A DNA stretch of 57,834 nt. It comes from Polynucleobacter necessarius (GTDB lineage: Bacteria; Pseudomonadota; Gammaproteobacteria; Burkholderiales; Burkholderiaceae). The position numbers were made by a program, and so were the translations under genes. Shown piece after piece: positions 1 through 57,834 of the stretch. Below the pieces are notes generated by a model that was not told the origin of the DNA, did not search any database, and saw nothing but the letters and a program-made list of their open reading frames with translations. Location: positions 920,250 through 978,083 of the forward strand of contig NZ_LT606949.1 of the NCBI RefSeq assembly GCF_900095215.1, in the 5' to 3' direction. Numbering within the stretch: position 1 is the stretch's first letter; each line of letters opens with the position of its first letter.

Positions 1-109
1 GAATAGGCTTAGTAGGGAAATTTTGTGTCTGAGCATTTGCCTGCAATACAAAAGAAAGTGATACAGCGATAAGCAGAAGTTGAATGAAGCGAATTGCAAA
101 AGATTTCAT
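1..109 (-). CDS. Bug/TctC-family periplasmic substrate-binding protein, 5' part only
   Basis: The ATG at 107-109 opens a reading frame that runs off the window edge after 36 codons. It begins with a signal peptide (basic start, hydrophobic stretch LLLIAVSLSFVL, cleavage near ANA-Q) followed by NFPTKPI, the usual mature start of Bug proteins, which bind carboxylates for tripartite tricarboxylate transporters or work as orphan receptors. It starts 4 bases after the stop of the lipoprotein gene at 114-740, so it is probably co-transcribed with it. Whether the rest is intact cannot be seen. Confidence 0.6.
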   Translation of the reverse strand, partial: MKSFAIRFIQLLLIAVSLSFVLQANAQTQNFPTKPI

Positions 110-113
110 CTGT

Positions 114-740
114 TTACTGACCTAGTGGTTTTGGTAAATTAGCTGCATATTTTGAGAGCTGGCCTTCATACTCCTTGAAGATCGCAGCTAGGGCTTGCTG
201 TTGACCCACAACAAGCGCCTCTGGCGTATTGTCTTTGAGTGCAATTCGTTTTGAATAACGATTTGCACCAATCAAGGGATTGGCTTTACCCCCTGTGCTT
301 TCGGACAAGAAGAATTCAACACCAACCACTTCCTCAGGCTTGATGCGGTAGTCGCCATAACACTCATTTACCGTCAGCTGCAAAGTGTAATAAGGGAAAA
401 AGCTATTATTCTGGCCAACCGTCGCCGCAAAGATATTGGCCTTATTCAGCCACTGACGTTCAGCATTTGAAATCATCTCGGCCGGAATGACGGTGTAGAC
501 ATTGTAAAAATCTTTTTCGTAGCACTGATCACCCAAGCGATAGACCAAAGCTCTCCCATCAAATGGTGGCGCCACACTCACAGACCCAACGTTTAACCAA
601 ACATTGGAGCGAGTTTGAATGGCTGGCCCAGTTCGATCAGGCGAAACCATCCAGCTTGTTGGCGTCACCGGCGCTCTCGTTGGCAAAGAGCATGCGGTTA
701 GCACCAATATCGCCACTATGAATAGCATTCGTTTAATCAT
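114..740 (-). CDS. ABC-type transport auxiliary lipoprotein (PqiC/DUF330-like)
   Basis: This is an intact 208-residue protein with a lipoprotein signal: MIKRMLFIVAILVLTAC with lipobox LTAC, so Cys17 would be acylated. In the PqiC-like family such proteins sit in the periplasm as the accessory lipoprotein of MCE-type lipid transport systems. It follows the MCE, ATPase and permease genes in the same direction and overlaps the MCE gene end by 4 bases, the usual order for this operon. All three partners are broken here, so the lipoprotein is probably left without a transporter. No disabling change is visible in it. Confidence 0.8.
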   Translation of the reverse strand: MIKRMLFIVAILVLTACSLPTRAPVTPTSWMVSPDRTGPAIQTRSNVWLNVGSVSVAPPFDGRALVYRLGDQCYEKDFYNVYTVIPAEMISNAERQWLNKANIFAATVGQNNSFFPYYTLQLTVNECYGDYRIKPEEVVGVEFFLSESTGGKANPLIGANRYSKRIALKDNTPEALVVGQQQALAAIFKEYEGQLSKYAANLPKPLGQ

Positions 741-1664
741 TTTTGCACTCCAGATGCGTCAGCGCCATTTAGTGGTGGCGTCATTTTTGCCGGTGACTCA
801 CCCCAAATGAAACTTGATCGAGATTGACTGGCAATCCGGCTGAACTCATTCAAGTTTTCGCTAGCTTGTTTTAGGTTCTCAATCGTCAAACTGGTATCGC
901 CTTGAATGCTGGTCACCGTTTGACGTAAAGCTACCATCGCTCCAACCAATTCACGCATTAGCACGCCAAGCTCATCTTTGTCTGTAACCTTGACCATGCG
1001 AGCCATAATGACATTCAACCGCTTCACAGATTCAATAAAGCCCTCATTTCCTTTGCCATCACCTGCCATTAATACATTAAGGTTACCCAGCAGTGCGTCT
1101 AACTTCTTCTGGATACCATAAATATTCATATCGTTGAGAGTGCTGATCAACTTCTGAGTACCAGAGATGATTGCATCAGCCTGGTTTGGAAGAGAGGGAA
1201 CAACTGGATACTCGGGCTTCCATGAATAAGGCGATTGCGGAGAGCCGACTGCACTTGCAACAAAGTCAAACTCCACATAATTTACGCCCGTAATACCCAT
1301 AGACTTCACGCGCGCGTAAATTATTTTTCACAAACTCGCTGATTTGGTTTTCATTCACCTTATCGCCAAAAATTTGCATTCTGACAACAACATACTCGCG
1401 GCGATCGTGAAAAGGCAAGTCTTTTTCATATATATCGCCAGATAGTCCAATTAAGGTGACCTGTCCGATCTTCACACCCCTAAAGCGAACCGCGGCACCA
1501 GCATCCAATCCGTTAACAGATTGCTTCATGTAGGTCTCTACGTAAAAAGATTTTTTAAAGATCTGCCCTGAACCAAAGATCAAAATAATCGCTAAAAGAA
1601 CCCCTATTCCAGCTAAAATAAATACACCTAAGCGGAAAGAATTCGGATTTGAGTTGTTGCTCAT
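737..1664 (-). pseudogene. MlaD/PqiB-like MCE-domain protein, frameshifted
   Basis: The N-terminal part (start 1664) has a single membrane anchor (FRLGVFILAGIGVLLAIILI) and an MCE domain with the typical core GLDAGAAVRFRGVKIGQV. This frame leaves the gene at about 1313; the match continues in another frame as VKSMGITGVNYVEFDFV to the end at 737. An unbroken product would be about 308 residues, normal for a periplasmic MCE subunit carrying lipids between the membranes. One extra base in the GCGCGC stretch near 1313 explains the shift. The ATG overlaps the stop of the ATPase gene (ATGA), confirming an operon. Confidence 0.85.
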
Positions 1665-2437
1665 GCTGCGTCCTTACGCATAATGAAATTGAAGAATTGA
1701 TGCACTCTTGGGTCTTTGCTGGTATCTCTCAATACCTTTTGGTCACCCTCGGCAATAATGCCCTTGGCGTCCTTATCTAACATGATGACTTTATCTGCGA
1801 TGGCGTAAATACTGGCCAACTCATGGGACACAATCACAAACGTAATGCCTCAGTTCTTTGATAAATCCTGGATCGTACTATCCAGATCAGCTGAAGTAAT
1901 TGGATGAAGACCCGTTGAAGGCTCATCCAAAAATAGAATTTTAGGGTCGAGCGCCATTGCCCTGGCAATCGCCGCACGTTTTTGCATGCCGCCACTGATT
2001 TCGCTAAGCATATAAGACTCATAAGGTAGAAGCCCAACCAGGTCTAGCTTGCAACGTGCAAACAAATCCATTTGCGCCTGAGTTAACTGCGTATATTCCT
2101 GCATAAACAAGGTAACGTTATAAAGCAGATGCATCGAACCCAAAAGCGCGCCCTGCTGATACATCACCCAGAAACTGGTCATGATCTTTTGGCGCTCAGC
2201 GCCCACTGCTGTTGTGATATTTTGCCCCTCAATGAGGACATCCCCAGCCAAGGGTTGATATAAGCTAAATAGATTCTTCAGTAGACTTGATTTTCCACAA
2301 CCAGAGCCTCCAAGAATCAAAAAGATTTCTCCGTTATTGACGGTGAAATTGAGGTTCTGCATCAGAACCTTAGATCCATATCCTACCGTGAGGTTTTGGA
2401 CATCAATTGCGTATGAGGATTAATTTGGTGCGTCCAT
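1661..2437 (-). pseudogene. MlaF-like ABC transporter ATPase, nonsense and frameshift
   Basis: Walker A (GGSGCGKSS), signature (SGGMQKRAAIARA) and Walker B (KILFLDEPSTGLHP) are all recognisable, as is the family stretch MYQQGALLGSM. The expected start is the ATG at 2435-2437, overlapping the permease stop as TGATG; five codons later there is an in-frame TAA at 2420-2422. A frameshift near 1852 separates the Walker B half from the H-loop (FVIVSHELASI) and C-terminus, which ends at 1661. The ATPase would power lipid transport with the permease upstream. Restart at an internal Met would still hit the second lesion. Confidence 0.85.
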
Positions 2438-3546
2438 CAGAAGCCTGTTGTATAGGAGATGAAAGCAAAGATACCGTCAACGATGACGCTCATGACAATA
2501 CGGCTAACCACTGCACGAGTTGCCGAGATACCAACGGCGGCAGCGCCAGTTCCAGTTTGTATGCCGCGCAAACATCCCATCGCCGAAACCACTACACCAA
2601 AAAGCGTTGCCTTGAGCAATCCAGACAAAATATCTTCTACATCCACAGCGGAAAGCATACCGTTGTAGAAATTAATAAATGGAATGCCATAAATCAACAT
2701 CGTCAGCATCGAGAAAAAAATACTCACGATGTCGGCAAATAAAGTCAAAATAGGCGCAACCAAAATACCGGCAAGTACTCGAGGCACAACCAAGAATTGA
2801 ATCGGGCTTAAGCCACCCGACACCAATGCATCTACTGCGCTGTTCACCGTCATCGTACCAATCTCAGCAGCAAAGGCAGCCGATGATCGTCCGGCCAACA
2901 AAATCGCGGTAATCAGCGGGCCCATTTCACGAACAATGCCTAGGGCCGCTCATGGACCAACAAAGGAGACGGCACCAAATTATTGCATACCAATCGCGGC
3001 CTGAAAGGAGAGAATGACGCCAATCAAAAATGCGACCAATCCAACAATGGGCAGAGCGGCAATACCAGCCACTACCGCGGCATTAACAAAGTCACCCCAG
3101 CGAACTTGCCTGGGGTTGCGAGCATACCACACCAAATCAGCAAACAAATGTCCAACAAAATCAATCAGCCCCGCCACATCATCAAGCAAATTCTGCACAG
3201 CCATTCCAGTGCTGACAATCAAATTGCGTCTTGGCTTTACAACGGGCGCTGGAAATAAGTTAACAATTGGATCAAACTCTTTTAAAAGCGGCTGATAGCG
3301 CTCATTTAGACCCACTAACTCAACTTTACCGCCAGCAATAGTTTGCGCTTCTTCCATTGAAATCAAAAAAGCAATGCCAGCGCCATCTAGCGAAGTAATC
3401 GCCGCAGAATCCACGCTCAGTGTTTTTAATTTGCCATCGCCTTGCTGTAACCACACATCTTGAGCATCGCGAATCTGAGTCCACACACCACCAAAGGAGT
3501 ACACATTGACGATTCCACTCAACGACACCTTTTGCAGTGGCGGCAT
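2437..3546 (-). pseudogene. MlaE-like ABC permease with N-terminal STAS domain, two in-frame stops
   Basis: The N-terminal third resembles a STAS domain (DSAAITSLDGAGIAFLI), the rest is the MlaE permease (ILLAGRSSAAFAAEIGTM). Between the halves the frame is unchanged but carries TAA at 2980-2982 and TGA at 2950-2952, within the family stretch GMQ-stop-FGAVSFVGP-stop-AALGIVREMGP. The STAS-permease fusion is typical of the second, PqiC-linked MCE operon of Burkholderiales, not of the E. coli mla operon, where MlaB is separate. The start is uncertain: a Met-initiated frame from 3616 overlaps in another register, so a third lesion near 3545 is possible. Confidence 0.85.
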
Positions 3547-3667
3547 GTGTTTGCTCCCAAACAGCGACTGGAGCCGCAGAATTAGCGGAAATGGTGTCAG
3601 AAATGCTAATCGTCAAACTATAAGGGATCTATGTGAAATTGATGAAAAACACATAAAAAAAAGAAAA

Positions 3668-3695
3668 AGGGCCCAGTTTTTCAACTAGGCCCTCA
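3668..3695 (-). terminator. Rho-independent terminator after tRNA-Arg
   Basis: On the minus strand AGGGCC and GGCCCT flank a 14-base loop and are followed by a T-rich run (TTTTTCTTTTTTTT) at 3651-3668. It lies directly 3' of the tRNA-Arg gene and fits as its terminator. Confidence 0.7.
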
Positions 3696-3702
3696 TATAA
3701 GA

Positions 3703-3779
3703 TGGTGCGGCTGGCAGGAATTGAACCCACGACCCCTTGGTTCGTAGCCAAGTACTCTATCCAGCTGAGCTACAGCCGC
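3703..3779 (-). tRNA. tRNA-Arg (anticodon ACG), CCA encoded
   Basis: The minus strand gives a full cloverleaf of 77 bases. Acceptor GCGGCTG pairs with CAGCCGC, the anticodon stem CTTGG/CCAAG holds loop CTACGAA with anticodon ACG, and the T arm has GGTTCAATTCC. The 3' CCA is encoded at 3703-3705. The 5' end is only 18 bases from the divergent greB start, so its promoter must lie within the 5' part of greB. Confidence 0.95.
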
Positions 3780-3797
3780 AACAGCCATAATTATGCC

Positions 3798-4298
3798 ATG
3801 GAAGAGAAGAACTACATCACACCCGCAGGTCACGAGCGCATCAAAACCGAGCTTCTGCAGCTCTTAAACCTTGATAGACCGGAGGTTGTCAAGGTAGTCC
3901 ACTGGGCTGCTAGCAATGGAGATCGATCCGAAAATGGGGACTATATCTACGGAAAAAAGCGCCTAAGAGAGATTGATAGGCGCATTCGCTTTCTCAATAA
4001 ACGCCTAGAATTTGCCGTGGTTGTCGATAATTCCGCCAGAAAAACCGGCGAAAATGATGCTGATCAGGTATTTTTTGGCGCTACCGTCAGTTACAGCGCC
4101 CTTGATGGCCCAGAAGCCGGCAAAGAAACGGTTATTACCATCGTCGGCGTAGATGAGGTTGACTTGGACAAAGGGCACGTCAGCTGGGTATCACCCATAG
4201 CAAAAGCCATCATTAAGTCCCGCATTGGGGATTGCGTCTTTATCCAAACCCCAACCGGCCCAGCTGAAATTGAAATCCTAGATGTTCAGTATTTGTAA
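3798..4298 (+). CDS. greB: Transcription elongation factor GreB
   Basis: This is an intact 166-residue protein. GreB binds RNA polymerase and stimulates cleavage of backtracked transcripts. The N-terminal coiled-coil hairpin carries the acidic tip as NGDRSENGDYIYGKKRLREI, where IYGKKRLREIDRR is characteristic of GreB and not GreA. The C-terminal FKBP-like domain ends GPAEIEILDVQYL. The start is the ATG at 3798; a longer open frame reading back through tRNA-Arg is spurious. It meets spoT tail to tail with 2 bases between stop codons. Confidence 0.92.
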   Translation: MEEKNYITPAGHERIKTELLQLLNLDRPEVVKVVHWAASNGDRSENGDYIYGKKRLREIDRRIRFLNKRLEFAVVVDNSARKTGENDADQVFFGATVSYSALDGPEAGKETVITIVGVDEVDLDKGHVSWVSPIAKAIIKSRIGDCVFIQTPTGPAEIEILDVQYL

Positions 4299-4300
4299 AA

Positions 4301-6682
4301 TTAAATAGCACGGGTTCGTGTTACGCGCATCACATCTGGGTTAGCGCGTAAGCTTCGCATCACCTTAGAAAGGTGTAGGCGATCATAGACCTGAATCGTA
4401 AAGCGAATGGTGACAGAGTCTTCATTGTAGCGATCTTCCATGGAAACATTCATGATGTTAGAATCAGCTGCGGTCACGCTACTGGCAACCCTGGCCAACA
4501 CACCTTTTCCTTGACGTGTATCGATGGCCAAATCCAATTCAAACTCACGGTTAAGCTCTTTTCCCCACTCCACCTCAACCCATTTGTCACCATCTTTGGA
4601 AAGCATCCGCAAAGCCAACGGACAATCATTGGTGTGAACTTGTAGACCTTCGCCCTTGCCCAGATATCCGATAATGTTGTCACCTGGAATCGGATGGCAA
4701 CAACTTTGAAAGTGAATCGAATTGCCCTCACGACCATCCACCAAAATCGCCTGGCGTTGATGGGGCTTGATCTCTTGATTTGGCGATACCCAATCCGCGG
4801 CGCCCAAGCGCATCTGCTCATCACCACCTTCATCATCAATCAAAAGTTTCAGACGAATAGCCAGCTCTTGAGGCGACCTTCTTCCCAGGGCAATATTGAC
4901 ACAAGCCTCTTCACGAGTCTTGTCCCCAGTCCAATGCATCAGCTTTTCCCAAATTTCAGGAGTAAGCAATGCGGCATCTACGCCCTGTTGGCGCAAAGCA
5001 TTCGCCAACAGACGTTCACCCAGCTGCAAAGACTCGGAATAATGCTTGGTCTTCAAGGAATGGCGAATAGATGCCCGGGCTTTTCCGGTACGCACAAATG
5101 CCAACCAACCTGGATTCGGTTGTGAGCTCGCGGAAGTAATCACCTCAACAATATCGCTATTTTTTAGCTCGCTGCGTAAAGGCAATTGCAAACCATTGAT
5201 CTTGACCGCAACACAGGTATTGCCTAGGTCACTATGTATTGAATAGGCAAAATCTAAAGCGGTTGCACCCCTAGGTAAAGCTCTGATCTGACCAGTAGGC
5301 GTAAAGACATAGACCGCGTCTGGGAATAAATCAATTTTGACGTGCTCTAAAAACTCTTGAGAGTCCCCACTGCTATCCTGAATGTCCACCAAAGACTGTA
5401 GCCATTGATGGGCTCGGTTTTGCACTTCGCTCATATCTGGTGAGCCATCTTTATACGCCCAATGCGCCGCTACACCCGCCCCAGCAACCGCATGCATATC
5501 AGTCGTACGAATCTGAAACTCCACAGGCACTCCTGAGGGGCCCAGTAAGGTCGTATGCAATGATTGATAGCCATTCAATTTAGGTATCGCAATGTAATCC
5601 TTAAATTTGCCTGGCATAGGCTTGTATAAAGAATGCAAAATTCCAAGTGCTCGGTAGCACTCATCAATTGACTGTACCGTTACCCGAAACGCATAGACAT
5701 CGAGCACCTGTGAAAAACTGAGATGCTTTGAACGCATCTTGCTATAGATGCTAAAGAGGGTTTTTTCACGGCCACGAATGTCCACCTCTAAATTGGCTTT
5801 GGCAAATGCCATACGAGAAGCCTGCAAAATCTTCTCAACCATTTCCTTACGATTGCCACGCGCCCGTTTTACGGCGCTCTCAATGACGCGAAAGCGGATC
5901 GGCATGGAATAGCGAAAACTTAAATTCTGCAGATCACGATAAATCACGTTTAAACCAAGTCGGTGCGCGATTGGCGCATAGATTTCAATAGTTTCAGCGG
6001 CTACACGGCGACGCTTCTCCATCGGCACCGCATCGAGAGTACGCATATTATGCGTACGGTCTGCCAGCTTAACCAGAATAACGCGAACATCACGCGCCAT
6101 CGCCATAAACATTTTGCGAAAACTTTCTGCTTGCGCTTCCGCATGACTCTGAAACTCCAACTTATCGAGCTTGGTGAGACTCTCAACCAGTTCAGCAACT
6201 TTGTTGCCAAACTTTTCAACTAAGTCAGCCTTTGTGCAACCCGTATCTTCAATCACATCATGGAGTAGTGCCGCCATGATGGATGGCGCATCTAAACGCC
6301 AGGTCGCACAGAGTTCCGCCACAGCCACTGGATGCGTAATATAGGGCTCACCACTATGACGATATTGACCTAAATGAGCGGCATCAGAAAACTGAAATGC
6401 TTTTTTAATCTGCGCAATCTCTTCAGGCGTGAGATAGCCAAGCTTGGAGATTAAGCCCTCAATAGAAACAACTTGGTGTTTTAAGGGTGTACTAGGGGCC
6501 GATGTGGGCCCAAATAAATGACGACTCGATTGCGCCAATAAGGATGCAATGATCGATTTCTTGCCATTTATATCTGTTGGTGTATCCAACAGATCTGCTT
6601 GGTGAGATCCAAGCGAGGCTTCATTAGACGAAACCCCTCCTGCTAATTCCGATGTATTGGTTGTTCCTAAATGGAGCTCCAC
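4301..6682 (-). CDS. spoT: Bifunctional (p)ppGpp synthetase/hydrolase SpoT (RelA/SpoT family)
   Basis: An intact 793-residue protein with the full family layout: HD hydrolase domain (about residues 85-240, with HDVIEDTG and a second motif DRTHNMRTL), synthetase domain (GYQSLHTT, and EFQIRT), TGS domain (YVFTPTGQIRALPRGATALDFAYSIH) and a C-terminal ACT domain. Because the HD motif is present it should both make and degrade (p)ppGpp. The start is GTG at 6680-6682 behind an AAGGGG ribosome-binding site. It lies 14 bases downstream of rpoZ, the gmk-rpoZ-spoT order common in proteobacteria. Its survival in a decaying genome implies the stringent response still matters. Confidence 0.93.
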   Translation of the reverse strand: MELHLGTTNTSELAGGVSSNEASLGSHQADLLDTPTDINGKKSIIASLLAQSSRHLFGPTSAPSTPLKHQVVSIEGLISKLGYLTPEEIAQIKKAFQFSDAAHLGQYRHSGEPYITHPVAVAELCATWRLDAPSIMAALLHDVIEDTGCTKADLVEKFGNKVAELVESLTKLDKLEFQSHAEAQAESFRKMFMAMARDVRVILVKLADRTHNMRTLDAVPMEKRRRVAAETIEIYAPIAHRLGLNVIYRDLQNLSFRYSMPIRFRVIESAVKRARGNRKEMVEKILQASRMAFAKANLEVDIRGREKTLFSIYSKMRSKHLSFSQVLDVYAFRVTVQSIDECYRALGILHSLYKPMPGKFKDYIAIPKLNGYQSLHTTLLGPSGVPVEFQIRTTDMHAVAGAGVAAHWAYKDGSPDMSEVQNRAHQWLQSLVDIQDSSGDSQEFLEHVKIDLFPDAVYVFTPTGQIRALPRGATALDFAYSIHSDLGNTCVAVKINGLQLPLRSELKNSDIVEVITSASSQPNPGWLAFVRTGKARASIRHSLKTKHYSESLQLGERLLANALRQQGVDAALLTPEIWEKLMHWTGDKTREEACVNIALGRRSPQELAIRLKLLIDDEGGDEQMRLGAADWVSPNQEIKPHQRQAILVDGREGNSIHFQSCCHPIPGDNIIGYLGKGEGLQVHTNDCPLALRMLSKDGDKWVEVEWGKELNREFELDLAIDTRQGKGVLARVASSVTAADSNIMNVSMEDRYNEDSVTIRFTIQVYDRLHLSKVMRSLRANPDVMRVTRTRAI

Positions 6683-6696
6683 ACCGGACCCCTTTT

Positions 6697-6900
6697 TTAC
6701 AAAGGTACTTTAGTCAACATGTCACGGTCAGTCACGCCAGCCGCCACTTCGCGCAATGCAACTACAGTGGCTTTATCTCTAGACTCAACACATGGAGAGT
6801 GACCTTGAGCTAGTTGGCGAGCGCGATAAGTCGCAGCCAACACTAATTCAAAACGATTTGGGATGGTTTTAAGGCAATCTTCTACAGTAATACGGGCCAT
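6697..6900 (-). CDS. rpoZ: DNA-directed RNA polymerase omega subunit
   Basis: An intact 67-residue protein starting [20 protein letters not shown], the standard omega N-terminus, with the conserved RARQL segment. Omega helps assemble RNA polymerase and forms part of a ppGpp site, which fits its position between gmk and spoT. Confidence 0.95.
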
Positions 6901-6945
6901 GCTGAACTCACTTAATTTAGCTTCAATAACCGATAGGATAACTGA

Positions 6946-7584
6946 TTAGACCCCTAAGCGCCTTAAAAGCGCTGTATTTCTGGCCATACTGGGGCCTGAA
7001 CGCAGGCGGCTTGAAGCGAGGATATGCTTCAGATCCACCAAGGCTTGATCAAAAGAATCGTTCAACACGATGTAATCCGCCTCATGGGCATGCATTAGCT
7101 CCACGTGGGCGGCCGCCAAACGACGCTGAATCGTGGCCTCATCATCTTGACCACGCTTACGCAGTCGTTCTTCTAAGACATCAATAGACGGTGGAACAAT
7201 AAAAATCCACTGCACTGACGGAATAAGCCTTCTAATTTGCTGAGCGCCCTGCCAATCAATCTCCAGCATGACATCGCTACCCGCCTTCATCTGCGACTCA
7301 ATCCAAGGCTTGGATGTTCCATAAAAATGACCGTGCACTTCCGCCCACTCCAAAAAATGCCCTTGGTCGCGCTCTTCCAAGAACGCTTCTTTTGTCAAAA
7401 AACGATAATCTTTGCCGTCTACCTCACCAGGTCTTGGCGAGCGAGTAGTAGTTGATAAAGATAACTTCAGGCCCTGGTCTTCCTTTAACAATGCATTAAC
7501 CAATGACGACTTGCCGGCGCCCGAAGGAGCCACAATCATCAACATACTGCCTTGGTAGGATGGTGTCAAAGTAGAGTTTGTCAT
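6946..7584 (-). CDS. gmk: Guanylate kinase
   Basis: Intact, about 212 residues; it phosphorylates GMP to GDP using ATP. The P-loop is APSGAGKSS, the GMP-binding part includes TTTRSPRPGE and GKDYRF, and the C-terminal region has the arginine-rich lid (RLRKRGQDDEATIQRR). The open frame extends to 7638, but that stretch overlaps the yicC 3' end; the ATG at 7582-7584 gives the normal length. It lies between yicC (upstream) and rpoZ (downstream), as in many betaproteobacteria. Confidence 0.93.
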   Translation of the reverse strand: MTNSTLTPSYQGSMLMIVAPSGAGKSSLVNALLKEDQGLKLSLSTTTRSPRPGEVDGKDYRFLTKEAFLEERDQGHFLEWAEVHGHFYGTSKPWIESQMKAGSDVMLEIDWQGAQQIRRLIPSVQWIFIVPPSIDVLEERLRKRGQDDEATIQRRLAAAHVELMHAHEADYIVLNDSFDQALVDLKHILASSRLRSGPSMARNTALLRRLGV

Positions 7585-7600
7585 CAGTAGAAAATATGGA

Positions 7601-8526
7601 TCACTCGAGGTTTTGAACTTGCTCACGCATTTGCTCAATAAACAACTTAAGTTCTAACGCTGCTTGTGTGTATTCTTCGGATGCAGACTTAGAGCTTAAG
7701 GTATTGGCTTCGCGATTGAGTTCCTGCATCAGAAAATCTAGGCGTTTACCAACTGGACCCTTACCATTGAGCGCCGTATCTACCGCCTGAAGGTGTGTGT
7801 TTAAGCGCGCGAATTCTTCAGCAACATCAATACGAACTGCATAACCACCTCTTGGCGAATGCGTTCCATGAGCTCTGTTCAAGCCTTCGCTTGCTCTTGG
7901 GCTGCCAATGCCTCAGCCAATCGTTCTGTGAGTTTTTCTTGATGCTGCGCCACATATTCAGGAACTTTTGGCTCAATCACCTTAACAATGTCGCGCATCT
8001 TAGCGGTAATACTGGTGAGCACTCCAACCAAAGCCCTGCCTTTGGTATGACGACTCTCGATCAAGGAATCTAATGCTGCTCGCCCTGCTTCAACAGCAGC
8101 ACCAATCCAACTTTCCTCTTCGCCGCGTGGCTCAGAAACGACTCCAGGCCAACGCAATATTTCAGCAATACTAAATTCCTGCGCCTTGGGAAATGCATCT
8201 TGTGCTTTTTCTTGTAGGGTATATAAAGCATCTAAGCGGTCTTTGTTAATGGCGCCAAGGGCATGCGGGTTTGACTTAGCCGAATTGGCTGCTCCGGCAT
8301 TCACTCGCCATGCGGCCCTAAACTCCACCTTGCCTGAAGATAATCGTTGGGTAGCCATCTCTCGTAGCGCAGGCTCAGCCCCGCGGCATTCGTCCGAAAG
8401 ACGAAATCCTAGATCCAGAAAGCGGCTGTTGACAGCCCGACATTCCACCTGCAGATCAGCAACTACGCCCGCTCTTAGGGAGACGTGGCGAGAAGCGCTG
8501 CCATAACCAGTCATGCTCGATATCAT
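7601..8526 (-). pseudogene. yicC: YicC-family endoribonuclease, nonsense plus frameshift
   Basis: The start MISSMTGYGSASRHV and middle are typical of YicC, a family shown in E. coli to act as an endoribonuclease on RNA. The frame ends with TGA at 7879-7881 after EQAKA. Reading on in that frame gives TELMERIRQEVVM, and the true C-terminus (YAVRIDVAEEFARLNTHL to VQNLE) continues in another frame from about 7850. That makes two independent lesions near three quarters of the gene. The unbroken length would be about 308 residues. It is divergent from rph (55 bases between starts), which is also broken. Confidence 0.88.
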
Positions 8527-8581
8527 ATGGACATTGTAGATTCATTATTGATCCAGACCAAAACCACAGGACCCCATCTCC

Positions 8582-9309
8582 ATGAGCACTGCCAATCCAG
8601 CTAATATTGCCCGCCCTAGCGGCCGTCAGCCAAAAGATCTGCGCCCGGTAACTATATCTCGAGCCTTTACTCAGCATGCAGACGCCTTTGGCGACACCAA
8701 GGTTTTCTCCACTGCCAGCATCCTCGAAAAAGTACCTCCCCATAAGAGAAAGGCTCGGGCGAAGGTTGGGTCACCGCCAAGTACGGCATGCTGCCCCGCT
8801 CTACCCACACACGCAGCGATCGAGAGGCAGCTCGTGGGAAGCAATCTGGTCGCACTCAAGAAATGCAGCGTCTGATTGGACAAGCCATACGTAGCGTCTT
8901 TGATTTAAAAGTTCTAGTCGAAAGAACCATCCATCTGGGCTGCGATGTATTGCAAGCGGATGGCGGCACCGGCACCGCATCCATTACCGGCGCTTATGTG
9001 GCTGCCCGAGATGCTGTGAACCAATTACTCAAGAGTGGCGCCCTCACGCAGGACCCTATCATTGATAGCGTTGCCGCAATCTCCGTTGGAGTTTATCAAG
9101 GCGTACCAGTTCTCGATTTGGAGTACCCTGAAGACTCCTCATGCGATACGGATATGAATGTGGTCATGACTGGTAAAGGTGGAATGATTGAAATACAAGG
9201 TACTGCCGAAGGCGCAGCCTTCTCAAGAACCGAGCTCAATGCCCTGCTAGATTTAGCTGAGCAAGGAATAGAAGAGCTCACACAAATGCAAATTCAGGCA
9301 TTGAAGTAA
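8582..9309 (+). pseudogene. rph: RNase PH, frameshifted
   Basis: The N-terminal part has the RNase PH signature [15 protein letters not shown] and [11 protein letters not shown]. Near 8748 the frame shifts, and the rest ([20 protein letters not shown] through [15 protein letters not shown] to the end at 9309) continues in another frame. The intact enzyme (about 240 residues) trims tRNA 3' ends by phosphorolysis. The C-terminal piece alone could begin at the ATG at 8788 but would lack the first strands of the fold. One indel is enough to explain it. E. coli laboratory strains also carry a frameshifted rph, so loss is tolerable. Confidence 0.88.
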
Positions 9310-9317
9310 AGATCGCA

Positions 9318-9920
9318 ATGCAAAAGCTTGTTCTCGCATCCAATAATGCCGGCAAGGTCAAAGAATTTCAGGCGCTCTTAGCTCCTTTAAATTTTCAAGT
9401 TGTTCCTCAGGGTGAGTTAGGGATACCTTCTGCGGAAGAGCCTCACTGCACCTTTGTTGAAAATGCCTTGGCCAAAGCGCGTCATGCTAGTGCGGCATCT
9501 GGGTTGCCGGCATTAGCCGATGATTCGGGAATTTGCGCACATGCTTTAAATGGCGCGCCTGGTGCTTTATCAGCTCGCTTTGCAGGTGAACCCGGCAATG
9601 ATGCAGCTAACAACCAAAAGCTCATTCAAGATTTAAATGGCAAGAGTGATCGGGGCGCACATTATGTTTGCGCACTGGTATTGGTCAATAGCACAGATGA
9701 TCCAGAGCCCTTAATAGTGCAAACCCGTTGGCATGGGACGATTGTGAATCAAGCGTCTGGCAGCAACGGCTTTGGCTATGATCCTTACTTCTTTTTGCCA
9801 GAGCAAAATTGCACCGCAGCCGAACTAGATCCCGCAACAAAGAACTTGATTAGTCATCGTGGTCAAGCTTTACGCGAACTCATTGCACAACTTCAAGCTC
9901 GTGCTTCATTCCAACCCTAA
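9318..9920 (+). CDS. rdgB: dITP/XTP pyrophosphatase
   Basis: Intact at 200 residues. It hydrolyses non-canonical purine triphosphates (dITP, XTP) to monophosphates, keeping them out of DNA. It opens MQKLVLASNNAGKVKEFQ, matching the family start SxNxxKxxE, with the catalytic ADDSGI segment and the substrate-binding motif GSNGFGYDP. It starts 8 bases after the rph end, and its last 20 bases overlap the likely GTG start of hemW. Confidence 0.93.
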   Translation: MQKLVLASNNAGKVKEFQALLAPLNFQVVPQGELGIPSAEEPHCTFVENALAKARHASAASGLPALADDSGICAHALNGAPGALSARFAGEPGNDAANNQKLIQDLNGKSDRGAHYVCALVLVNSTDDPEPLIVQTRWHGTIVNQASGSNGFGYDPYFFLPEQNCTAAELDPATKNLISHRGQALRELIAQLQARASFQP

Positions 9921-11082
9921 TAAAGTGAGCCTTGGCGCACTGCCACCGCTGGCTTTGTATATTCATTTCCCTTGGTGCGAAAAAAAATGCCCCTATTGTG
10001 ATTTCAATTCCCATCAAATCAAGGACGGAAAAGTAGGCTTTGATGAACAACGCTATATCAATGCACTCATTGCAGACTTGGAAACTGAGCTCCCCAATAT
10101 TTGGGGGCGTCAAGTACATAGTGTTTTTATTGGCGGCGGCACCCCAAGTTTGCTATCTGCAGAAGGCATGGATCAATTGCTTTGCGCTATCCGCGCCAGA
10201 GTCAATTTAGAGCCAGATGCAGAAATTACTATGGAAGCCAATCCAGGCTCAGTTGAGGCTGATAAGTTTGCTGGCTTTGCCAAGGCCGGGGTAAATCGGG
10301 TCTCATTAGGCATTCAAAGCTTCCAGGATGAGCAACTAAAAGCATTGGGTCGCATACACAATGGTGAAGCGGCAAAGCGCGCCGTGCAGATTGCGCTGGC
10401 ACACTTTAAATCCGTGAACTTAGATTTAATGTATGGCCTACCTAATCAGACTCTTGCCGCAGCGAAAGCCGATATAGAAACCGCCCTATCCTTCAAAACA
10501 CCCCATCTGTCTTTTTATAACCTGACTTTAGAACCCAATACCTACTTCGCCAGCTTTCCACCCAATTTACCCGGCGAAGATGAGATTGATGCGATCTATG
10601 AACACAATTTAGATTTACTCACCAAGACAGGCTATCAACGCTATGAAATTTCTGCGTATGCCCAGAAGAATCAAGAATGCAAACATAACTTGAACTATTG
10701 GCGCTTTGGCGATTACATCGGTATTGGCGCAGGAGCGCATGGCAAAGTTTCATACCAAGACCGAATCACGCGGCAAGTTCGAGAGCGCCAACCCGAAGCC
10801 TACATGACTGCGATGGAAACCAAAGGCAATTCACTGATTGAAAACCGTGAGATAGCAGCTAAAGATCTTCCTTTTGAATTTATGCTCAATACCCTAAGAC
10901 TGACCGATGGCGTTGATACCAACACCTTTAGCGAGCGCACTGGCTTGCCTTTAAGCGTCATTGGCAAAGGTCTGAAAGAAGCCAGCAACAAAGGGTTGTT
11001 AGACGACAATCCCAGTAGATTAAAAGCCACTGCAATGGGAATTCGCTATCTCAATAATTTACAAGAGCTATTTTTAGACTAA
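9901..11082 (+). CDS. hemW: Radical SAM heme chaperone HemW
   Basis: Intact, about 393 residues. The radical SAM motif CEKKCPYC (CX3CX2C) is followed by a fourth cysteine-bearing segment, the glycine-rich IGGGTPSLL and the family LYGLP/GIQSF segments, with a C-terminal HemW domain. HemW proteins bind heme and deliver it to target proteins; older annotations call them oxygen-independent coproporphyrinogen oxidase, but HemN-specific features are not evident. An open frame begins at 9859; I favour the GTG at 9901, overlapping the rdgB end, because it leaves only a short leader before ALYIHFPWCEKKC. Confidence 0.88.
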   Translation: MLHSNPNKVSLGALPPLALYIHFPWCEKKCPYCDFNSHQIKDGKVGFDEQRYINALIADLETELPNIWGRQVHSVFIGGGTPSLLSAEGMDQLLCAIRARVNLEPDAEITMEANPGSVEADKFAGFAKAGVNRVSLGIQSFQDEQLKALGRIHNGEAAKRAVQIALAHFKSVNLDLMYGLPNQTLAAAKADIETALSFKTPHLSFYNLTLEPNTYFASFPPNLPGEDEIDAIYEHNLDLLTKTGYQRYEISAYAQKNQECKHNLNYWRFGDYIGIGAGAHGKVSYQDRITRQVRERQPEAYMTAMETKGNSLIENREIAAKDLPFEFMLNTLRLTDGVDTNTFSERTGLPLSVIGKGLKEASNKGLLDDNPSRLKATAMGIRYLNNLQELFLD

Positions 11083-11098
11083 AGGTAACTTTTGATTG

Positions 11099-11893
11099 TT
11101 ATTTGCCAGTCAAAGCTGGAGGCTCACCATTTGAAAATGCAGTGACGCCATTTTTAAAATCAGCACTATCGTATGTTTCAGCAATTAAATCATCGCAATC
11201 AGGTAAATTGTTTTTAATTAACCGTGCCAATGCTAACTTGCTGGATTTTTGCGTAGTAGGCGCTAATTTACTGAGTCGCTCAGCGAGAATTTCAGCCTCG
11301 TTATCAACCTCTTCTTGTTCATGAATGGCAAACACATAACCGTGCTGGATTCACTCTTCAGCAGAAATCATTTCCGTCAACAAAAGCATCCGTTTGACGA
11401 TATTGATATTGAGATGATCCGCAAGCCAAGCTATCTTTCCAACCGACAAACAATTGCCTAAAGTTTTTGCTATAGGCAGACCAAATTTAGCGCCTGGTGT
11501 AGAAATCCGAAAATCACAGCAGCTAGCGATTGCTAGCCCCCCAACTGCCATACCATCAATCACAGCAATTGTTGGAATGGGTAAAGTAGCTAAAGGAGCT
11601 AAATAGACATCAATCCCCTGTTCATAGCGGATTCCATCCTGACCGTCGTGAAAACTCGCAAATTGCGCAATATCACTACGCGATACAAAAGACTTTCCTC
11701 CGACGCCACGCAGTATGGTGACGCGTACCCTCGGATCTTTAGCAATACTTTCGCATATCGTCTTTAAGCTCTGGTACATGTGGGCAGTCATCGCATTGCG
11801 CGCCGCCACATGATCAAAGTTAATATGGGCAATATTGCCGCGCACCTCTAACAAAACTTGCGCCACATTACCCACTTGACTCAATTTACTCAT
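11099..11893 (-). pseudogene. Enoyl-CoA hydratase/isomerase family protein, one nonsense codon
   Basis: The crotonase fold is clear: ARNAMTAHMYQSL, the oxyanion-hole region IAVIDGMAVGGLAIASCCDFRI, and FGLPIAKTLGNCLS. In the same frame, TGA at 11351-11353 interrupts AEE-stop-IQHGYVF, and the C-terminus continues to 11099 (DFKNGVTAFSNGEPPALTGK). The whole would be 264 residues, normal length. Loss of the C-terminal third normally prevents trimer packing and acyl binding. It is next to the Bug protein and opposite CaiB, suggesting an acyl-CoA catabolic group. Confidence 0.88.
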
Positions 11894-11917
11894 GCAGCGT
11901 TATTCAGCCTTGATATT

Positions 11918-12889
11918 TCAACTCTTCACGAGGCGCTGATATTTAGCCAACTCGCCAGCCAAGAACAAACTAAATGCAGCAGGCGTTGCGGAACCTTCAG
12001 GTTGCAAACCTTGCGCATCGAGCGTTTTCTTAATTGGTGGATCAGCTATAGCAGCCTTTACCGCCTGATCAATCTTATTTACTACGGCTGGATCCATGCC
12101 TGTGGGACCCATGACGGAGTACCAATTCGTAACATCAAAGCCAGTAATGCCAACTTCGTTAAAAGTAGGCACATTCGGAAGAATAGACAAACGTTTTGGC
12201 GTTGAAATGGCCAGGGCTTTCAGGCTACCATCTTTAATCTGCTGCAAATTGGGAGGCAGGGTGTCAAAGTTCATCGTAATTTGCCCGCCAAGTAAATCGA
12301 TAATGGCTTGACCGCTACCTTTGTAAGGGACGTGATTGAGTTGAATGCGAGCAATCTTGGCAAATAAGACTCCTGCCAAATGTTGTGTGCTGCTGATGCC
12401 TGAAGATCCATAGGTCATCTGACCAGGATTCGCCTTAGCAATGGATATAAGCTGCGAAACCGAGTTCACAGGTAATTAGGCTTTCACAACCAATACATTT
12501 GGAACATACCCAAGGTAAGTAATTGGAGTGAAATCGGTTGCGGGATTATAGGGAACATTTGTTAGCACATACGGCGCAATCGCATTCGAGTTGGAATGTC
12601 CCACGAATAAAGTATAATTATCTGGCGTGGCTTTAGCGATTTGATCGGCCGCTATCGTACCAGCCGCACCAGATTTGTTTTCAACAATCACGCTCTGACC
12701 AAGAATCTCACCCATCTTTGGCGCAATCGCAAGAGCAACAATATCAGTACCGCCGCCTGGCGCAAAACCAACGATCAATCGAATTGGTTTTGCGGGATAG
12801 ACTTGCGGACCTACTGCAAAAAATGAACTTGTGGCCAGCGTAATTGCTAGCAAGCCACGCATAGCCCACCGAGGTGTTTTAACCAACAT
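11918..12889 (-). pseudogene. Bug/TctC-family substrate-binding protein, one nonsense codon
   Basis: A signal peptide is followed by the mature-start motif YPAKPIRLIVGFAPGGGTDI, typical of Bug proteins. The frame is continuous except for TAA at 12476-12478 between VLVVKA and LPVNSVSQLI. The second half has the usual PYKGSGQAIIDLLGGQI and the C-terminal helices. Restored length is about 323 residues, standard for the family. With a single stop, it may be a recent loss. Its ligand cannot be told from sequence. Confidence 0.9.
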
Positions 12890-12998
12890 AAAGTCTCCAA
12901 CAATATGTTTTTATTGTGTTTGATACTATTAGAGGGTAATTCTAAACATATAAAAACAATTGAGACAATGACGAAAACATCTATAAAAAAATGGCTCT

Positions 12999-14221
12999 TT
13001 GAGTGATGCCAGCACGCAACCCTCTAAGCCACTACCCCTATTGGGAGTCCGTGTTCTTGACGTAAGTCAAGTGATGGCTGGACCCTATTGCTGCATGTTA
13101 TTAGCCGACTTAGGTGCGGACGTCATCAAGATTGAGCAGCCTAGCACTGGTGACCAGACACGAGGCGCCATCGGATTCAAAATGAAGGGTTTAGTAGCAT
13201 GGGCTTTCTAAACATGAATCGCAACAAACGCAGTCTGACCTTAAACCTCAAAACTGAGGCAGGCAAAAAAGTATTTTTTGAGCTCGTTAAAACAGCGGAT
13301 ATCTTGGTTGAAAATTATCGCCCCGGTGCAATGAAAAAACTCGGCATTGATTATGCCTTCTTGCAAGCAATCAATCCCGGCTTAGTCTATGCCAGCATCT
13401 CGGGCTTTGGTCAAACGGGTCCTTGGGCAGATCGCCCAGGCTTTGATTTACTGGCGCAAGCAATGTTCGGCGTCATGAGTGTCACCGGCCATCCAGATGG
13501 ACCCCCTGTTAAAGCGGGCGTACCAGTTGCCGATATTGGTTGTGCACTATTCGTGGTCTACGGAATTTTATCGACCTACATCGGCAAGACTAAAACTGGT
13601 GAAGGCCAATTTATTGATGCCTCACTCTTTGATTCCGCGCTGGCGTTTTCAATCTGGGATACTGCTCAATACTGGGGTACCGGTGTCGAGCCTTATAAGC
13701 TCGGCACAGCAAATCATATGAGTGCGCCCTATCAAGCCATGAAAGCATCTGATGGATATTTTGTGATGGGTGTCACGAATCAAAAATTATGGAAATTACT
13801 TTGCGACAAAATTGATCGCCCAGAATTATTTGAAGATGCCCGCTTTAAAACCAACCCCTTGCGTTTGGCCAATCGCCTAGCACTTGCTGCGGAATTGGAA
13901 AAATCCTTCGTCAATAAAACCAGTGAGGAATGGGTTGATGTCTTACTGGCTGCCGGCATTCCAGCAGGTCCAATCAATACATACCCACAAGCATTTGATA
14001 GCGAACACGGACGTCATCGTAAGATGCGCATGGAAATCGATCATCCTATTGAAGGCACAGTGCCCAATATTGGCTTTGCCGTCAAGGTGAATGGCATCCC
14101 TCAAGAGGTATACCGCCATCCCCCTTTGCGGGGCGAACATACCGGTGAGCTTTTGGCTGAACTTAAGATCACAGGCGAAGAACTCAAATCACTGGAATCC
14201 GGCGGCGCTTTTACCCCATAA
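12999..14221 (+). pseudogene. CaiB/BaiF-family CoA-transferase, frameshifted
   Basis: The first 70 codons (TTG start at 12999) give [32 protein letters not shown], the N-terminal class III CoA-transferase motif. At about 13195 the frame shifts, and from ATG 13199 the match continues ([17 protein letters not shown] to the end, with GQTGPWADRPGFDLLAQA). The catalytic aspartate segment FIDASLFDSAL is in the second piece. Together about 405 residues. These enzymes move CoA between carboxylic acids. The gene diverges from the broken Bug protein and enoyl-CoA hydratase. Confidence 0.87.
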
Positions 14222-14261
14222 AACACACTGCCCCCAGCTAAACGAAAGTAAAGCGGGCATT

Positions 14262-14291
14262 AAAAAAGGGCTCACAGAGCCCTTTTTATTT
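14262..14291. terminator. Bidirectional hairpin terminator between caiB-like and sulfatase genes
   Basis: AAAAAAGGGCTC and GAGCCCTTTTTATTTT form a 6-bp GC-rich stem with loop ACA at 14268-14282, with an A tract on one side and a T tract on the other. It sits between convergent genes and could end transcription from both. Confidence 0.75.
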
Positions 14292-14317
14292 TCTGACCAC
14301 CACTCACACTACTCAGC

Positions 14318-16411
14318 TTATTTGCCGGCCGTAATGGCCATCTCTTGCACCGCAAACGGATCCTGTGCTGGGTGCGCAGCCGGTTTTGGCGCTGCCTTTG
14401 ACTTAGTGCCCGGCATGAGTTCAAAGTTGGGTACAAACACAGTCAAAGATCACCATCAAACTTCACCTTGCCTTCCGCTAACAATTTGTCAAAAGTCGTT
14501 TGGCCACCCATCACTTGTTCAAGATCACTGCGATTTAAAGTGACTGTTAGATTTGGATTTTTAGCTTGCTGGCCTTTTAATGTTCGCTCAAGCAGCATTA
14601 CTCATTTCAACCACAAACTTTTCACCGTTATCTGGTGTGGATAGATTAAGCACAAAGTTCATACCAGCAGCTTTCTTGCTATCCATACTAATAGCCAAAG
14701 CATTGAGCCAAAGCGCTGTGGTCATCCCTTTAATCATGTCGGGACCATTTGATTTTGGTGAAGCGCCTGTTGTCATACCATGACCTAGTTCATATGCAGC
14801 ACCCAGAAAGCTATTACGCATACTTGGGCTTTCTTTTTGATAGCCAATTTGCTCAAAAATATCCGCCAGCAAATCTTTAGCATCCGTATTGTTTGGCTGC
14901 GCATAAACCAATTTATTGACGATCTCCATGGCTTCTCGATACTTACCTTGCTTATATAGCTCTTTATCCTTGGCCAAAATCTTGGCAGAGCCACCCATCA
15001 TCTCAACATATAAAGGGGCAGAATCTTTGGGCGAAAGAGGTGCAAGGGTTGCTGGGTTGGCATCCCAGTAACCGAGATAGCGATTAATCACGGCACGGCT
15101 GTTGTGCTCTTCAGATCCATGATAGCTATGCCGCCCATTGCTTTTTCAAGCTCTCAGGCTGCTTATAGACATTCTGGCTTTCGTTAATCGCGACGCCATT
15201 ATGTACCAAGCGAAGCACTTCGTTATGCAAGTGCGCATAGCTATCGCGCTGCGTACGCATCACTTCTTGAATACGCTCATTACCCCAACGCGGCCATGTT
15301 GCGAAGCAAACATCACTTCACTCTCATTGCCATAGCGATATAGCGCATTGTTAATATTTTTGGACCATGCCAGGGAATCGCGCAACAAAGCACCGCGCAA
15401 GGTATAGATGTTGTGAATGGTGCCAGTAATATTTTCCGCAGCCCAAAAGGCCTTGAATTGGGGGAAGTAGGCGTTCATTTCCGCAGGGGCTTCTGTACCG
15501 GGCGTGTTTTGGAACTCCATTTCGACGCCATCGACCGTCATCTTTTCATAAGGTTGGTTGATATAGACATTGGGCTCAATTAAACCCAATTTACCAGCGG
15601 CGGTATTTTTACCAATCGATTGATCTACGTGCCCAAATGGACTACGAGGCAACAAGACTCCGTACCGGAAGTACATTCTGCGAGTCATGGCATTACCTGA
15701 ATAAACGTTTTCAGCAATCGCATGATCCATAAAGCCTGCTGGAGCAATCATTTTTCCATTGCCGCTCTTGACATCCGCTTCATCGACGACACCACGTACA
15801 CCGCCAAAGTGATCTCCGTGCGAATGTGAGTACACGACGGCTACCACCGGACGTTTACCGAGTTTTTCATTTGCCAGCTCGAGGGCTGCGCGCGCTGTCT
15901 CCTGAGCAGTCAACGGATCAAAAACAATCCAACCACTATTGGTTTTAATAAAACTGATATTCGCCATATCAAAGCCCCGAACCTGATAGATCTTGCCTGG
16001 TACAACTTCATATAGGCCGTATCCCATATTCAAAAGCGCCTGGCGCTGCAAAGAAGGATGTATGCTATCAAAATCCTTGCCCTGCAAGAGAAATTCATAG
16101 CTACCCATATCCCATGCCACATTACCAGCATCAGCCATGATGGCCTTATATGGAGGCGCAGCTATACAACCTTTTTTTGATTCCTCAAAATCACGCTTAT
16201 CCTCAAACGGCAGTGTTTTACGCAAACCGTTTTGTAACTCCACGGTATAACCAGAGGGCATCTTGCCTTTAGAATTAAAATGCTTGCCTTGCATTGCGCC
16301 GGGATCGGCAACTACTCCTCCTCCACCAGCCGCTAAAGCCAGTCCAGAACTAATAAACGATGCCGCAAGTGCGATTTGAGTGAGTTTGATTTTCACATTC
16401 TTCTTTTCCAT
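14318..16411 (-). pseudogene. Alkyl sulfatase (SdsA1/YjcS family, metallo-beta-lactamase fold), several frameshifts
   Basis: Signal peptide (LTQIALAASFISSGLALA) then the metallo-beta-lactamase domain with zinc motif YSHSHGDHFGG and later EAPAEMNAYFP and FWAAENITGTIHN, as in secreted SDS-type alkyl sulfatases. The frame is lost near 15300 (expected WPRWGNERIQEV appears in another frame), regained near 15130 (SYHGSEEHNSRAV), lost again near 14588 (LKGQQAKNPNLTV) and shifted again near 14450 (LTVFVPNFELMPG), ending in the C-terminal SCP2-like domain at 14318. Restored length is about 697 residues, near the family norm. At least four indels make this an old loss. Confidence 0.9.
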
Positions 16412-16504
16412 ATGAGATGAATATCGTACAAATGCCAAATATCAAATGATATGACGTGCCCCGATCAAGGCAATTAGCCGAAGAGCTAATAAAAATCCAC
16501 TTAC

Positions 16505-17955
16505 CTACAATGAGGCTATTGAATGAATAGGTAATCGCATCACAAACTTTGCGCCACCGCCAGAGTTTGCCTCATGCCAAATAGCACCTCCGTGACGAGT
16601 CACTATATGCTTTCATAATCACAACCCCAGACCCATACCAGCGCCTTTACTAGTTGACAAGAGATCAAATAACTTGGATTGAGAATTTAGAGGAATACCA
16701 TCGCCATTGTCGGCAATACTCAATTCAATGTCCTGGCCTGCAAATCCCCAAGAAAGAAAACATTATTTTGTTCGTTTGCTGCGAATCAGCCAAAGCTTGA
16801 ATTGCATTGTTGATCAAGTTAAGAATTACCTGCTGTATCTCACCCCGATTGGTATTGAAATACAAATTAGATTCTATGTTTTTCTTTACCGTAATGTTTT
16901 TAGAGAGAATTTCAGGGTTAGCAATATTAAACACTGACTGAACCAACTCACCCACATTAATTCTGGAGGTTGGAATTTTGTCATCCATAAAGATAGAGCG
17001 CAGCGAACCAATGATATTGGCGGCCCGTTGGTTATCTACCAACAAGGTATCCAATACTTCTTTTTGCGTAGCGGCATTTAATTGCCCATCCTCCAGCTTT
17101 TTTGTAAAAACTGAATGTTCAGACTTGAGGCTCCCAAAGGTTGATTGAGCTCATGGGCAATGGATGCTGATAATGCTCCCGTAGCAGCAGTTTTGTTAGC
17201 CTGCAATAATGAGGAAATCAGTTGCTCGCGCTCTTTTAAAGGGCTGCGAATTTCCTTGTTTTCCCCTTCAGATCCCATATTGGCTACGGTAATTTGCTCA
17301 GTCCAATATCCACTAATTGCTATATACGATAAGGTTGTCATCACCATCTTGGTGACTGTAAAGAGAATCAAAATTTGCGGTATCTGCTCAACCTGCCTAA
17401 TGATTCGCGAGGAGGATATTAAAACACCCAGGCGCCCGAGGGCAAACAGTCATTCCGCCGCGCTCGCATACTGTAGATACGCAATCTGACTGGACGATTC
17501 CCGTCTTCGGGTTTGCCGTATTTCAATGCTTTGCAAAAAATAAAATCCGCTAGCCAAAACACACATAAAGGCGGTGCGGATCTCAAAATTACTTACATTC
17601 CTCAAGAATTCAAACACGAGCAAAAATACGAATACAGAAATCGCGAATCCAATTTTGCAAGCCTGCGGGATGGGCCGATTTAAAGACAAACAAAACAGCG
17701 CTTGCAATACTGCCGCCACATAAAATAGGGCATCATCGATGGTGAAATTAAATTCAGGCTTAGCAATATCATCTATAACAACAATGCCACCCCCAAAGAT
17801 AAGCAATGTCAAAATATACTTGTCAGCAATGAGCTCATCCAGTACGGTCTCGGTTTTACAGTATTTTGTGATCTGCAGGAGTAATAAACACCGAAGAACA
17901 AGCGCATCTGAATAATGGCCAGAATGAAAAAATAGAGGGCTATCAACAATTTCAT
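16505..17955 (-). pseudogene. Membrane sensor histidine kinase, many lesions
   Basis: From MKLLIALYFFILAIIQ (start 17955) a multi-helix membrane region is followed by an H box (ASIAHELNQPLGA), N box (VILNLINNAIQAL), a G1 box (IADNGDGIP) and a C-terminal RHGGAIWHEANSGGGAKF ending at 16505. Frames change near 17885, 17095 and 16730, and in-frame or near-frame stops occur at 17450-17452 and about 16618. The catalytic core would be a HisKA plus HATPase kinase. No response regulator gene is next to it. Its signal is unknown. Confidence 0.85.
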
Positions 17956-18096
17956 AGTGATATCGTACAATGGGCTAATAATAGGTAGTCGCTAAACGTT
18001 ATCCCATTATGTATTAGCCCTAGGGCCACTGCTCCAGTCTTCATCTTAAAATATTACGCAGCCTTTCAATTCTCAGAATCAATTAAGCCATTTAAG

Positions 18097-19048
18097 ATGA
18101 AGCTCCATCTGCGATACCCACTGTATTTATGCTGCATTTTGGTTTTTCTAGGTAGCAATTGTGCACAGGCTCAATCCGCCTTATATAACGTCGCCAATAA
18201 TTACCTCAAGAAACGAGCCGATGCCTTCATGACAATCACTGGCCACTCCCTTACGCCAGACGTCACAACGGGATCTTTATCGATTCGCAATAATGATGGT
18301 GATAACTCAGCTTTACAGATGCTTGCATTAGGGGGTGGCGATCGGATTTGCGCCAAGTTCCCACTGTATCTCGAAGGAACACTAGCAGTGAACCGATCCA
18401 ACCCCACTTTTACCGATGGCATCGCTGGTAGCTCTGTCACGGTCCAGGTGCATTGGAACAGCATCACGGGCACCGGTGGGATTGGCCGGGATTTTCCAAT
18501 TACGGATGAATGACGTTTCAGACCGATCGCCAATGTCATGCTTGGGAATTGAGATAGCGATCTTTCCATTGCTTCCAGGGTGATTCAAAATCGCACTGGA
18601 GTAGACATGCAATTTTTAAATGGCGGACGTATGAACTCATGCGGCCTGGGTGGATCTGTCATGCTCGATTACGAGCATTACAAACCAGATCAAGAAATAT
18701 ATGTGGAATTACGCTACCAAGATTCCCGTGCAAACATTTGACTCATCGACCGCCGTTAAGGGCTCTGCTGGTTCTCAAAGCATCGCTTTGTGGGCTCGCA
18801 GTCGCATCCCCACTCCGATCATCCTATTAGATAGACCATTACGAGCCATCTTTGAATTAGCTCATACAGAATTCTTGGGCAATTTGCGCGGTGCCCTAGG
18901 TTTTGATTCCCTATCCTCAGTCGGTACCGGTATTGCATTAGATCGCAGCGCCTCAGACCCGATCTTCTCGAGAATTAGGGTCGTATTTAGATACCAATTT
19001 TGTCAAAATGTGCATGGCACATCCATAGGCTTAGCGGCCAGTTTTTAG
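18097..19048 (+). pseudogene. Secreted or outer-membrane protein, frameshifted
   Basis: The first 138 codons have a clear signal peptide (YLCCILVFLGSNCAQA-Q) followed by a Gly/Ser/Thr-rich protein with alternating hydrophobic residues. The frame ends at 18513 in a shifted stretch; other frames continue with GVDMQFLNGGRMNSCGLG and DYEHYKPDQEIYVELRY, then LLDRPLRAIFELAHTEFLG, ending GLAASF and a stop at 19046-19048. A terminal Phe and the beta-rich pattern suggest an outer-membrane barrel, but I do not recognise the family. At least two or three frameshifts are needed to read it through. Confidence 0.55.
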
Positions 19049-19067
19049 CATCGCAAAGGAAAGCAAA

Positions 19068-19092
19068 AAAATAGGCCAAAGGCCTCTTTTTA
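19068..19092. terminator. Hairpin terminator next to tRNA-Ser(UGA)
   Basis: AGGCC AAA GGCCT (19073-19085) is flanked by an A-rich run on the left and CTTTTTATATT on the right, so it can serve the tRNA on the minus strand and the gene ending at 19048 on the plus strand. Confidence 0.65.
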
Positions 19093-19096
19093 TATT

Positions 19097-19186
19097 TGGC
19101 GGAGGAGGTGAGATTCGAACTCACGGAGGACTTTCATTCTCGCCAGTTTTCAAGACTGGTGCATTCAACCGCTCTGCCACTCCTCC
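19097..19186 (-). tRNA. tRNA-Ser (anticodon UGA), CCA encoded
   Basis: The minus strand folds as a 90-base class II tRNA: acceptor GGAGGAG/CTCCTCC fully paired, anticodon stem CCAGT/ACTGG with loop CTTGAAA (anticodon TGA), a long variable arm and T arm GTGAG-TTCGAAT-CTCAC. CCA is encoded at 19097-19099. A spurious open frame reads through it on the plus strand. Confidence 0.95.
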
Positions 19187-19220
19187 AAGTACTTGAATCA
19201 GCTTCGATTCAAGCCCTAGA

Positions 19221-20233
19221 TTATAAAGAACTTTTGATTTGCCAGTCTAAATGCTTGGCAATGGCTAGGCTGGAGGTCAATCCTGGAGACTCAAAGCCAT
19301 ATAAATTAAAGAGTCCTTCAAAGCCATGGTCCTTGGGCGTATTGAAGCAAAAGTCGCCCGCAGGCGCATTGGTCGGGACTATTTTGGCTCTTACGCCTGA
19401 ATAATCAGGTTGTAACGCACCATCTTTTAGGCCTGGCCAGTAAGGTCTTACAGCCTCATAAAAGCCTTCCCCCCGCTTTGGATTGACTGTGTAATCAATT
19501 TGGTTTTCTTCATTGATTTCCAACCATTCCACATCAGGACCAAATTTTGCTTGCCCACCCATATCCAGCGTGAGATGAACGCCGAGGCCACCAGGTTCTG
19601 GAATGGGATAAATCAAATGCTGAAATGGCGATTTCCCTGAAAGAGAAAAATAATTTCCTTTAGCAAAATACGCTTTAGGAATTTGCTCTTGAGAAAGCCC
19701 CCTCAATCTTTTGCGCTACTGCCGGCGCACTCATGCCAGCGCAATTAATGAGAAGTTTCGTTTGAATCTTCATACCGTCAGCGCCACCGATCTCCAACTC
19801 AAATCCGTCCTGTGCATTGACGCCTAGTGGCTTAGCGCTGATGAGTGTTGACTGATAAGCAATCATTCCCCCAGCATCCTAATTTCGGGAACGCCATTGT
19901 TTTGCGTTTTATAAAGAAAATAGCGCTTAAATCATCTCATTGGGTTTCATCGCTTGCGACGATGAGTTTGCCGTAACGCGCTGTTGATACCCGATAATCG
20001 CGACAGTATTCATATAAGAGGCGATTGCCCTCAACACAAAGCTGGGCTTTTAAAGAATCCTTTGGGTAATAGATGCCAGCATGAATGACATCACTGTTTC
20101 TGGCGCTACTAATCGTGCCAAAAGCACTCTCGCGCTCGAGCAAAATGGTTTCCCTGCCTTGCAAGGCCATCTCTCGCGCCACAGCCAAACCCACAACTCC
20201 CGCGCCGATAACAACGCAATCGACCTGCTCCAT
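19221..20233 (-). pseudogene. FAD-dependent oxidoreductase (L-2-hydroxyglutarate oxidase-like), nonsense, deletion, frameshift
   Basis: The N-terminus (20233) has a Rossmann FAD motif [17 protein letters not shown] and [16 protein letters not shown], typical of the LhgO/YgaF group that oxidises L-2-hydroxy acids. TGA at 19937-19939 follows ASDETQ. The sequence then jumps from an EIRMLG-like segment to MIAYQST, missing roughly 40-45 residues usually found there. A frameshift near 19690 precedes [18 protein letters not shown], and the C-terminus is otherwise normal ([20 protein letters not shown]). The remaining frame lengths sum to well under the usual 365-400 residues. Confidence 0.82.
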
Positions 20234-20357
20234 CTATTTGTCTCGTCTCATCTAGAAATTCTCTTTTTAATTGATCGATACATACTGAAATATACCGAAA
20301 TCCTAACATTTTCAGTGTTTTAGAGGGGTTTTGCGGGGATCTTGATAAAATCTAGCA

Positions 20358-21863
20358 ATGTCTTCTACCCTCAACAAAAATACATCTCATTTGCCTGGTA
20401 CAGCCATTACGGCTGTCGATGTGGTTTTAGACACCGCCTATCAAAATATCAGCACCGCACAGTGGAAAAAACTATTTACTGCCGCTAAAGAGGCTGCAAT
20501 CCCTCAGTTTATTGTCGATATATTTGCCGGTAAGCCTATTAACCAAAGCGAGAATCGCCCTGCTCTACATTCGGCCTTACGCAATCTCTCCAAAACACCA
20601 GTCGTGCTTGATGGCAAGGATGTCATGCCAGCAGTTGCTGATGTATGGCGTCGCATTGAAGCGCTGTGCAATAAATGGGTTGGCGTTACCGATGTCATTC
20701 ATATCGGCATTGGTGGTTCCGATTTTGGTCCACGCTTAGCAATTGAAGCGCTTGCTCATGTACCTGGCATTGAGAGCCATGGCATGCGCATGCACTTCCT
20801 TGCCAATATTGATACCGCTGAATTAGCCCGTATTTTGGCTAAGGCTCTGCCCCATAGCACCCGCGTCATTATTGTCTCCAAGTCCTTTACCACTCTAGAA
20901 ACCAGTATGAACGCTAAGGCGGTTGTCACCTGGCTAAAAGACAGTGGTTTGACGAACAGACAAATCAACAAGGCTTTATACGCTGTCACCGCTAACGTGC
21001 CTGCCACCAAAATATTTGGCGTTGAAGAAGACCATATTTTCCCTTTTTGGGCTTGGGTCGGCGGTCGTTACTCCGTTTGGTCTGCTGTTGGCCTACCAAT
21101 TGCTTTGCAATATGGCTATAAAACCTTTGAGAAATTTTTGGCTGGTGCGCATGCCATGGACTTGCATTTCAGAGATGCGCCTCTAGAAGAAAATCTACCC
21201 GTCATCATGGCGCTCGCGCTATTGCATCAGCAAGAAAAACACAAAATCAAAGCTTATGCTGCGATCCCGTATGCTGATGCGCTCGATTGGTTTCCGAAGT
21301 GGTTGCAGCAACTCGATATGGAAAGCAATGGCAAAAGCATTGGAAAAGATGGTAAAGCAGTAAAACACTCTTCACCGGTGGTCTTTGGTAGCGCTGGCAG
21401 CAATGCACAGCACTCCTATTTCCAGCTGTTCCACCAAGGTCCCGAAATTATCCCAATCGACTTCATTGCGGTACGCAAACCCATGAGTGAGCGCCATGAA
21501 GCGCTTGCTCATCACCGAATATTGCTCTCCAACTGCTTAGCTCAAGCTCAGGCTTTAGCCCATGGCAAGGATGCCACCAATCCAAATGATGTTTACCCCG
21601 GCAAGCGCCCTAGCAATCTCTTATTGCTGCCCGAGCTGAATGCCTTTTACTTGGGTGCGCTATTGGCGCTTTATGAAAATCGCGTAGCCACCTTAGGGGC
21701 GCTTTGGAATATCAATAGTTTTGATCAGCCCGGAGTGGAATACGGCAAAGTACTTGCCAAACCAATTGAAAAGGCTTTGAGCAGTGGCTCACAAGATATC
21801 CAAGCCAATGACTTTATCGATGCAGTCACCGCAGCACGAATAAATTTTCTAAATAGTCAATAA
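20358..21863 (+). CDS. pgi: Glucose-6-phosphate isomerase
   Basis: Intact at 501 residues; it interconverts glucose 6-phosphate and fructose 6-phosphate. Family signatures are visible: the sugar-phosphate-binding HIGIGGSDFGPRLA, VSKSFTTLET, and FWAWVGGRYSVWSAVGLP, and the C-terminal GSNAQHSYFQLFHQG and ENRVATLGALWNINSFDQPGVEYGK with catalytic Glu, His and Lys in context. It is 28 bases upstream of the phosphohexomutase gene, with which it probably forms an operon feeding nucleotide-sugar or gluconeogenic flux. Confidence 0.96.
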   Translation: MSSTLNKNTSHLPGTAITAVDVVLDTAYQNISTAQWKKLFTAAKEAAIPQFIVDIFAGKPINQSENRPALHSALRNLSKTPVVLDGKDVMPAVADVWRRIEALCNKWVGVTDVIHIGIGGSDFGPRLAIEALAHVPGIESHGMRMHFLANIDTAELARILAKALPHSTRVIIVSKSFTTLETSMNAKAVVTWLKDSGLTNRQINKALYAVTANVPATKIFGVEEDHIFPFWAWVGGRYSVWSAVGLPIALQYGYKTFEKFLAGAHAMDLHFRDAPLEENLPVIMALALLHQQEKHKIKAYAAIPYADALDWFPKWLQQLDMESNGKSIGKDGKAVKHSSPVVFGSAGSNAQHSYFQLFHQGPEIIPIDFIAVRKPMSERHEALAHHRILLSNCLAQAQALAHGKDATNPNDVYPGKRPSNLLLLPELNAFYLGALLALYENRVATLGALWNINSFDQPGVEYGKVLAKPIEKALSSGSQDIQANDFIDAVTAARINFLNSQ

Positions 21864-21891
21864 CCATTATTTAACTCATCACCTATCTGCC

Positions 21892-23277
21892 ATGCAATTG
21901 TCCCCATCTATTTTTAAAGCGTATGACATTCGTGGCATCATCGATCAAACCTTAGATCCCTCGATTGCCAAATTGATTGGCCAGGCTTTTGGCACTGAGA
22001 TGCGCAATCTCGGCGAGACGGAGATAGTGATTGGTCGCGATGGTCGCCTATCAGGCCCTAGCTTAATTGAGGCCTTGACTGAAGGCCTGCTATCGACCGG
22101 AATTAATGCGATTGATCTGGGCATGGTTGCCACCCCAATGGTGTACTTTGGCGCTAATCAAATGCTCAATGGTAAAAAACCAAAGTCTGGCATCATAATT
22201 ACCGGTAGCCATAACCCACCCAACTACAACGGCTTCAAAATGGTTTTTGGTGGCGCTGCAATTTATGGCGATCAGATTCAGGAACTGCGCAAGCGCATAG
22301 AGGCAAAAGACTTTGCCACTGGATCCGGAACAAGAAGCACTTTCGACATCTTCCCGATGTACCTGAATCACATCGTTGGCGATCTCAAATTAACTCGCCC
22401 AATGAAGATTGCGATCGATTGCGGCAATGGTGTTGGCGGTGCATTTGCAGGTAAATTGTTCAGAGCTTTGGGTTGCGAAGTACAAGAACTCTTCTGTGAA
22501 GTGGATGGCCATTTTCCAAACCACCATCCAGATCCTGCGCATCTTGAGAATCTGCAAGATCTCATCAAGAACTTACAAACAACCGACAATGAGCTTGGCT
22601 TAGCCTTTGATGGCGATGCCGATCGCTTAGGTGTAGTTACCAACGATGGTCAAGTGATTTTCCCTGACCGCCAACTGATGCTTTTTGCTAAAGATGTACT
22701 CTCTCGGAATGCGGGCGGTCAAATTATTTATGACGTCAAATGCACTCGTAACCTTGCTGCCTGGGTAAAGCAGCACGGCGGCGAACCTCTCATGTGGAAA
22801 ACAGGTCACTCACTGGTAAAAGCTAAGCTCAAAGAGACTGGCGCGCCTCTCGCTGGTGAAATGTCTGGTCATATTTTCTTTAAAGACCGCTGGTTTGGCT
22901 TTGATGATGGTTTGTATACAGGCGCTCGTTTGTTGGAGATTCTTTCTAAAGAAAAAGATCCGAATCAAACACTCAATGACTTACCAAATGCGATTTGCAC
23001 CCCTGAACTACAACTGACTTGCGCTGAGGGTGAGCCTTTTGCCTTATTGGAGACCATTAAGGCCAATGCCAAGTTCCCCACTTCAGAGTCAATCAATACG
23101 ATTGATGGTGTACGCGTTGAGTACAAAGATGGATTTGGTCTTGCTAGACCATCAAATACCACTCCTGTAGTGGTGATGCGCTTTGAGGCTGATAGCGATG
23201 AGGCGATTGCCCGGATTCAAGCAGAATTTAAGGCGGTATTGTTGTCGGCTAAGCCGGATGCGAAGTTGCCTTTTTAA
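21892..23277 (+). CDS. Phosphomannomutase/phosphoglucomutase (AlgC-like)
   Basis: Intact, 461 residues. It moves phosphate between C1 and C6 of mannose or glucose phosphates. The catalytic phosphoserine loop is ITGSHNPPNYNGFKMV, the magnesium loop is FDGDADRLGV, the sugar loop GEMSGHIFFKDRWFG and the phosphate-binding loop near RPSNTTPVVVMRFEA are all present. It directly follows pgi, consistent with supply of hexose-1-phosphates for envelope glycans. manB, algC and pgm names are all used for this family. Confidence 0.93.
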   Translation: MQLSPSIFKAYDIRGIIDQTLDPSIAKLIGQAFGTEMRNLGETEIVIGRDGRLSGPSLIEALTEGLLSTGINAIDLGMVATPMVYFGANQMLNGKKPKSGIIITGSHNPPNYNGFKMVFGGAAIYGDQIQELRKRIEAKDFATGSGTRSTFDIFPMYLNHIVGDLKLTRPMKIAIDCGNGVGGAFAGKLFRALGCEVQELFCEVDGHFPNHHPDPAHLENLQDLIKNLQTTDNELGLAFDGDADRLGVVTNDGQVIFPDRQLMLFAKDVLSRNAGGQIIYDVKCTRNLAAWVKQHGGEPLMWKTGHSLVKAKLKETGAPLAGEMSGHIFFKDRWFGFDDGLYTGARLLEILSKEKDPNQTLNDLPNAICTPELQLTCAEGEPFALLETIKANAKFPTSESINTIDGVRVEYKDGFGLARPSNTTPVVVMRFEADSDEAIARIQAEFKAVLLSAKPDAKLPF

Positions 23278-23316
23278 GAATCCAACAGAGAAATCTAGTG
23301 TCAAGTAAGATTTCGT

Positions 23317-23890
23317 ATGAATTCAACTGCCAGCACCCCTATTTCATTTGATTACCCCCAGCAAGACTCTGCTGGAGTCACATGCACTGCCCAGGCTTGG
23401 GCGAAGACCCACCCCAACTTCATAGCTCCGAGAAGGCAGCTGTGATTGCCCGCATCAAACAATTGTTGAGTGAAAAAGATGCGGCTTTAGTTGCCCACTA
23501 TTACGTCGATGGCGATATTCAAAATTTGGCTTTATCTACTGGCGGCTATGTTGCCGACTCATTAGAAATGGCGCGCTTTGGCACAAATCATCCCGCCAAA
23601 AATTTGATGGTTGCTGGCGTGCGCTTCATGGGTGAAACCGCCAAGATTTTGTCTCCAGAAAAACGGGTCTTCATGCCGGACTTAGATGCAACCTGCTCTC
23701 TTGATCTAGGAATGGCTTACAAGGAATTCTGAATTGCCTTGAGAATGCTTCTGGTGAAATTGTGATTGATGAGCCTATTCGCGTAAAAGCATTAGGATGC
23801 ATCGAGCGCATGTTGGATGTCACGAAACATCACCCTGACCTGCTTGCCAAAGCGCAGCATGGCTTTGTAAAAAATATTGGCGCAGCTTAA
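23317..23890 (+). pseudogene. nadA: Quinolinate synthase, frameshift and large internal deletion
   Basis: From ATG 23317 the usual N-terminus ([20 protein letters not shown]) is read, then a missing base near 23410 shifts the frame. The new frame gives [19 protein letters not shown] and [20 protein letters not shown] up to ATCSLDLG. The next residues (MAYKEF, then a shift to [23 protein letters not shown]) belong to the C-terminus. About 185 residues are missing compared with the normal 350-380, including two of the three [4Fe-4S] cysteines and most of the active site. The gene cannot make quinolinate from iminoaspartate and DHAP. Confidence 0.92.
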
Positions 23891-23967
23891 TTTAGTTATT
23901 GTTTTTCTTGTTTACCTCTTCATTCTTTTTGAATGTATTTTTTGCAATTTTTATTTATAGCTAGATA

Positions 23968-24831
23968 TTGTTTTTCATATTTGAATATAACGAAACACTC
24001 GAGCAAGCCCGCCAACGTAATATTGCAGATGCACTCATGGAAGACATTGGCACTGGCGATTGGACTGCAAAGCTAGTTCCCAGTAAACCAGTTAAAGCCC
24101 AGCTGATTGTTCGTCAAGAAGCCGTGCTTTGCGGCGTCTACTGGTTTGAAGGAACACTCAAGAAACTCGACCCCAATACGAAAGTGACCTGGCATTACCT
24201 TGAGGGTGACTTGATGAAGTCAGACACCAAGGTATGTGACATCAAGGCCGACTCTCAGGCCCTGCTTTCTGCTGAGAGTACTTGCATTCACTTCTTGCAA
24301 ACACTTTCGTGGACGGCAAGCATTACTCGCCAACACGTAGATGCGATTGCTGGTGCTAGTCCCAATCCAAATGGCTGCGCAGTGCTGGATACACGCAAGA
24401 CCATTCCGGGATTACGCCAGGCACAAAAATATGCAGTACTGGTTGGTGGCGGAAAAAATCAACGTTTAGCCCTATGGCATGGCATTCTCATTAAAGAGAA
24501 CCATATTGCTGCCGCTGGCAGCGTAACTGCCGCCCTGAAAAATGCGCAAGCCTTAAATGCTGGGGTAGATATTCAGATTGAAGTAGAAAACTTTGCTGAA
24601 TTGGAGGAAGCTTTAGCGGCAGACGCCAAGAGCATTCTGCTAGATAACTTTAATACCGAGCAAATGAAACAAGCTGTAGCTATTACTTCTGGCAGAGCTT
24701 TGCTCGAAGCCTCTGGTGGCATCAATCTAGATCAAATGCGCGCTATTGCCAGCACTGGTGTTGATCGCATTTCACTGGGAAAACTCACCAAGGATGTGAA
24801 CGCCGTTGATTTTTCAATGCGCATCTTGTAG
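23968..24831 (+). CDS. nadC: Quinolinate phosphoribosyltransferase, open frame but altered at conserved sites
   Basis: A 287-codon open frame matches NadC end to end: EDIGTGDWTA, DTRKTIPGLRQAQKYAV, LIKENHI, LLDNFNTEQM and SLGKLTKDV. NadC turns quinolinate and PRPP into nicotinate mononucleotide. Three conserved places differ: the usual ERTxLNF is ESTCIHF, SGVA is SWTA, and GGGxNHRLGL is GGGKNQRLAL. These are normally substrate-contacting residues. The start is also odd: TTG at 23968 has no ribosome-binding site, and the position where ATG would be expected (23977) reads ATA. It may be a missense-damaged gene not yet interrupted. nadA and nadB nearby are broken. Confidence 0.75.
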   Translation: MFFIFEYNETLEQARQRNIADALMEDIGTGDWTAKLVPSKPVKAQLIVRQEAVLCGVYWFEGTLKKLDPNTKVTWHYLEGDLMKSDTKVCDIKADSQALLSAESTCIHFLQTLSWTASITRQHVDAIAGASPNPNGCAVLDTRKTIPGLRQAQKYAVLVGGGKNQRLALWHGILIKENHIAAAGSVTAALKNAQALNAGVDIQIEVENFAELEEALAADAKSILLDNFNTEQMKQAVAITSGRALLEASGGINLDQMRAIASTGVDRISLGKLTKDVNAVDFSMRIL

Positions 24832-24834
24832 TGG

Positions 24835-25080
24835 CTTCAAGCATTTAGTAGCGATACAAATATAGACTCACTCATCTTAGCTTGGCGATACGAATATTTG
24901 TCACCTTCCTAGGGGTAAGCATAGGAGATTTTTCAAGACACAATGTCTTCATATTAGAAAAATCATGCTTTGTTAATAAGCCATAATTATTTAAGGATTC
25001 AGCTAGCTCTAAGAGCTCGTTCAGGACTCTTTTTGCTTCAGTCTTGATTTTTGATTCATAGCAATTATTCCCTTTAAAAG
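24835..25080 (-). pseudogene. XRE-family antitoxin or regulator remnant
   Basis: Translating the minus strand with no start codon gives KTEAKRVLNELLELAESLNNYG, then LTPRKVTNIRIAKLR and a stop at 24872-24874. After one frameshift, KMSESIFVSLLNA follows, then a stop. This is the N-terminal and first helix-turn-helix pattern of small regulators that pair with RelE/HigB-like toxins (usual form: LSPKEIKAIREK...VSQAVFARYLN). It is cut off against the nadC 3' end. No matching intact toxin is beside it. Confidence 0.5.
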
Positions 25081-25087
25081 CATTTGC

Positions 25088-26410
25088 CTAATTAGCCCTC
25101 CCCATACCCCTATAAATCATCTGCCGCTCTAGTGCGTTACGGATGAACTCAATATTACTTCTCAAGCTATAACACTCAGCAGTGGCAAGCTTAGCCGCTT
25201 TTGATCTAAGCACTCTTCGCTCCATCTCATTGAGTACCTCAATATATTCGCTTCTACGATTAGGGTCAAAATTCTCGATTGTGGTTTGTTCAAATTTATC
25301 CAATTCTTTATAAATTGAATTAATCTGCTTCTTCGCCAAATTGGTTCTGTAAGTGGGAATTGATTTAATAATGGGATAAGCAAACGCCGCAAAGGGAAGC
25401 AAGAGGAAGAACATGCGCTCCAAGAATTCAGTCAACCAAAATGGCAGATCCTTCATTAGAATCGGCATACCTTTTTGAGAAAAAAACTTAGCCTCTTCGC
25501 TCAATGGTGCTTCGGTATTCATGTAGACAGGAAACTCCCCCGCCTTTGAGAAATACGATTTGGGGCCATTAATCTCACGGGCGGCCTCTAAAAAAAGCAC
25601 CTGGATAGCTGGGATGCAGGCGATCGTCAATCAAGAGATTGGTGGTAGTGGGGATGAGCTGGATAGTGTGATCGCGAATATTGTTTCCTAGCTCAAAACC
25701 ACCCATCGGCACAGAAACCTCCTCTAAACAAGGCAATAAACGAGTATAGTCATCTGCGCGCTGAAATGTAGACAGCCTAATAGCGGGATTTGTAATTAGT
25801 TTTTGGACATTTGGAGAGTCAAAGCCATCTACTAAAACAACGCCATCGATTTGACCCGACTCTAGCGCTTGTACTCCATCGGCATTTCCAAGTCTTAATA
25901 AATTTGGAGAATGAGTATTTAAATTATTTAACTTAAATATATTTAACGCCTGCGTACGTGTGCCACTGCCAACCGGTCCAATATTAATCTTCAGCTTAGC
26001 GATATCTCGGTCAGTAATATGAGCACGCTCATTAAAGACATCCTTGCGATAAAAAATCCATACTGGCTCATGGTCCACACTACAAAGAGACTGAACACCG
26101 GCTCAGTTTTCTACCGCAATCATTCCTCCTTGTACAAAGGCTGCCTGTATGTTGGGTCTTTGCGATCTATCAGGTGCTGGAGATTTTCTTTAGAGCCATG
26201 CGTCTCCACCAACTGAAGATCAATTCCTTTTTTCTCAAAATAGGATTTGTATTTCTCACACAGGACCTTGTAGGAGCCGCCTGAACCAGTAGCCATCAAC
26301 ACCTTATTGGGCGGCGCAGGTTTTGCAAACCAGATCAAAACAGTTAAAGCAAGAATAAGAACAAATATCAGCGGCCACACTTCTTTTAAAACGCCAAACC
26401 TTAATCTCAT
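25088..26410 (-). pseudogene. TAXI-family TRAP transporter solute-binding protein with C-terminal membrane domain, two frameshifts
   Basis: The N-terminal anchor (WPLIFVLILALTVLIWF) leads into VLMATGSGGSYKVLCEKYKSYF, the TAXI family start. A shift near 26110 passes to DHEPVWIFYRKDVF and the PVGSGTRTQALNIF ligand segment, and another near 25615 to the C-terminal region with a membrane helix (MFFLLLPFAAFAYPIIKSI) and a charged coiled tail. Total about 440 residues, as expected for the larger TAXI proteins with an extra C-terminal helix. Its transporter permease is not in the window. Confidence 0.8.
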
Positions 26411-26568
26411 CTGCAGCGGTTTGGTAAACCGCTGATATGTGTTCGTAGCCCTCTTCTTTCAAGCTAGCCATGACACTCCCCCGTTTGCTTTTGCTAGCTT
26501 AGCACCAAAAATCACTGTTTTATCTGGTCGAGGTTTAACTTGAGCTGGGTTAGCCTGGTCTTATGCTT
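26411..26568 (-). other. Intergenic stretch with possible gene debris
   Basis: The 158 bases between nadB and the TAXI gene read on the minus strand as short open pieces such as DKTVIFGAKLAKANGG and YQRFTKPLQMRLRFG. The latter may be the true N-terminus of the TAXI protein. I cannot assign the first piece. Confidence 0.3.
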
Positions 26569-28228
26569 CTATGCAGCTGAATCGCTCTCAGCGCCTTCCA
26601 CTTGGGGAGTCAGAATAGTTGGATAAGACACTGCCCAAGTACCGGGGTAATCGCGGCTGTAATGCAGCCCCCTACTTTCTCTACGCATAAGCGCCGATCG
26701 AACGATAAGCTCCGCACACTCCAGAAGATTTCTAAGCTCGATTAAGTCACGCGTCACCTTAAAGTTAGCGTAATACTCTTGCACTTCATAACGGAGGAGT
26801 TTAATGCGATGAAGCGCTCGCTCAAGACGTCGATTGGTTCTCACGATACCGACGTAATTCCACATCAGAGAGCGAAGTTCGTCCCAGTTATGAGCAATCA
26901 CCACTTGCTCATCCGCATCTTCAACCTGACTCTCATCCCAAAGTGGCAGATTTGGCATTGCTGGCGTCTTCCAAGAAGAAATATCTTCAGCCGCAGCTTT
27001 ACCGATCACTACACACTCTAATAAAGAGTTGCTCGCTAAACGATTGGCACCATGTAAACCGGTGTAGGTTGCCTCGCCTACTGCATAGAGTCCCGGTAAA
27101 TCGGTGCGACCTTTAAGATCAGTCACCACACCACCGCAGGTGTAATGCGCCGCTGGCACTACCGGAATAGGCTCTTTAGTGATATCTAAGCCGATACTTA
27201 TGCAGCGTGCATAAATCATCGGAAAATGCTCTTTAATAAATGCTTCGCCAAAATGGGTAGCATCTAGATGAACATAATCTAAGCCATGCTTCTTCATCTC
27301 AAAGTCGATTGCCCTAGCGACAATGTCACGCGGAGCTAATTCATTGCGGTCATCGTGCTCTGACATAAAACGTGTGCCATTAGGTAGCTTCAATAAACCA
27401 CCCTCTCCACGCATCGCTTCGGGTAATCAAGAAAGTGCGGTCACTCGGGTGATACAAACAAGTCGGATGAAATTGAATAAATTCCATATTGCCTACACGG
27501 CAGCCTGCGCGCCAGGCTATGGCAATACCATCACCAGTGGCGATGTCAGGGTTGCTGGTATAGCGATAAACCTTACCCACACCACCAGTAGCCAAAACCA
27601 CCGATTTGGCTTCAATCGTTTCTACGCGATTATTTTTAATGTCGAGTGCATACACACCATAACAACGATTCGGCTTGGTGCGCTGCGTTTTTGCATCTAA
27701 TTGACGATTAGTAATGAGATCAATAGCAATCCAATGCTCCAGAATCTGAATATTTTTATGCGCCCTCGCTTTATCCAAGAGTACTTCATGAATTGCTTTG
27801 CCAGTTGCATCTGCAGCGTGCGCAATACGACGATGACTATGGCCACCTTCACGGGTTAAATGCAAAACCATGAGGCCCGATTTATCTTCTGTAAATGGAA
27901 CGCCCTGCTCAACCAACCAACGCATGGCTTCCGCACTTTCTTCAGCGATATACCGGGCTGTTGATTCCACCACAAGACCTGCACCAGCATCCAAAGTATC
28001 AGCTACATGAGAATCTATACTGTCATGCTCTTTGTCTACCACCCTAACAATACCGCCTTGAGCCCAAGCTGTAGCAGCCTCACCTAGACCGCGTTTAGCC
28101 ATCAAAATCACGGGCTGAGATTCAGCCATGTGCAAGGCAACAGTCAGACCAGCTAAGCCTGCCCCAATAATGAGGACAGGATGCTCAGCTTTACTGCTGG
28201 AGCTTGAGGAGGGTTTTGAACTGGCCAT
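26569..28228 (-). pseudogene. nadB: L-aspartate oxidase, one frameshift
   Basis: The N-terminus has an FAD motif VLIIGAGLAGLTVALHMA and the substrate region GGHSHRRIAHAADATG; the second piece has [30 protein letters not shown] and [26 protein letters not shown]. The frame breaks near 27410 where FLIT should be followed by EAMRGEGG; an extra C in a CCC run accounts for it. Restored length about 553 residues, normal for NadB, which oxidises aspartate to iminoaspartate for quinolinate synthesis. With nadA deleted, the de novo NAD route is closed at both first steps. Confidence 0.92.
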
Positions 28229-28268
28229 CGAGGTCTTATTCTAAAGGTCGTCCGAGATATTCGCTTAT

Positions 28269-28530
28269 TTATCGCTTAATGTCTCGATAGAAATTTTCAT
28301 GAAACCCTATAGAGTCCAAATAAATTAGTCTTAACCCACCATCCACCGAATATCCAAGCAAATAAAGCTGGTTGCCACTTCTAAACTGAAATACCCACAA
28401 TTCAGACAAGTCGCCCTTCTTTTTTCTCCAATGGTGGGTTTTTAGCCACCTCGACTACAGCGTCATCGACATCCTGGGCGATTTTGTCATTTAGTTTTTT
28501 GTATTGTCTAAGGAATCGGCGTGTTTGCAA
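28269..28530 (-). pseudogene. RelE/ParE-family toxin, frameshifted, fused to the fdsA stub
   Basis: From TTG 28530 the frame gives QTRRFLRQYKKLNDKIAQDV and DAVVEVAKNPP, then shifts at an A run near 28418 to KKGDLSELWVFQF and GLRLIYLDSIGFHENFYRDI, stop at 28269. This is the RelE-type mRNA endoribonuclease pattern (N-terminal FxRxYKKL, C-terminal GxHENFYRDLKR). It abuts the fdsA stub with no intergenic space. No antitoxin gene is adjacent; the XRE remnant at 24.9 kb is 3 kb away. Confidence 0.65.
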
Positions 28531-28705
28531 TACATTACCGTCTGGACGATAGCCATCTTTAAAAACAAAAATGCGGAATATCAATGCCGTGGCACTTGGC
28601 CGTCTTGAGAATTGTCTCCCCTTCATAAGAAACAATCGTCTTGCCATCTAGGTTGAACTCAACAGTTTGCAACTCGAGTGCTTGAGGATTTGTTGGTGCG
28701 TTCAT
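28531..28705 (-). pseudogene. fdsA: Formate dehydrogenase alpha subunit, 5' stub
   Basis: The ATG at 28703-28705 starts a protein with FNLDGKTIVSYEGETILKTA and HGIDIPHFCF, the N-terminal 2Fe-2S domain of FdsA-type NAD-dependent formate dehydrogenase. A TAA arises from an extra T in TGTTTTTAAAG; in the corrected frame KDGYRPDGN follows, where the family normally continues with the cluster cysteines. Instead a RelE-like toxin begins at once. Over 850 of about 950 residues, including the whole molybdenum-binding part, are gone. Confidence 0.75.
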
Positions 28706-28744
28706 GTTTGTCTCGTTATTCCCTGATTTTTATATGTACTGTTA

Positions 28745-30547
28745 TTAAGCTACTTCTTCCGGGAAATATTTATGAATACAGCGGATTGGATTTGGAGCGG
28801 CTTGACCTAGACCACAAATAGAAGCGTCAACCATCACGGTTGCTAGATCTGCTCAAGTTTCCTGATCCCAGGATTTAGCCTGCATCAATTGCGCAGCCTT
28901 GCCTGTACCCACGCGACAAGGAGTGCAGTGACCACAACTCCTCATGCTCAAAGAAGTGCATGACATTCAACGCCATATCGCGTGCTTTTTCTTTATCTCT
29001 CAACACCATGACTTCGGCTGATCCGATGAAACATCCATAAGGCTGCAAAGTATCACAGTCGAGCGGAATGTCGTTCATAGTTGCTGGCAAGATACCGCCA
29101 GATGCTCCGCCTGGTAAATAACCGTAGAACTTGTGACCCTCTTGCATGCCGCCACAATATTCATCAATCAGTTCTTGGATGGTAGTACCTGCTGGCGCTA
29201 GTTTTACTCCTGGTTTCTTCACACGGCCACTGACGCTAAAGCTACGCAGCCCCTTGCGGTCATGACGACCGCAAGAACTAACACTCGGGGCCACGTTGCA
29301 CAATATCGCGCACCCAATAAAGCGTCTCAAAGTTGTGCTCTAAAGTTGGCCTACCAAATAAACCAAATTGAGCGATGTATGGAGGACGCATGCGAGGTTC
29401 GCCGCGCTTTCCTTCGATACTTTCAATCATTGCGGACTCTTCACAACAAATATAGGCGCCTGCGCCGCGACGCAACGCAATATTGGGGCAACTGGAATGG
29501 AGGATTAGCCTTGAGCTTTGCCACTTCCGCCTCGAGCAACTCTCGACAACCATGGTATTCATCGCGCAAATAGATGTAGAAAGCATCGATGCCCACTACA
29601 TTTGCAGCAATCAACAATCCCTATAAGAAACGATGGGGGTCGCGCTCCAAGTAAGTGCGATCTTTAAATGTCCCTGGCTCACATTCGTCGATATTGACTG
29701 CCATCAACTTTGGAGCAACTTGATCTTTTACAATGCGCCACTTACGACCCGCCGGAAATCCTGCGCCGCCTAAACCGCGCAGACCAGAATTCTCCATGGC
29801 TTGAATGATGCTCTCGGCATCTTTCAAGCCTTCATCAATTTCTTTGGCTAAAGCGTAACCGCCTTGAGCGCGATAAGACTCGTAACCCACATAATCAGGG
29901 AAAACTGCTTGCATCTCACCCTGTGGTGAAATGCCCTGCTCGGCCAATGAAGCTGGATCAAAGTTGGCGTCATCTTTTGCCATTGGCTGAGTAGTGAGCT
30001 TATTGCTTACAGCAGCTTTCACCTTGTCGGTCGTCGCAAACAAAACGGGATATTGATGAACTACGGCTACAGGCGCCTGCTCGCATCGACCCACGCAAGG
30101 GGCTGCAACCACTTTAATCTTGGGATTGCCCAGGATGCTTAGCAATTTTTCTAATAAGTTTTGCGCGCCAGCCAACTCACAGGCAATGCCATCGCAAACA
30201 CGAACAATGATATCCGCAACTGGATCATCACTGCGCACTACTTCGAAGTGATGATAGAAGGTGGCTACTTCATACACTTCAGCCATCGGCAAATTCATTT
30301 CCTTAGCCAAGGCAACTAAGTGGCGATCGTGCAAGGCAAGGTATTCATCATTTAACTTGTGAAGATTTTCAATCAGCAAGTCGCGACGATGTGGTGCGTT
30401 ACCAATTAATTGACGCACTTCAGCGATTGAAGCATCATCCGCTTGGCGCCCCTTCAACTTACTCTTACGGCGAATGGTTTCCATCAAATCACCTGAAGTT
30501 GCAACCGCAACCACTTTGACCTCTCCAGAAGGCTTTGGATGATTCAT
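28745..30547 (-). pseudogene. fdsB: Formate dehydrogenase beta subunit (NuoE-NuoF fusion type), several lesions
   Basis: The first 308 residues contain a NuoE-like 2Fe-2S domain (VCDGIACELAGAQ, APCVGRCEQAPVAVV) joined to a NuoF-like FMN domain (GLRGLGGAGFPAGRKWR, NIDECEPGTFKDR). A TAG at 29621-29623 interrupts DPHRFL-stop-GLLIAANVVG, and further frame changes follow near 29485, 29285 and 28945, with TGA at about 28860. The 4Fe-4S region and the end (SICGLGQAAPNPI) are still readable. The subunit would pass electrons from formate to NAD+. With fdsA deleted, formate oxidation is lost. Confidence 0.85.
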
Positions 30548-30750
30548 AGTTCGTAGTCTCTAATTTTTATAGTTATTGCTATTTTTGCTTTGCACCACTG
30601 CAACGCTTTATCCCGTTTTGCCAACCAAAAACCCTGCTAAGCCAAATACTTAGCAAATCCATTGATATGCAAAATAACGCTTTATTTTGGGTTATTTAAT
30701 GCCCTAAGTCCTTGACGTTGCTCCAGGACTTGAATTCAGGGTTTACCCTG

Positions 30751-30977
30751 TTAAAGGAGGGATGGTGAAGACTTGTCGCCAGGCGGCAAAGAGTAATCCA
30801 ACTTGCGCTCATATAGTCTGGCTTTGTAACAGTCTTGATAGCCCTTACTGCCAATTTGCCAGCCGATAGACGTACAGCCATCCTGGGCGGCCTGCTCAAT
30901 CGAGCCACAACCAGCCAGACCCAAAAGAGCAACTATACAATGGATATAAAGAAAATGTGCAATTTTATTGAATTCAT
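30751..30977 (-). pseudogene. Small lipoprotein, frameshift in signal peptide
   Basis: One frame gives a lipobox-like signal (VALLGLAGC-GS) followed by SIEQAAQDGCTSIGWQIGSK and a short basic/aromatic tail, stop at 30751-30753. No start codon is present in that frame; the plausible start MNSIKLHIFFISIV (ATG 30975-30977) is in another frame and hits TAG. A shift near 30930 would join them, giving about 75 residues. Family not recognised. It is only 10 bases downstream of the DUF748 gene. Confidence 0.55.
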
Positions 30978-30987
30978 GACCTCAAGT

Positions 30988-33408
30988 CTACTTGATGCTG
31001 ATCGCAACATCGAGAGGAATACCCTCTTTCCCAGCCTCTACCGTCTTCACTTCACCCAGCTGAATGCGATCTTTTAGACTGGGGTCTGCTTTGACCATAA
31101 ACCCATAAGCCGCCTTTGCCCTAGTTTTTGCTAATTCTTTCAACTCAGAGTCCGTTACTTCAATACCCGCAATTAACTCGGCGTGTAACTGCTCGTTTCG
31201 TTTCTCGCCATCTGGAAGCATCAACAGTCGCTGACCCAACTTGATGCGTCCAACATATTGAGCGTATGCCGCCTTTAAGCCAGCCTGAACTCTTGGGTCT
31301 GACAGGCTCGGTGCGGGAACCGGCTCACCCGGAGTTAACTTGAATCCCGCATCCTTCAAAATAGCCGTATCCGCTTTTGCCCTGGCAAGCTCTTTCCTGT
31401 CCTGTACAGAATCGTAAGTACCAATAACCTCTAAACTGGAGTTAGGTCGTTTGACCAGGTATTCACCAAACTGTTCTAGCCGATCTTGATCGGCCGCCAA
31501 GAACACGGCTTCGCCAGGAACGGCATTGATGTCCTCCTCACCACCAAGACCCATTATGGCCGCCAAGGCCCTAAACGGTGCTGTAGCAATATTCGTCAAA
31601 ACATTGCTAATAGCCTGCCACACCAAGCCACTCGCACTAAATTCTGGAGAATCAACATTACGAGCGATGCGAACCGTTACGTCAATGGTGTGATCTGAAT
31701 CCTCTAGCAAAGCGATTGCCAAACCCAGGGGCAACTTTTTGCCAGTAAATTCCGGCACTTCATCACCTAACACCACCTTCTTGATGATGATTTGATTGCT
31801 ACCATTTAACTCGCCATCTTTAGCGCGGTAATTTAAATTGAGATTGAGGCGACCGCTGGCAATCTGATAGCCAGCAAATGTCATCACCGCAGGATTGAAA
31901 GCGGACAAGGGTAAGTTCCGATAGGTCATCGTGATGTCATGGTTGCGTCTTGGATCATCAAAAGACGCCTGCCCTTTCGCCCGCATGCTTCCCGAACCTA
32001 CAACGGCCCCATCCATAGCCACAGTGGCAAAACGTCCAGGAGTATTGCTAACTCCTAAAAGCGTGGCATTAAATTTTTTCAGATCCAACTTCAAATTTGG
32101 GCGCATTGCTAAATCAGAAAAGAACACCTCACCATTCCTCAAATTGATAGAACGAATATCCAAATTGAATTCGGATGATTTATCTGGCTTAGAAGAATGT
32201 ACAGTGTCAGGTTTCGAATCAGCAGCGGGTTTAGAAAACAATCTTCTGAAATTAGAAAAACCGTCTTCATTAACTTCAAACTGGAGGGTTGGTGCATTGA
32301 TCACGATCTCGTCAATGGCAAGCGCGTTACTCGATCTCTGTTTTGACTTAAGGCTTCTGTACTCAAGCTTACGAACATCCGCCATCTTCCACACAATCAA
32401 CGGCGTTTTTTGCCCCTTCTCCAGGACGGATAAGTCTGAAATATGAATATCACCAGAAACCACATCGGCACTGCCGCCAATACCAACTGTTAGCCCTGCA
32501 TTCATAACACCACTTTCACCGACTAACTCCTTGTTGGCCGGCAACAAGGAAATAATGGGCGCCATTGACAGGTTCTGAATCTCCACCTTTCCATATACTG
32601 ATTTTGAATCGGTATTGAAATCCCAATGGGAGTTGATTCTGCCATCATCTAGCCTCATATTCAATTGCGCGCCTAATTTACCTGGCTGAGGATTATCCAA
32701 TCCACCAGTAATGGCAACGTGCTGATAGGCAACGCTCTTATTCATACCGGGTATCGCTATCTGCAAGGCTCCAAGATTAAAGTCATATTGCCCACGAACT
32801 CCTGTAACCACACCATTCTTATCGTAGTTAGCCACATCAAGCATCTTCATCGTAAAAGGTTTGAGCTCTTCCTTGAGTTTTCTTGAGTCATCCTGCAGGC
32901 TGAATGATGCGGAGTTCACCAATAACTCATCAATGGATATTTTGAGTGGCTTCTTGGGTTTGCTCGGATCGGAAGATGGTAATGATTTCTCAACAGATGC
33001 GATGAATTCTTGCCAATTCCACACTCCTGAATGAGCGCTCTTAGGTAATCGCTTTTCTACCAGCACCTTAGGGTCTTCAAGCAAAATCTCATCAAAACCT
33101 AATTCACCCAATATGAGCTTGGTCCATTTCAGAGTAATGGCGAGCTTTTTAAACTCCAACAGCTTGGAGCCACCCTCTTTTGCCAGATGAAGACTATCAA
33201 GCTCAATCTTGAGTCTTAGCGGAGAAATGCTGAGATCTTGGTAAGCAAGGTCGTAGCCAATCTTGTCGCCAAATTCAGCGACTGACTTTTTAACAAAGCC
33301 TGGGACCATTAGATGCGCCCCTGCCCAAAAAATCATTGCGCACAAGAACATTGTGGCAGCGAATCGAATCAGCCACTTAGTCAGACGAGGAAATTGACTT
33401 AGAACCAT
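30988..33408 (-). CDS. DUF748-domain, AsmA-like envelope protein
   Basis: Intact and long (806 residues from ATG 33408; an upstream TTG at 33435 would add nine). One N-terminal membrane helix (LIRFAATMFLCAMIFWAGA) is followed by a repetitive, beta-rich periplasmic region with two DUF748 blocks, as in proteins related to AsmA/TamB that are thought to bridge membranes or affect outer-membrane lipid transport. Near the C-terminus it reads LEVIGTYDSVQDRKELARAKAD, an OmpA-like-helix pattern seen at the end of this family. The survival of so large a gene, when the MCE transporter is broken, suggests an important envelope role. Confidence 0.8.
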   Translation of the reverse strand: MVLSQFPRLTKWLIRFAATMFLCAMIFWAGAHLMVPGFVKKSVAEFGDKIGYDLAYQDLSISPLRLKIELDSLHLAKEGGSKLLEFKKLAITLKWTKLILGELGFDEILLEDPKVLVEKRLPKSAHSGVWNWQEFIASVEKSLPSSDPSKPKKPLKISIDELLVNSASFSLQDDSRKLKEELKPFTMKMLDVANYDKNGVVTGVRGQYDFNLGALQIAIPGMNKSVAYQHVAITGGLDNPQPGKLGAQLNMRLDDGRINSHWDFNTDSKSVYGKVEIQNLSMAPIISLLPANKELVGESGVMNAGLTVGIGGSADVVSGDIHISDLSVLEKGQKTPLIVWKMADVRKLEYRSLKSKQRSSNALAIDEIVINAPTLQFEVNEDGFSNFRRLFSKPAADSKPDTVHSSKPDKSSEFNLDIRSINLRNGEVFFSDLAMRPNLKLDLKKFNATLLGVSNTPGRFATVAMDGAVVGSGSMRAKGQASFDDPRRNHDITMTYRNLPLSAFNPAVMTFAGYQIASGRLNLNLNYRAKDGELNGSNQIIIKKVVLGDEVPEFTGKKLPLGLAIALLEDSDHTIDVTVRIARNVDSPEFSASGLVWQAISNVLTNIATAPFRALAAIMGLGGEEDINAVPGEAVFLAADQDRLEQFGEYLVKRPNSSLEVIGTYDSVQDRKELARAKADTAILKDAGFKLTPGEPVPAPSLSDPRVQAGLKAAYAQYVGRIKLGQRLLMLPDGEKRNEQLHAELIAGIEVTDSELKELAKTRAKAAYGFMVKADPSLKDRIQLGEVKTVEAGKEGIPLDVAISIK

Positions 33409-33444
33409 TGAATGCAATACAAAAACTTTAATCAATCAAATCAT

Positions 33445-33762
33445 TTACTGCGCAGGTGGAAAGCCTACTTTTTGAGTCCACATATTATTAAATACGTGAA
33501 TAACCGGTTTCTCATAAACACCCGCTTTAGTGAAAGGCTCGTCCTTTAACCAAGCATTTACATCTCCCCTACTTGGAAAATCAATTGCAAGCAAGCTGCC
33601 AACAGTAGTCTGACCATCTTCAGAGGTAAGGGGTCCAGCAAAAGCCATGCGATCAGCCAGTTTCGCTAAATAAGCGCGGTGCTCAGGCCGAATCTGAACG
33701 CGCAAATCAGCAGCGCCAGGGCGATCCATCAACAAGATTGCAAAAATCATCTTTCTATCCAT
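33445..33762 (-). CDS. YciI-family small protein
   Basis: Intact, about 105 residues (or 101 from the second ATG at 33750, which has a better spaced upstream purine stretch). It has the YciI/dimeric ferredoxin-like layout: FAILLMDRPG, RPEHRAYLAKL with the conserved His, and FPSRGDVNAWLKDEPFTKAG. YciI proteins are small enzymes of mostly unknown reaction. It precedes the DUF748 gene by 36 bases in the same direction. Confidence 0.85.
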   Translation of the reverse strand: MDRKMIFAILLMDRPGAADLRVQIRPEHRAYLAKLADRMAFAGPLTSEDGQTTVGSLLAIDFPSRGDVNAWLKDEPFTKAGVYEKPVIHVFNNMWTQKVGFPPAQ

Positions 33763-33820
33763 CTGCTAATTGGTTTTTTAATACTTACTCACCAAGATAC
33801 TACGGCAAGTTATAAAAGAA

Positions 33821-33845
33821 AAAAAACCACCCGAAGGTGGTTTCA
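33821..33845 (-). terminator. Rho-independent terminator after tRNA-Ser(GGA)
   Basis: On the minus strand AAACCACC-TTCG-GGTGGTTT is followed by TTTTTCTTTT. The hairpin has a stable TTCG-type tetraloop. It lies just 3' of the tRNA gene. Confidence 0.8.
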
Positions 33846-33853
33846 ATACTGCT

Positions 33854-33944
33854 TGGCGGAAGGGGCGGGATTCGAACCCGCGGTAGGCTATTAACCTACG
33901 CACGCTTTCCAGGCGTGTGACTTAAACCGCTCATCCACCATTCC
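33854..33944 (-). tRNA. tRNA-Ser (anticodon GGA), CCA encoded, acceptor mismatch
   Basis: A 91-base class II tRNA: anticodon stem CACGC/GCGTG with loop CTGGAAA (anticodon GGA), long variable arm GTAGG-TTAATAG-CCTAC, T arm GCGGG-TTCGAAT-CCCGC, CCA at 33854-33856. The acceptor is GGAATGG against CCCTTCC, which leaves a T-C mismatch at pair 5-68 where T could have been G. The D stem reads GAT/GTC. The mismatch may weaken but not necessarily abolish folding. Confidence 0.93.
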
Positions 33945-34004
33945 GTACAGCCCCAGATTATACGGTTGCCGAAAGGGTTTGCTCTTAAAAACAGCTATAA
34001 GCGC

Positions 34005-35972
34005 TTACAGAGACTCTTTGAGTTGGTCCAAAATCGCTGGATTTTCAAGGGTTGAAGTGTCTTGAGTGACCTCTTCGCCTTTAGCAATCACGCGCAAGAG
34101 ACGGCGCATGATCTTGCCAGAACGGGTTTTCGGCAAGTTATCACCGAAACGCACGTCCTTAGGCTTGGCGATTGGGCCAATCTCTTTACCGAGCCAGTTG
34201 CGCAACTCAGTAGCAACCTTTTTCGCATCCTCACCAGTCGGACGACCGCCTTTCAGCACCACGAATACACAAATCGCTTCGCCAGTCAGATCATCAGGGC
34301 GACCTACTACTGCTGCCTCAGCGACCAATGGGTTAGCAACCAAGCAAGATTCAATCTCCATCGTTCCCATGCGGTGACCGGAAACGTTCAACACGTCATC
34401 AATACGACCGGTAATGGTGAAATAGCCAGTGTCTTGATTACGGATCGCGCCATCACCTGCGAGATACAAAGTGCCGCCCAACTCATCTGGGAAATAGGAT
34501 TTCACAAAACGATCTGGGTCATTCCAAATCGTGCGAATCATTGAAGGCCATGGACGCTTCACAACCAAAATACCGCCTTGACCATTTGGAACATCAACAC
34601 CCGCTTCATCAACGATAGCCGTTTGAATCCCTGGCAATGGCAATGTGCATGAACCTGGAATCATTGGGGTTGCGCCAGGCAATGGGGAGATCATATGACC
34701 ACCAGTTTCGGTTTGCCAGCAAGTATCCGCGATTGGGCAACGTGAGCCACCCACATTTTCGTAGTACCACATCCACGCTTCTGGATTAATCGGCTCGCCA
34801 ACAGAACTCAAGAGACGCAATGAAGATAAATCAAAACTCTTTGGATGCACAGTTTGATCATTACTAGAGGCTTTGATCAAAGAACGAATCGCTGTTGGAG
34901 CTGTATAAGATGCCTTATGTTTTTGAATCATTTCCCAGAAACGTCCAGCATTTGGATATGTTGGCACGCCTTCAAACACAATCTCAGTGGCGCCAACAGC
35001 GAGTGGGCCATAAGTAATATATGAGTGACCCGTTACCCAACCAATGTCAGCAGTACACCAGAACACGTCATTTGGTTTGATGTCAAAGGTCCACTTCATT
35101 GTGAGAATGGCCCACAAGAGGTAACCGCCGGTAGAGTGCTGAACACCTTTTGGTTTACCGGTTGAACCTGATGTGTAAAGAATGAACAATGGATGTTCAG
35201 CGCTTACCCACTCTGGATCGAAAGTCGTTGTTTCATTCGCTACGATTTCTTGCATCCAAACGTCACGGCCTGCCTGCATCGTAATATCAGTGCCAGTGCG
35301 CTTGCTCACAATCACATTCTTTACTTTAGGGCATTCACCAGTCGAGAGCGCTTCATCGCAAATGGCTTTGAGTGGCAATGCTTTGCCGCCACGGAACTGT
35401 CCGTCTGCGGTAATCACTGCAACAGCACCAACGTCCATAATGCGATCGCGCAAAGCTTGCGCAGAGAAGCCACCAAATACAACGGAGTGAATCGCGCCGA
35501 TACGAGCGCATGCTTGCATGGCAACAATACCTTCAATGGTCATCGCCATATAGATAATGACGCTGTCACCAGAATTGATGCCCATCTTACGGAGTACGTT
35601 TGCCATTTTGCAAACACGCTCCAGCCTCTCTTTGTAAGTTACTTTGGTTACTGTGCCGTCATCGGCTTCAAAAATGATGGCTTTCTTATCACCTAAACCC
35701 GCCTCAACTTGACGATCTAAGCGGTTATAAGAGACGTTCGTTGTGCCATCCTCAAACCATTTATAGAAAGGCGCTTTGGACTCATCCAATACTGTAGTAA
35801 AGGGCTTTTTCCAGTAGATGTTCTCGTTAGCAAGGCGACCCCAGAAACCGTCGTAATCTTTTTCAGCGTCGGCGCAAAGCTTGTTATAGGCTTCCATGCC
35901 CGGAATCGCCGCACCCTTAACAAAGTCCGACGGTGGGTTAAAAACGCGGTTTTCTTGCTTTAATGGTTCCAT
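34005..35972 (-). CDS. acs: Acetyl-CoA synthetase
   Basis: Intact at 655 residues. It activates acetate with ATP and CoA to acetyl-CoA through acetyl-AMP. Adenylate-forming motifs are present: [12 protein letters not shown] (P-loop), [46 protein letters not shown] and [16 protein letters not shown], and the C-terminal [11 protein letters not shown] with the lysine commonly acetylated in Acs. It is divergent from fumarase with 187 bases between. Retention suggests acetate is a carbon source for this organism. Confidence 0.96.
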
Positions 35973-36159
35973 GCTTCACAGCCCTCTATCAAATCATCCA
36001 TAATCTAAAATCAACTACAAACGCGAGCAAATGTCGCAAAATGACAGGTTTTCACCCTCAAGATCTAAGCAGATAAGTGAAAACACTTGGGATTTGCTCT
36101 ATGGCAAACCCTTAAAATGGGGCAAACCTTACTAATAATGTGGAAATAAGCCAAAAACC

Positions 36160-37683
36160 ATGACCAATATTAAACAAAACGACCTCATTCAAAGCGTTGC
36201 GGACGCCTTTCAATTTATCTCCTACTATCACCCCAAGGACTTCATTACCGCCATGGGCAAGGCTTATGAACTCGAACAAGGTCACGGCGCCAAAGATGCG
36301 ATCGCGCAAATTTTGACCAATAGCCGGATGTGCGCGGAAGGCCATCGTCCAATGTGTCAGGACACCGGCATTGCTGTGGTTTTCCTCAAAATTGGTATGA
36401 ATGTGCAATGGCCAGATGCCACGATGAGTGTTTCTGAAATGGTGAATGAAGGTGTGCGTCGCGCCTACCTCAATCCTGACAACACCTTGCGCGCTTCCGT
36501 ACTAGCGGATCCAGCAGGCAAACGCAAAAATACTGGCGATAACACTCCAGCAGTAATCCATTACGCAATCGTTCCGGGTGATGATGTGGAAGTCATCTGC
36601 GCCGCTAAAGGTGGCGGTTCAGAAAACAAAGCGAAGATGGTGATGCTCAATCCATCAGATTCGATTGTGGACTGGGTTCTCAAAACCGTCCCTATGATGG
36701 GCGCCGGTTGGTGCCCGCCCGGCATCTTGGGAATTGGTATTGGTGGCACACCAGAAAAAGCCATGCTCATGGCCAAAGAATCATTGATGGAGCAAATTGA
36801 TATTCAAGAACTTATCGCTCGAGGAGCGAAGACACGCGCAGAAGAATTACGTTTAGAGCTTTATGAAAAAGTAAACAAGCTTGGTATTGGCGCGCAAGGT
36901 CTTGGTGGCTTGGCTACTGTTCTCGATATCAAAATCATGGAATACCCAACACATGCCGCTTCATTACCTGTGGCAATGATTCCAAACTGCACAGCTACCC
37001 GTCACGTGCATTTCCATTTACATGGTGATGGCCCAGCCAAGCTAGACAAACCTTCGCTATCTGACTGGCCAACAGTGACCTGGACACCGGATGTTCAGAA
37101 ATCCAAGCGTGTGAACTTAGATACTTTGACAGCCGCAGAAGTAGCCAGCTGGAAACCAGGCGAAACACTATTGCTAAACGGCAAAATTTTGACTGGTCGC
37201 GATGCGGCACACAAACGCATTCAAGATATGCTCGCCAAAGGGGAGGAGCTACCAGTGAGCTTCAAAGATCGAGTCATTTATTACGTTGGCCCTGTTGATC
37301 CAGTACGTGATGAGGCGGTTGGCCCTGCGGGACCTACAACAGCAACACGCATGGACAAGTTCACAGAGATGATGCTGGCTAAAACTGGGCTGATCTCCAT
37401 GATTGGTAAAGCTGAGCGTGGCCCAGTAGCGATTGAGGCAATCAAGAAACATAAGTCCGCTTACTTAATGGCTGTTGGTGGAGCTGCTTACTTGGTATCT
37501 AAAGCAATTCAGACCTCTAAAGTGGTTGGCTTTGCCGACTTAGGCATGGAAGCGATTTATGAGTTTGATGTCAAAGACATGCCTGTGACAGTTGCAGTCA
37601 ACTCTGAAGGCATTTCGATGCACGAGACTGGACCGAAAGAATGGCAAGCGAAGATTGGCGGAATTCCGGTCAAGCTTGCTTAG
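36160..37683 (+). CDS. fumA: Fumarate hydratase, class I
   Basis: Intact at 507 residues, the length of class I (iron-sulfur, heat-labile) fumarases. It hydrates fumarate to malate in the TCA cycle. Cysteine-bearing segments for the 4Fe-4S cluster are visible: HRPMCQDTGIAVVFLKIG, GWCPPGILGIGIGGT and MIPNCTATRHVHFHL. The C-terminal half contains GRDAAHKRI and GPVDPVRDEAVGPAGPTTATRM, the usual beta-subunit-like part. fumA is used as a class label; no second fumarase is in the window. Confidence 0.95.
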   Translation: MTNIKQNDLIQSVADAFQFISYYHPKDFITAMGKAYELEQGHGAKDAIAQILTNSRMCAEGHRPMCQDTGIAVVFLKIGMNVQWPDATMSVSEMVNEGVRRAYLNPDNTLRASVLADPAGKRKNTGDNTPAVIHYAIVPGDDVEVICAAKGGGSENKAKMVMLNPSDSIVDWVLKTVPMMGAGWCPPGILGIGIGGTPEKAMLMAKESLMEQIDIQELIARGAKTRAEELRLELYEKVNKLGIGAQGLGGLATVLDIKIMEYPTHAASLPVAMIPNCTATRHVHFHLHGDGPAKLDKPSLSDWPTVTWTPDVQKSKRVNLDTLTAAEVASWKPGETLLLNGKILTGRDAAHKRIQDMLAKGEELPVSFKDRVIYYVGPVDPVRDEAVGPAGPTTATRMDKFTEMMLAKTGLISMIGKAERGPVAIEAIKKHKSAYLMAVGGAAYLVSKAIQTSKVVGFADLGMEAIYEFDVKDMPVTVAVNSEGISMHETGPKEWQAKIGGIPVKLA

Positions 37684-37724
37684 TCCATTTGCTCGCAGAG
37701 TTTTAAGCGAAACCCGGCACCCCA

Positions 37725-38534
37725 TTGGCACTCATCGGAGTATTTGATTCTGGCGTTGGAGGCTTATCCATTTTGGATGAGGCTCTACACCAGCTTCCCC
37801 AGCACGATTACATTTATCTTGCCGACTCCGCTAACGCACCCTACGGAGAGAAATCGAGCGAGTGGATCGCCTCACGTAGCCTCAGCTTATGCAAACTATT
37901 AGCAAGTAGAGGGTGTAATGCCATTGTGGTTGCCTGCAATACCGCAACCGCTGAAGCGATTAAACAAATACGAGCGCAACTCTCTATCCCCATCATTGGC
38001 GTAGAGCCTGGCATCAAGCCTGCGGCAATGCAGTCTCAAAATCATATTGTGGGCGTCTTGGCCACCGAGGCAACCCTCAAAAGCGATAAATTCAATGCCT
38101 TATTAGCAACGCTGCCCAGTGACTGTCGCTTCATTAAGCAAGCAGGAGCAGACTTAGTTCCTCTGATAGAAGCGGGCAAAGCCGATGGTCAAGACACTTT
38201 AGAGTTACTAGCCACGCATCTCGAGCCCATTCAAGATGCAGGCGCTGATACCTTGGTATTGGGATGCACTCACTACCCTTTTTTAAGGAAAGCGATCTGC
38301 AAGTTGCTTGGAGAGTCGATTACCTTAATTGATACCAGCGATGCTGTTGTTAGGCAGTTAAAGCGACAACTAGAAACCATTAAACAGAGTAGCAACCCCA
38401 AATCCACTTTTGGATCGATTCTATTGATGAGCAGTAAAGATGAAAAATCTCTGCTATCGATGGCGCAAGATTTAATGTCTGCTGATTTGACAATGTATTC
38501 AGTGCAAGCACGTATCTTAGGCGAGGCAGGATGA
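37725..38534 (+). CDS. murI: Glutamate racemase
   Basis: Intact, 269 residues, from a TTG start at 37725. It converts L-glutamate to D-glutamate for peptidoglycan. It carries VFDSGVGGLSIL with the catalytic Asp-Ser pair, YLADSANAPYGEKS, the first catalytic cysteine in VVACNTATAEA and the second in VLGCTHYPFL. It lies 41 bases after fumarase and overlaps the start of tonB by four bases (ATGA), so these may be co-transcribed. Confidence 0.93.
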   Translation: MALIGVFDSGVGGLSILDEALHQLPQHDYIYLADSANAPYGEKSSEWIASRSLSLCKLLASRGCNAIVVACNTATAEAIKQIRAQLSIPIIGVEPGIKPAAMQSQNHIVGVLATEATLKSDKFNALLATLPSDCRFIKQAGADLVPLIEAGKADGQDTLELLATHLEPIQDAGADTLVLGCTHYPFLRKAICKLLGESITLIDTSDAVVRQLKRQLETIKQSSNPKSTFGSILLMSSKDEKSLLSMAQDLMSADLTMYSVQARILGEAG

Positions 38535-39221
38535 GTGCTCTACTGAAAAATGTGGATGTCTATATTCCATTCAATAAAACTGAACGCATCATTATTGGCA
38601 TCGTATTGCTTTTACATGCCCTCCCTGCTTTAGAGTTTTTGCACTTGAGCAAACGCACCCACGCACATTGATGATGCGCGCGTCATGGCAAACTTGGTCA
38701 GCCCAGAATTAGCCAGTCAAAGCCAGCAACCTCCTGCGGCTACTCCGCCAAAACCAAAAGAGGAGAAGAAAGCTATTCAGGAAAAGCCGAAAGAAAAACC
38801 TACTGATAAACCCAGCTCCACCCAGGCACAACAAGCGCCACAACAAAATCAAACTCAGAGCAAATCGGATGCGCAGACCCAAAATGCATCTGTAGCCCCC
38901 GCTACCAGTGGGGGTGCTAGCGGAACTCCAATTCAAACCGACATTGGTAAACTAGTTGTGCTTTACCAGCCAGATGCGGATGCTTACTACCCTTCATTCT
39001 CAAAACGTGCCGGTGAACAAGGCGCAGTCGTAGTGCGATTGATTATTGACGAAACGGGTAGCGTAGAAGATGTGGCGTTACTGCAATCAAGCACCTTCCC
39101 TAGGTTAGATCGCGCGGCTACTGATATTGGCAAACGCTATCGCTTCAAACCTTTTTTAGTAAATAGCTCACCCCAAAGAATTTCCACTAATCTTTTAATC
39201 AAATTTAACCTCAAGCATTAA
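38531..39221 (+). pseudogene. tonB: TonB energy-transduction protein, frameshift after the membrane anchor
   Basis: ATG 38531 begins a cytoplasmic stub and membrane helix RIIIGIVLLLHALPALEF with the conserved His typical of TonB. After KRTHAH the frame hits a stop; the rest (DDARVMANLVSPELASQ, a Pro/Lys/Gln-rich spacer, then TonB C-terminal domain GAVVVRLIIDETGSVEDVAL and FKPFLVNSS) continues in another frame from about 38665. Without the anchor the periplasmic domain is useless even if translated from ATG 38685. exbB and exbD follow and look open. Confidence 0.88.
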
Positions 39222-39226
39222 TCAAT

Positions 39227-39985
39227 ATGAACATACCATTTGGAATTGCAAATCTCTGGATTGAAGACGATGCGATTACCCGATTTGTAGCGATTGCTCT
39301 ACTCACCTGCTCTATTGTGACGTGGGTGATCTTGCTAACCAGACTGTGGGATTTACGCAATCTACGAAAACTAAAACCTGAGCTTGAGCGGTTCTGGCGT
39401 GCCACATCATTTGATCAAGGCTTGCAAGCGTTTAGCAACCACGCATCCAATCCTTATTATCAAATTGCGCAATTGGCTACCAAGGCATCAACCCATCACC
39501 AAAACCAATCCACCAATCACCGCGAACTCCTGCAAACACTCAACTACTCAGAGTGGATGGCAAGAAGCGTGAAAAAAAACAGCATTGATACGGTTGCCGC
39601 TGGACTTCAAAAAGGCTTGACCTTCTTGGGATCTACAGGCGCAATTGCTCCGTTTATTGGCCTCTTTGGAACGGTGTGGGGCATCTATCACGCCTTAATC
39701 TCCATCAGCAGCTCGGGTAGCGCGCAGATCGACCAAGTTGCCGGACCAATCGGCGAAGCGCTCATCATGACCGCCCTTGGACTGGCCGTAGCGATTCCCG
39801 CCGTTCTCGCCTTTAACGCCATTAATCGCGCCAACAAATTATTTCTTGCGGACTTAAATCGTTTTGGCAATGACCTATTAGCCTACTTTGTCACTGGTGC
39901 CCGCCTTAACTCCGGGGAATCATCATGTCTTTTCACATTCAGGACGACCAAAACGACGATAACATCATGTCGGCAATCAACATAA
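39227..39985 (+). CDS. exbB: ExbB/TolQ-family proton channel protein
   Basis: Open, 252 codons, with the family's three membrane helices (first near IVTWVILLTRLW; later GLTFLGSTGAIAPFIGLFGTVWGIYHAL and GEALIMTALGLAVAIPAVLAFNAI). ExbB with ExbD uses the proton gradient to energise TonB. The frame runs 61 bases into exbD, giving a polar tail FRTTKTTITSCRQST that is foreign to ExbB; a natural end at about the position of the exbD start is more likely, so the stop may have been lost. Confidence 0.82.
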   Translation: MNIPFGIANLWIEDDAITRFVAIALLTCSIVTWVILLTRLWDLRNLRKLKPELERFWRATSFDQGLQAFSNHASNPYYQIAQLATKASTHHQNQSTNHRELLQTLNYSEWMARSVKKNSIDTVAAGLQKGLTFLGSTGAIAPFIGLFGTVWGIYHALISISSSGSAQIDQVAGPIGEALIMTALGLAVAIPAVLAFNAINRANKLFLADLNRFGNDLLAYFVTGARLNSGESSCLFTFRTTKTTITSCRQST

Positions 39986-40338
39986 CGCCAATGGTTGACG
40001 TCATGTTGGTGCTGTTAATAATCTTTATCATCACCTTGCCTGTGATTCAGCAAGCAGTGAAAGTGGAGCTACCAAAAGCAAACAGTGTACGCAATGAAGT
40101 GAAGCCTGAATCAGTTCAATTATCAATTGATGCCAAAGGTCAAATCTTCTGGAATAGCACGCCGATTGATTTAAAAACCTTTGATGGTTATGCTGAGAAA
40201 GCTGCTCAAAAAGATCCTCAACCAGAAATTAATCTTCGCGCCGATCAATCGGTGAAGTATGAATATGTTGCGCAAGTGCTTGCAGCATCACGCCGTGCGG
40301 GCTTAACTAAGCTCGGATTTGTGACAGAGCCAAACTAA
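39925..40338 (+). CDS. exbD: ExbD/TolR-family protein
   Basis: Intact, 137 residues. It has the short cytoplasmic start, the single helix with the essential aspartate (INITPMVDVMLVLLIIFIIT), and a periplasmic domain (VQLSIDAKGQIFWN, INLRADQSVKYEYVAQVL). It is the ExbB partner. As tonB upstream is broken, the ExbBD pair would need another TonB or TolA-like partner to be useful. Confidence 0.9.
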   Translation: MSFHIQDDQNDDNIMSAINITPMVDVMLVLLIIFIITLPVIQQAVKVELPKANSVRNEVKPESVQLSIDAKGQIFWNSTPIDLKTFDGYAEKAAQKDPQPEINLRADQSVKYEYVAQVLAASRRAGLTKLGFVTEPN

Positions 40339-40340
40339 GT

Positions 40341-40804
40341 TTATTTGCTCTTGTATGGCATCTTAGAGGGCAAACACGACTCTTCGGAAGTATGGGTGCC
40401 ATTTCCAATGGTTTCGCCAAAAATACCACCGTGTATTTTCTCTACCTTCTTAAACTTGCCGGTGACAGGGTCAAGGGTAATATTGGTTAGAACATTGCCG
40501 GCCGGATAAGAAACACCCATTACTTCTTGGGGCTCAAACTTTGCCTCAATTGAAATCAAAATATTGGGGCGTGCAAGAACGACACTCTTAACTCTTTGGG
40601 ACCCAAACGCATCGGACTGATCTAAATCGCGGCCATCTAAAAATACTTTTGCCTTTTGAGAACCTGAAGCAGGTATGATTTTCATTTCATAGTCTTCGGT
40701 GTAGTTTTTTGCCGCACGTTTGCAATTGAACTCAAGTACGTCGACACCCCATGCAGCGATGAGGCGCACAGACACGAGCAAAGTATTAGTTGGAGTAATT
40801 TCAT
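40341..40804 (-). pseudogene. Secreted protein of unknown function, frameshift in the signal peptide
   Basis: A signal peptide MKLLQLILCSCLCASSLHG starts at ATG 40802-40804 but the mature part (VDVLEFNCKRAAKNYTEDYE to the end at 40341, with SVVLARPNILISIEAKFEP) is in another frame; a shift near 40745 joins them. The mature domain of about 130 residues has an early cysteine (LEFNC), common in small beta-barrel-like periplasmic proteins. Family not recognised. An alternative start at ATG 40685 would give a leaderless 114-residue protein. It starts 20 bases downstream of tRNA-Leu. Confidence 0.55.
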
Positions 40805-40824
40805 AAATGAGAACTGAGTGTCTG

Positions 40825-40913
40825 TGGTGCCCGAGGCCGGAATCGAACCGGCACGACTTTTTTGAGTCTGCAGATTTTAAATCTGCTGTGTCTACCGATT
40901 TCACCACTCGGGC
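40825..40913 (-). tRNA. tRNA-Leu (anticodon UAA), CCA encoded
   Basis: Minus-strand class II tRNA of 89 bases: acceptor GCCCGAG/CTCGGGC, D arm TGGTGAAATCGGTAGACA, anticodon stem GCAGA/TCTGC with loop TTTAAAA (anticodon TAA), variable arm and T arm GCCGG-TTCGATT-CCGGC. CCA is encoded at 40825-40827. Confidence 0.95.
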
Positions 40914-41049
40914 TCGCACGAACCATAAAGCCGTGCTAAATAAATCAAGACAAGCGAAATTTTAGCATGCAAGCTCCCTATAGGCTCCTAGAGCCCTTTT
41001 TTACCTAACCGTCCAAGCCTAGGGTGGATAAAACAATTAAAATACTTTC

Positions 41050-43506
41050 ATGAATTTACTTGGTAAATCAAGTGGGGCAAGCAAGCTTTTACAAGCTACC
41101 CTATTGCTAAGTGGCTTATGTCTGTTGGCAGCTTTGGCCGCTACCATCCTCTATTTGTATTCCGCCAAATCCAACATTTCAGGTAAGCGCACGATTAAGG
41201 GCCTCGGAGACTCCGTAGCCATCACCTTTGATGAAGTCGACATCCATCATATCAAAGCAAAAAGTCAGGCTGACGCCTACTGTGCCTTAGGCTATCTGCA
41301 TGCCAGCGAACGATCCTGGCCAATGGAAATGAATCGCCGTATTGCTAGCGGACGACTCTCCGAAATTTTAGGCAATGACACCGTAAAAATTGATCGCTTT
41401 GTGCGCACACTGGGTATCAAGCGTGCAGCAGAACGTCAATTTGATCGCTATCCCGTTTCTGCCAAGCGACTGCTGAAAGCATACGCGGATGGCGTAAATG
41501 CTGGCAATGCGCAATTGGGATGGGCGCTTCCGATTGAATACTTCTTAACTGGAGCAAAACCAGGTCACTGGTCTCCAACAGATAGCCTTGCCTGGATACT
41601 GATGATGGCTTATGACCTCGGTGGGAATTGGCAAAAAGAATTGCAAAGACTCGAACTCTCTCAATATCTCAACACCAAACAAGTATGGGAAATCACTCCA
41701 CCCAACTAACCCGGTGAACCAGTCAGCAATATGGATTTTGCTAAGCTGTATAGAGATCTCGGGGTCTTTCACCCAACCCAAGGCCCCGCAGAAAAAACCT
41801 CAAAATTTACCTTCTACAGAGTTAGGTCAGTGGGATCAGTTCGGCGGTAAAGACGGTATTGGCTCTAATAACTGGGCCTTAAGCGGCAAGCTAAGCGCTT
41901 CCGGTAAACCGCTAGTGACCAATGACCCTCACCTTGGATTATCTGCGCCAGCCATTTGGCACTTCGCCCATCTTGAAGCCCCTGGATTAAATGTGATCGG
42001 TGGAACGCTCCCCGGAATTCCAGCAATTGTTTTGGGCAGAACAGAGAAATTCGCCTGGAGCTTTACAAATACCGGCCCCAATGTTCAAGATGTATATATA
42101 GAACAAAGTGATGCAAAAAATCCTGGCATGTATCGAGGCCCAGATGGTCCACTTCCATTCAAAGTGCATCAAGAGATTATCGATATCAAGGGATCTCCGT
42201 CCCTTACTGTTCTAGTAAAAGAAACTCGACATGGCCCCGTTATCTCTGACTCGTATGCACGCGCTAAACGTGCTATTGATACCGATCACTATGCCCTAGC
42301 ATTGCGTTGGACAGCGCTCGACATTGAACATCAATCGGTTGTTGGTTTATTCGAAATGAACCGTGCAGTCGACTTGGATCATTGCAAACAGGCGCTACGC
42401 AAAAATTATGCGCCCATGCAAAATGTGGTGATGGCCGATACAGATGGCAGTATTGCCTATCAAGCCGCGGGAATCGCCCACAAAAGACTGTTGCATCATG
42501 GTTTGTATGGTGTGGCATCAGCCCCCGGGTGGGAACGTCAATATGACTGGAACGGTTATGTTCCATGTGAACAGCTTCCTGCTAGCAACAATCCAGATAA
42601 AGGCTGGATAGCGACCGCCAATCAAAAAATCATTGCTGCTAACGACCCCAACCCCTTAACCAGCGACTGGGATTTGCCTGCGCGCTATAACCGCATTGTC
42701 GAATTCATCAAGTCTAAAAACATCCATTCATTTGATGATATGAAAACAATGCAAGGCGACACCCTATCTCTTGCGGCCACTCCACTTTTAAATCTATTTA
42801 AGTCCAGTCAATCCTCACACCCCTTAACCGCCAAAGCCATGGAAATTGGTAGAAGCGTTGATGGCGATATGAAATTAGATAGCGGAGGCGCTCTCATATT
42901 TAACGCTTGGGCTGATCAATTGACGCGTAATCTTTTATCTAGACTGGGTTATTTATTTTCAGATAACTACGGATTGCGAAACTATCGATCGCCTTTACTT
43001 TATCAAGTTCAGCATGCCAACAGCCCCTGGTGTGACGACCCCAAAACTGAGCAAGTGGAAACCTGTCAAGAGTCATCTAACATTGCCCTTGATAAAGCAC
43101 TGGAATACCTCAGCAAAGAATATGGCAACGATCCTAAAACTTGGCTTTTGGGCAAAGCGCATATAGCAATCTCTGAGCATCGCCCATTTAGAAAAAGTCC
43201 ACTGCTTGGTAGTTTTTTAATATAAGAACTCCTTTTCCGGGAGACAGCTTTTCAGTCAATGTGGGACGTTTAGAACGTTTACGATCCAAGAATCCATATG
43301 AAACGCTGCAGGCCCCTAGTCTGCGCAATATTTTCGACTTATCGAATCTTGAAAAATCAGTCTTCATATACCAAACAGGCCAGTCTGGGTGGGTGCAAAG
43401 CAAGCTGTATCGCAATATAAACTCCATGTGGGCAAATAGCGAATATCTTCCATTGCAAATGAAGCCTGAATCGAGCAATCGCCAACTCGAGCTAGTAAAT
43501 AGGTAG
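41050..43506 (+). pseudogene. Penicillin acylase family N-terminal-nucleophile hydrolase, nonsense and frameshifts
   Basis: A membrane or signal helix (LLLSGLCLLAALAATILYL) leads into the alpha domain (GYLHASERSWPMEMNRRIASGRLSEI). In-frame TAA at 41707-41709 follows WEITPPN; the frame shifts near 41815. The second piece holds the self-cleavage and nucleophile motif GIGSNNWALSG (Ser of GS-NNW), VTNDPHLGLSAPAIW, GIPAIVLGRTEKFAWSFTN and later TANQKI. Another shift near 43215 leads to the end (LEKSVFIYQTGQSG, LPLQM). Restored length about 815 residues, near the family norm. Substrates vary (beta-lactams, acyl-homoserine lactones, others). Confidence 0.87.
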
Positions 43507-43590
43507 CAGTCTGGCGAGCCTCAAAAATCCCACCCCCTGCTTTGGGCAGGTAAAATGACTGCATTGTTACCGGTCATTTAAGGGCTTCTC

Positions 43591-43997
43591 ATGAAAAAAA
43601 TCATTTCTCTATTTGCTTTAGGCGCCTCCTTGATCTGCTCAGGCAACGCACTCGCGGAATGGCAAGAAATTGGCAAAACAGATGCGTTTACTGTTTTTGT
43701 AGATACGGCAACCCTTCAAAAATAAGGCGATAAATCTCAAATCTTATCCATGTTGGATTTTAAAAAGCCTGGACAAAATCCAAACACCAAAGAAAAAGTG
43801 AGTTCGATTATTGGCCTAAATGAATACGACTGCGCTACTGTGAAATACCGCCCCATTGAATTTAAAGCCTTCACCGGAAATATGGGCAAAGGACAAGTAG
43901 CGGAAGAGCAAAACAAACTCCAGATAGCCCGTTCGAGACGATTGAAAATGGTTCCTGGCCAGCAGGGGTTTATAACGTTGCCTGTCGCGCTAAGTAA
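43591..43997 (+). pseudogene. Surface-adhesin protein E-like secreted protein, nonsense and frameshift
   Basis: A signal peptide (IISLFALGASLICSGNALA) is followed by EWQEIGKTDAFTVFVD, then TAA at 43723-43725, then GDKSQILSMLDFKKPG and a DCATVKYRPIEF segment with the typical mid cysteine. A shift near 43920 gives the normal ending GSWPAGVYNVACRAK, stop at 43995-43997. The pattern W..I....TVYVD....., YDC, and a C-terminal AC is that of the adhesin-E-like family common in Burkholderiales. Function unclear. Confidence 0.65.
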
Positions 43998-44020
43998 TCT
44001 GTATTTATAAGGCTATTTAC

Positions 44021-44155
44021 TTACATAAGCGCCGCTATTTCTGCTTGCTTTATTATCGGTTGCACAGCCCCTCTAGCCATACTGAGCAGCTCAAGTACAG
44101 CAGCAGCTAGCAGCAAACAAATTCCGCTCAGAAAAAGAAAAAGTCGCTTGTTCAC
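44021..44155 (-). CDS. Short hydrophobic ORF translationally coupled to soxZ (possible soxA start)
   Basis: GTG at 44153-44155 overlaps the soxZ stop (GTGA) and opens 44 codons: MNKRLFLFLSGICLLLAAAV and a short tail ending QAEIAALM. It looks like a signal peptide. In sox operons soxA commonly follows soxZ and begins with a signal sequence, so this may be the soxA start after a deletion; nothing downstream resembles SoxA. A chance reading frame is also possible. Confidence 0.35.
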   Translation of the reverse strand: MNKRLFLFLSGICLLLAAAVLELLSMARGAVQPIIKQAEIAALM

Positions 44156-44480
44156 GAAACAGTAATGCTAGCGTGATTGACTGCCTCATATCCATTATCA
44201 CCGACCCATCTGAACTCGAGAGTTCCAGACTCTACAGCAACTGTCGTGAAGATGATTAATGGATGAGCGCCGATTCCAGAATAAAAAATCCGCTTTAAAC
44301 ACCTCAACGTTGTTGTAAGTGCAAGTGAGTGTGCGAATAATATCTCGAGGAATTCATTTGCCACTTTCGGTATACCGAAAGCCAGACTCCATATCATGCG
44401 GCGCAATTGCACGGATCTCGATAATGACATCTTTTTTCCGTTGTCGGCATAGTGATGGATGTGCGAGAGGTTTTACTCAT
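44152..44480 (-). pseudogene. soxZ: Sulfur-carrier partner SoxZ, frameshifts
   Basis: ATG 44478-44480 begins SKTSRTSITMPTTEK and the first frame soon stops. Other frames continue IIEIRAIAPHDMESGFRYTE, then WIPRDIIRTLTCTYNNVEVFKADF and GAHPLIIFTTVAVESGTLEF to the stop at 44152. That order matches SoxZ (about 105 residues). At least two frameshifts and a stop in a K-stop-IPR position are needed to explain it. SoxZ pairs with SoxY in thiosulfate oxidation. Confidence 0.75.
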
Positions 44481-44825
44481 ACCATCTCCGTACAAGCAGA
44501 AAGGGTTACCAGAGTTTCAGCCGAGCCTTGCCAGAAGGTGCCGTTATTCATCTGCGCAATTGCCCAGACTCTTTGGCTATCAGCCAAACGGACACAAGGT
44601 GTAATATTCGCAGCGCCTGATCTAGGGGTAAGGTAAACAGCAAAAAATATTTGGGAGCGGATTTCCCTCTGCAATCACATGAATAGTCTTGACATAATCA
44701 TTAGCTGTCATTGGACTCTCAACACTGACTTTAAGGACTACTAAATTTCCATTTTCCACCAACGGGGGAATGGTTAAGGTGACTTTGCCGTCTCGAATAG
44801 CGGCGATGGTGAATGGTTTTTTCAT
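44477..44825 (-). pseudogene. soxY: Sulfur-carrier protein SoxY, frameshift
   Basis: The first piece (44825 down) has ENGNLVVLKVSVESPMTAND and IHVIAEGNPLPNI; the second (to 44477) has VYLTPRSGAANITPCVRLAD, IAQMNNGTFW and LVTLSACTEMV. A shift near 44650 at a T run joins them. I do not see the usual C-terminal GGCG carrier tail of SoxY, so either the end is also changed or this is a SoxY-like relative. It overlaps soxX and soxZ by a few bases, confirming one operon. Confidence 0.7.
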
Positions 44826-45268
44826 TTCAGGTTTTCGTTATTTAACGTGGCCAAGAAAGCGATGACATCCTCTATCTCTTGACCAGTCAAGATAGTTTGG
44901 CCTGCAAATTTAGATGTCACTCGGTTAAGATGAGTCGTTTGAAAATACGCTGGCATGATAGTTTGTGAATTAAAGTGCGCCGCATTCACGATCCGAGCTC
45001 GTAATTGCGGAATATTCAAGCGAGCTACGCTCATTTTTCATTCAGGCGCCAAGTTGCCCTGAAAGCATTCTTCTGGACATGGCCAGCTGTGACACAGCAA
45101 ACACAAACCCGTTTGACGCCTTGTCACAATCGCCCTGCCACGCGCTGGATTACCCGACTCTGAAGAAAGGGGTTCGAAAATCGAATCCCCTGCAATCGTT
45201 TGAGCTTGCGCAACCGAGAGATTGAGGAAGGCTAGCATCAATAACGCTAGCGCAACCCTCTTTCTCAT
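44822..45268 (-). pseudogene. soxX: c-type cytochrome SoxX, nonsense codon
   Basis: Signal peptide (ALALLMLAFLNLSVAQA) then NPARGRAIVTRRQTGLCLLCHS with heme motif CLLCH. A TGA at 45038-45040 falls after GNLAPE where the family continues with a Met-Ser-Gly-Val-Gly-like turn; the same frame then gives ARLNIPQLRARIVNA, the methionine ligand segment TIMPAYFQTTHLNRV and LTGQEIEDVIAFLATL. Length about 148 residues, as for SoxX. SoxX with SoxA would pass electrons from thiosulfate to the respiratory chain. Confidence 0.8.
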
Positions 45269-45293
45269 GGACGCAATTTCATCAAGCCGAGCC

Positions 45294-47507
45294 TTAAACC
45301 AACTTGATGCCGCTGTTTTTCAGAGGCACAGTACGTAGACGCTTACCAGTAGCACGATCGATTGCGTTCAGAACAGCGGGCGTCGCAACCGCAATCGTTG
45401 GCTCACCTACACCACCACAGTCTTTACCACCACCCTGAATGATGATTGTTTCGACCTTAGGCATCTGATAAAGGCGAATGGAGTTGAAGGTGTCGAAGTT
45501 CTTCTGAATCACAGCACCCTGCTCAATCGTGATCTCTTCCTCAAACAATGCGGATAAGCCGTAAACAAACGATCCAGATACTTGTCGAGCCACTTTAGCA
45601 GGATTCACTACATAACCCGGATCAGTCGCCGCAACAATACGATGAATCTTCACCTCATTACCGTTGGTAACCGACAATTCACAAGCTGCCGCAACATAGC
45701 TGCCGAAGGAGCGCATTTGCGCAATACCACGGTAGACGCCGGGTTTAGCCGGTTTAGTCAAACCAATACCATCCGCCACGGCATTTAATACCGCAACTGC
45801 ACGCGGGAATTTCTCCATGTGCTTGCGACGGAACTCAACTGCATCCATACCAGTCACTTCAGCCAGCTCATCCATAAAGGTTTCAATAAAGATGGCATTT
45901 TGATTCACATTCACACCACGCCAAAAGCCAGGTGGTATGTGGGTGTTGCGCATAGCGTGATCGATATTTAAATTTGGGAAGCTATAGGTAATACCATGCT
46001 CACCAGTTGGCTCAACGCCTTGGAAGGCCAATGGATCCTTACCTTTGTTCGCAGCAACCACCGCTGGACGAACAGATGCCAAAATAGATTGGCCAGATAA
46101 ACGCATATTGACCGCTGTCACATTCTTTGTATCATCAATCGCCGCAGACATCTTACACATCATGACTGGATGGTAGCGACCTTGAGTCATATCTTCCGCA
46201 CGTGTCCAGAGCAACTTAATTGATGTGCCTGGCATTTGTTTAGCGATATTCACAGCTTGTGTGGTGTAGTCTTGGAAAGCGCCTCGACGACCGAAGCCAC
46301 CACCAAGACTAACCTTGTAAACATTGCACTTTTCAGCAGGCAAGCCCCACGCGGCAATCACCGCGGCCAAGAATGCTTCACCATCTTGTGTTGGAACCCA
46401 TACCTCACAAGAATCCGCGGTCCACTTAGCAGTGGCTGTTTGCGGCTCCAAGGTGGCGTGATTCAAGAATGGATAAAAATAAGTAGCTTCAAGAGTTTTG
46501 GAGGCACCAGACATTGCCGCCTTCACATCGCCATTCGCATTGTGAACAAAGGTGTCATCGGCGCTTAAACCCTCTTCCAACATCTTTTGAATAGAGGCGC
46601 TAGATACATTCACATTGGGACCGCTATCCCAAATAACGCTGACTTGATCCAAGGCTACTTTTGCCTGCCAGAAAGTTTCGGCGACAACTGCTACTGCAGA
46701 ATCGCCTACTTGCACTACTTTTTTCACGCCCTTCATGCTCTGCGCTTTTGCGGCGTCGTAACTCTTTACCTTGCCGCCAAAAACAGGTGACTCTTGAATA
46801 GTTGCCACCAACATGCCTGGTATTTTCAAGTCAATGGCATAGATCTGTTTACCGGCGACTTTATCGTCAACCCCGTCAATACGATTAACAGACTTACCAA
46901 TGAGACTCCACTCTTTTGGATCTTTCAATGGCACCTCTTTAGGCACTTCCAACTGAGATGCCGCTACAGAAACAGCGCCAAAAGTCATTTTCTTACCAGA
47001 AGGTGTGTGTAATCACGCTATTTTTGCAACGCACTCCGAGACGGGCACATTCCACTGATTGGCAGCAGTCTGAATCAACATCATGCGGGCAGCGTCGCCA
47101 CCTTTACGCACATATTGTTCTGAAGTGCGAATACCACGGCTTCCACCAGTTGAATAACTACCCCAGGCTGCTTTGCGCTTTAAGCTCTCAGCCGGACTTG
47201 GGTACTCATAGCTCACTTTTTTCCAATCACATTGCAACTCTTCCGCAACCATCTGCGCCAAACCGGTAATAGTTCATTGCCCCATTTCGGAATGAACAAT
47301 GCGCACAAGCACATCATCATTTGGCTTTACCACTACCCATACACCAATTTCTGGAGTAGACAATGGAGTCATTGCGGTAGTGCCGGAACCCATGGCGGCA
47401 TGAGCGGTAGACATCAATGAGAAATCAAAACCAATTGCTAGACCAGCTGCAACTGCGCCAGAGCCAATAACAAAGTGGCGCCGGGATGTATTTGTATTTG
47501 TAGTCAT
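45294..47507 (-). pseudogene. Molybdopterin-binding aldehyde/isoquinoline-type oxidoreductase large subunit, two in-frame stops
   Basis: A Tat signal (SRRHFVIGSGAVAAGLAIG) opens the gene at 47507. TGA at 47274-47276 follows HSEMGQ, and TGA at 47013-47015 follows VAKIA; both are in frame with the long final piece (about 565 residues) that has VGDSAVAVVAETFWQAK, SLGGGFGRRGAFQDY, PPGFWRGVNVNQNAIFIE and GGGKDCGGVGEPTIAVA. The layout fits the IorB-like group of the xanthine dehydrogenase superfamily, whose cofactor-bearing subunit is exported. Total about 738 residues. It follows the 2Fe-2S subunit gene. Confidence 0.85.
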
Positions 47508-47519
47508 TTTTATATTCCC

Positions 47520-47980
47520 TTAGGCCTTGCTTGCCGCATGAATTGCTTCATGAACTTGCTGGAAAGTGCCGCAACGGCAAATGTTAGTAACAGCTGCATC
47601 AATTTGCGCATCTGTAGGTTTTGGTGTGTTGCGCAATAAGGCTGTGGTTGCCATCACCATGCCAGACTGGCATTAGCCACACTGAGGGACATGGTTATCA
47701 ACCCAGGCCTTTTGTATCTTGGAGAGTTGAGCATTCTTCTCTAGGCTCTCAATAGTCTCAATCTTTGTACCTTCAGCCGCAGAAACAGTGATTGAGCAGC
47801 TGCCAATGGCTTGACCTTCAAATAAAACTGTACAAAAACTGTACAGGCGCCACATTGGCCAACACCACAACCATACTTGGTACCCGTTAATCCGACGTAC
47901 TCACGGATTACTCACAACAATGGGATTTCTGGATCTACATCCAGCTTGTACTTTTTACCATTCACATTTAGTTCGGCCAT
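47520..47980 (-). pseudogene. 2Fe-2S subunit of molybdenum hydroxylase (IorA-like), two nonsense codons and an 11-bp duplication
   Basis: ATG 47978-47980 begins MAELNVNGKKYKLDVDPE. TGA at 47912-47914 replaces the usual Trp in PLLWVIRE; the cluster motif [14 protein letters not shown] follows. Then an exact 11-base tandem duplication (TGTACAGTTTT on this strand, 47824-47834 and 47835-47845) shifts the frame. After it come [12 protein letters not shown] and VDNHVPQCG, with TAA at 47673-47675 in place of Tyr in CGYCQSGM, and NICRCGTF near the end. All eight cluster cysteines are recognisable. Restored length about 150 residues, normal for the family. Confidence 0.88.
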
Positions 47981-48111
47981 GCGTGCTCTCCTGTTATTTC
48001 TTATTTATTGTCTTCAGGGCGCAGAAATACCCCTTTGATTCGTGTGAATATCTTAACCAAGAAATCATTTATTGCTATGCAACATAAATTCAGGCGCTGT
48101 AAGATCGCTAA

Positions 48112-48459
48112 ATGATTTTTTGTCTCGTACAAATCCTCCTTTTTCAGAGTCTTGGTGAACTGGTCTCTAAATTTCTGTTGCCCACCCTACCAGGACCAGT
48201 GATCGGACTCGTTCTACTGGTAATTTGGTTGGTATTGCGCAAAGGCATTCAAGCTGAACTCGCTATGGTTGCCGATGGTTTTAGCCAGTACCTAGGCTTG
48301 CTATTTGTACCTGCTGCTGTGGGGGTAGTACTTTTCTTGCCTCAACTCCAAGCCCATGCACTAGCGATTATTAGCGCGTTAATCGGTAGCGTCATTCTGA
48401 CGATCGCTTCCAGCGCTTTCGTCGCGAGCCTTTTGAGCAAGAAAGAATCTCATGAGTGA
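48112..48459 (+). CDS. lrgA: CidA/LrgA-family holin-like membrane protein
   Basis: Intact, 115 residues with four membrane helices and the family core LLPTLPGPVIGLVLLVIWL, then LAMVADGFSQYLGLLFVPAAVGVV. LrgA/CidA proteins are holin-like and work with an LrgB-type partner in the control of cell lysis or export of small organic acids. Its last 8 bases overlap lrgB, which is broken, so it stands without its partner. Confidence 0.87.
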   Translation: MIFCLVQILLFQSLGELVSKFLLPTLPGPVIGLVLLVIWLVLRKGIQAELAMVADGFSQYLGLLFVPAAVGVVLFLPQLQAHALAIISALIGSVILTIASSAFVASLLSKKESHE

Positions 48460-49181
48460 GCAGCACTCTATCGTCGAGATTTGGGTCTATCTATCAGGAA
48501 GTCCACTATTTGCCTTGTTTATTACCTTGGCAGCCTATCAAATTGGCTTGAGTATCTATAAAGGCAACTCACCAAAATCCACTTGCCAATCCTGTTGCAA
48601 TCGCCATTCTGATTGTGGCGAGCACGATTCAATTCATTGAGATGCCATACTCAACGTATTTTGAAGGCGCTCAATTTATTCATTTCCTATTGGGCTCGGC
48701 GACAGTCTCTTTGGCGATACCGATCTACCGCGGTCTTAGCAGCCTCAAAGGAAGATCCATTCCTTTGATAGTCTCGCTTTGCACTGGCGGCCTCGTATCC
48801 ATTGTCAGCGCGGTTAGTATTGCCACTTTACTTGGGGTCGACTCCAGCATTACTTGGGCAATGTATCCCAAATCAGTCACAGCGCCAATCGCTATGGATA
48901 TTGCGGAGCAGATTGGCGTGTCACCCACCCTTACTGCTATCTTTGCGGTAAGTACCGGGATATTGGGGGCGATCTTAGCGCCCTTTGTTCTCAATGCTTT
49001 AGGCATGAAAGCGTGGTGGCAAAGAGGTTTCGCAATTGGAATGGGCGCCAATGGGATTGGCACTTCACGCGCCTTTAGTATTCATCCAGAAGCGGGAACC
49101 TATGCCAGCCTCGCTATGGGTATGAACGGCGTTGTCAGCGTCGTTGCTATCCCCGTGATTTATGACCTATTTAATCAGTGA
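48452..49181 (+). pseudogene. lrgB: LrgB-family membrane protein, frameshifted
   Basis: ATG 48452 gives SPLFALFITLAAYQIGLSIY, then a shift near 48580 leads into PLANPVAIAILIVASTIQFI and the well preserved remainder: IALYR-like helix pairs, PKSVTAPIAMDIAEQIGVSP, MGANGIGTSRAFSIHPEAGT and VVAIPVIYDLF. Length if joined about 242 residues, normal for LrgB/YohK. One single-base deletion is enough, so the loss looks recent. The C-terminal piece alone starts at ATG 48615. Confidence 0.88.
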
Positions 49182-49184
49182 TCA

Positions 49185-49508
49185 TTAGGCTGCCAATAAA
49201 TCTGGGATCTGGGCGTGCTTCACTTTAGGCTTAATAGTCTTTCTAACCTTCCACAAATCATATGCAGCTTGTTCAGCCAACCAGATACTTGCATTACCAC
49301 CGTTTTCAATACCTAACCATGCCTCAATTCTCAAAGCCATCTCTGGTGAAATTGCGGCTTTAGCATTTAATACTCGAGATAAGGCAGCTCTAGTAACCCC
49401 AAGTTGCTCCGCAGCAGCAGTCACAGTAATCCCGAGGGCGGGCAGAACGTCATCACGCAATGTGAGTCCTGGGTGCGCAGGGTGATGCATTTTTCTCATT
49501 TTTATCAT
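49185..49508 (-). CDS. higA: HigA-family antitoxin
   Basis: Intact, 107 residues with helix-turn-helix of the HigA/VapI kind: HPGLTLRDDVLPALGITVTA, AAEQLGVTRAALSRVLNAKA and ISPEMALRIEAWLG. It binds and neutralises HigB and represses the operon. It follows higB with overlapping stop and start. The HPGLTLRDD start (the common form is HPGEIL) is typical of toxin-linked HigA. Confidence 0.93.
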   Translation of the reverse strand: MIKMRKMHHPAHPGLTLRDDVLPALGITVTAAAEQLGVTRAALSRVLNAKAAISPEMALRIEAWLGIENGGNASIWLAEQAAYDLWKVRKTIKPKVKHAQIPDLLAA

Positions 49509-49786
49509 TAGTGGTAATCCTGATAATTTACTAATACTACATCTTCACCTTCAAATCTAAAAGTCACTCTCCAGTTGCCGCTCACGCAAATTGAATAATG
49601 GCCAACCAGTTTTCCGCCTAAAGAATGCAATCGCCAACCAGGAATATTTACGTCCTCCCAGCTGCGCGCTTCATTCAACCTTGCCAACTGACGTGAAAGG
49701 CGAGGAGCATGATTGCTTTGGATGCCTGCACGACTTCCGGTCTCAAAAAATAATTGCAATCCTTTGTGCCGGAACGATTTAATCAT
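49508..49786 (-). CDS. higB: HigB-family mRNA interferase toxin
   Basis: Intact, 92 residues from ATG 49786: MIKSFRHKGLQLFFETGSRA, then HAPRLSRQLARLNEARSWED, LHSLGGKLVGHYSICVSGNWRVTF and VVLVNYQDYH. This is the RelE-fold HigB (graT/higB-1 type) that cleaves ribosome-bound mRNA. An open frame extends nine codons further, but the ATG at 49786 matches the family start. The pair is complete and appears functional, unlike most accessory genes nearby. Confidence 0.93.
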   Translation of the reverse strand: MIKSFRHKGLQLFFETGSRAGIQSNHAPRLSRQLARLNEARSWEDVNIPGWRLHSLGGKLVGHYSICVSGNWRVTFRFEGEDVVLVNYQDYH

Positions 49787-49792
49787 AACATA

Positions 49793-49813
49793 TTGTATAG
49801 CGTTGCTATACAA
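49793..49813 (-). promoter_or_regulatory. Palindromic operator of higBA
   Basis: TTGTATAGC, a 3-base centre GTT, and GCTATACAA form a perfect 9-bp inverted repeat ending 6 bases before the higB start codon. Its position matches the autoregulatory site bound by HigA. On the coding strand it contains TATACA, and a TTGAAT 16 bases upstream gives a sigma-70-like promoter overlapping the operator. Confidence 0.75.
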
Positions 49814-49841
49814 CTATTCAAGTCAATTTAACACCTAATTT

Positions 49842-52688
49842 TTACTCGGTTAATTGACTTTCATTGCATCCAGACTCAGTTGCCTTGCGGACTTCATAGG
49901 CCAGCTTAATTTTTAAAAATTCTGTTCGGTTTTCGCCCGCTAATGTTTTCTTGCCGAGACTATTCAAAAGTGGGGAGAGCTCGGAATCTAAAGTTAAGCG
50001 ATTGAGCAATTCGGCATACGCTATTTGAATGGCCGCCGATGGCTTTGGCGTAGTCCGAATATAGCCAGAAATGACATCGTCAGCCTGTTGCTCTTGATTA
50101 ATGCTAGAGAGATAAATAACAGAAGCCTTAATCATTTCAGGATCTTTTGGTAGCGCCTTGACACCCTCGCGCATCACCAAAACACCAGCATCTGGGTGGC
50201 CAGCATCCTTATAGACATCTGCCAACTTTAGTCTCAGCCAAGGGGTATTCGAATCCAAGACAATCGCCCGCTTCAGAACCCCAATAGCCTTATCGGCATC
50301 GCCCTTGGCGATAAATTCATCCACTTCCGCATTCATCAATTGCAGACGTAAATAATTAAACCGATTGGGATCAGCGCCTGACAACCTAGCCGCAGCATTA
50401 ATCAAGGCAGAGGCCTCAGCCCTTCTGCCCGTCTGAATGCAAAGAGTGATCATGCCCTGCAAAGCCGTGTCGTTATTCGATTCGAGCTGGAGGGCGTCAC
50501 CAAAATATTTCTCGGCTTGGGAATACTGCTTTTTGCCAGCATATGCCCTACCCAATTGCGCCAACCCCTCAGCCCCTTCGCCATCTACTTTGATCGCGGC
50601 ATTTGCCTTATCCAATCCTAGAGAGTAATTTCCAGCATTATTTGCATCGGCAGCTTCTCGTATCAACTGCCAGTAGCGACTAGTGACAATCAAGCTATTA
50701 GCAGCTTGCTCAGGTATGCATTGCGCTCCACAGAAAAACATATCTCCACGTTTTTGAACCCTAGCCAAATGCCCCTGAAATAGGTACTCTTTGCCATAGC
50801 TATCTTTTACCTGCAACTCTACCTTATCCCCAACGATGGGCAGAAACTCGAGCGGCGCCTTGAAGCCAATAGCACTAGCGGAAATGTCTACCACTTCAGC
50901 ATGCACTAATTTTTGATTAGGGACAAATGTCACGTCGACCTTGCCGGTGCATAAAATTCTATGAAAGAGCGAATTTGCTTTCTTTCCAAGAAAGCTCCGA
51001 TAGACATAATGCCTAGCCAAACGTTCAAGCAACACCATACGCAGGTGGCGAGAATGTTTTGATGCCACATGGGCTCGGTGACCCATCTACCGGCAGCAAT
51101 AAAAATAGAAATGATATTGATCCCTATAAAAATAAACAACGGAAAAGCATCTTCACTTAAATGCTCTTTTTCATTGGTTTTGCCTTTAGGCGTTACTACA
51201 AATTTTTGTTTCCACGAATTGATCAACACAGGGAGTATTTCGCGTATCAGGCGAAATCCCCTGACAGTCTCGTAAATCTCCGAAAAGAATAGCTGACGAG
51301 AGCCCGCAAAGAAATAGGGCATCACGACTAATATGCTTAACGCATAAGGTATTTTGAGGTAGACCATCTCTATCCAGCTAGCTGTGTAGACATTTAATCC
51401 CAATATTAAAAATGCAGATGGGGCTAAAAAGAAAACGTAGCGAGCAAATCCAAACAACCATGAGTAACAGGATGTGAAATAAGCAATTCGCTGGGGAAAC
51501 TTTAAGCCCTTCATAAATAAAGGGTTGTAGTGCATCAGAATCTACAGCATCCCCTTACCCCAGCGTGAGTGCTGGGTCAGGTAGTCAGTATGCGACTCTG
51601 ACGAGAGCCCACAAATCATAGGGCGATTGATATAGCAGCTGTTATATCCAAGACTATGAAGCTGTAGAGAAGTTTCAGCATCCTCGGTAATCGTCTTTAC
51701 GGCAATGCCACCTATCTCCATTAAATAGGTTCTGCGCAAAATCGCGGCAGAGCCACAGAAAAAACTGGCATTCCAAAAGTTCATCGCTGGCTGAATCTTG
51801 CGATAGAACATCTCACTTTCGTCTGGCTTGTTATACATTCCAGTTAAATTGGAATTCACCGGTGTTTGATTGATAAAGAAATGCGGGGTTTGCACCACAA
51901 ATAGCTTGGGATCAATCAAAAATTGGCCCACTGTATTCGTCAGAATATCTTTGGTGGGGATTTGATCACAGTCCAGAATAAGAACCAATTCACCGCTCGT
52001 ATGCTGTAAGGCATTGTTGATATTGCCTGCTGTTGCCTTTTGATTCGTTTCGCGAGTGAGGTAGTGAATGCCTAATTCTTTTGCGAGTCGGCGTAGTTGA
52101 TAGTGTCTTACCCAAGCCCCCACTCCATGTTGATGGCTATGGCGCTTTGTATGTGTACCCCCATCATCCGGTATGTAAATATTGCGCTTATCTTTTGGGT
52201 AATTGATCTGAGTGGCGGCCGTCGCCGTCATGCGGACAATATTGTCAGGCTCATCATAGGTAGATATGAATATATCTACCGTTGGATAACTCTTAGTATC
52301 CGCAGGTAGCGGCACATATTTTGTTGATAGCGGTGAAAAGTTCACAAACATATCAAACAAAAAATAATGAGAATCCATAGAGCTCCGCCAAAAATAGCAG
52401 TGACATACCTATAAAGTCAAAAATGCCTGAGTACTGCAAAGTATCGGTAATTCGCCAAGCAACATATCGACAACTAACGAATAGAGCAAGAATGATGAAT
52501 ACTGAGCGCCACGGCTATTTACTAAAGCGCTTAGTGTTAGACATCAGAAAAATAATGGCAAATGAGCCCCAGCCGAGATACATCTGGCCCATAATAGAAA
52601 GAATGTCTTCAGAATACGCGACCGCAGCGATCAATAAGATCGCGATCAGGAATAAAGCCGCAAAAATTTTTACTGAGCGGTGATGCAT
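49842..52688 (-). pseudogene. BcsA-like family 2 glycosyltransferase with PilZ and C-terminal TPR domains, four lesions
   Basis: Membrane helices (from ATG 52688) precede the GT2 domain: VDIFISTYDEP, IPDDGGTHTKR, LILDCDQIPTKD, TITEDAETSLQLH and QHSRWGKGML, matching cellulose synthase motifs. A PilZ domain (ERKQIRS, VDISASAIGF) binds c-di-GMP in relatives. After it, about 280 residues of TPR-like repeats follow (EGLAQLGRAYAGKKQYSQAE and similar). Lesions: TAG 52515-52517, an extra T near 52370, TAG 51542-51544 (for Gln), and a shift near 50965. Total about 950 residues. It would polymerise and export a beta-glucan-like polymer. Confidence 0.88.
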
Positions 52689-52738
52689 AAATAGTTCAAT
52701 TCAATATCAAATAACCATAAAGTAAACCGCAAGCAGAT

Positions 52739-53455
52739 CTAAACAGCTGTCAGGTTTTTTGAGAAGACTATCTTGAGAAAAACTGAGTAAAAAAACTGTA
52801 ATACTGGGCGATACCCAGCCATCAAGGCAAAGATGGCGGATAAGGCGATTAATATCAATATTATCAGCTTTATTCCGAACGATCTGGCGGGCTGGGCATG
52901 GGGATCAATGGCCCCTACCCCCTCAAGCCTCCGCTGATTAACCTCGACTTCGCTGGGGCTCCAGGACGCCTCATAAACATTCAACCCCTGGTAACGACCG
53001 CCGTCTGACAATTGTTTGGTAAAGCGGCTAAATGTCTTCGCTTTTCCTGCAACCTGCTCATGAAATGACTCTGAAAGATTGATCTCTCCCGGACTTGCGG
53101 TATCAGATAAAAACTTTGCCCAAGCCGATCCATCGGAATAGATACCCAAGTCAATCGAAAGCAAATTAATTTCCCCGAAAATCTGAGTTTCATTTAACAG
53201 ATCTATTCTGTGTTGTAGTTGTACGGCGCAATTTAAGGCCAGGAGAGTGTCGTTAAAGAGGTATTGACTTTGCGATTCATCGCCAGCGAGCTTGCTGCCA
53301 CTGTGGCGCACAATTTCCTCGTTGATTAGAGCAGTTACCGCCAAAACATAAGCTAGATCTAGGCTTGCATCAGACTTATCGACCAAATGCAGATTGCAAG
53401 CGCGAATACTGAAAATTGCTTGAGACTCAGGCGGGATTGATTGCTGTAAAGCCAA
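52739..53455 (-). CDS. Class III nucleotide cyclase-like protein with C-terminal membrane helix
   Basis: Intact 238 residues. The first 170 loosely follow a class III cyclase-like fold: RHSGSKLAGDESQSQYLF, ALNCAVQLQHRIDLLN, INLLSIDLGIYSDGSAWAKF and ASPGEINLSESFHEQVAGKA, where cyclases have GDG, an IQ helix, a GIH-G strand and an A-PG-I-ISE strand. Metal and substrate residues are not evident, so it may be an inactive relative. A single helix IILILIALSAIFALMAGY is near the C-terminus. It lies between the GT2-PilZ-TPR gene and dgkA, all in one direction. Function not known. Confidence 0.6.
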   Translation of the reverse strand: MALQQSIPPESQAIFSIRACNLHLVDKSDASLDLAYVLAVTALINEEIVRHSGSKLAGDESQSQYLFNDTLLALNCAVQLQHRIDLLNETQIFGEINLLSIDLGIYSDGSAWAKFLSDTASPGEINLSESFHEQVAGKAKTFSRFTKQLSDGGRYQGLNVYEASWSPSEVEVNQRRLEGVGAIDPHAQPARSFGIKLIILILIALSAIFALMAGYRPVLQFFYSVFLKIVFSKNLTAV

Positions 53456-53471
53456 GCTATGATGCTTTCAG

Positions 53472-53788
53472 TTATGCGAATGGAGATAAAAATCTGACAA
53501 ACAATAAGATGATTGTCAATACAATAATAAATACCGCAGCCGCCACAAGATCTTTAATGATTTTGATTTCGGGATGCAGATCTAATGTTAAGTGATCGCA
53601 TATTTTTTCAATGGCGGTACTCAAAGCCTCTACAGCCAAAAGCGCAAATGATAGAACCGTTAACAAAACAGGGTGATAGCAACAAGCAAAAGAACCAACT
53701 CTCTTTGAGCTGATCGCGCTTTCAAGAGGGCGCGCAAGCCATTCATCGCATTTTTAGTGGCTAGAAAAATATTCTTATTTTTATACAT
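53472..53788 (-). pseudogene. dgkA: Diacylglycerol kinase, frameshifted
   Basis: ATG 53788 gives NAMNGLRALLKARSAQRELV, the family N-terminus, with a stop shortly after in LFC. The rest (LLTVLSFALLAVEALSTAIEKICDHL with the catalytic E-N/D-TAIE stretch, and IKIIKDLVAAAVFIIVLTIILLF) is in another frame from about 53665. Restored length about 105 residues, normal for the trimeric membrane kinase that makes phosphatidate. It overlaps the end of the GGDEF gene. Confidence 0.87.
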
Positions 53789-54362
53789 TACCACTCCATA
53801 CTTCTACCCTGTTTCTACCGGCCATTCTAGCCTTATACATTGCCTGATCCGCCGTTTTATAAAAAGCTTTAAAAATGGTCACGGGATTATTCTCGCCAAA
53901 ATATCGAGGATCATAGGTTGACATCCCAATACTAATGGTTATAAAAATCTCTGAACCATGATCTGAAAGGGTGGGGTTGCTTGCAACCCACCGACGTAAT
54001 CGCTCTGTCACCTCATAACAATCCTCTTGGGAACTTTCTGGCAAAACAACTAAAAACTCTTCACCACCCACCCTACCCAGAATATCAATAATGCGCAATT
54101 GTTCTCGACAATGTTTTACAAGATTCGCCAGAACAGAATCGCCACAAGGATATCCGTACTGATCATTTACATTTTTAAAATGGTCGATATCCAGCATTAA
54201 AAATGAGATTGGATGACCACTACGCAAACCTCTCTCAATCTCTATTCTTGCCCTGGAAAAAGTTTCCGAACGACTCAGGGCCCCAGTTATCCGAATCTAC
54301 TTTAGAAAACTGATCTAATGCGCGATTAAGGCAATCACATATACAACGATTGCCAGAATCAT
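53781..54362 (-). pseudogene. GGDEF-domain diguanylate cyclase, N-terminally disrupted
   Basis: The GGDEF domain is nearly complete: MLDIDHFKNVNDQYGYPCGD, the inhibitory site RIID five residues before GGEEF, and TISIGMS with the final ADQAMYKARMAGRNRV. Thus it would make c-di-GMP with product inhibition. Upstream in a different frame lie ITGALSRSETFSRARIEIER and, from ATG 54362, a short helix MILAIVVYVIALIAH then TAG. So the N-terminal membrane part is truncated or lost. The start overlaps the HD-GYP gene end. A start at an internal TTG near 54227 might make a soluble piece. Confidence 0.8.
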
Positions 54363-54367
54363 GCTAT

Positions 54368-55593
54368 TTATGCAATGTCAATAGTGGACTGAAGAGCATT
54401 GTCGCCATCCATAAGCGCAAATGCAGCATCAACAACTTTAGCATCCAATGAGATGCCAGCCTCCGCGTGAACCTGACTCATGGCAGCTACAAGACCTTTT
54501 GCAGGAGGATAAGGGCGGTGCGTGGCCATTGCTTCAATGGTATCGGCCACAGCTAAGATTCTCGCTGCAAGAGAAATCTCATCACCCTTTAAGCCAAACG
54601 GGTAACCACTCCCATCTAAGCGTTCATGATGTTGACGAACGATGTCAGCAATTGGCCAAGGAAATGGCACATCTTTAAGTATTTGGTAACCCGACTCAAC
54701 ATGCCCTTGTACTAGCTTGATTTCAAGATCCGTCAGGCGTGTTGGCTTGGTTAAAATGTCTGACGGTACAGCCACCTTTCCGATGTCATGAACCATTGCA
54801 GCCATATATAGCGCCTGAACCGTCTCATCACTCATCCCCATTTTTTTAGCGATAGCCGTTGCAATAGAAGCAACTTTTTTTTGATGGCCCGCGGTATAGG
54901 GATCACGCCATTCCATTGTTTTTGCCATAGCTTCGATAGTTGCACGTAATGCGTCGTCCAAGCGCTCTTGGGTTAATTGCTTTTCATGTATCTGATCATC
55001 CAATTTATGTTGACGCTCTATAGGTCTTAGGCCAAACCCAATTTCTTGCGCCAGGCTTTCGAAGAGTTGAACCTCAGAATCACCAAATGCATTTGGAACT
55101 TTGGAATCAACCAATAGACAACCATAGGAATGACCGCCATCAACACTTGGAATGGGGCAACCCACAGCAGAACGAATTCCATATTCGCGAGCCCTTACCA
55201 TCCAAGGCAAAAATCCCTCGTCAACCTCCGAATCTTTAATGACATTCGGCTTGGCCGTACGTATGCAAGTGCCACCAGGCACCAGGCCGGTAACATTTTG
55301 CTCAGACCAACTGACAGAAATATTTTTAATATACGCAAGCGCCGACCCAGTCCCACCAATAACAGCAACCGTCTTATTTGAATCGTCTTCAGCTTTTCCC
55401 ACTCAGGCTAATACATAAGGCCCCTGCGCGGCAATGGCACTACAAACTTCCGCCACCAATAAATCGACAGAATCCGCGCGAGCTAAAGCGGCAGCGGCTT
55501 AAGATAATGAAGATAAAGCCCAGCCTCGCTTTTCGAGCTCTCTTTTGTAGCCTCGTACATGGTGCTATCAAGCTCTTTACGATTAATATTCAT
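54368..55593 (-). pseudogene. GAF/HD-GYP-type c-di-GMP phosphodiesterase, nonsense and frameshift
   Basis: The long piece (to 55402) has a GAF-like domain (GYLLVDSK-like SYGCLLVDSKVPNAFGDSE) followed by an HD-GYP domain: DPYTAGHQKKVASIATAIAK, MVHDIGKVAVPSDIL, HHERLDGSGYPFGLKGDEI. TGA at 55403-55405 replaces Trp in VLA-stop-VGKAED, and a shift near 55505 separates the start MNINRKELDSTMYEATKE (ATG 55593). HD-GYP proteins hydrolyse c-di-GMP to GMP. Length about 409 residues restored. It precedes the GGDEF gene. Confidence 0.85.
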
Positions 55594-55657
55594 GCTTCCA
55601 TTATGGCGCTAAAAAAATGGCTACTTTACAAGTAAGCCGTAAGAGGCAATCTGACCT

Positions 55658-56608
55658 TTAAAAAAGGAATATCAACTCTTCCATGATGTAGCGATAGAAA
55701 TAATTAGGACACAAGAATCCGGCTGACTTACCATACCCTGCCCGCGTCTTAAAGTAGTAATCATTCGAAGCAACGGGACTGGTAGCAGCTAACTCATATA
55801 GCTGAGTCGTCGTGCTAGGATCTTGATTTACCGTTTGTCGACCAACCCCTGCAGTACCAATCAATATCCACCCAGCAATACGTTTTCTAGCGCCAAAAGC
55901 AATCATCGTTTCGTTATAGTCGTTTGGATTAAAGTAGTTATTCACCACATTCGTATTAGTGTCGCGATACTGGCGATATCGCAATTGCGCAGTCAAGCCA
56001 TATTCAGGAAGCAAGTCATAAATTAATTTTGCTTTTAGAGTGGGACGTGTATTAGTGTCCGAAAAATACATATTTCCAGCCATCACAATCGCAGAGAGAC
56101 GTTCAACAATTTGCTGCTCAATACTGACGCCGCCAAAAGTGTAATAAATGCCATTAGCTAAAGAATTTTGCGTCTCAACACGATCTCGAGTCACAAATAC
56201 TTCGGCCTTGGTTTAGTCTGTCACCCGAAATCCATAATTACTATCGGTAGTCAATAAGTTATATCCATTTTGGGTGTGATAGCCAATATTGAGGTTGTAT
56301 CCCAAGCCAGTTCTGGGGTTAATGGCTTTAGTGAACAAGGCGTAGACCTCGGCCGATGAATCCCAATTACCCTGCGTGAAGTAATTGTGCTGATAAGTAA
56401 ACCCCGTATTTTTGTCTCCGTGCTCATAAAATGGCATGTAGCCAGCGCTGTATTTATAGGTAGAAAAACCCTCGCTATCAGAGGCAATATAAGCGTTTGG
56501 AATGGAGATAGCTTATTTAGAAGGAGTATCTTCTTGCGCCCAAGCAGATGTATGAGACATGAAAACAAAACATGCTGCTAATAGGGTCGATTTAGCTTGA
56601 GCACTCAT
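55658..56608 (-). pseudogene. Outer-membrane beta-barrel protein of the polysaccharide locus, two in-frame stops
   Basis: Signal peptide (TLLAACFVFMSHTSAWA) then SAGYMPFYEHGDKNTGFTYQ, followed by alternating beta-strand patterns with aromatic girdles (YNLNIGYHTQNGYNLL, LTAQLRYRQYRDTN, TMIAFGARKRIAGWILIG). TAA at 56513-56515 follows DTPSK and TAA at 56213-56215 follows GFRVTD; both keep the same frame. Ends near 55658. Position, just after a GT2 synthase with a 17-base overlap, suggests a polysaccharide export barrel. Family not identified. Confidence 0.7.
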
Positions 56609-57834
56609 TTTGCACCCCAGCTCTTTTTTTAAGCTCAGTAGTTGTGAAATATAGCCCAATACGCAAGCTGGCTGCAAAATCAACCCATAGGCGAATACGT
56701 AAAATAAAAAAACCAGATATATTCGCCCTCAGCATCAAATTCTCCTCCGAAAACATTTCTCGACCTTTTAAGCACATTTGCCAGTTAAATAAGAAAGCCA
56801 TTGGCAATAAAGCCAATGTCATTGGGCCAACAATCCAAAAGTTTCCAAAGCAGGCCCGAATAATTCCGGGAATAAAACCAAAGCTGTAAGCGATATCCAT
56901 CAAGAAGAACATGGTGTTCCACCAAACATACAGCGTGGTTCATCTTGGTTTAAATAAAATCATTGGATTTTCTTTAAAGGTTTCCATTAAGCCTCTAGAC
57001 CAACACTACCTTTGTCTTGCAAATTTTCTCAAAGTATTGGGACAGTCAGTAAACGCTCTTGCATCTTCCGCATGCCCCACGCGATACCCAGCTAACAAAA
57101 TCTTCCAAGCAAGAACAATGTCCTCGCACACCATCTTAGGCCAGCCACCCATCTCATTTAATACTTTGCGGTCATATAGGGAGAATGCACCTTGCGCCAC
57201 TAGCGTGCCTTGGAATAAGGGCTTAATCCGCTTAATGCTGGCAATCCCCAGGAAATAGTCCCACTCTTGCGCCTTGGTAATCCAATTTTCTCGAGAGTTC
57301 CGAATCAAAATCGTTCCAGCCACTGCCTTTGTGTCAGAGGGGTCAGAGAGATAGCGTCCCACTAGTTTGCGTACTCCATCTTTAAAAATATAACTATCGG
57401 CATCTACAGAAATCACAATATCTGTATTGCACTGAGTTAAGCCGTGATTAAGAGCCGCAGGCTTCCATTGATTGTGAATCAAATAATCTCATTGCAAATT
57501 CGGATACTCTTTAGCAGTGTCACGGACTAAATCTACCGTATTGTCATAAGAGCCATCGCTAATCACAATAATTCGGATTGGGGCTGGATAGTCTTGCCTG
57601 AATAAACTAGTCAAGGTTGAAGTAATAGCAGTCTCCTCGTTATAGGCAACCATCAAAATGGTTACCGGAGGATATTTGTGCTCTTCAATCACCTTGGGAC
57701 GCTTATCAAAGAACAGGGCGACACAGACGAAAGCATTCATACCGCCCGGAATGATCGCGATAAAAGTAATTAAGAAGTAGGCAAGAGGCGCCCCTATCTC
57801 ACGACTTAAATCCGCATACAAAGGCTGTGAAGCA
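56592..57834 (-). pseudogene. PgaC-like family 2 glycosyltransferase, three in-frame stops, 5' end outside window
   Basis: The frame is unchanged throughout: ILMVAYNEETAITSTLTSLF, KPAALNHGLTQCNTDIVISV (DAD), AQGAFSLYDRKVLNEMGGWP, VCEDIVLAWKILLAGYR and C-terminal helices. TGA 57489-57491 interrupts LQ-stop-DY, TAG 57006-57008 interrupts FARQR-stop-CWSRGL, and TGA 56940-56942 interrupts KPR-stop-TTLY. The family motif Q-x-x-R-W at the acceptor site is hit: the stop and a Cys replace the usual residues. The layout resembles poly-GlcNAc-type synthases. Its 5' part lies beyond the window. Confidence 0.85.

Follow-up and report, generated by a model that had tools for sequence, protein, structure and literature searches.

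Loss of NAD synthesis is a known form of endosymbiont decay, and the locus described here, within a window of 57,834 nucleotides (the whole stretch of DNA that was analysed), raises the question of how far such decay has gone and how a cell carrying it would obtain its NAD. The DNA belongs to a Polynucleobacter with a reduced genome; judging from genus, genome size and decay, the cell most likely lives as an obligate endosymbiont in a Euplotes ciliate. The genome measures 1.70 Mb (1,703,354 bp; completeness given as 99.94), and its coding is reduced, with open frames 200 codons or longer making up 57% of the window versus a mean of 84%, and a lowest value of 60%, in 53 related loci. In this it resembles published Polynucleobacter necessarius, of the same genus, for which passages of PMC5018217 and PMC11253213 describe a reduced genome with many pseudogenes. 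The genes and remnants concerned are as follows:

23317..23890, plus strand: remnant of nadA (quinolinate synthase), with a 1-bp deletion and a 553-bp out-of-frame deletion
23317-23408, 23409-23710 and 23711-23887, plus strand: the nadA pieces, in three different frames
23710..23711, plus strand: the nadA deletion point, where reference position 395 joins 949, with 553 bp gone (not a multiple of 3)
23968..24831, plus strand: nadC (quinolinate phosphoribosyltransferase), an uninterrupted frame from the TTG at 23968
24277..24291, plus strand: nadC codons 24277-24279 (R101S) and 24289-24291 (N105H), within the AERTxxN motif
25106..26471, minus strand: remnant, between nadC and nadB, of a gene that we take to encode a TAXI-type solute receptor, broken by frameshifts into four pieces, of which one contains a stop
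26569..28228, minus strand: nadB (L-aspartate oxidase), divided between ORFs 28228-27380 and 27414-26569

The sequence-only reading of this DNA held that de novo NAD synthesis is lost at all three steps, and for the first two genes the comparison with references bears it out. Of the 375 residues of the nadA reference, 1-35, 32-138 and 317-375 alone can still be recognised (junction residues included). The large deletion removes about 184 residues, close to the 185 or so first estimated, and with them two of the three cluster cysteines, as C127 is kept but C214 and C311 are lost (reference cysteines aligned to solved NadA structures). The early 1-bp deletion, at 23408/23409 relative to all four references used, and the out-of-frame nature of the large deletion are additional to what had been read from the sequence. 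In the case of nadB, the predicted one-base frameshift is a 1-bp insertion near 27423, again relative to four of four references, and the two halves are 95-96% identical to free-living NadB. The genome holds a single nadA fragment, and the suggested check for second copies of nadA, nadB or nadC found none in the 1.70 Mb. If the assembly is right, nadA is certainly a pseudogene, and the same certainty, on the same proviso, attaches to nadB.

The status of nadC is less obvious. The gene is open (identity 94%) and its product scores above the NCBIfam nadC cut-off (256.4 versus 198.4 bits). The native start position (23977-23979) reads ATA, although a TTG three codons upstream could start translation. 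As anticipated for a frame that is open yet altered at conserved residues, M1I, R101S and N105H all replace residues that do not vary among the 78 aligned relatives, and positions 101 and 105 are R and N in 120 of the 120 relatives listed; the M at the start of NadC database matches is partly there by construction, since gene callers choose starts. The possibility that these changes are merely genus-wide was dropped: although 3gnn has the same Gln in GGGxNQRL, none of the relatives aligned carries any of the three. Arg101 and Asn105 are catalytic positions; the Arg105Ala mutant of the Mycobacterium tuberculosis enzyme, Arg105 being the equivalent of Arg101, had no detectable activity, as reported in passages of PMC4065032. 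One relative (L059) also has three departures at invariant NadC columns, and the open neighbour pgm shows a similar density of such departures (5 in 461, versus 3 in 284 for NadC). Pairwise dN/dS gave no sign of relaxation in nadC, but with dS near saturation; as a test of selection (on nadC, the nadB halves, the nadA piece, pgm and nadE) it was dropped for want of power, since dS values against the ten nearest relatives lie at about 0.7 to 1.8. From its sequence, NadC has likely lost activity, such that the claim of loss at all three steps stands for nadA and nadB, on a correct assembly, and as a likelihood for nadC.

Lesions are also found in the downstream genes, which lie outside the window. 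The nadE gene is interrupted in frame by a TGA at about codon 382 of its 541, a one-codon change with the frame open on both sides, present in this genome only of the 41 searched, and the database NadE protein that matches this genome ends at 379 amino acids. Such a truncation would probably abolish NadE activity. Taken alone, the stop is weak evidence, since G001, a 2.2-Mb non-reduced draft genome outside the related loci compared below, has one TAA inside nadC, and lone stops need not mean loss. An altered code in which TGA is a sense codon was considered and dropped, since TGA serves as the stop codon of 2 of the window's 20 long open frames and of 3 of the 8 in three further stretches of the genome, the nadE stop being one of these three. 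The nadD gene is open with its GGTFDP motif altered, and NadD carries T18I at a position that is T in 21 of 21 other rows of the alignment.

Genes that could compensate were sought by family. The proposal that the cell is supplied with nicotinamide, nicotinate or their ribosides found no support in this search, which returned neither the pncB/nadV salvage genes that it had pointed to nor the uptake gene pnuC: NAPRTase/NAMPT (PF04095) matched none of 41 genomes, this one included, against 6 of 14 control genomes, and PnuC (PF04973) matched 6 of the 41, this genome not among them, and 5 of the 14 controls. Neither NTT carriers (PF03219) nor 3-hydroxyanthranilate dioxygenase of the kynurenine route (PF06052) matched any of the 41, but in both searches no control genome matched either. 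The PF01467 family occurs at four places, of 170, 163, 234 and 335 amino acids, lengths that recur across the genus; presumably these are coaD, an hldE-like gene, nadD and ribF, and with all four accounted for, no extra NadR or NadM is left.

The locus was compared with 83 related loci (80 named loci plus G017, G016 and G079). In these, nadA is complete in 75, runs off a contig end in five, is broken in two (G017 and G079) and has no match in one; nadB is complete in 73, cut in three, broken in two and unmatched in five; and nadC is complete in 77, has a frame open from the native start in another four, and is broken in two. The genes are thus intact in most of the loci, which argues that the lesions seen here are not chance. 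In two further small genomes of the genus, G017 (1.55 Mb) and G079 (1.66 Mb), all three genes are broken, nadC by frameshift in both, and, judged by the ends of the matched pieces, none of the lesions of the three genomes is at the same place. A single loss shared by this genome, G017 and G079 was rejected as a three-genome clade (AU p 0.004). A clade of this genome with G017 was likewise rejected (AU p 0.01), indicating that the loss was repeated, whereas a clade with G079 was not (AU p 0.69), and the tree constrained to it even scores better. The G017 nadD and nadE frames are open, such that in that genome a nucleotide from earlier in the pathway, for instance NaMN, would be enough; a search of 180 kb for the G079 nadE did not find it. 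Nor is the loss general, since nadA, nadB and nadC are all open in P. necessarius PPGSP2.

How would a cell with this complement of genes obtain NAD? One possibility is that nicotinamide, nicotinate or ribosides are imported and salvaged with enzymes or carriers missed by the family searches. The assembly does show de novo loss and an open NadD frame, as such a route would have it, but the unmatched NAPRTase/NAMPT and PnuC, the lack of a spare PF01467 gene and the truncated NadE make it unlikely. A related scheme is that of Bordetella and Streptococcus pyogenes, quinolinate-salvage auxotrophs that, according to passages of PMC11452294, have lost nadA and nadB; here host quinolinate would be imported and completed by a working NadC, with NadD and NadE. 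It is in keeping with this scheme that nadC is the sole open gene of the three and scores as a family member, and that Bug/TctC genes adjoin nadC in several families including Burkholderiaceae (passages of PMC11452294). Unlike in those bacteria, however, the nadC start and catalytic arginine are damaged, as is Asn105, NAPRTase is unmatched, and the intact NadE that the scheme needs alongside NadD is cut short. In addition, nadC is frameshifted in the two other small genomes, and the NadC protein of this genome does not appear in the top 120 NadC matches listed, whereas its truncated NadE tops its own list. Since the nicotinate and quinolinate routes both need NadE, the TGA leaves both supplies less supported, and the quinolinate route is in our view improbable.

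Sequencing or assembly error, by which at least one of the frames would really be intact, must also be weighed, as the evidence is at assembly level, single-base indels account for two of the lesions and a single codon for the nadE stop, the pieces are still 83-96% identical to free-living proteins, and a lone nadC stop occurs even in the non-reduced G001. Against this, the 553-bp nadA deletion is not a slip in a single-base run; frameshifts, deletion, start-codon change and stop all hit one pathway; and G017 and G079 are broken at other places. The long neighbouring genes of the window (461-793 amino acids) are open, arguing against a generally poor assembly, and completeness is given as 99.94. 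Error is accordingly the most doubtful of these explanations, and a very unlikely one.

With no free-base entry enzyme found and NadE truncated, import of NAD(H), or of another pyridine nucleotide, from the host is the most likely solution, and we consider it probable that de novo synthesis has been lost and replaced in this way. The assembly itself shows the lesions, and gave no match to second copies, NAPRTase/NAMPT or PnuC; the host, the loss of NadC and NadE activity and the import of nucleotides are what we infer from them. The pathway would be decaying end to end, from the nadA and nadB pseudogenes through a nadC without start codon and catalytic arginine to a nadE shortened by a stop, with nadD open but altered in its nucleotide-binding motif, and NAD(H), or in any case a pyridine nucleotide of some kind, would be taken from the host cytoplasm by a putative carrier. 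A more far-reaching version, that in a betaproteobacterial endosymbiont of recent origin no reliable step between aspartate and NAD is left, NadE included, that intact host NAD(H) enters by a non-NTT, non-PnuC carrier, and that this dependence arose at least twice in Polynucleobacter, is offered tentatively, as a possibility that may well not hold in full.

Uptake of a finished, host-derived dinucleotide is predicted for the Protochlamydia NTT4 and Chlamydia Npt1 importers in passages of PMC5381601. Unlike in those systems, no NTT match was found here (in a search without a matching control), and the loss looks recent, given the identity of the remnants to free-living proteins. Ca. Kinetoplastibacterium, described in passages of PMC5632650, is likewise a betaproteobacterial protist endosymbiont without nicotinate synthesis, although here gene remnants can still be recognised in a partly decayed genome. 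Passages of the same paper call P. necessarius prototrophic for all vitamins; for NAD, this statement fits PPGSP2 but not the present genome, G017 or G079. Among the matches listed in a literature search, no paper addressed NAD loss in Polynucleobacter symbionts, though it may be printed in the main genome papers (Boscaro 2013, 2017).

The interest of the locus lies in the extent of the NAD-pathway loss and in the missing uptake route. If the import reading is true, these symbionts are unable to make a universal cofactor, without those known salvage genes that could be tested, and pyridine nucleotides must cross the symbiont membrane by an unrecognised route. Since the pathway is open in some related genomes, broken in part in others and broken throughout in yet others, the order of loss would be directly testable.

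Other records bear on the distribution of these genes. A NadA record named P. necessarius, from a 1,907,709-bp contig, is full length, and NadA of strain STIR1 is absent among the best 120 matches listed. Fifteen genomes are without a nadA match, three of them at least 90% complete. Fragmentary nadA matches occur in G022, G055, G157 and G158, all multi-contig drafts and several at contig ends, and G147 gave three matches in the nadA search. The remnant between nadC and nadB has as its counterpart an open 457-amino-acid ORF in L003 and L008.

De novo NAD synthesis appears disrupted at two of its three steps in this genome, and probably at the third. The genes concerned are as follows, with window positions for the first three and genome positions for the others.

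23317-23890, plus strand: nadA, a remnant
23968-24831, plus strand: nadC, altered
26569-28228, minus strand: nadB, split
1072448-1073194 (genome): nadE, with a TGA inside the match
1136902 (genome; L118:1864-2568): nadD, an open frame with T18I in GGTFDPPH

Relative to all four of four references, nadA carries two deletions, of 1 bp at 23408/23409 and of 553 bp between 23710 and 23711, and the remnant consists of three pieces in three frames. Alignment with solved NadA structures indicates that the cysteine at reference residue 127 is kept and that the cysteines at 214 and 311 have been lost to deletion. A whole-genome family search for a second nadA returned the window fragment as its sole match. 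A single full-length nadA frame is present in 37 of 41 genomes of the genus. The other four are this genome, G017 (two frames), G022 (83% complete, with its pieces on two contigs) and G021 (79% complete), where no nadA match was found in that search; across 186 genomes, 171 have a match. The nadB gene is split in two by a 1-bp insertion near 27423; both halves share 95-96% identity with a free-living NadB, and both score under the family cut-offs. The one other nadB-family match in this genome (662770-664383) scores 366, below the cut-off of 452.75, and similar sub-cut-off frames, which we take to be succinate dehydrogenase flavoprotein, occur in most genomes searched. No second copy of either gene emerged to set against the three-step loss proposed by the sequence-only reading.

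That reading also held nadC to be altered at conserved residues, and M1I, R101S and N105H are indeed its three changes at positions where the other 78 aligned sequences never vary; M, R and N occupy these positions in 120/120 database matches listed. A relative, L059, likewise shows three departures at invariant columns. The start codon is ATA, versus ATG in 57/57 loci matching the pattern, out of 84 looked at, with one G079 place counted twice among the 57. R101 aligns with the Arg in the GERTALNF motif of 1qap. PMC4065032 prints a primer for Arg105 of the M. tuberculosis enzyme that spells this motif too, and reports that Arg105Ala had no detectable activity. Against a dead nadC, the protein scores over its family cut-off, a TTG lies three codons upstream of the start position, a clear Shine-Dalgarno site is absent by eye from the printed relatives too, and unusual substitutions are about as dense in pgm, a neighbouring open gene (5 in 461). 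On these sequence features, nadC is probably, but not certainly, dead.

For nadE, this is the only one of the 41 genomes with a stop inside the match (G022 gave no strong nadE match). The TGA corresponds to residue 382 of 541 in G017, with the SGGVDS part retained and the TTGNKSE part lost; a database NadE from a contig with the same length as this genome has 379 aa. The other two PF02540 places in this genome, presumably GMP synthase and tRNA thiolase, recur at similar length across the genus, and neither is nadE. Since the reading frame is open on both sides of the TGA, the stop would be of recent origin or else an error. The 2.2-Mb draft genome G001 carries an isolated in-frame TAA in its nadC, around residue 47 (L186:1099-1953); it may itself be an error or real, and it shows that single stops can arise in genomes that are not reduced. 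T18I is the one NadD change at a position that does not vary among the others, with T in 21/21 other rows (22 of 23 stretches examined gave a row). Adjoining nadE, a gene that we take to be membrane pyrophosphatase-like (L117:1-1417; G000:C1:1069500-1070916) lacks an internal segment and is out of frame relative to G017 (L119:4768-6465), where the far end is frame-shifted too.

With nadE cut, routes ending in NadE cannot finish, which favours import of NAD(H). The nadD and nadE of G017 are both open, so that NaMN or NaAD would suffice there; the question of a carrier stays the same. NAPRTase/NAMPT was matched in 0/41 genomes (controls rang in 6/14), and PnuC in 6/41, with no match in this genome or G017 (controls, 5/14). 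NTT and 3-hydroxyanthranilate dioxygenase were each matched in 0/41 genomes, but no controls rang, so these results say little.

Two other small genomes carry comparable damage. In G017 (1,550,368 bp), nadA, nadC and nadB are all frameshifted. In G079 (1,655,757 bp), nadA has a stop and frameshifts, nadC has frameshifts, and nadB runs for about 69 codons directly into the far end of the adjoining, presumed TAXI, receptor gene (L135:5742-6298), as would be expected after a deletion. The P. necessarius strain PPGSP2 (LT606947, 1,893,413 bp) has open nadA (375 aa), nadC (284 aa) and nadB (552 aa); its nadE match (540 residues) and its nadD frame are likewise open. Compared by piece ends, no lesion in this genome shares a site with G017 or G079. 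A tree of nadA, nadC and nadB (69 rows) rejected a clade of this genome with G017 (AU p 0.01) and with both G017 and G079 (AU p 0.004), and did not reject one with G079 (AU p 0.69). Provided that this gene tree reflects how the genomes are related, at least two separate losses of the pathway took place.

Intracellular bacteria are known to lose NAD synthesis; for instance, PMC5632650 describes Kinetoplastibacterium as unable to make nicotinic acid. The same paper describes P. necessarius as prototrophic for all vitamins, a statement that fails for this genome, G017 and G079 as assembled. The loss may already be tabulated in the two main Polynucleobacter genome papers. This genome (G000), a single contig of 1,703,354 bp in which the window spans C1:920250-978083, agrees in size, coding coverage and pseudogenes with the Euplotes endosymbionts of the genus as described in PMC5018217 and PMC11253213, and we infer that its host is Euplotes. 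Within the window, 57% of the sequence lies in open frames of 200 codons or more; the figure for 53 related loci averages 84% and is never lower than 60%. Coverage is 53% in G079 (mean of ten stretches), 75% in PPGSP2 (six) and 66% in G017 (one). All 17 top-listed nadC relatives (L002-L018, best 17 of 80) are named Polynucleobacter.

Damage was also observed in neighbouring genes. Between nadC and nadB lies a solute-receptor gene in four pieces (25106-26471, minus strand), presumably of the TAXI type. Its 457-aa counterpart occupies the same place in L003 and L008, among other relatives; the gene is partly deleted in G079 and has no match at this place in PPGSP2. Gene pieces at 28402-30547 (minus strand) are apparently frame-broken and look, we assume, like formate dehydrogenase or NADH-dehydrogenase-type; the ORF adjoining nadB in PPGSP2 is 964 aa (L024:9357-12251). 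At 11918-12889 (minus strand), a gene that we take to be a TctC/Bug-like periplasmic binding protein is apparently split into ORFs of 183 and 137 aa.
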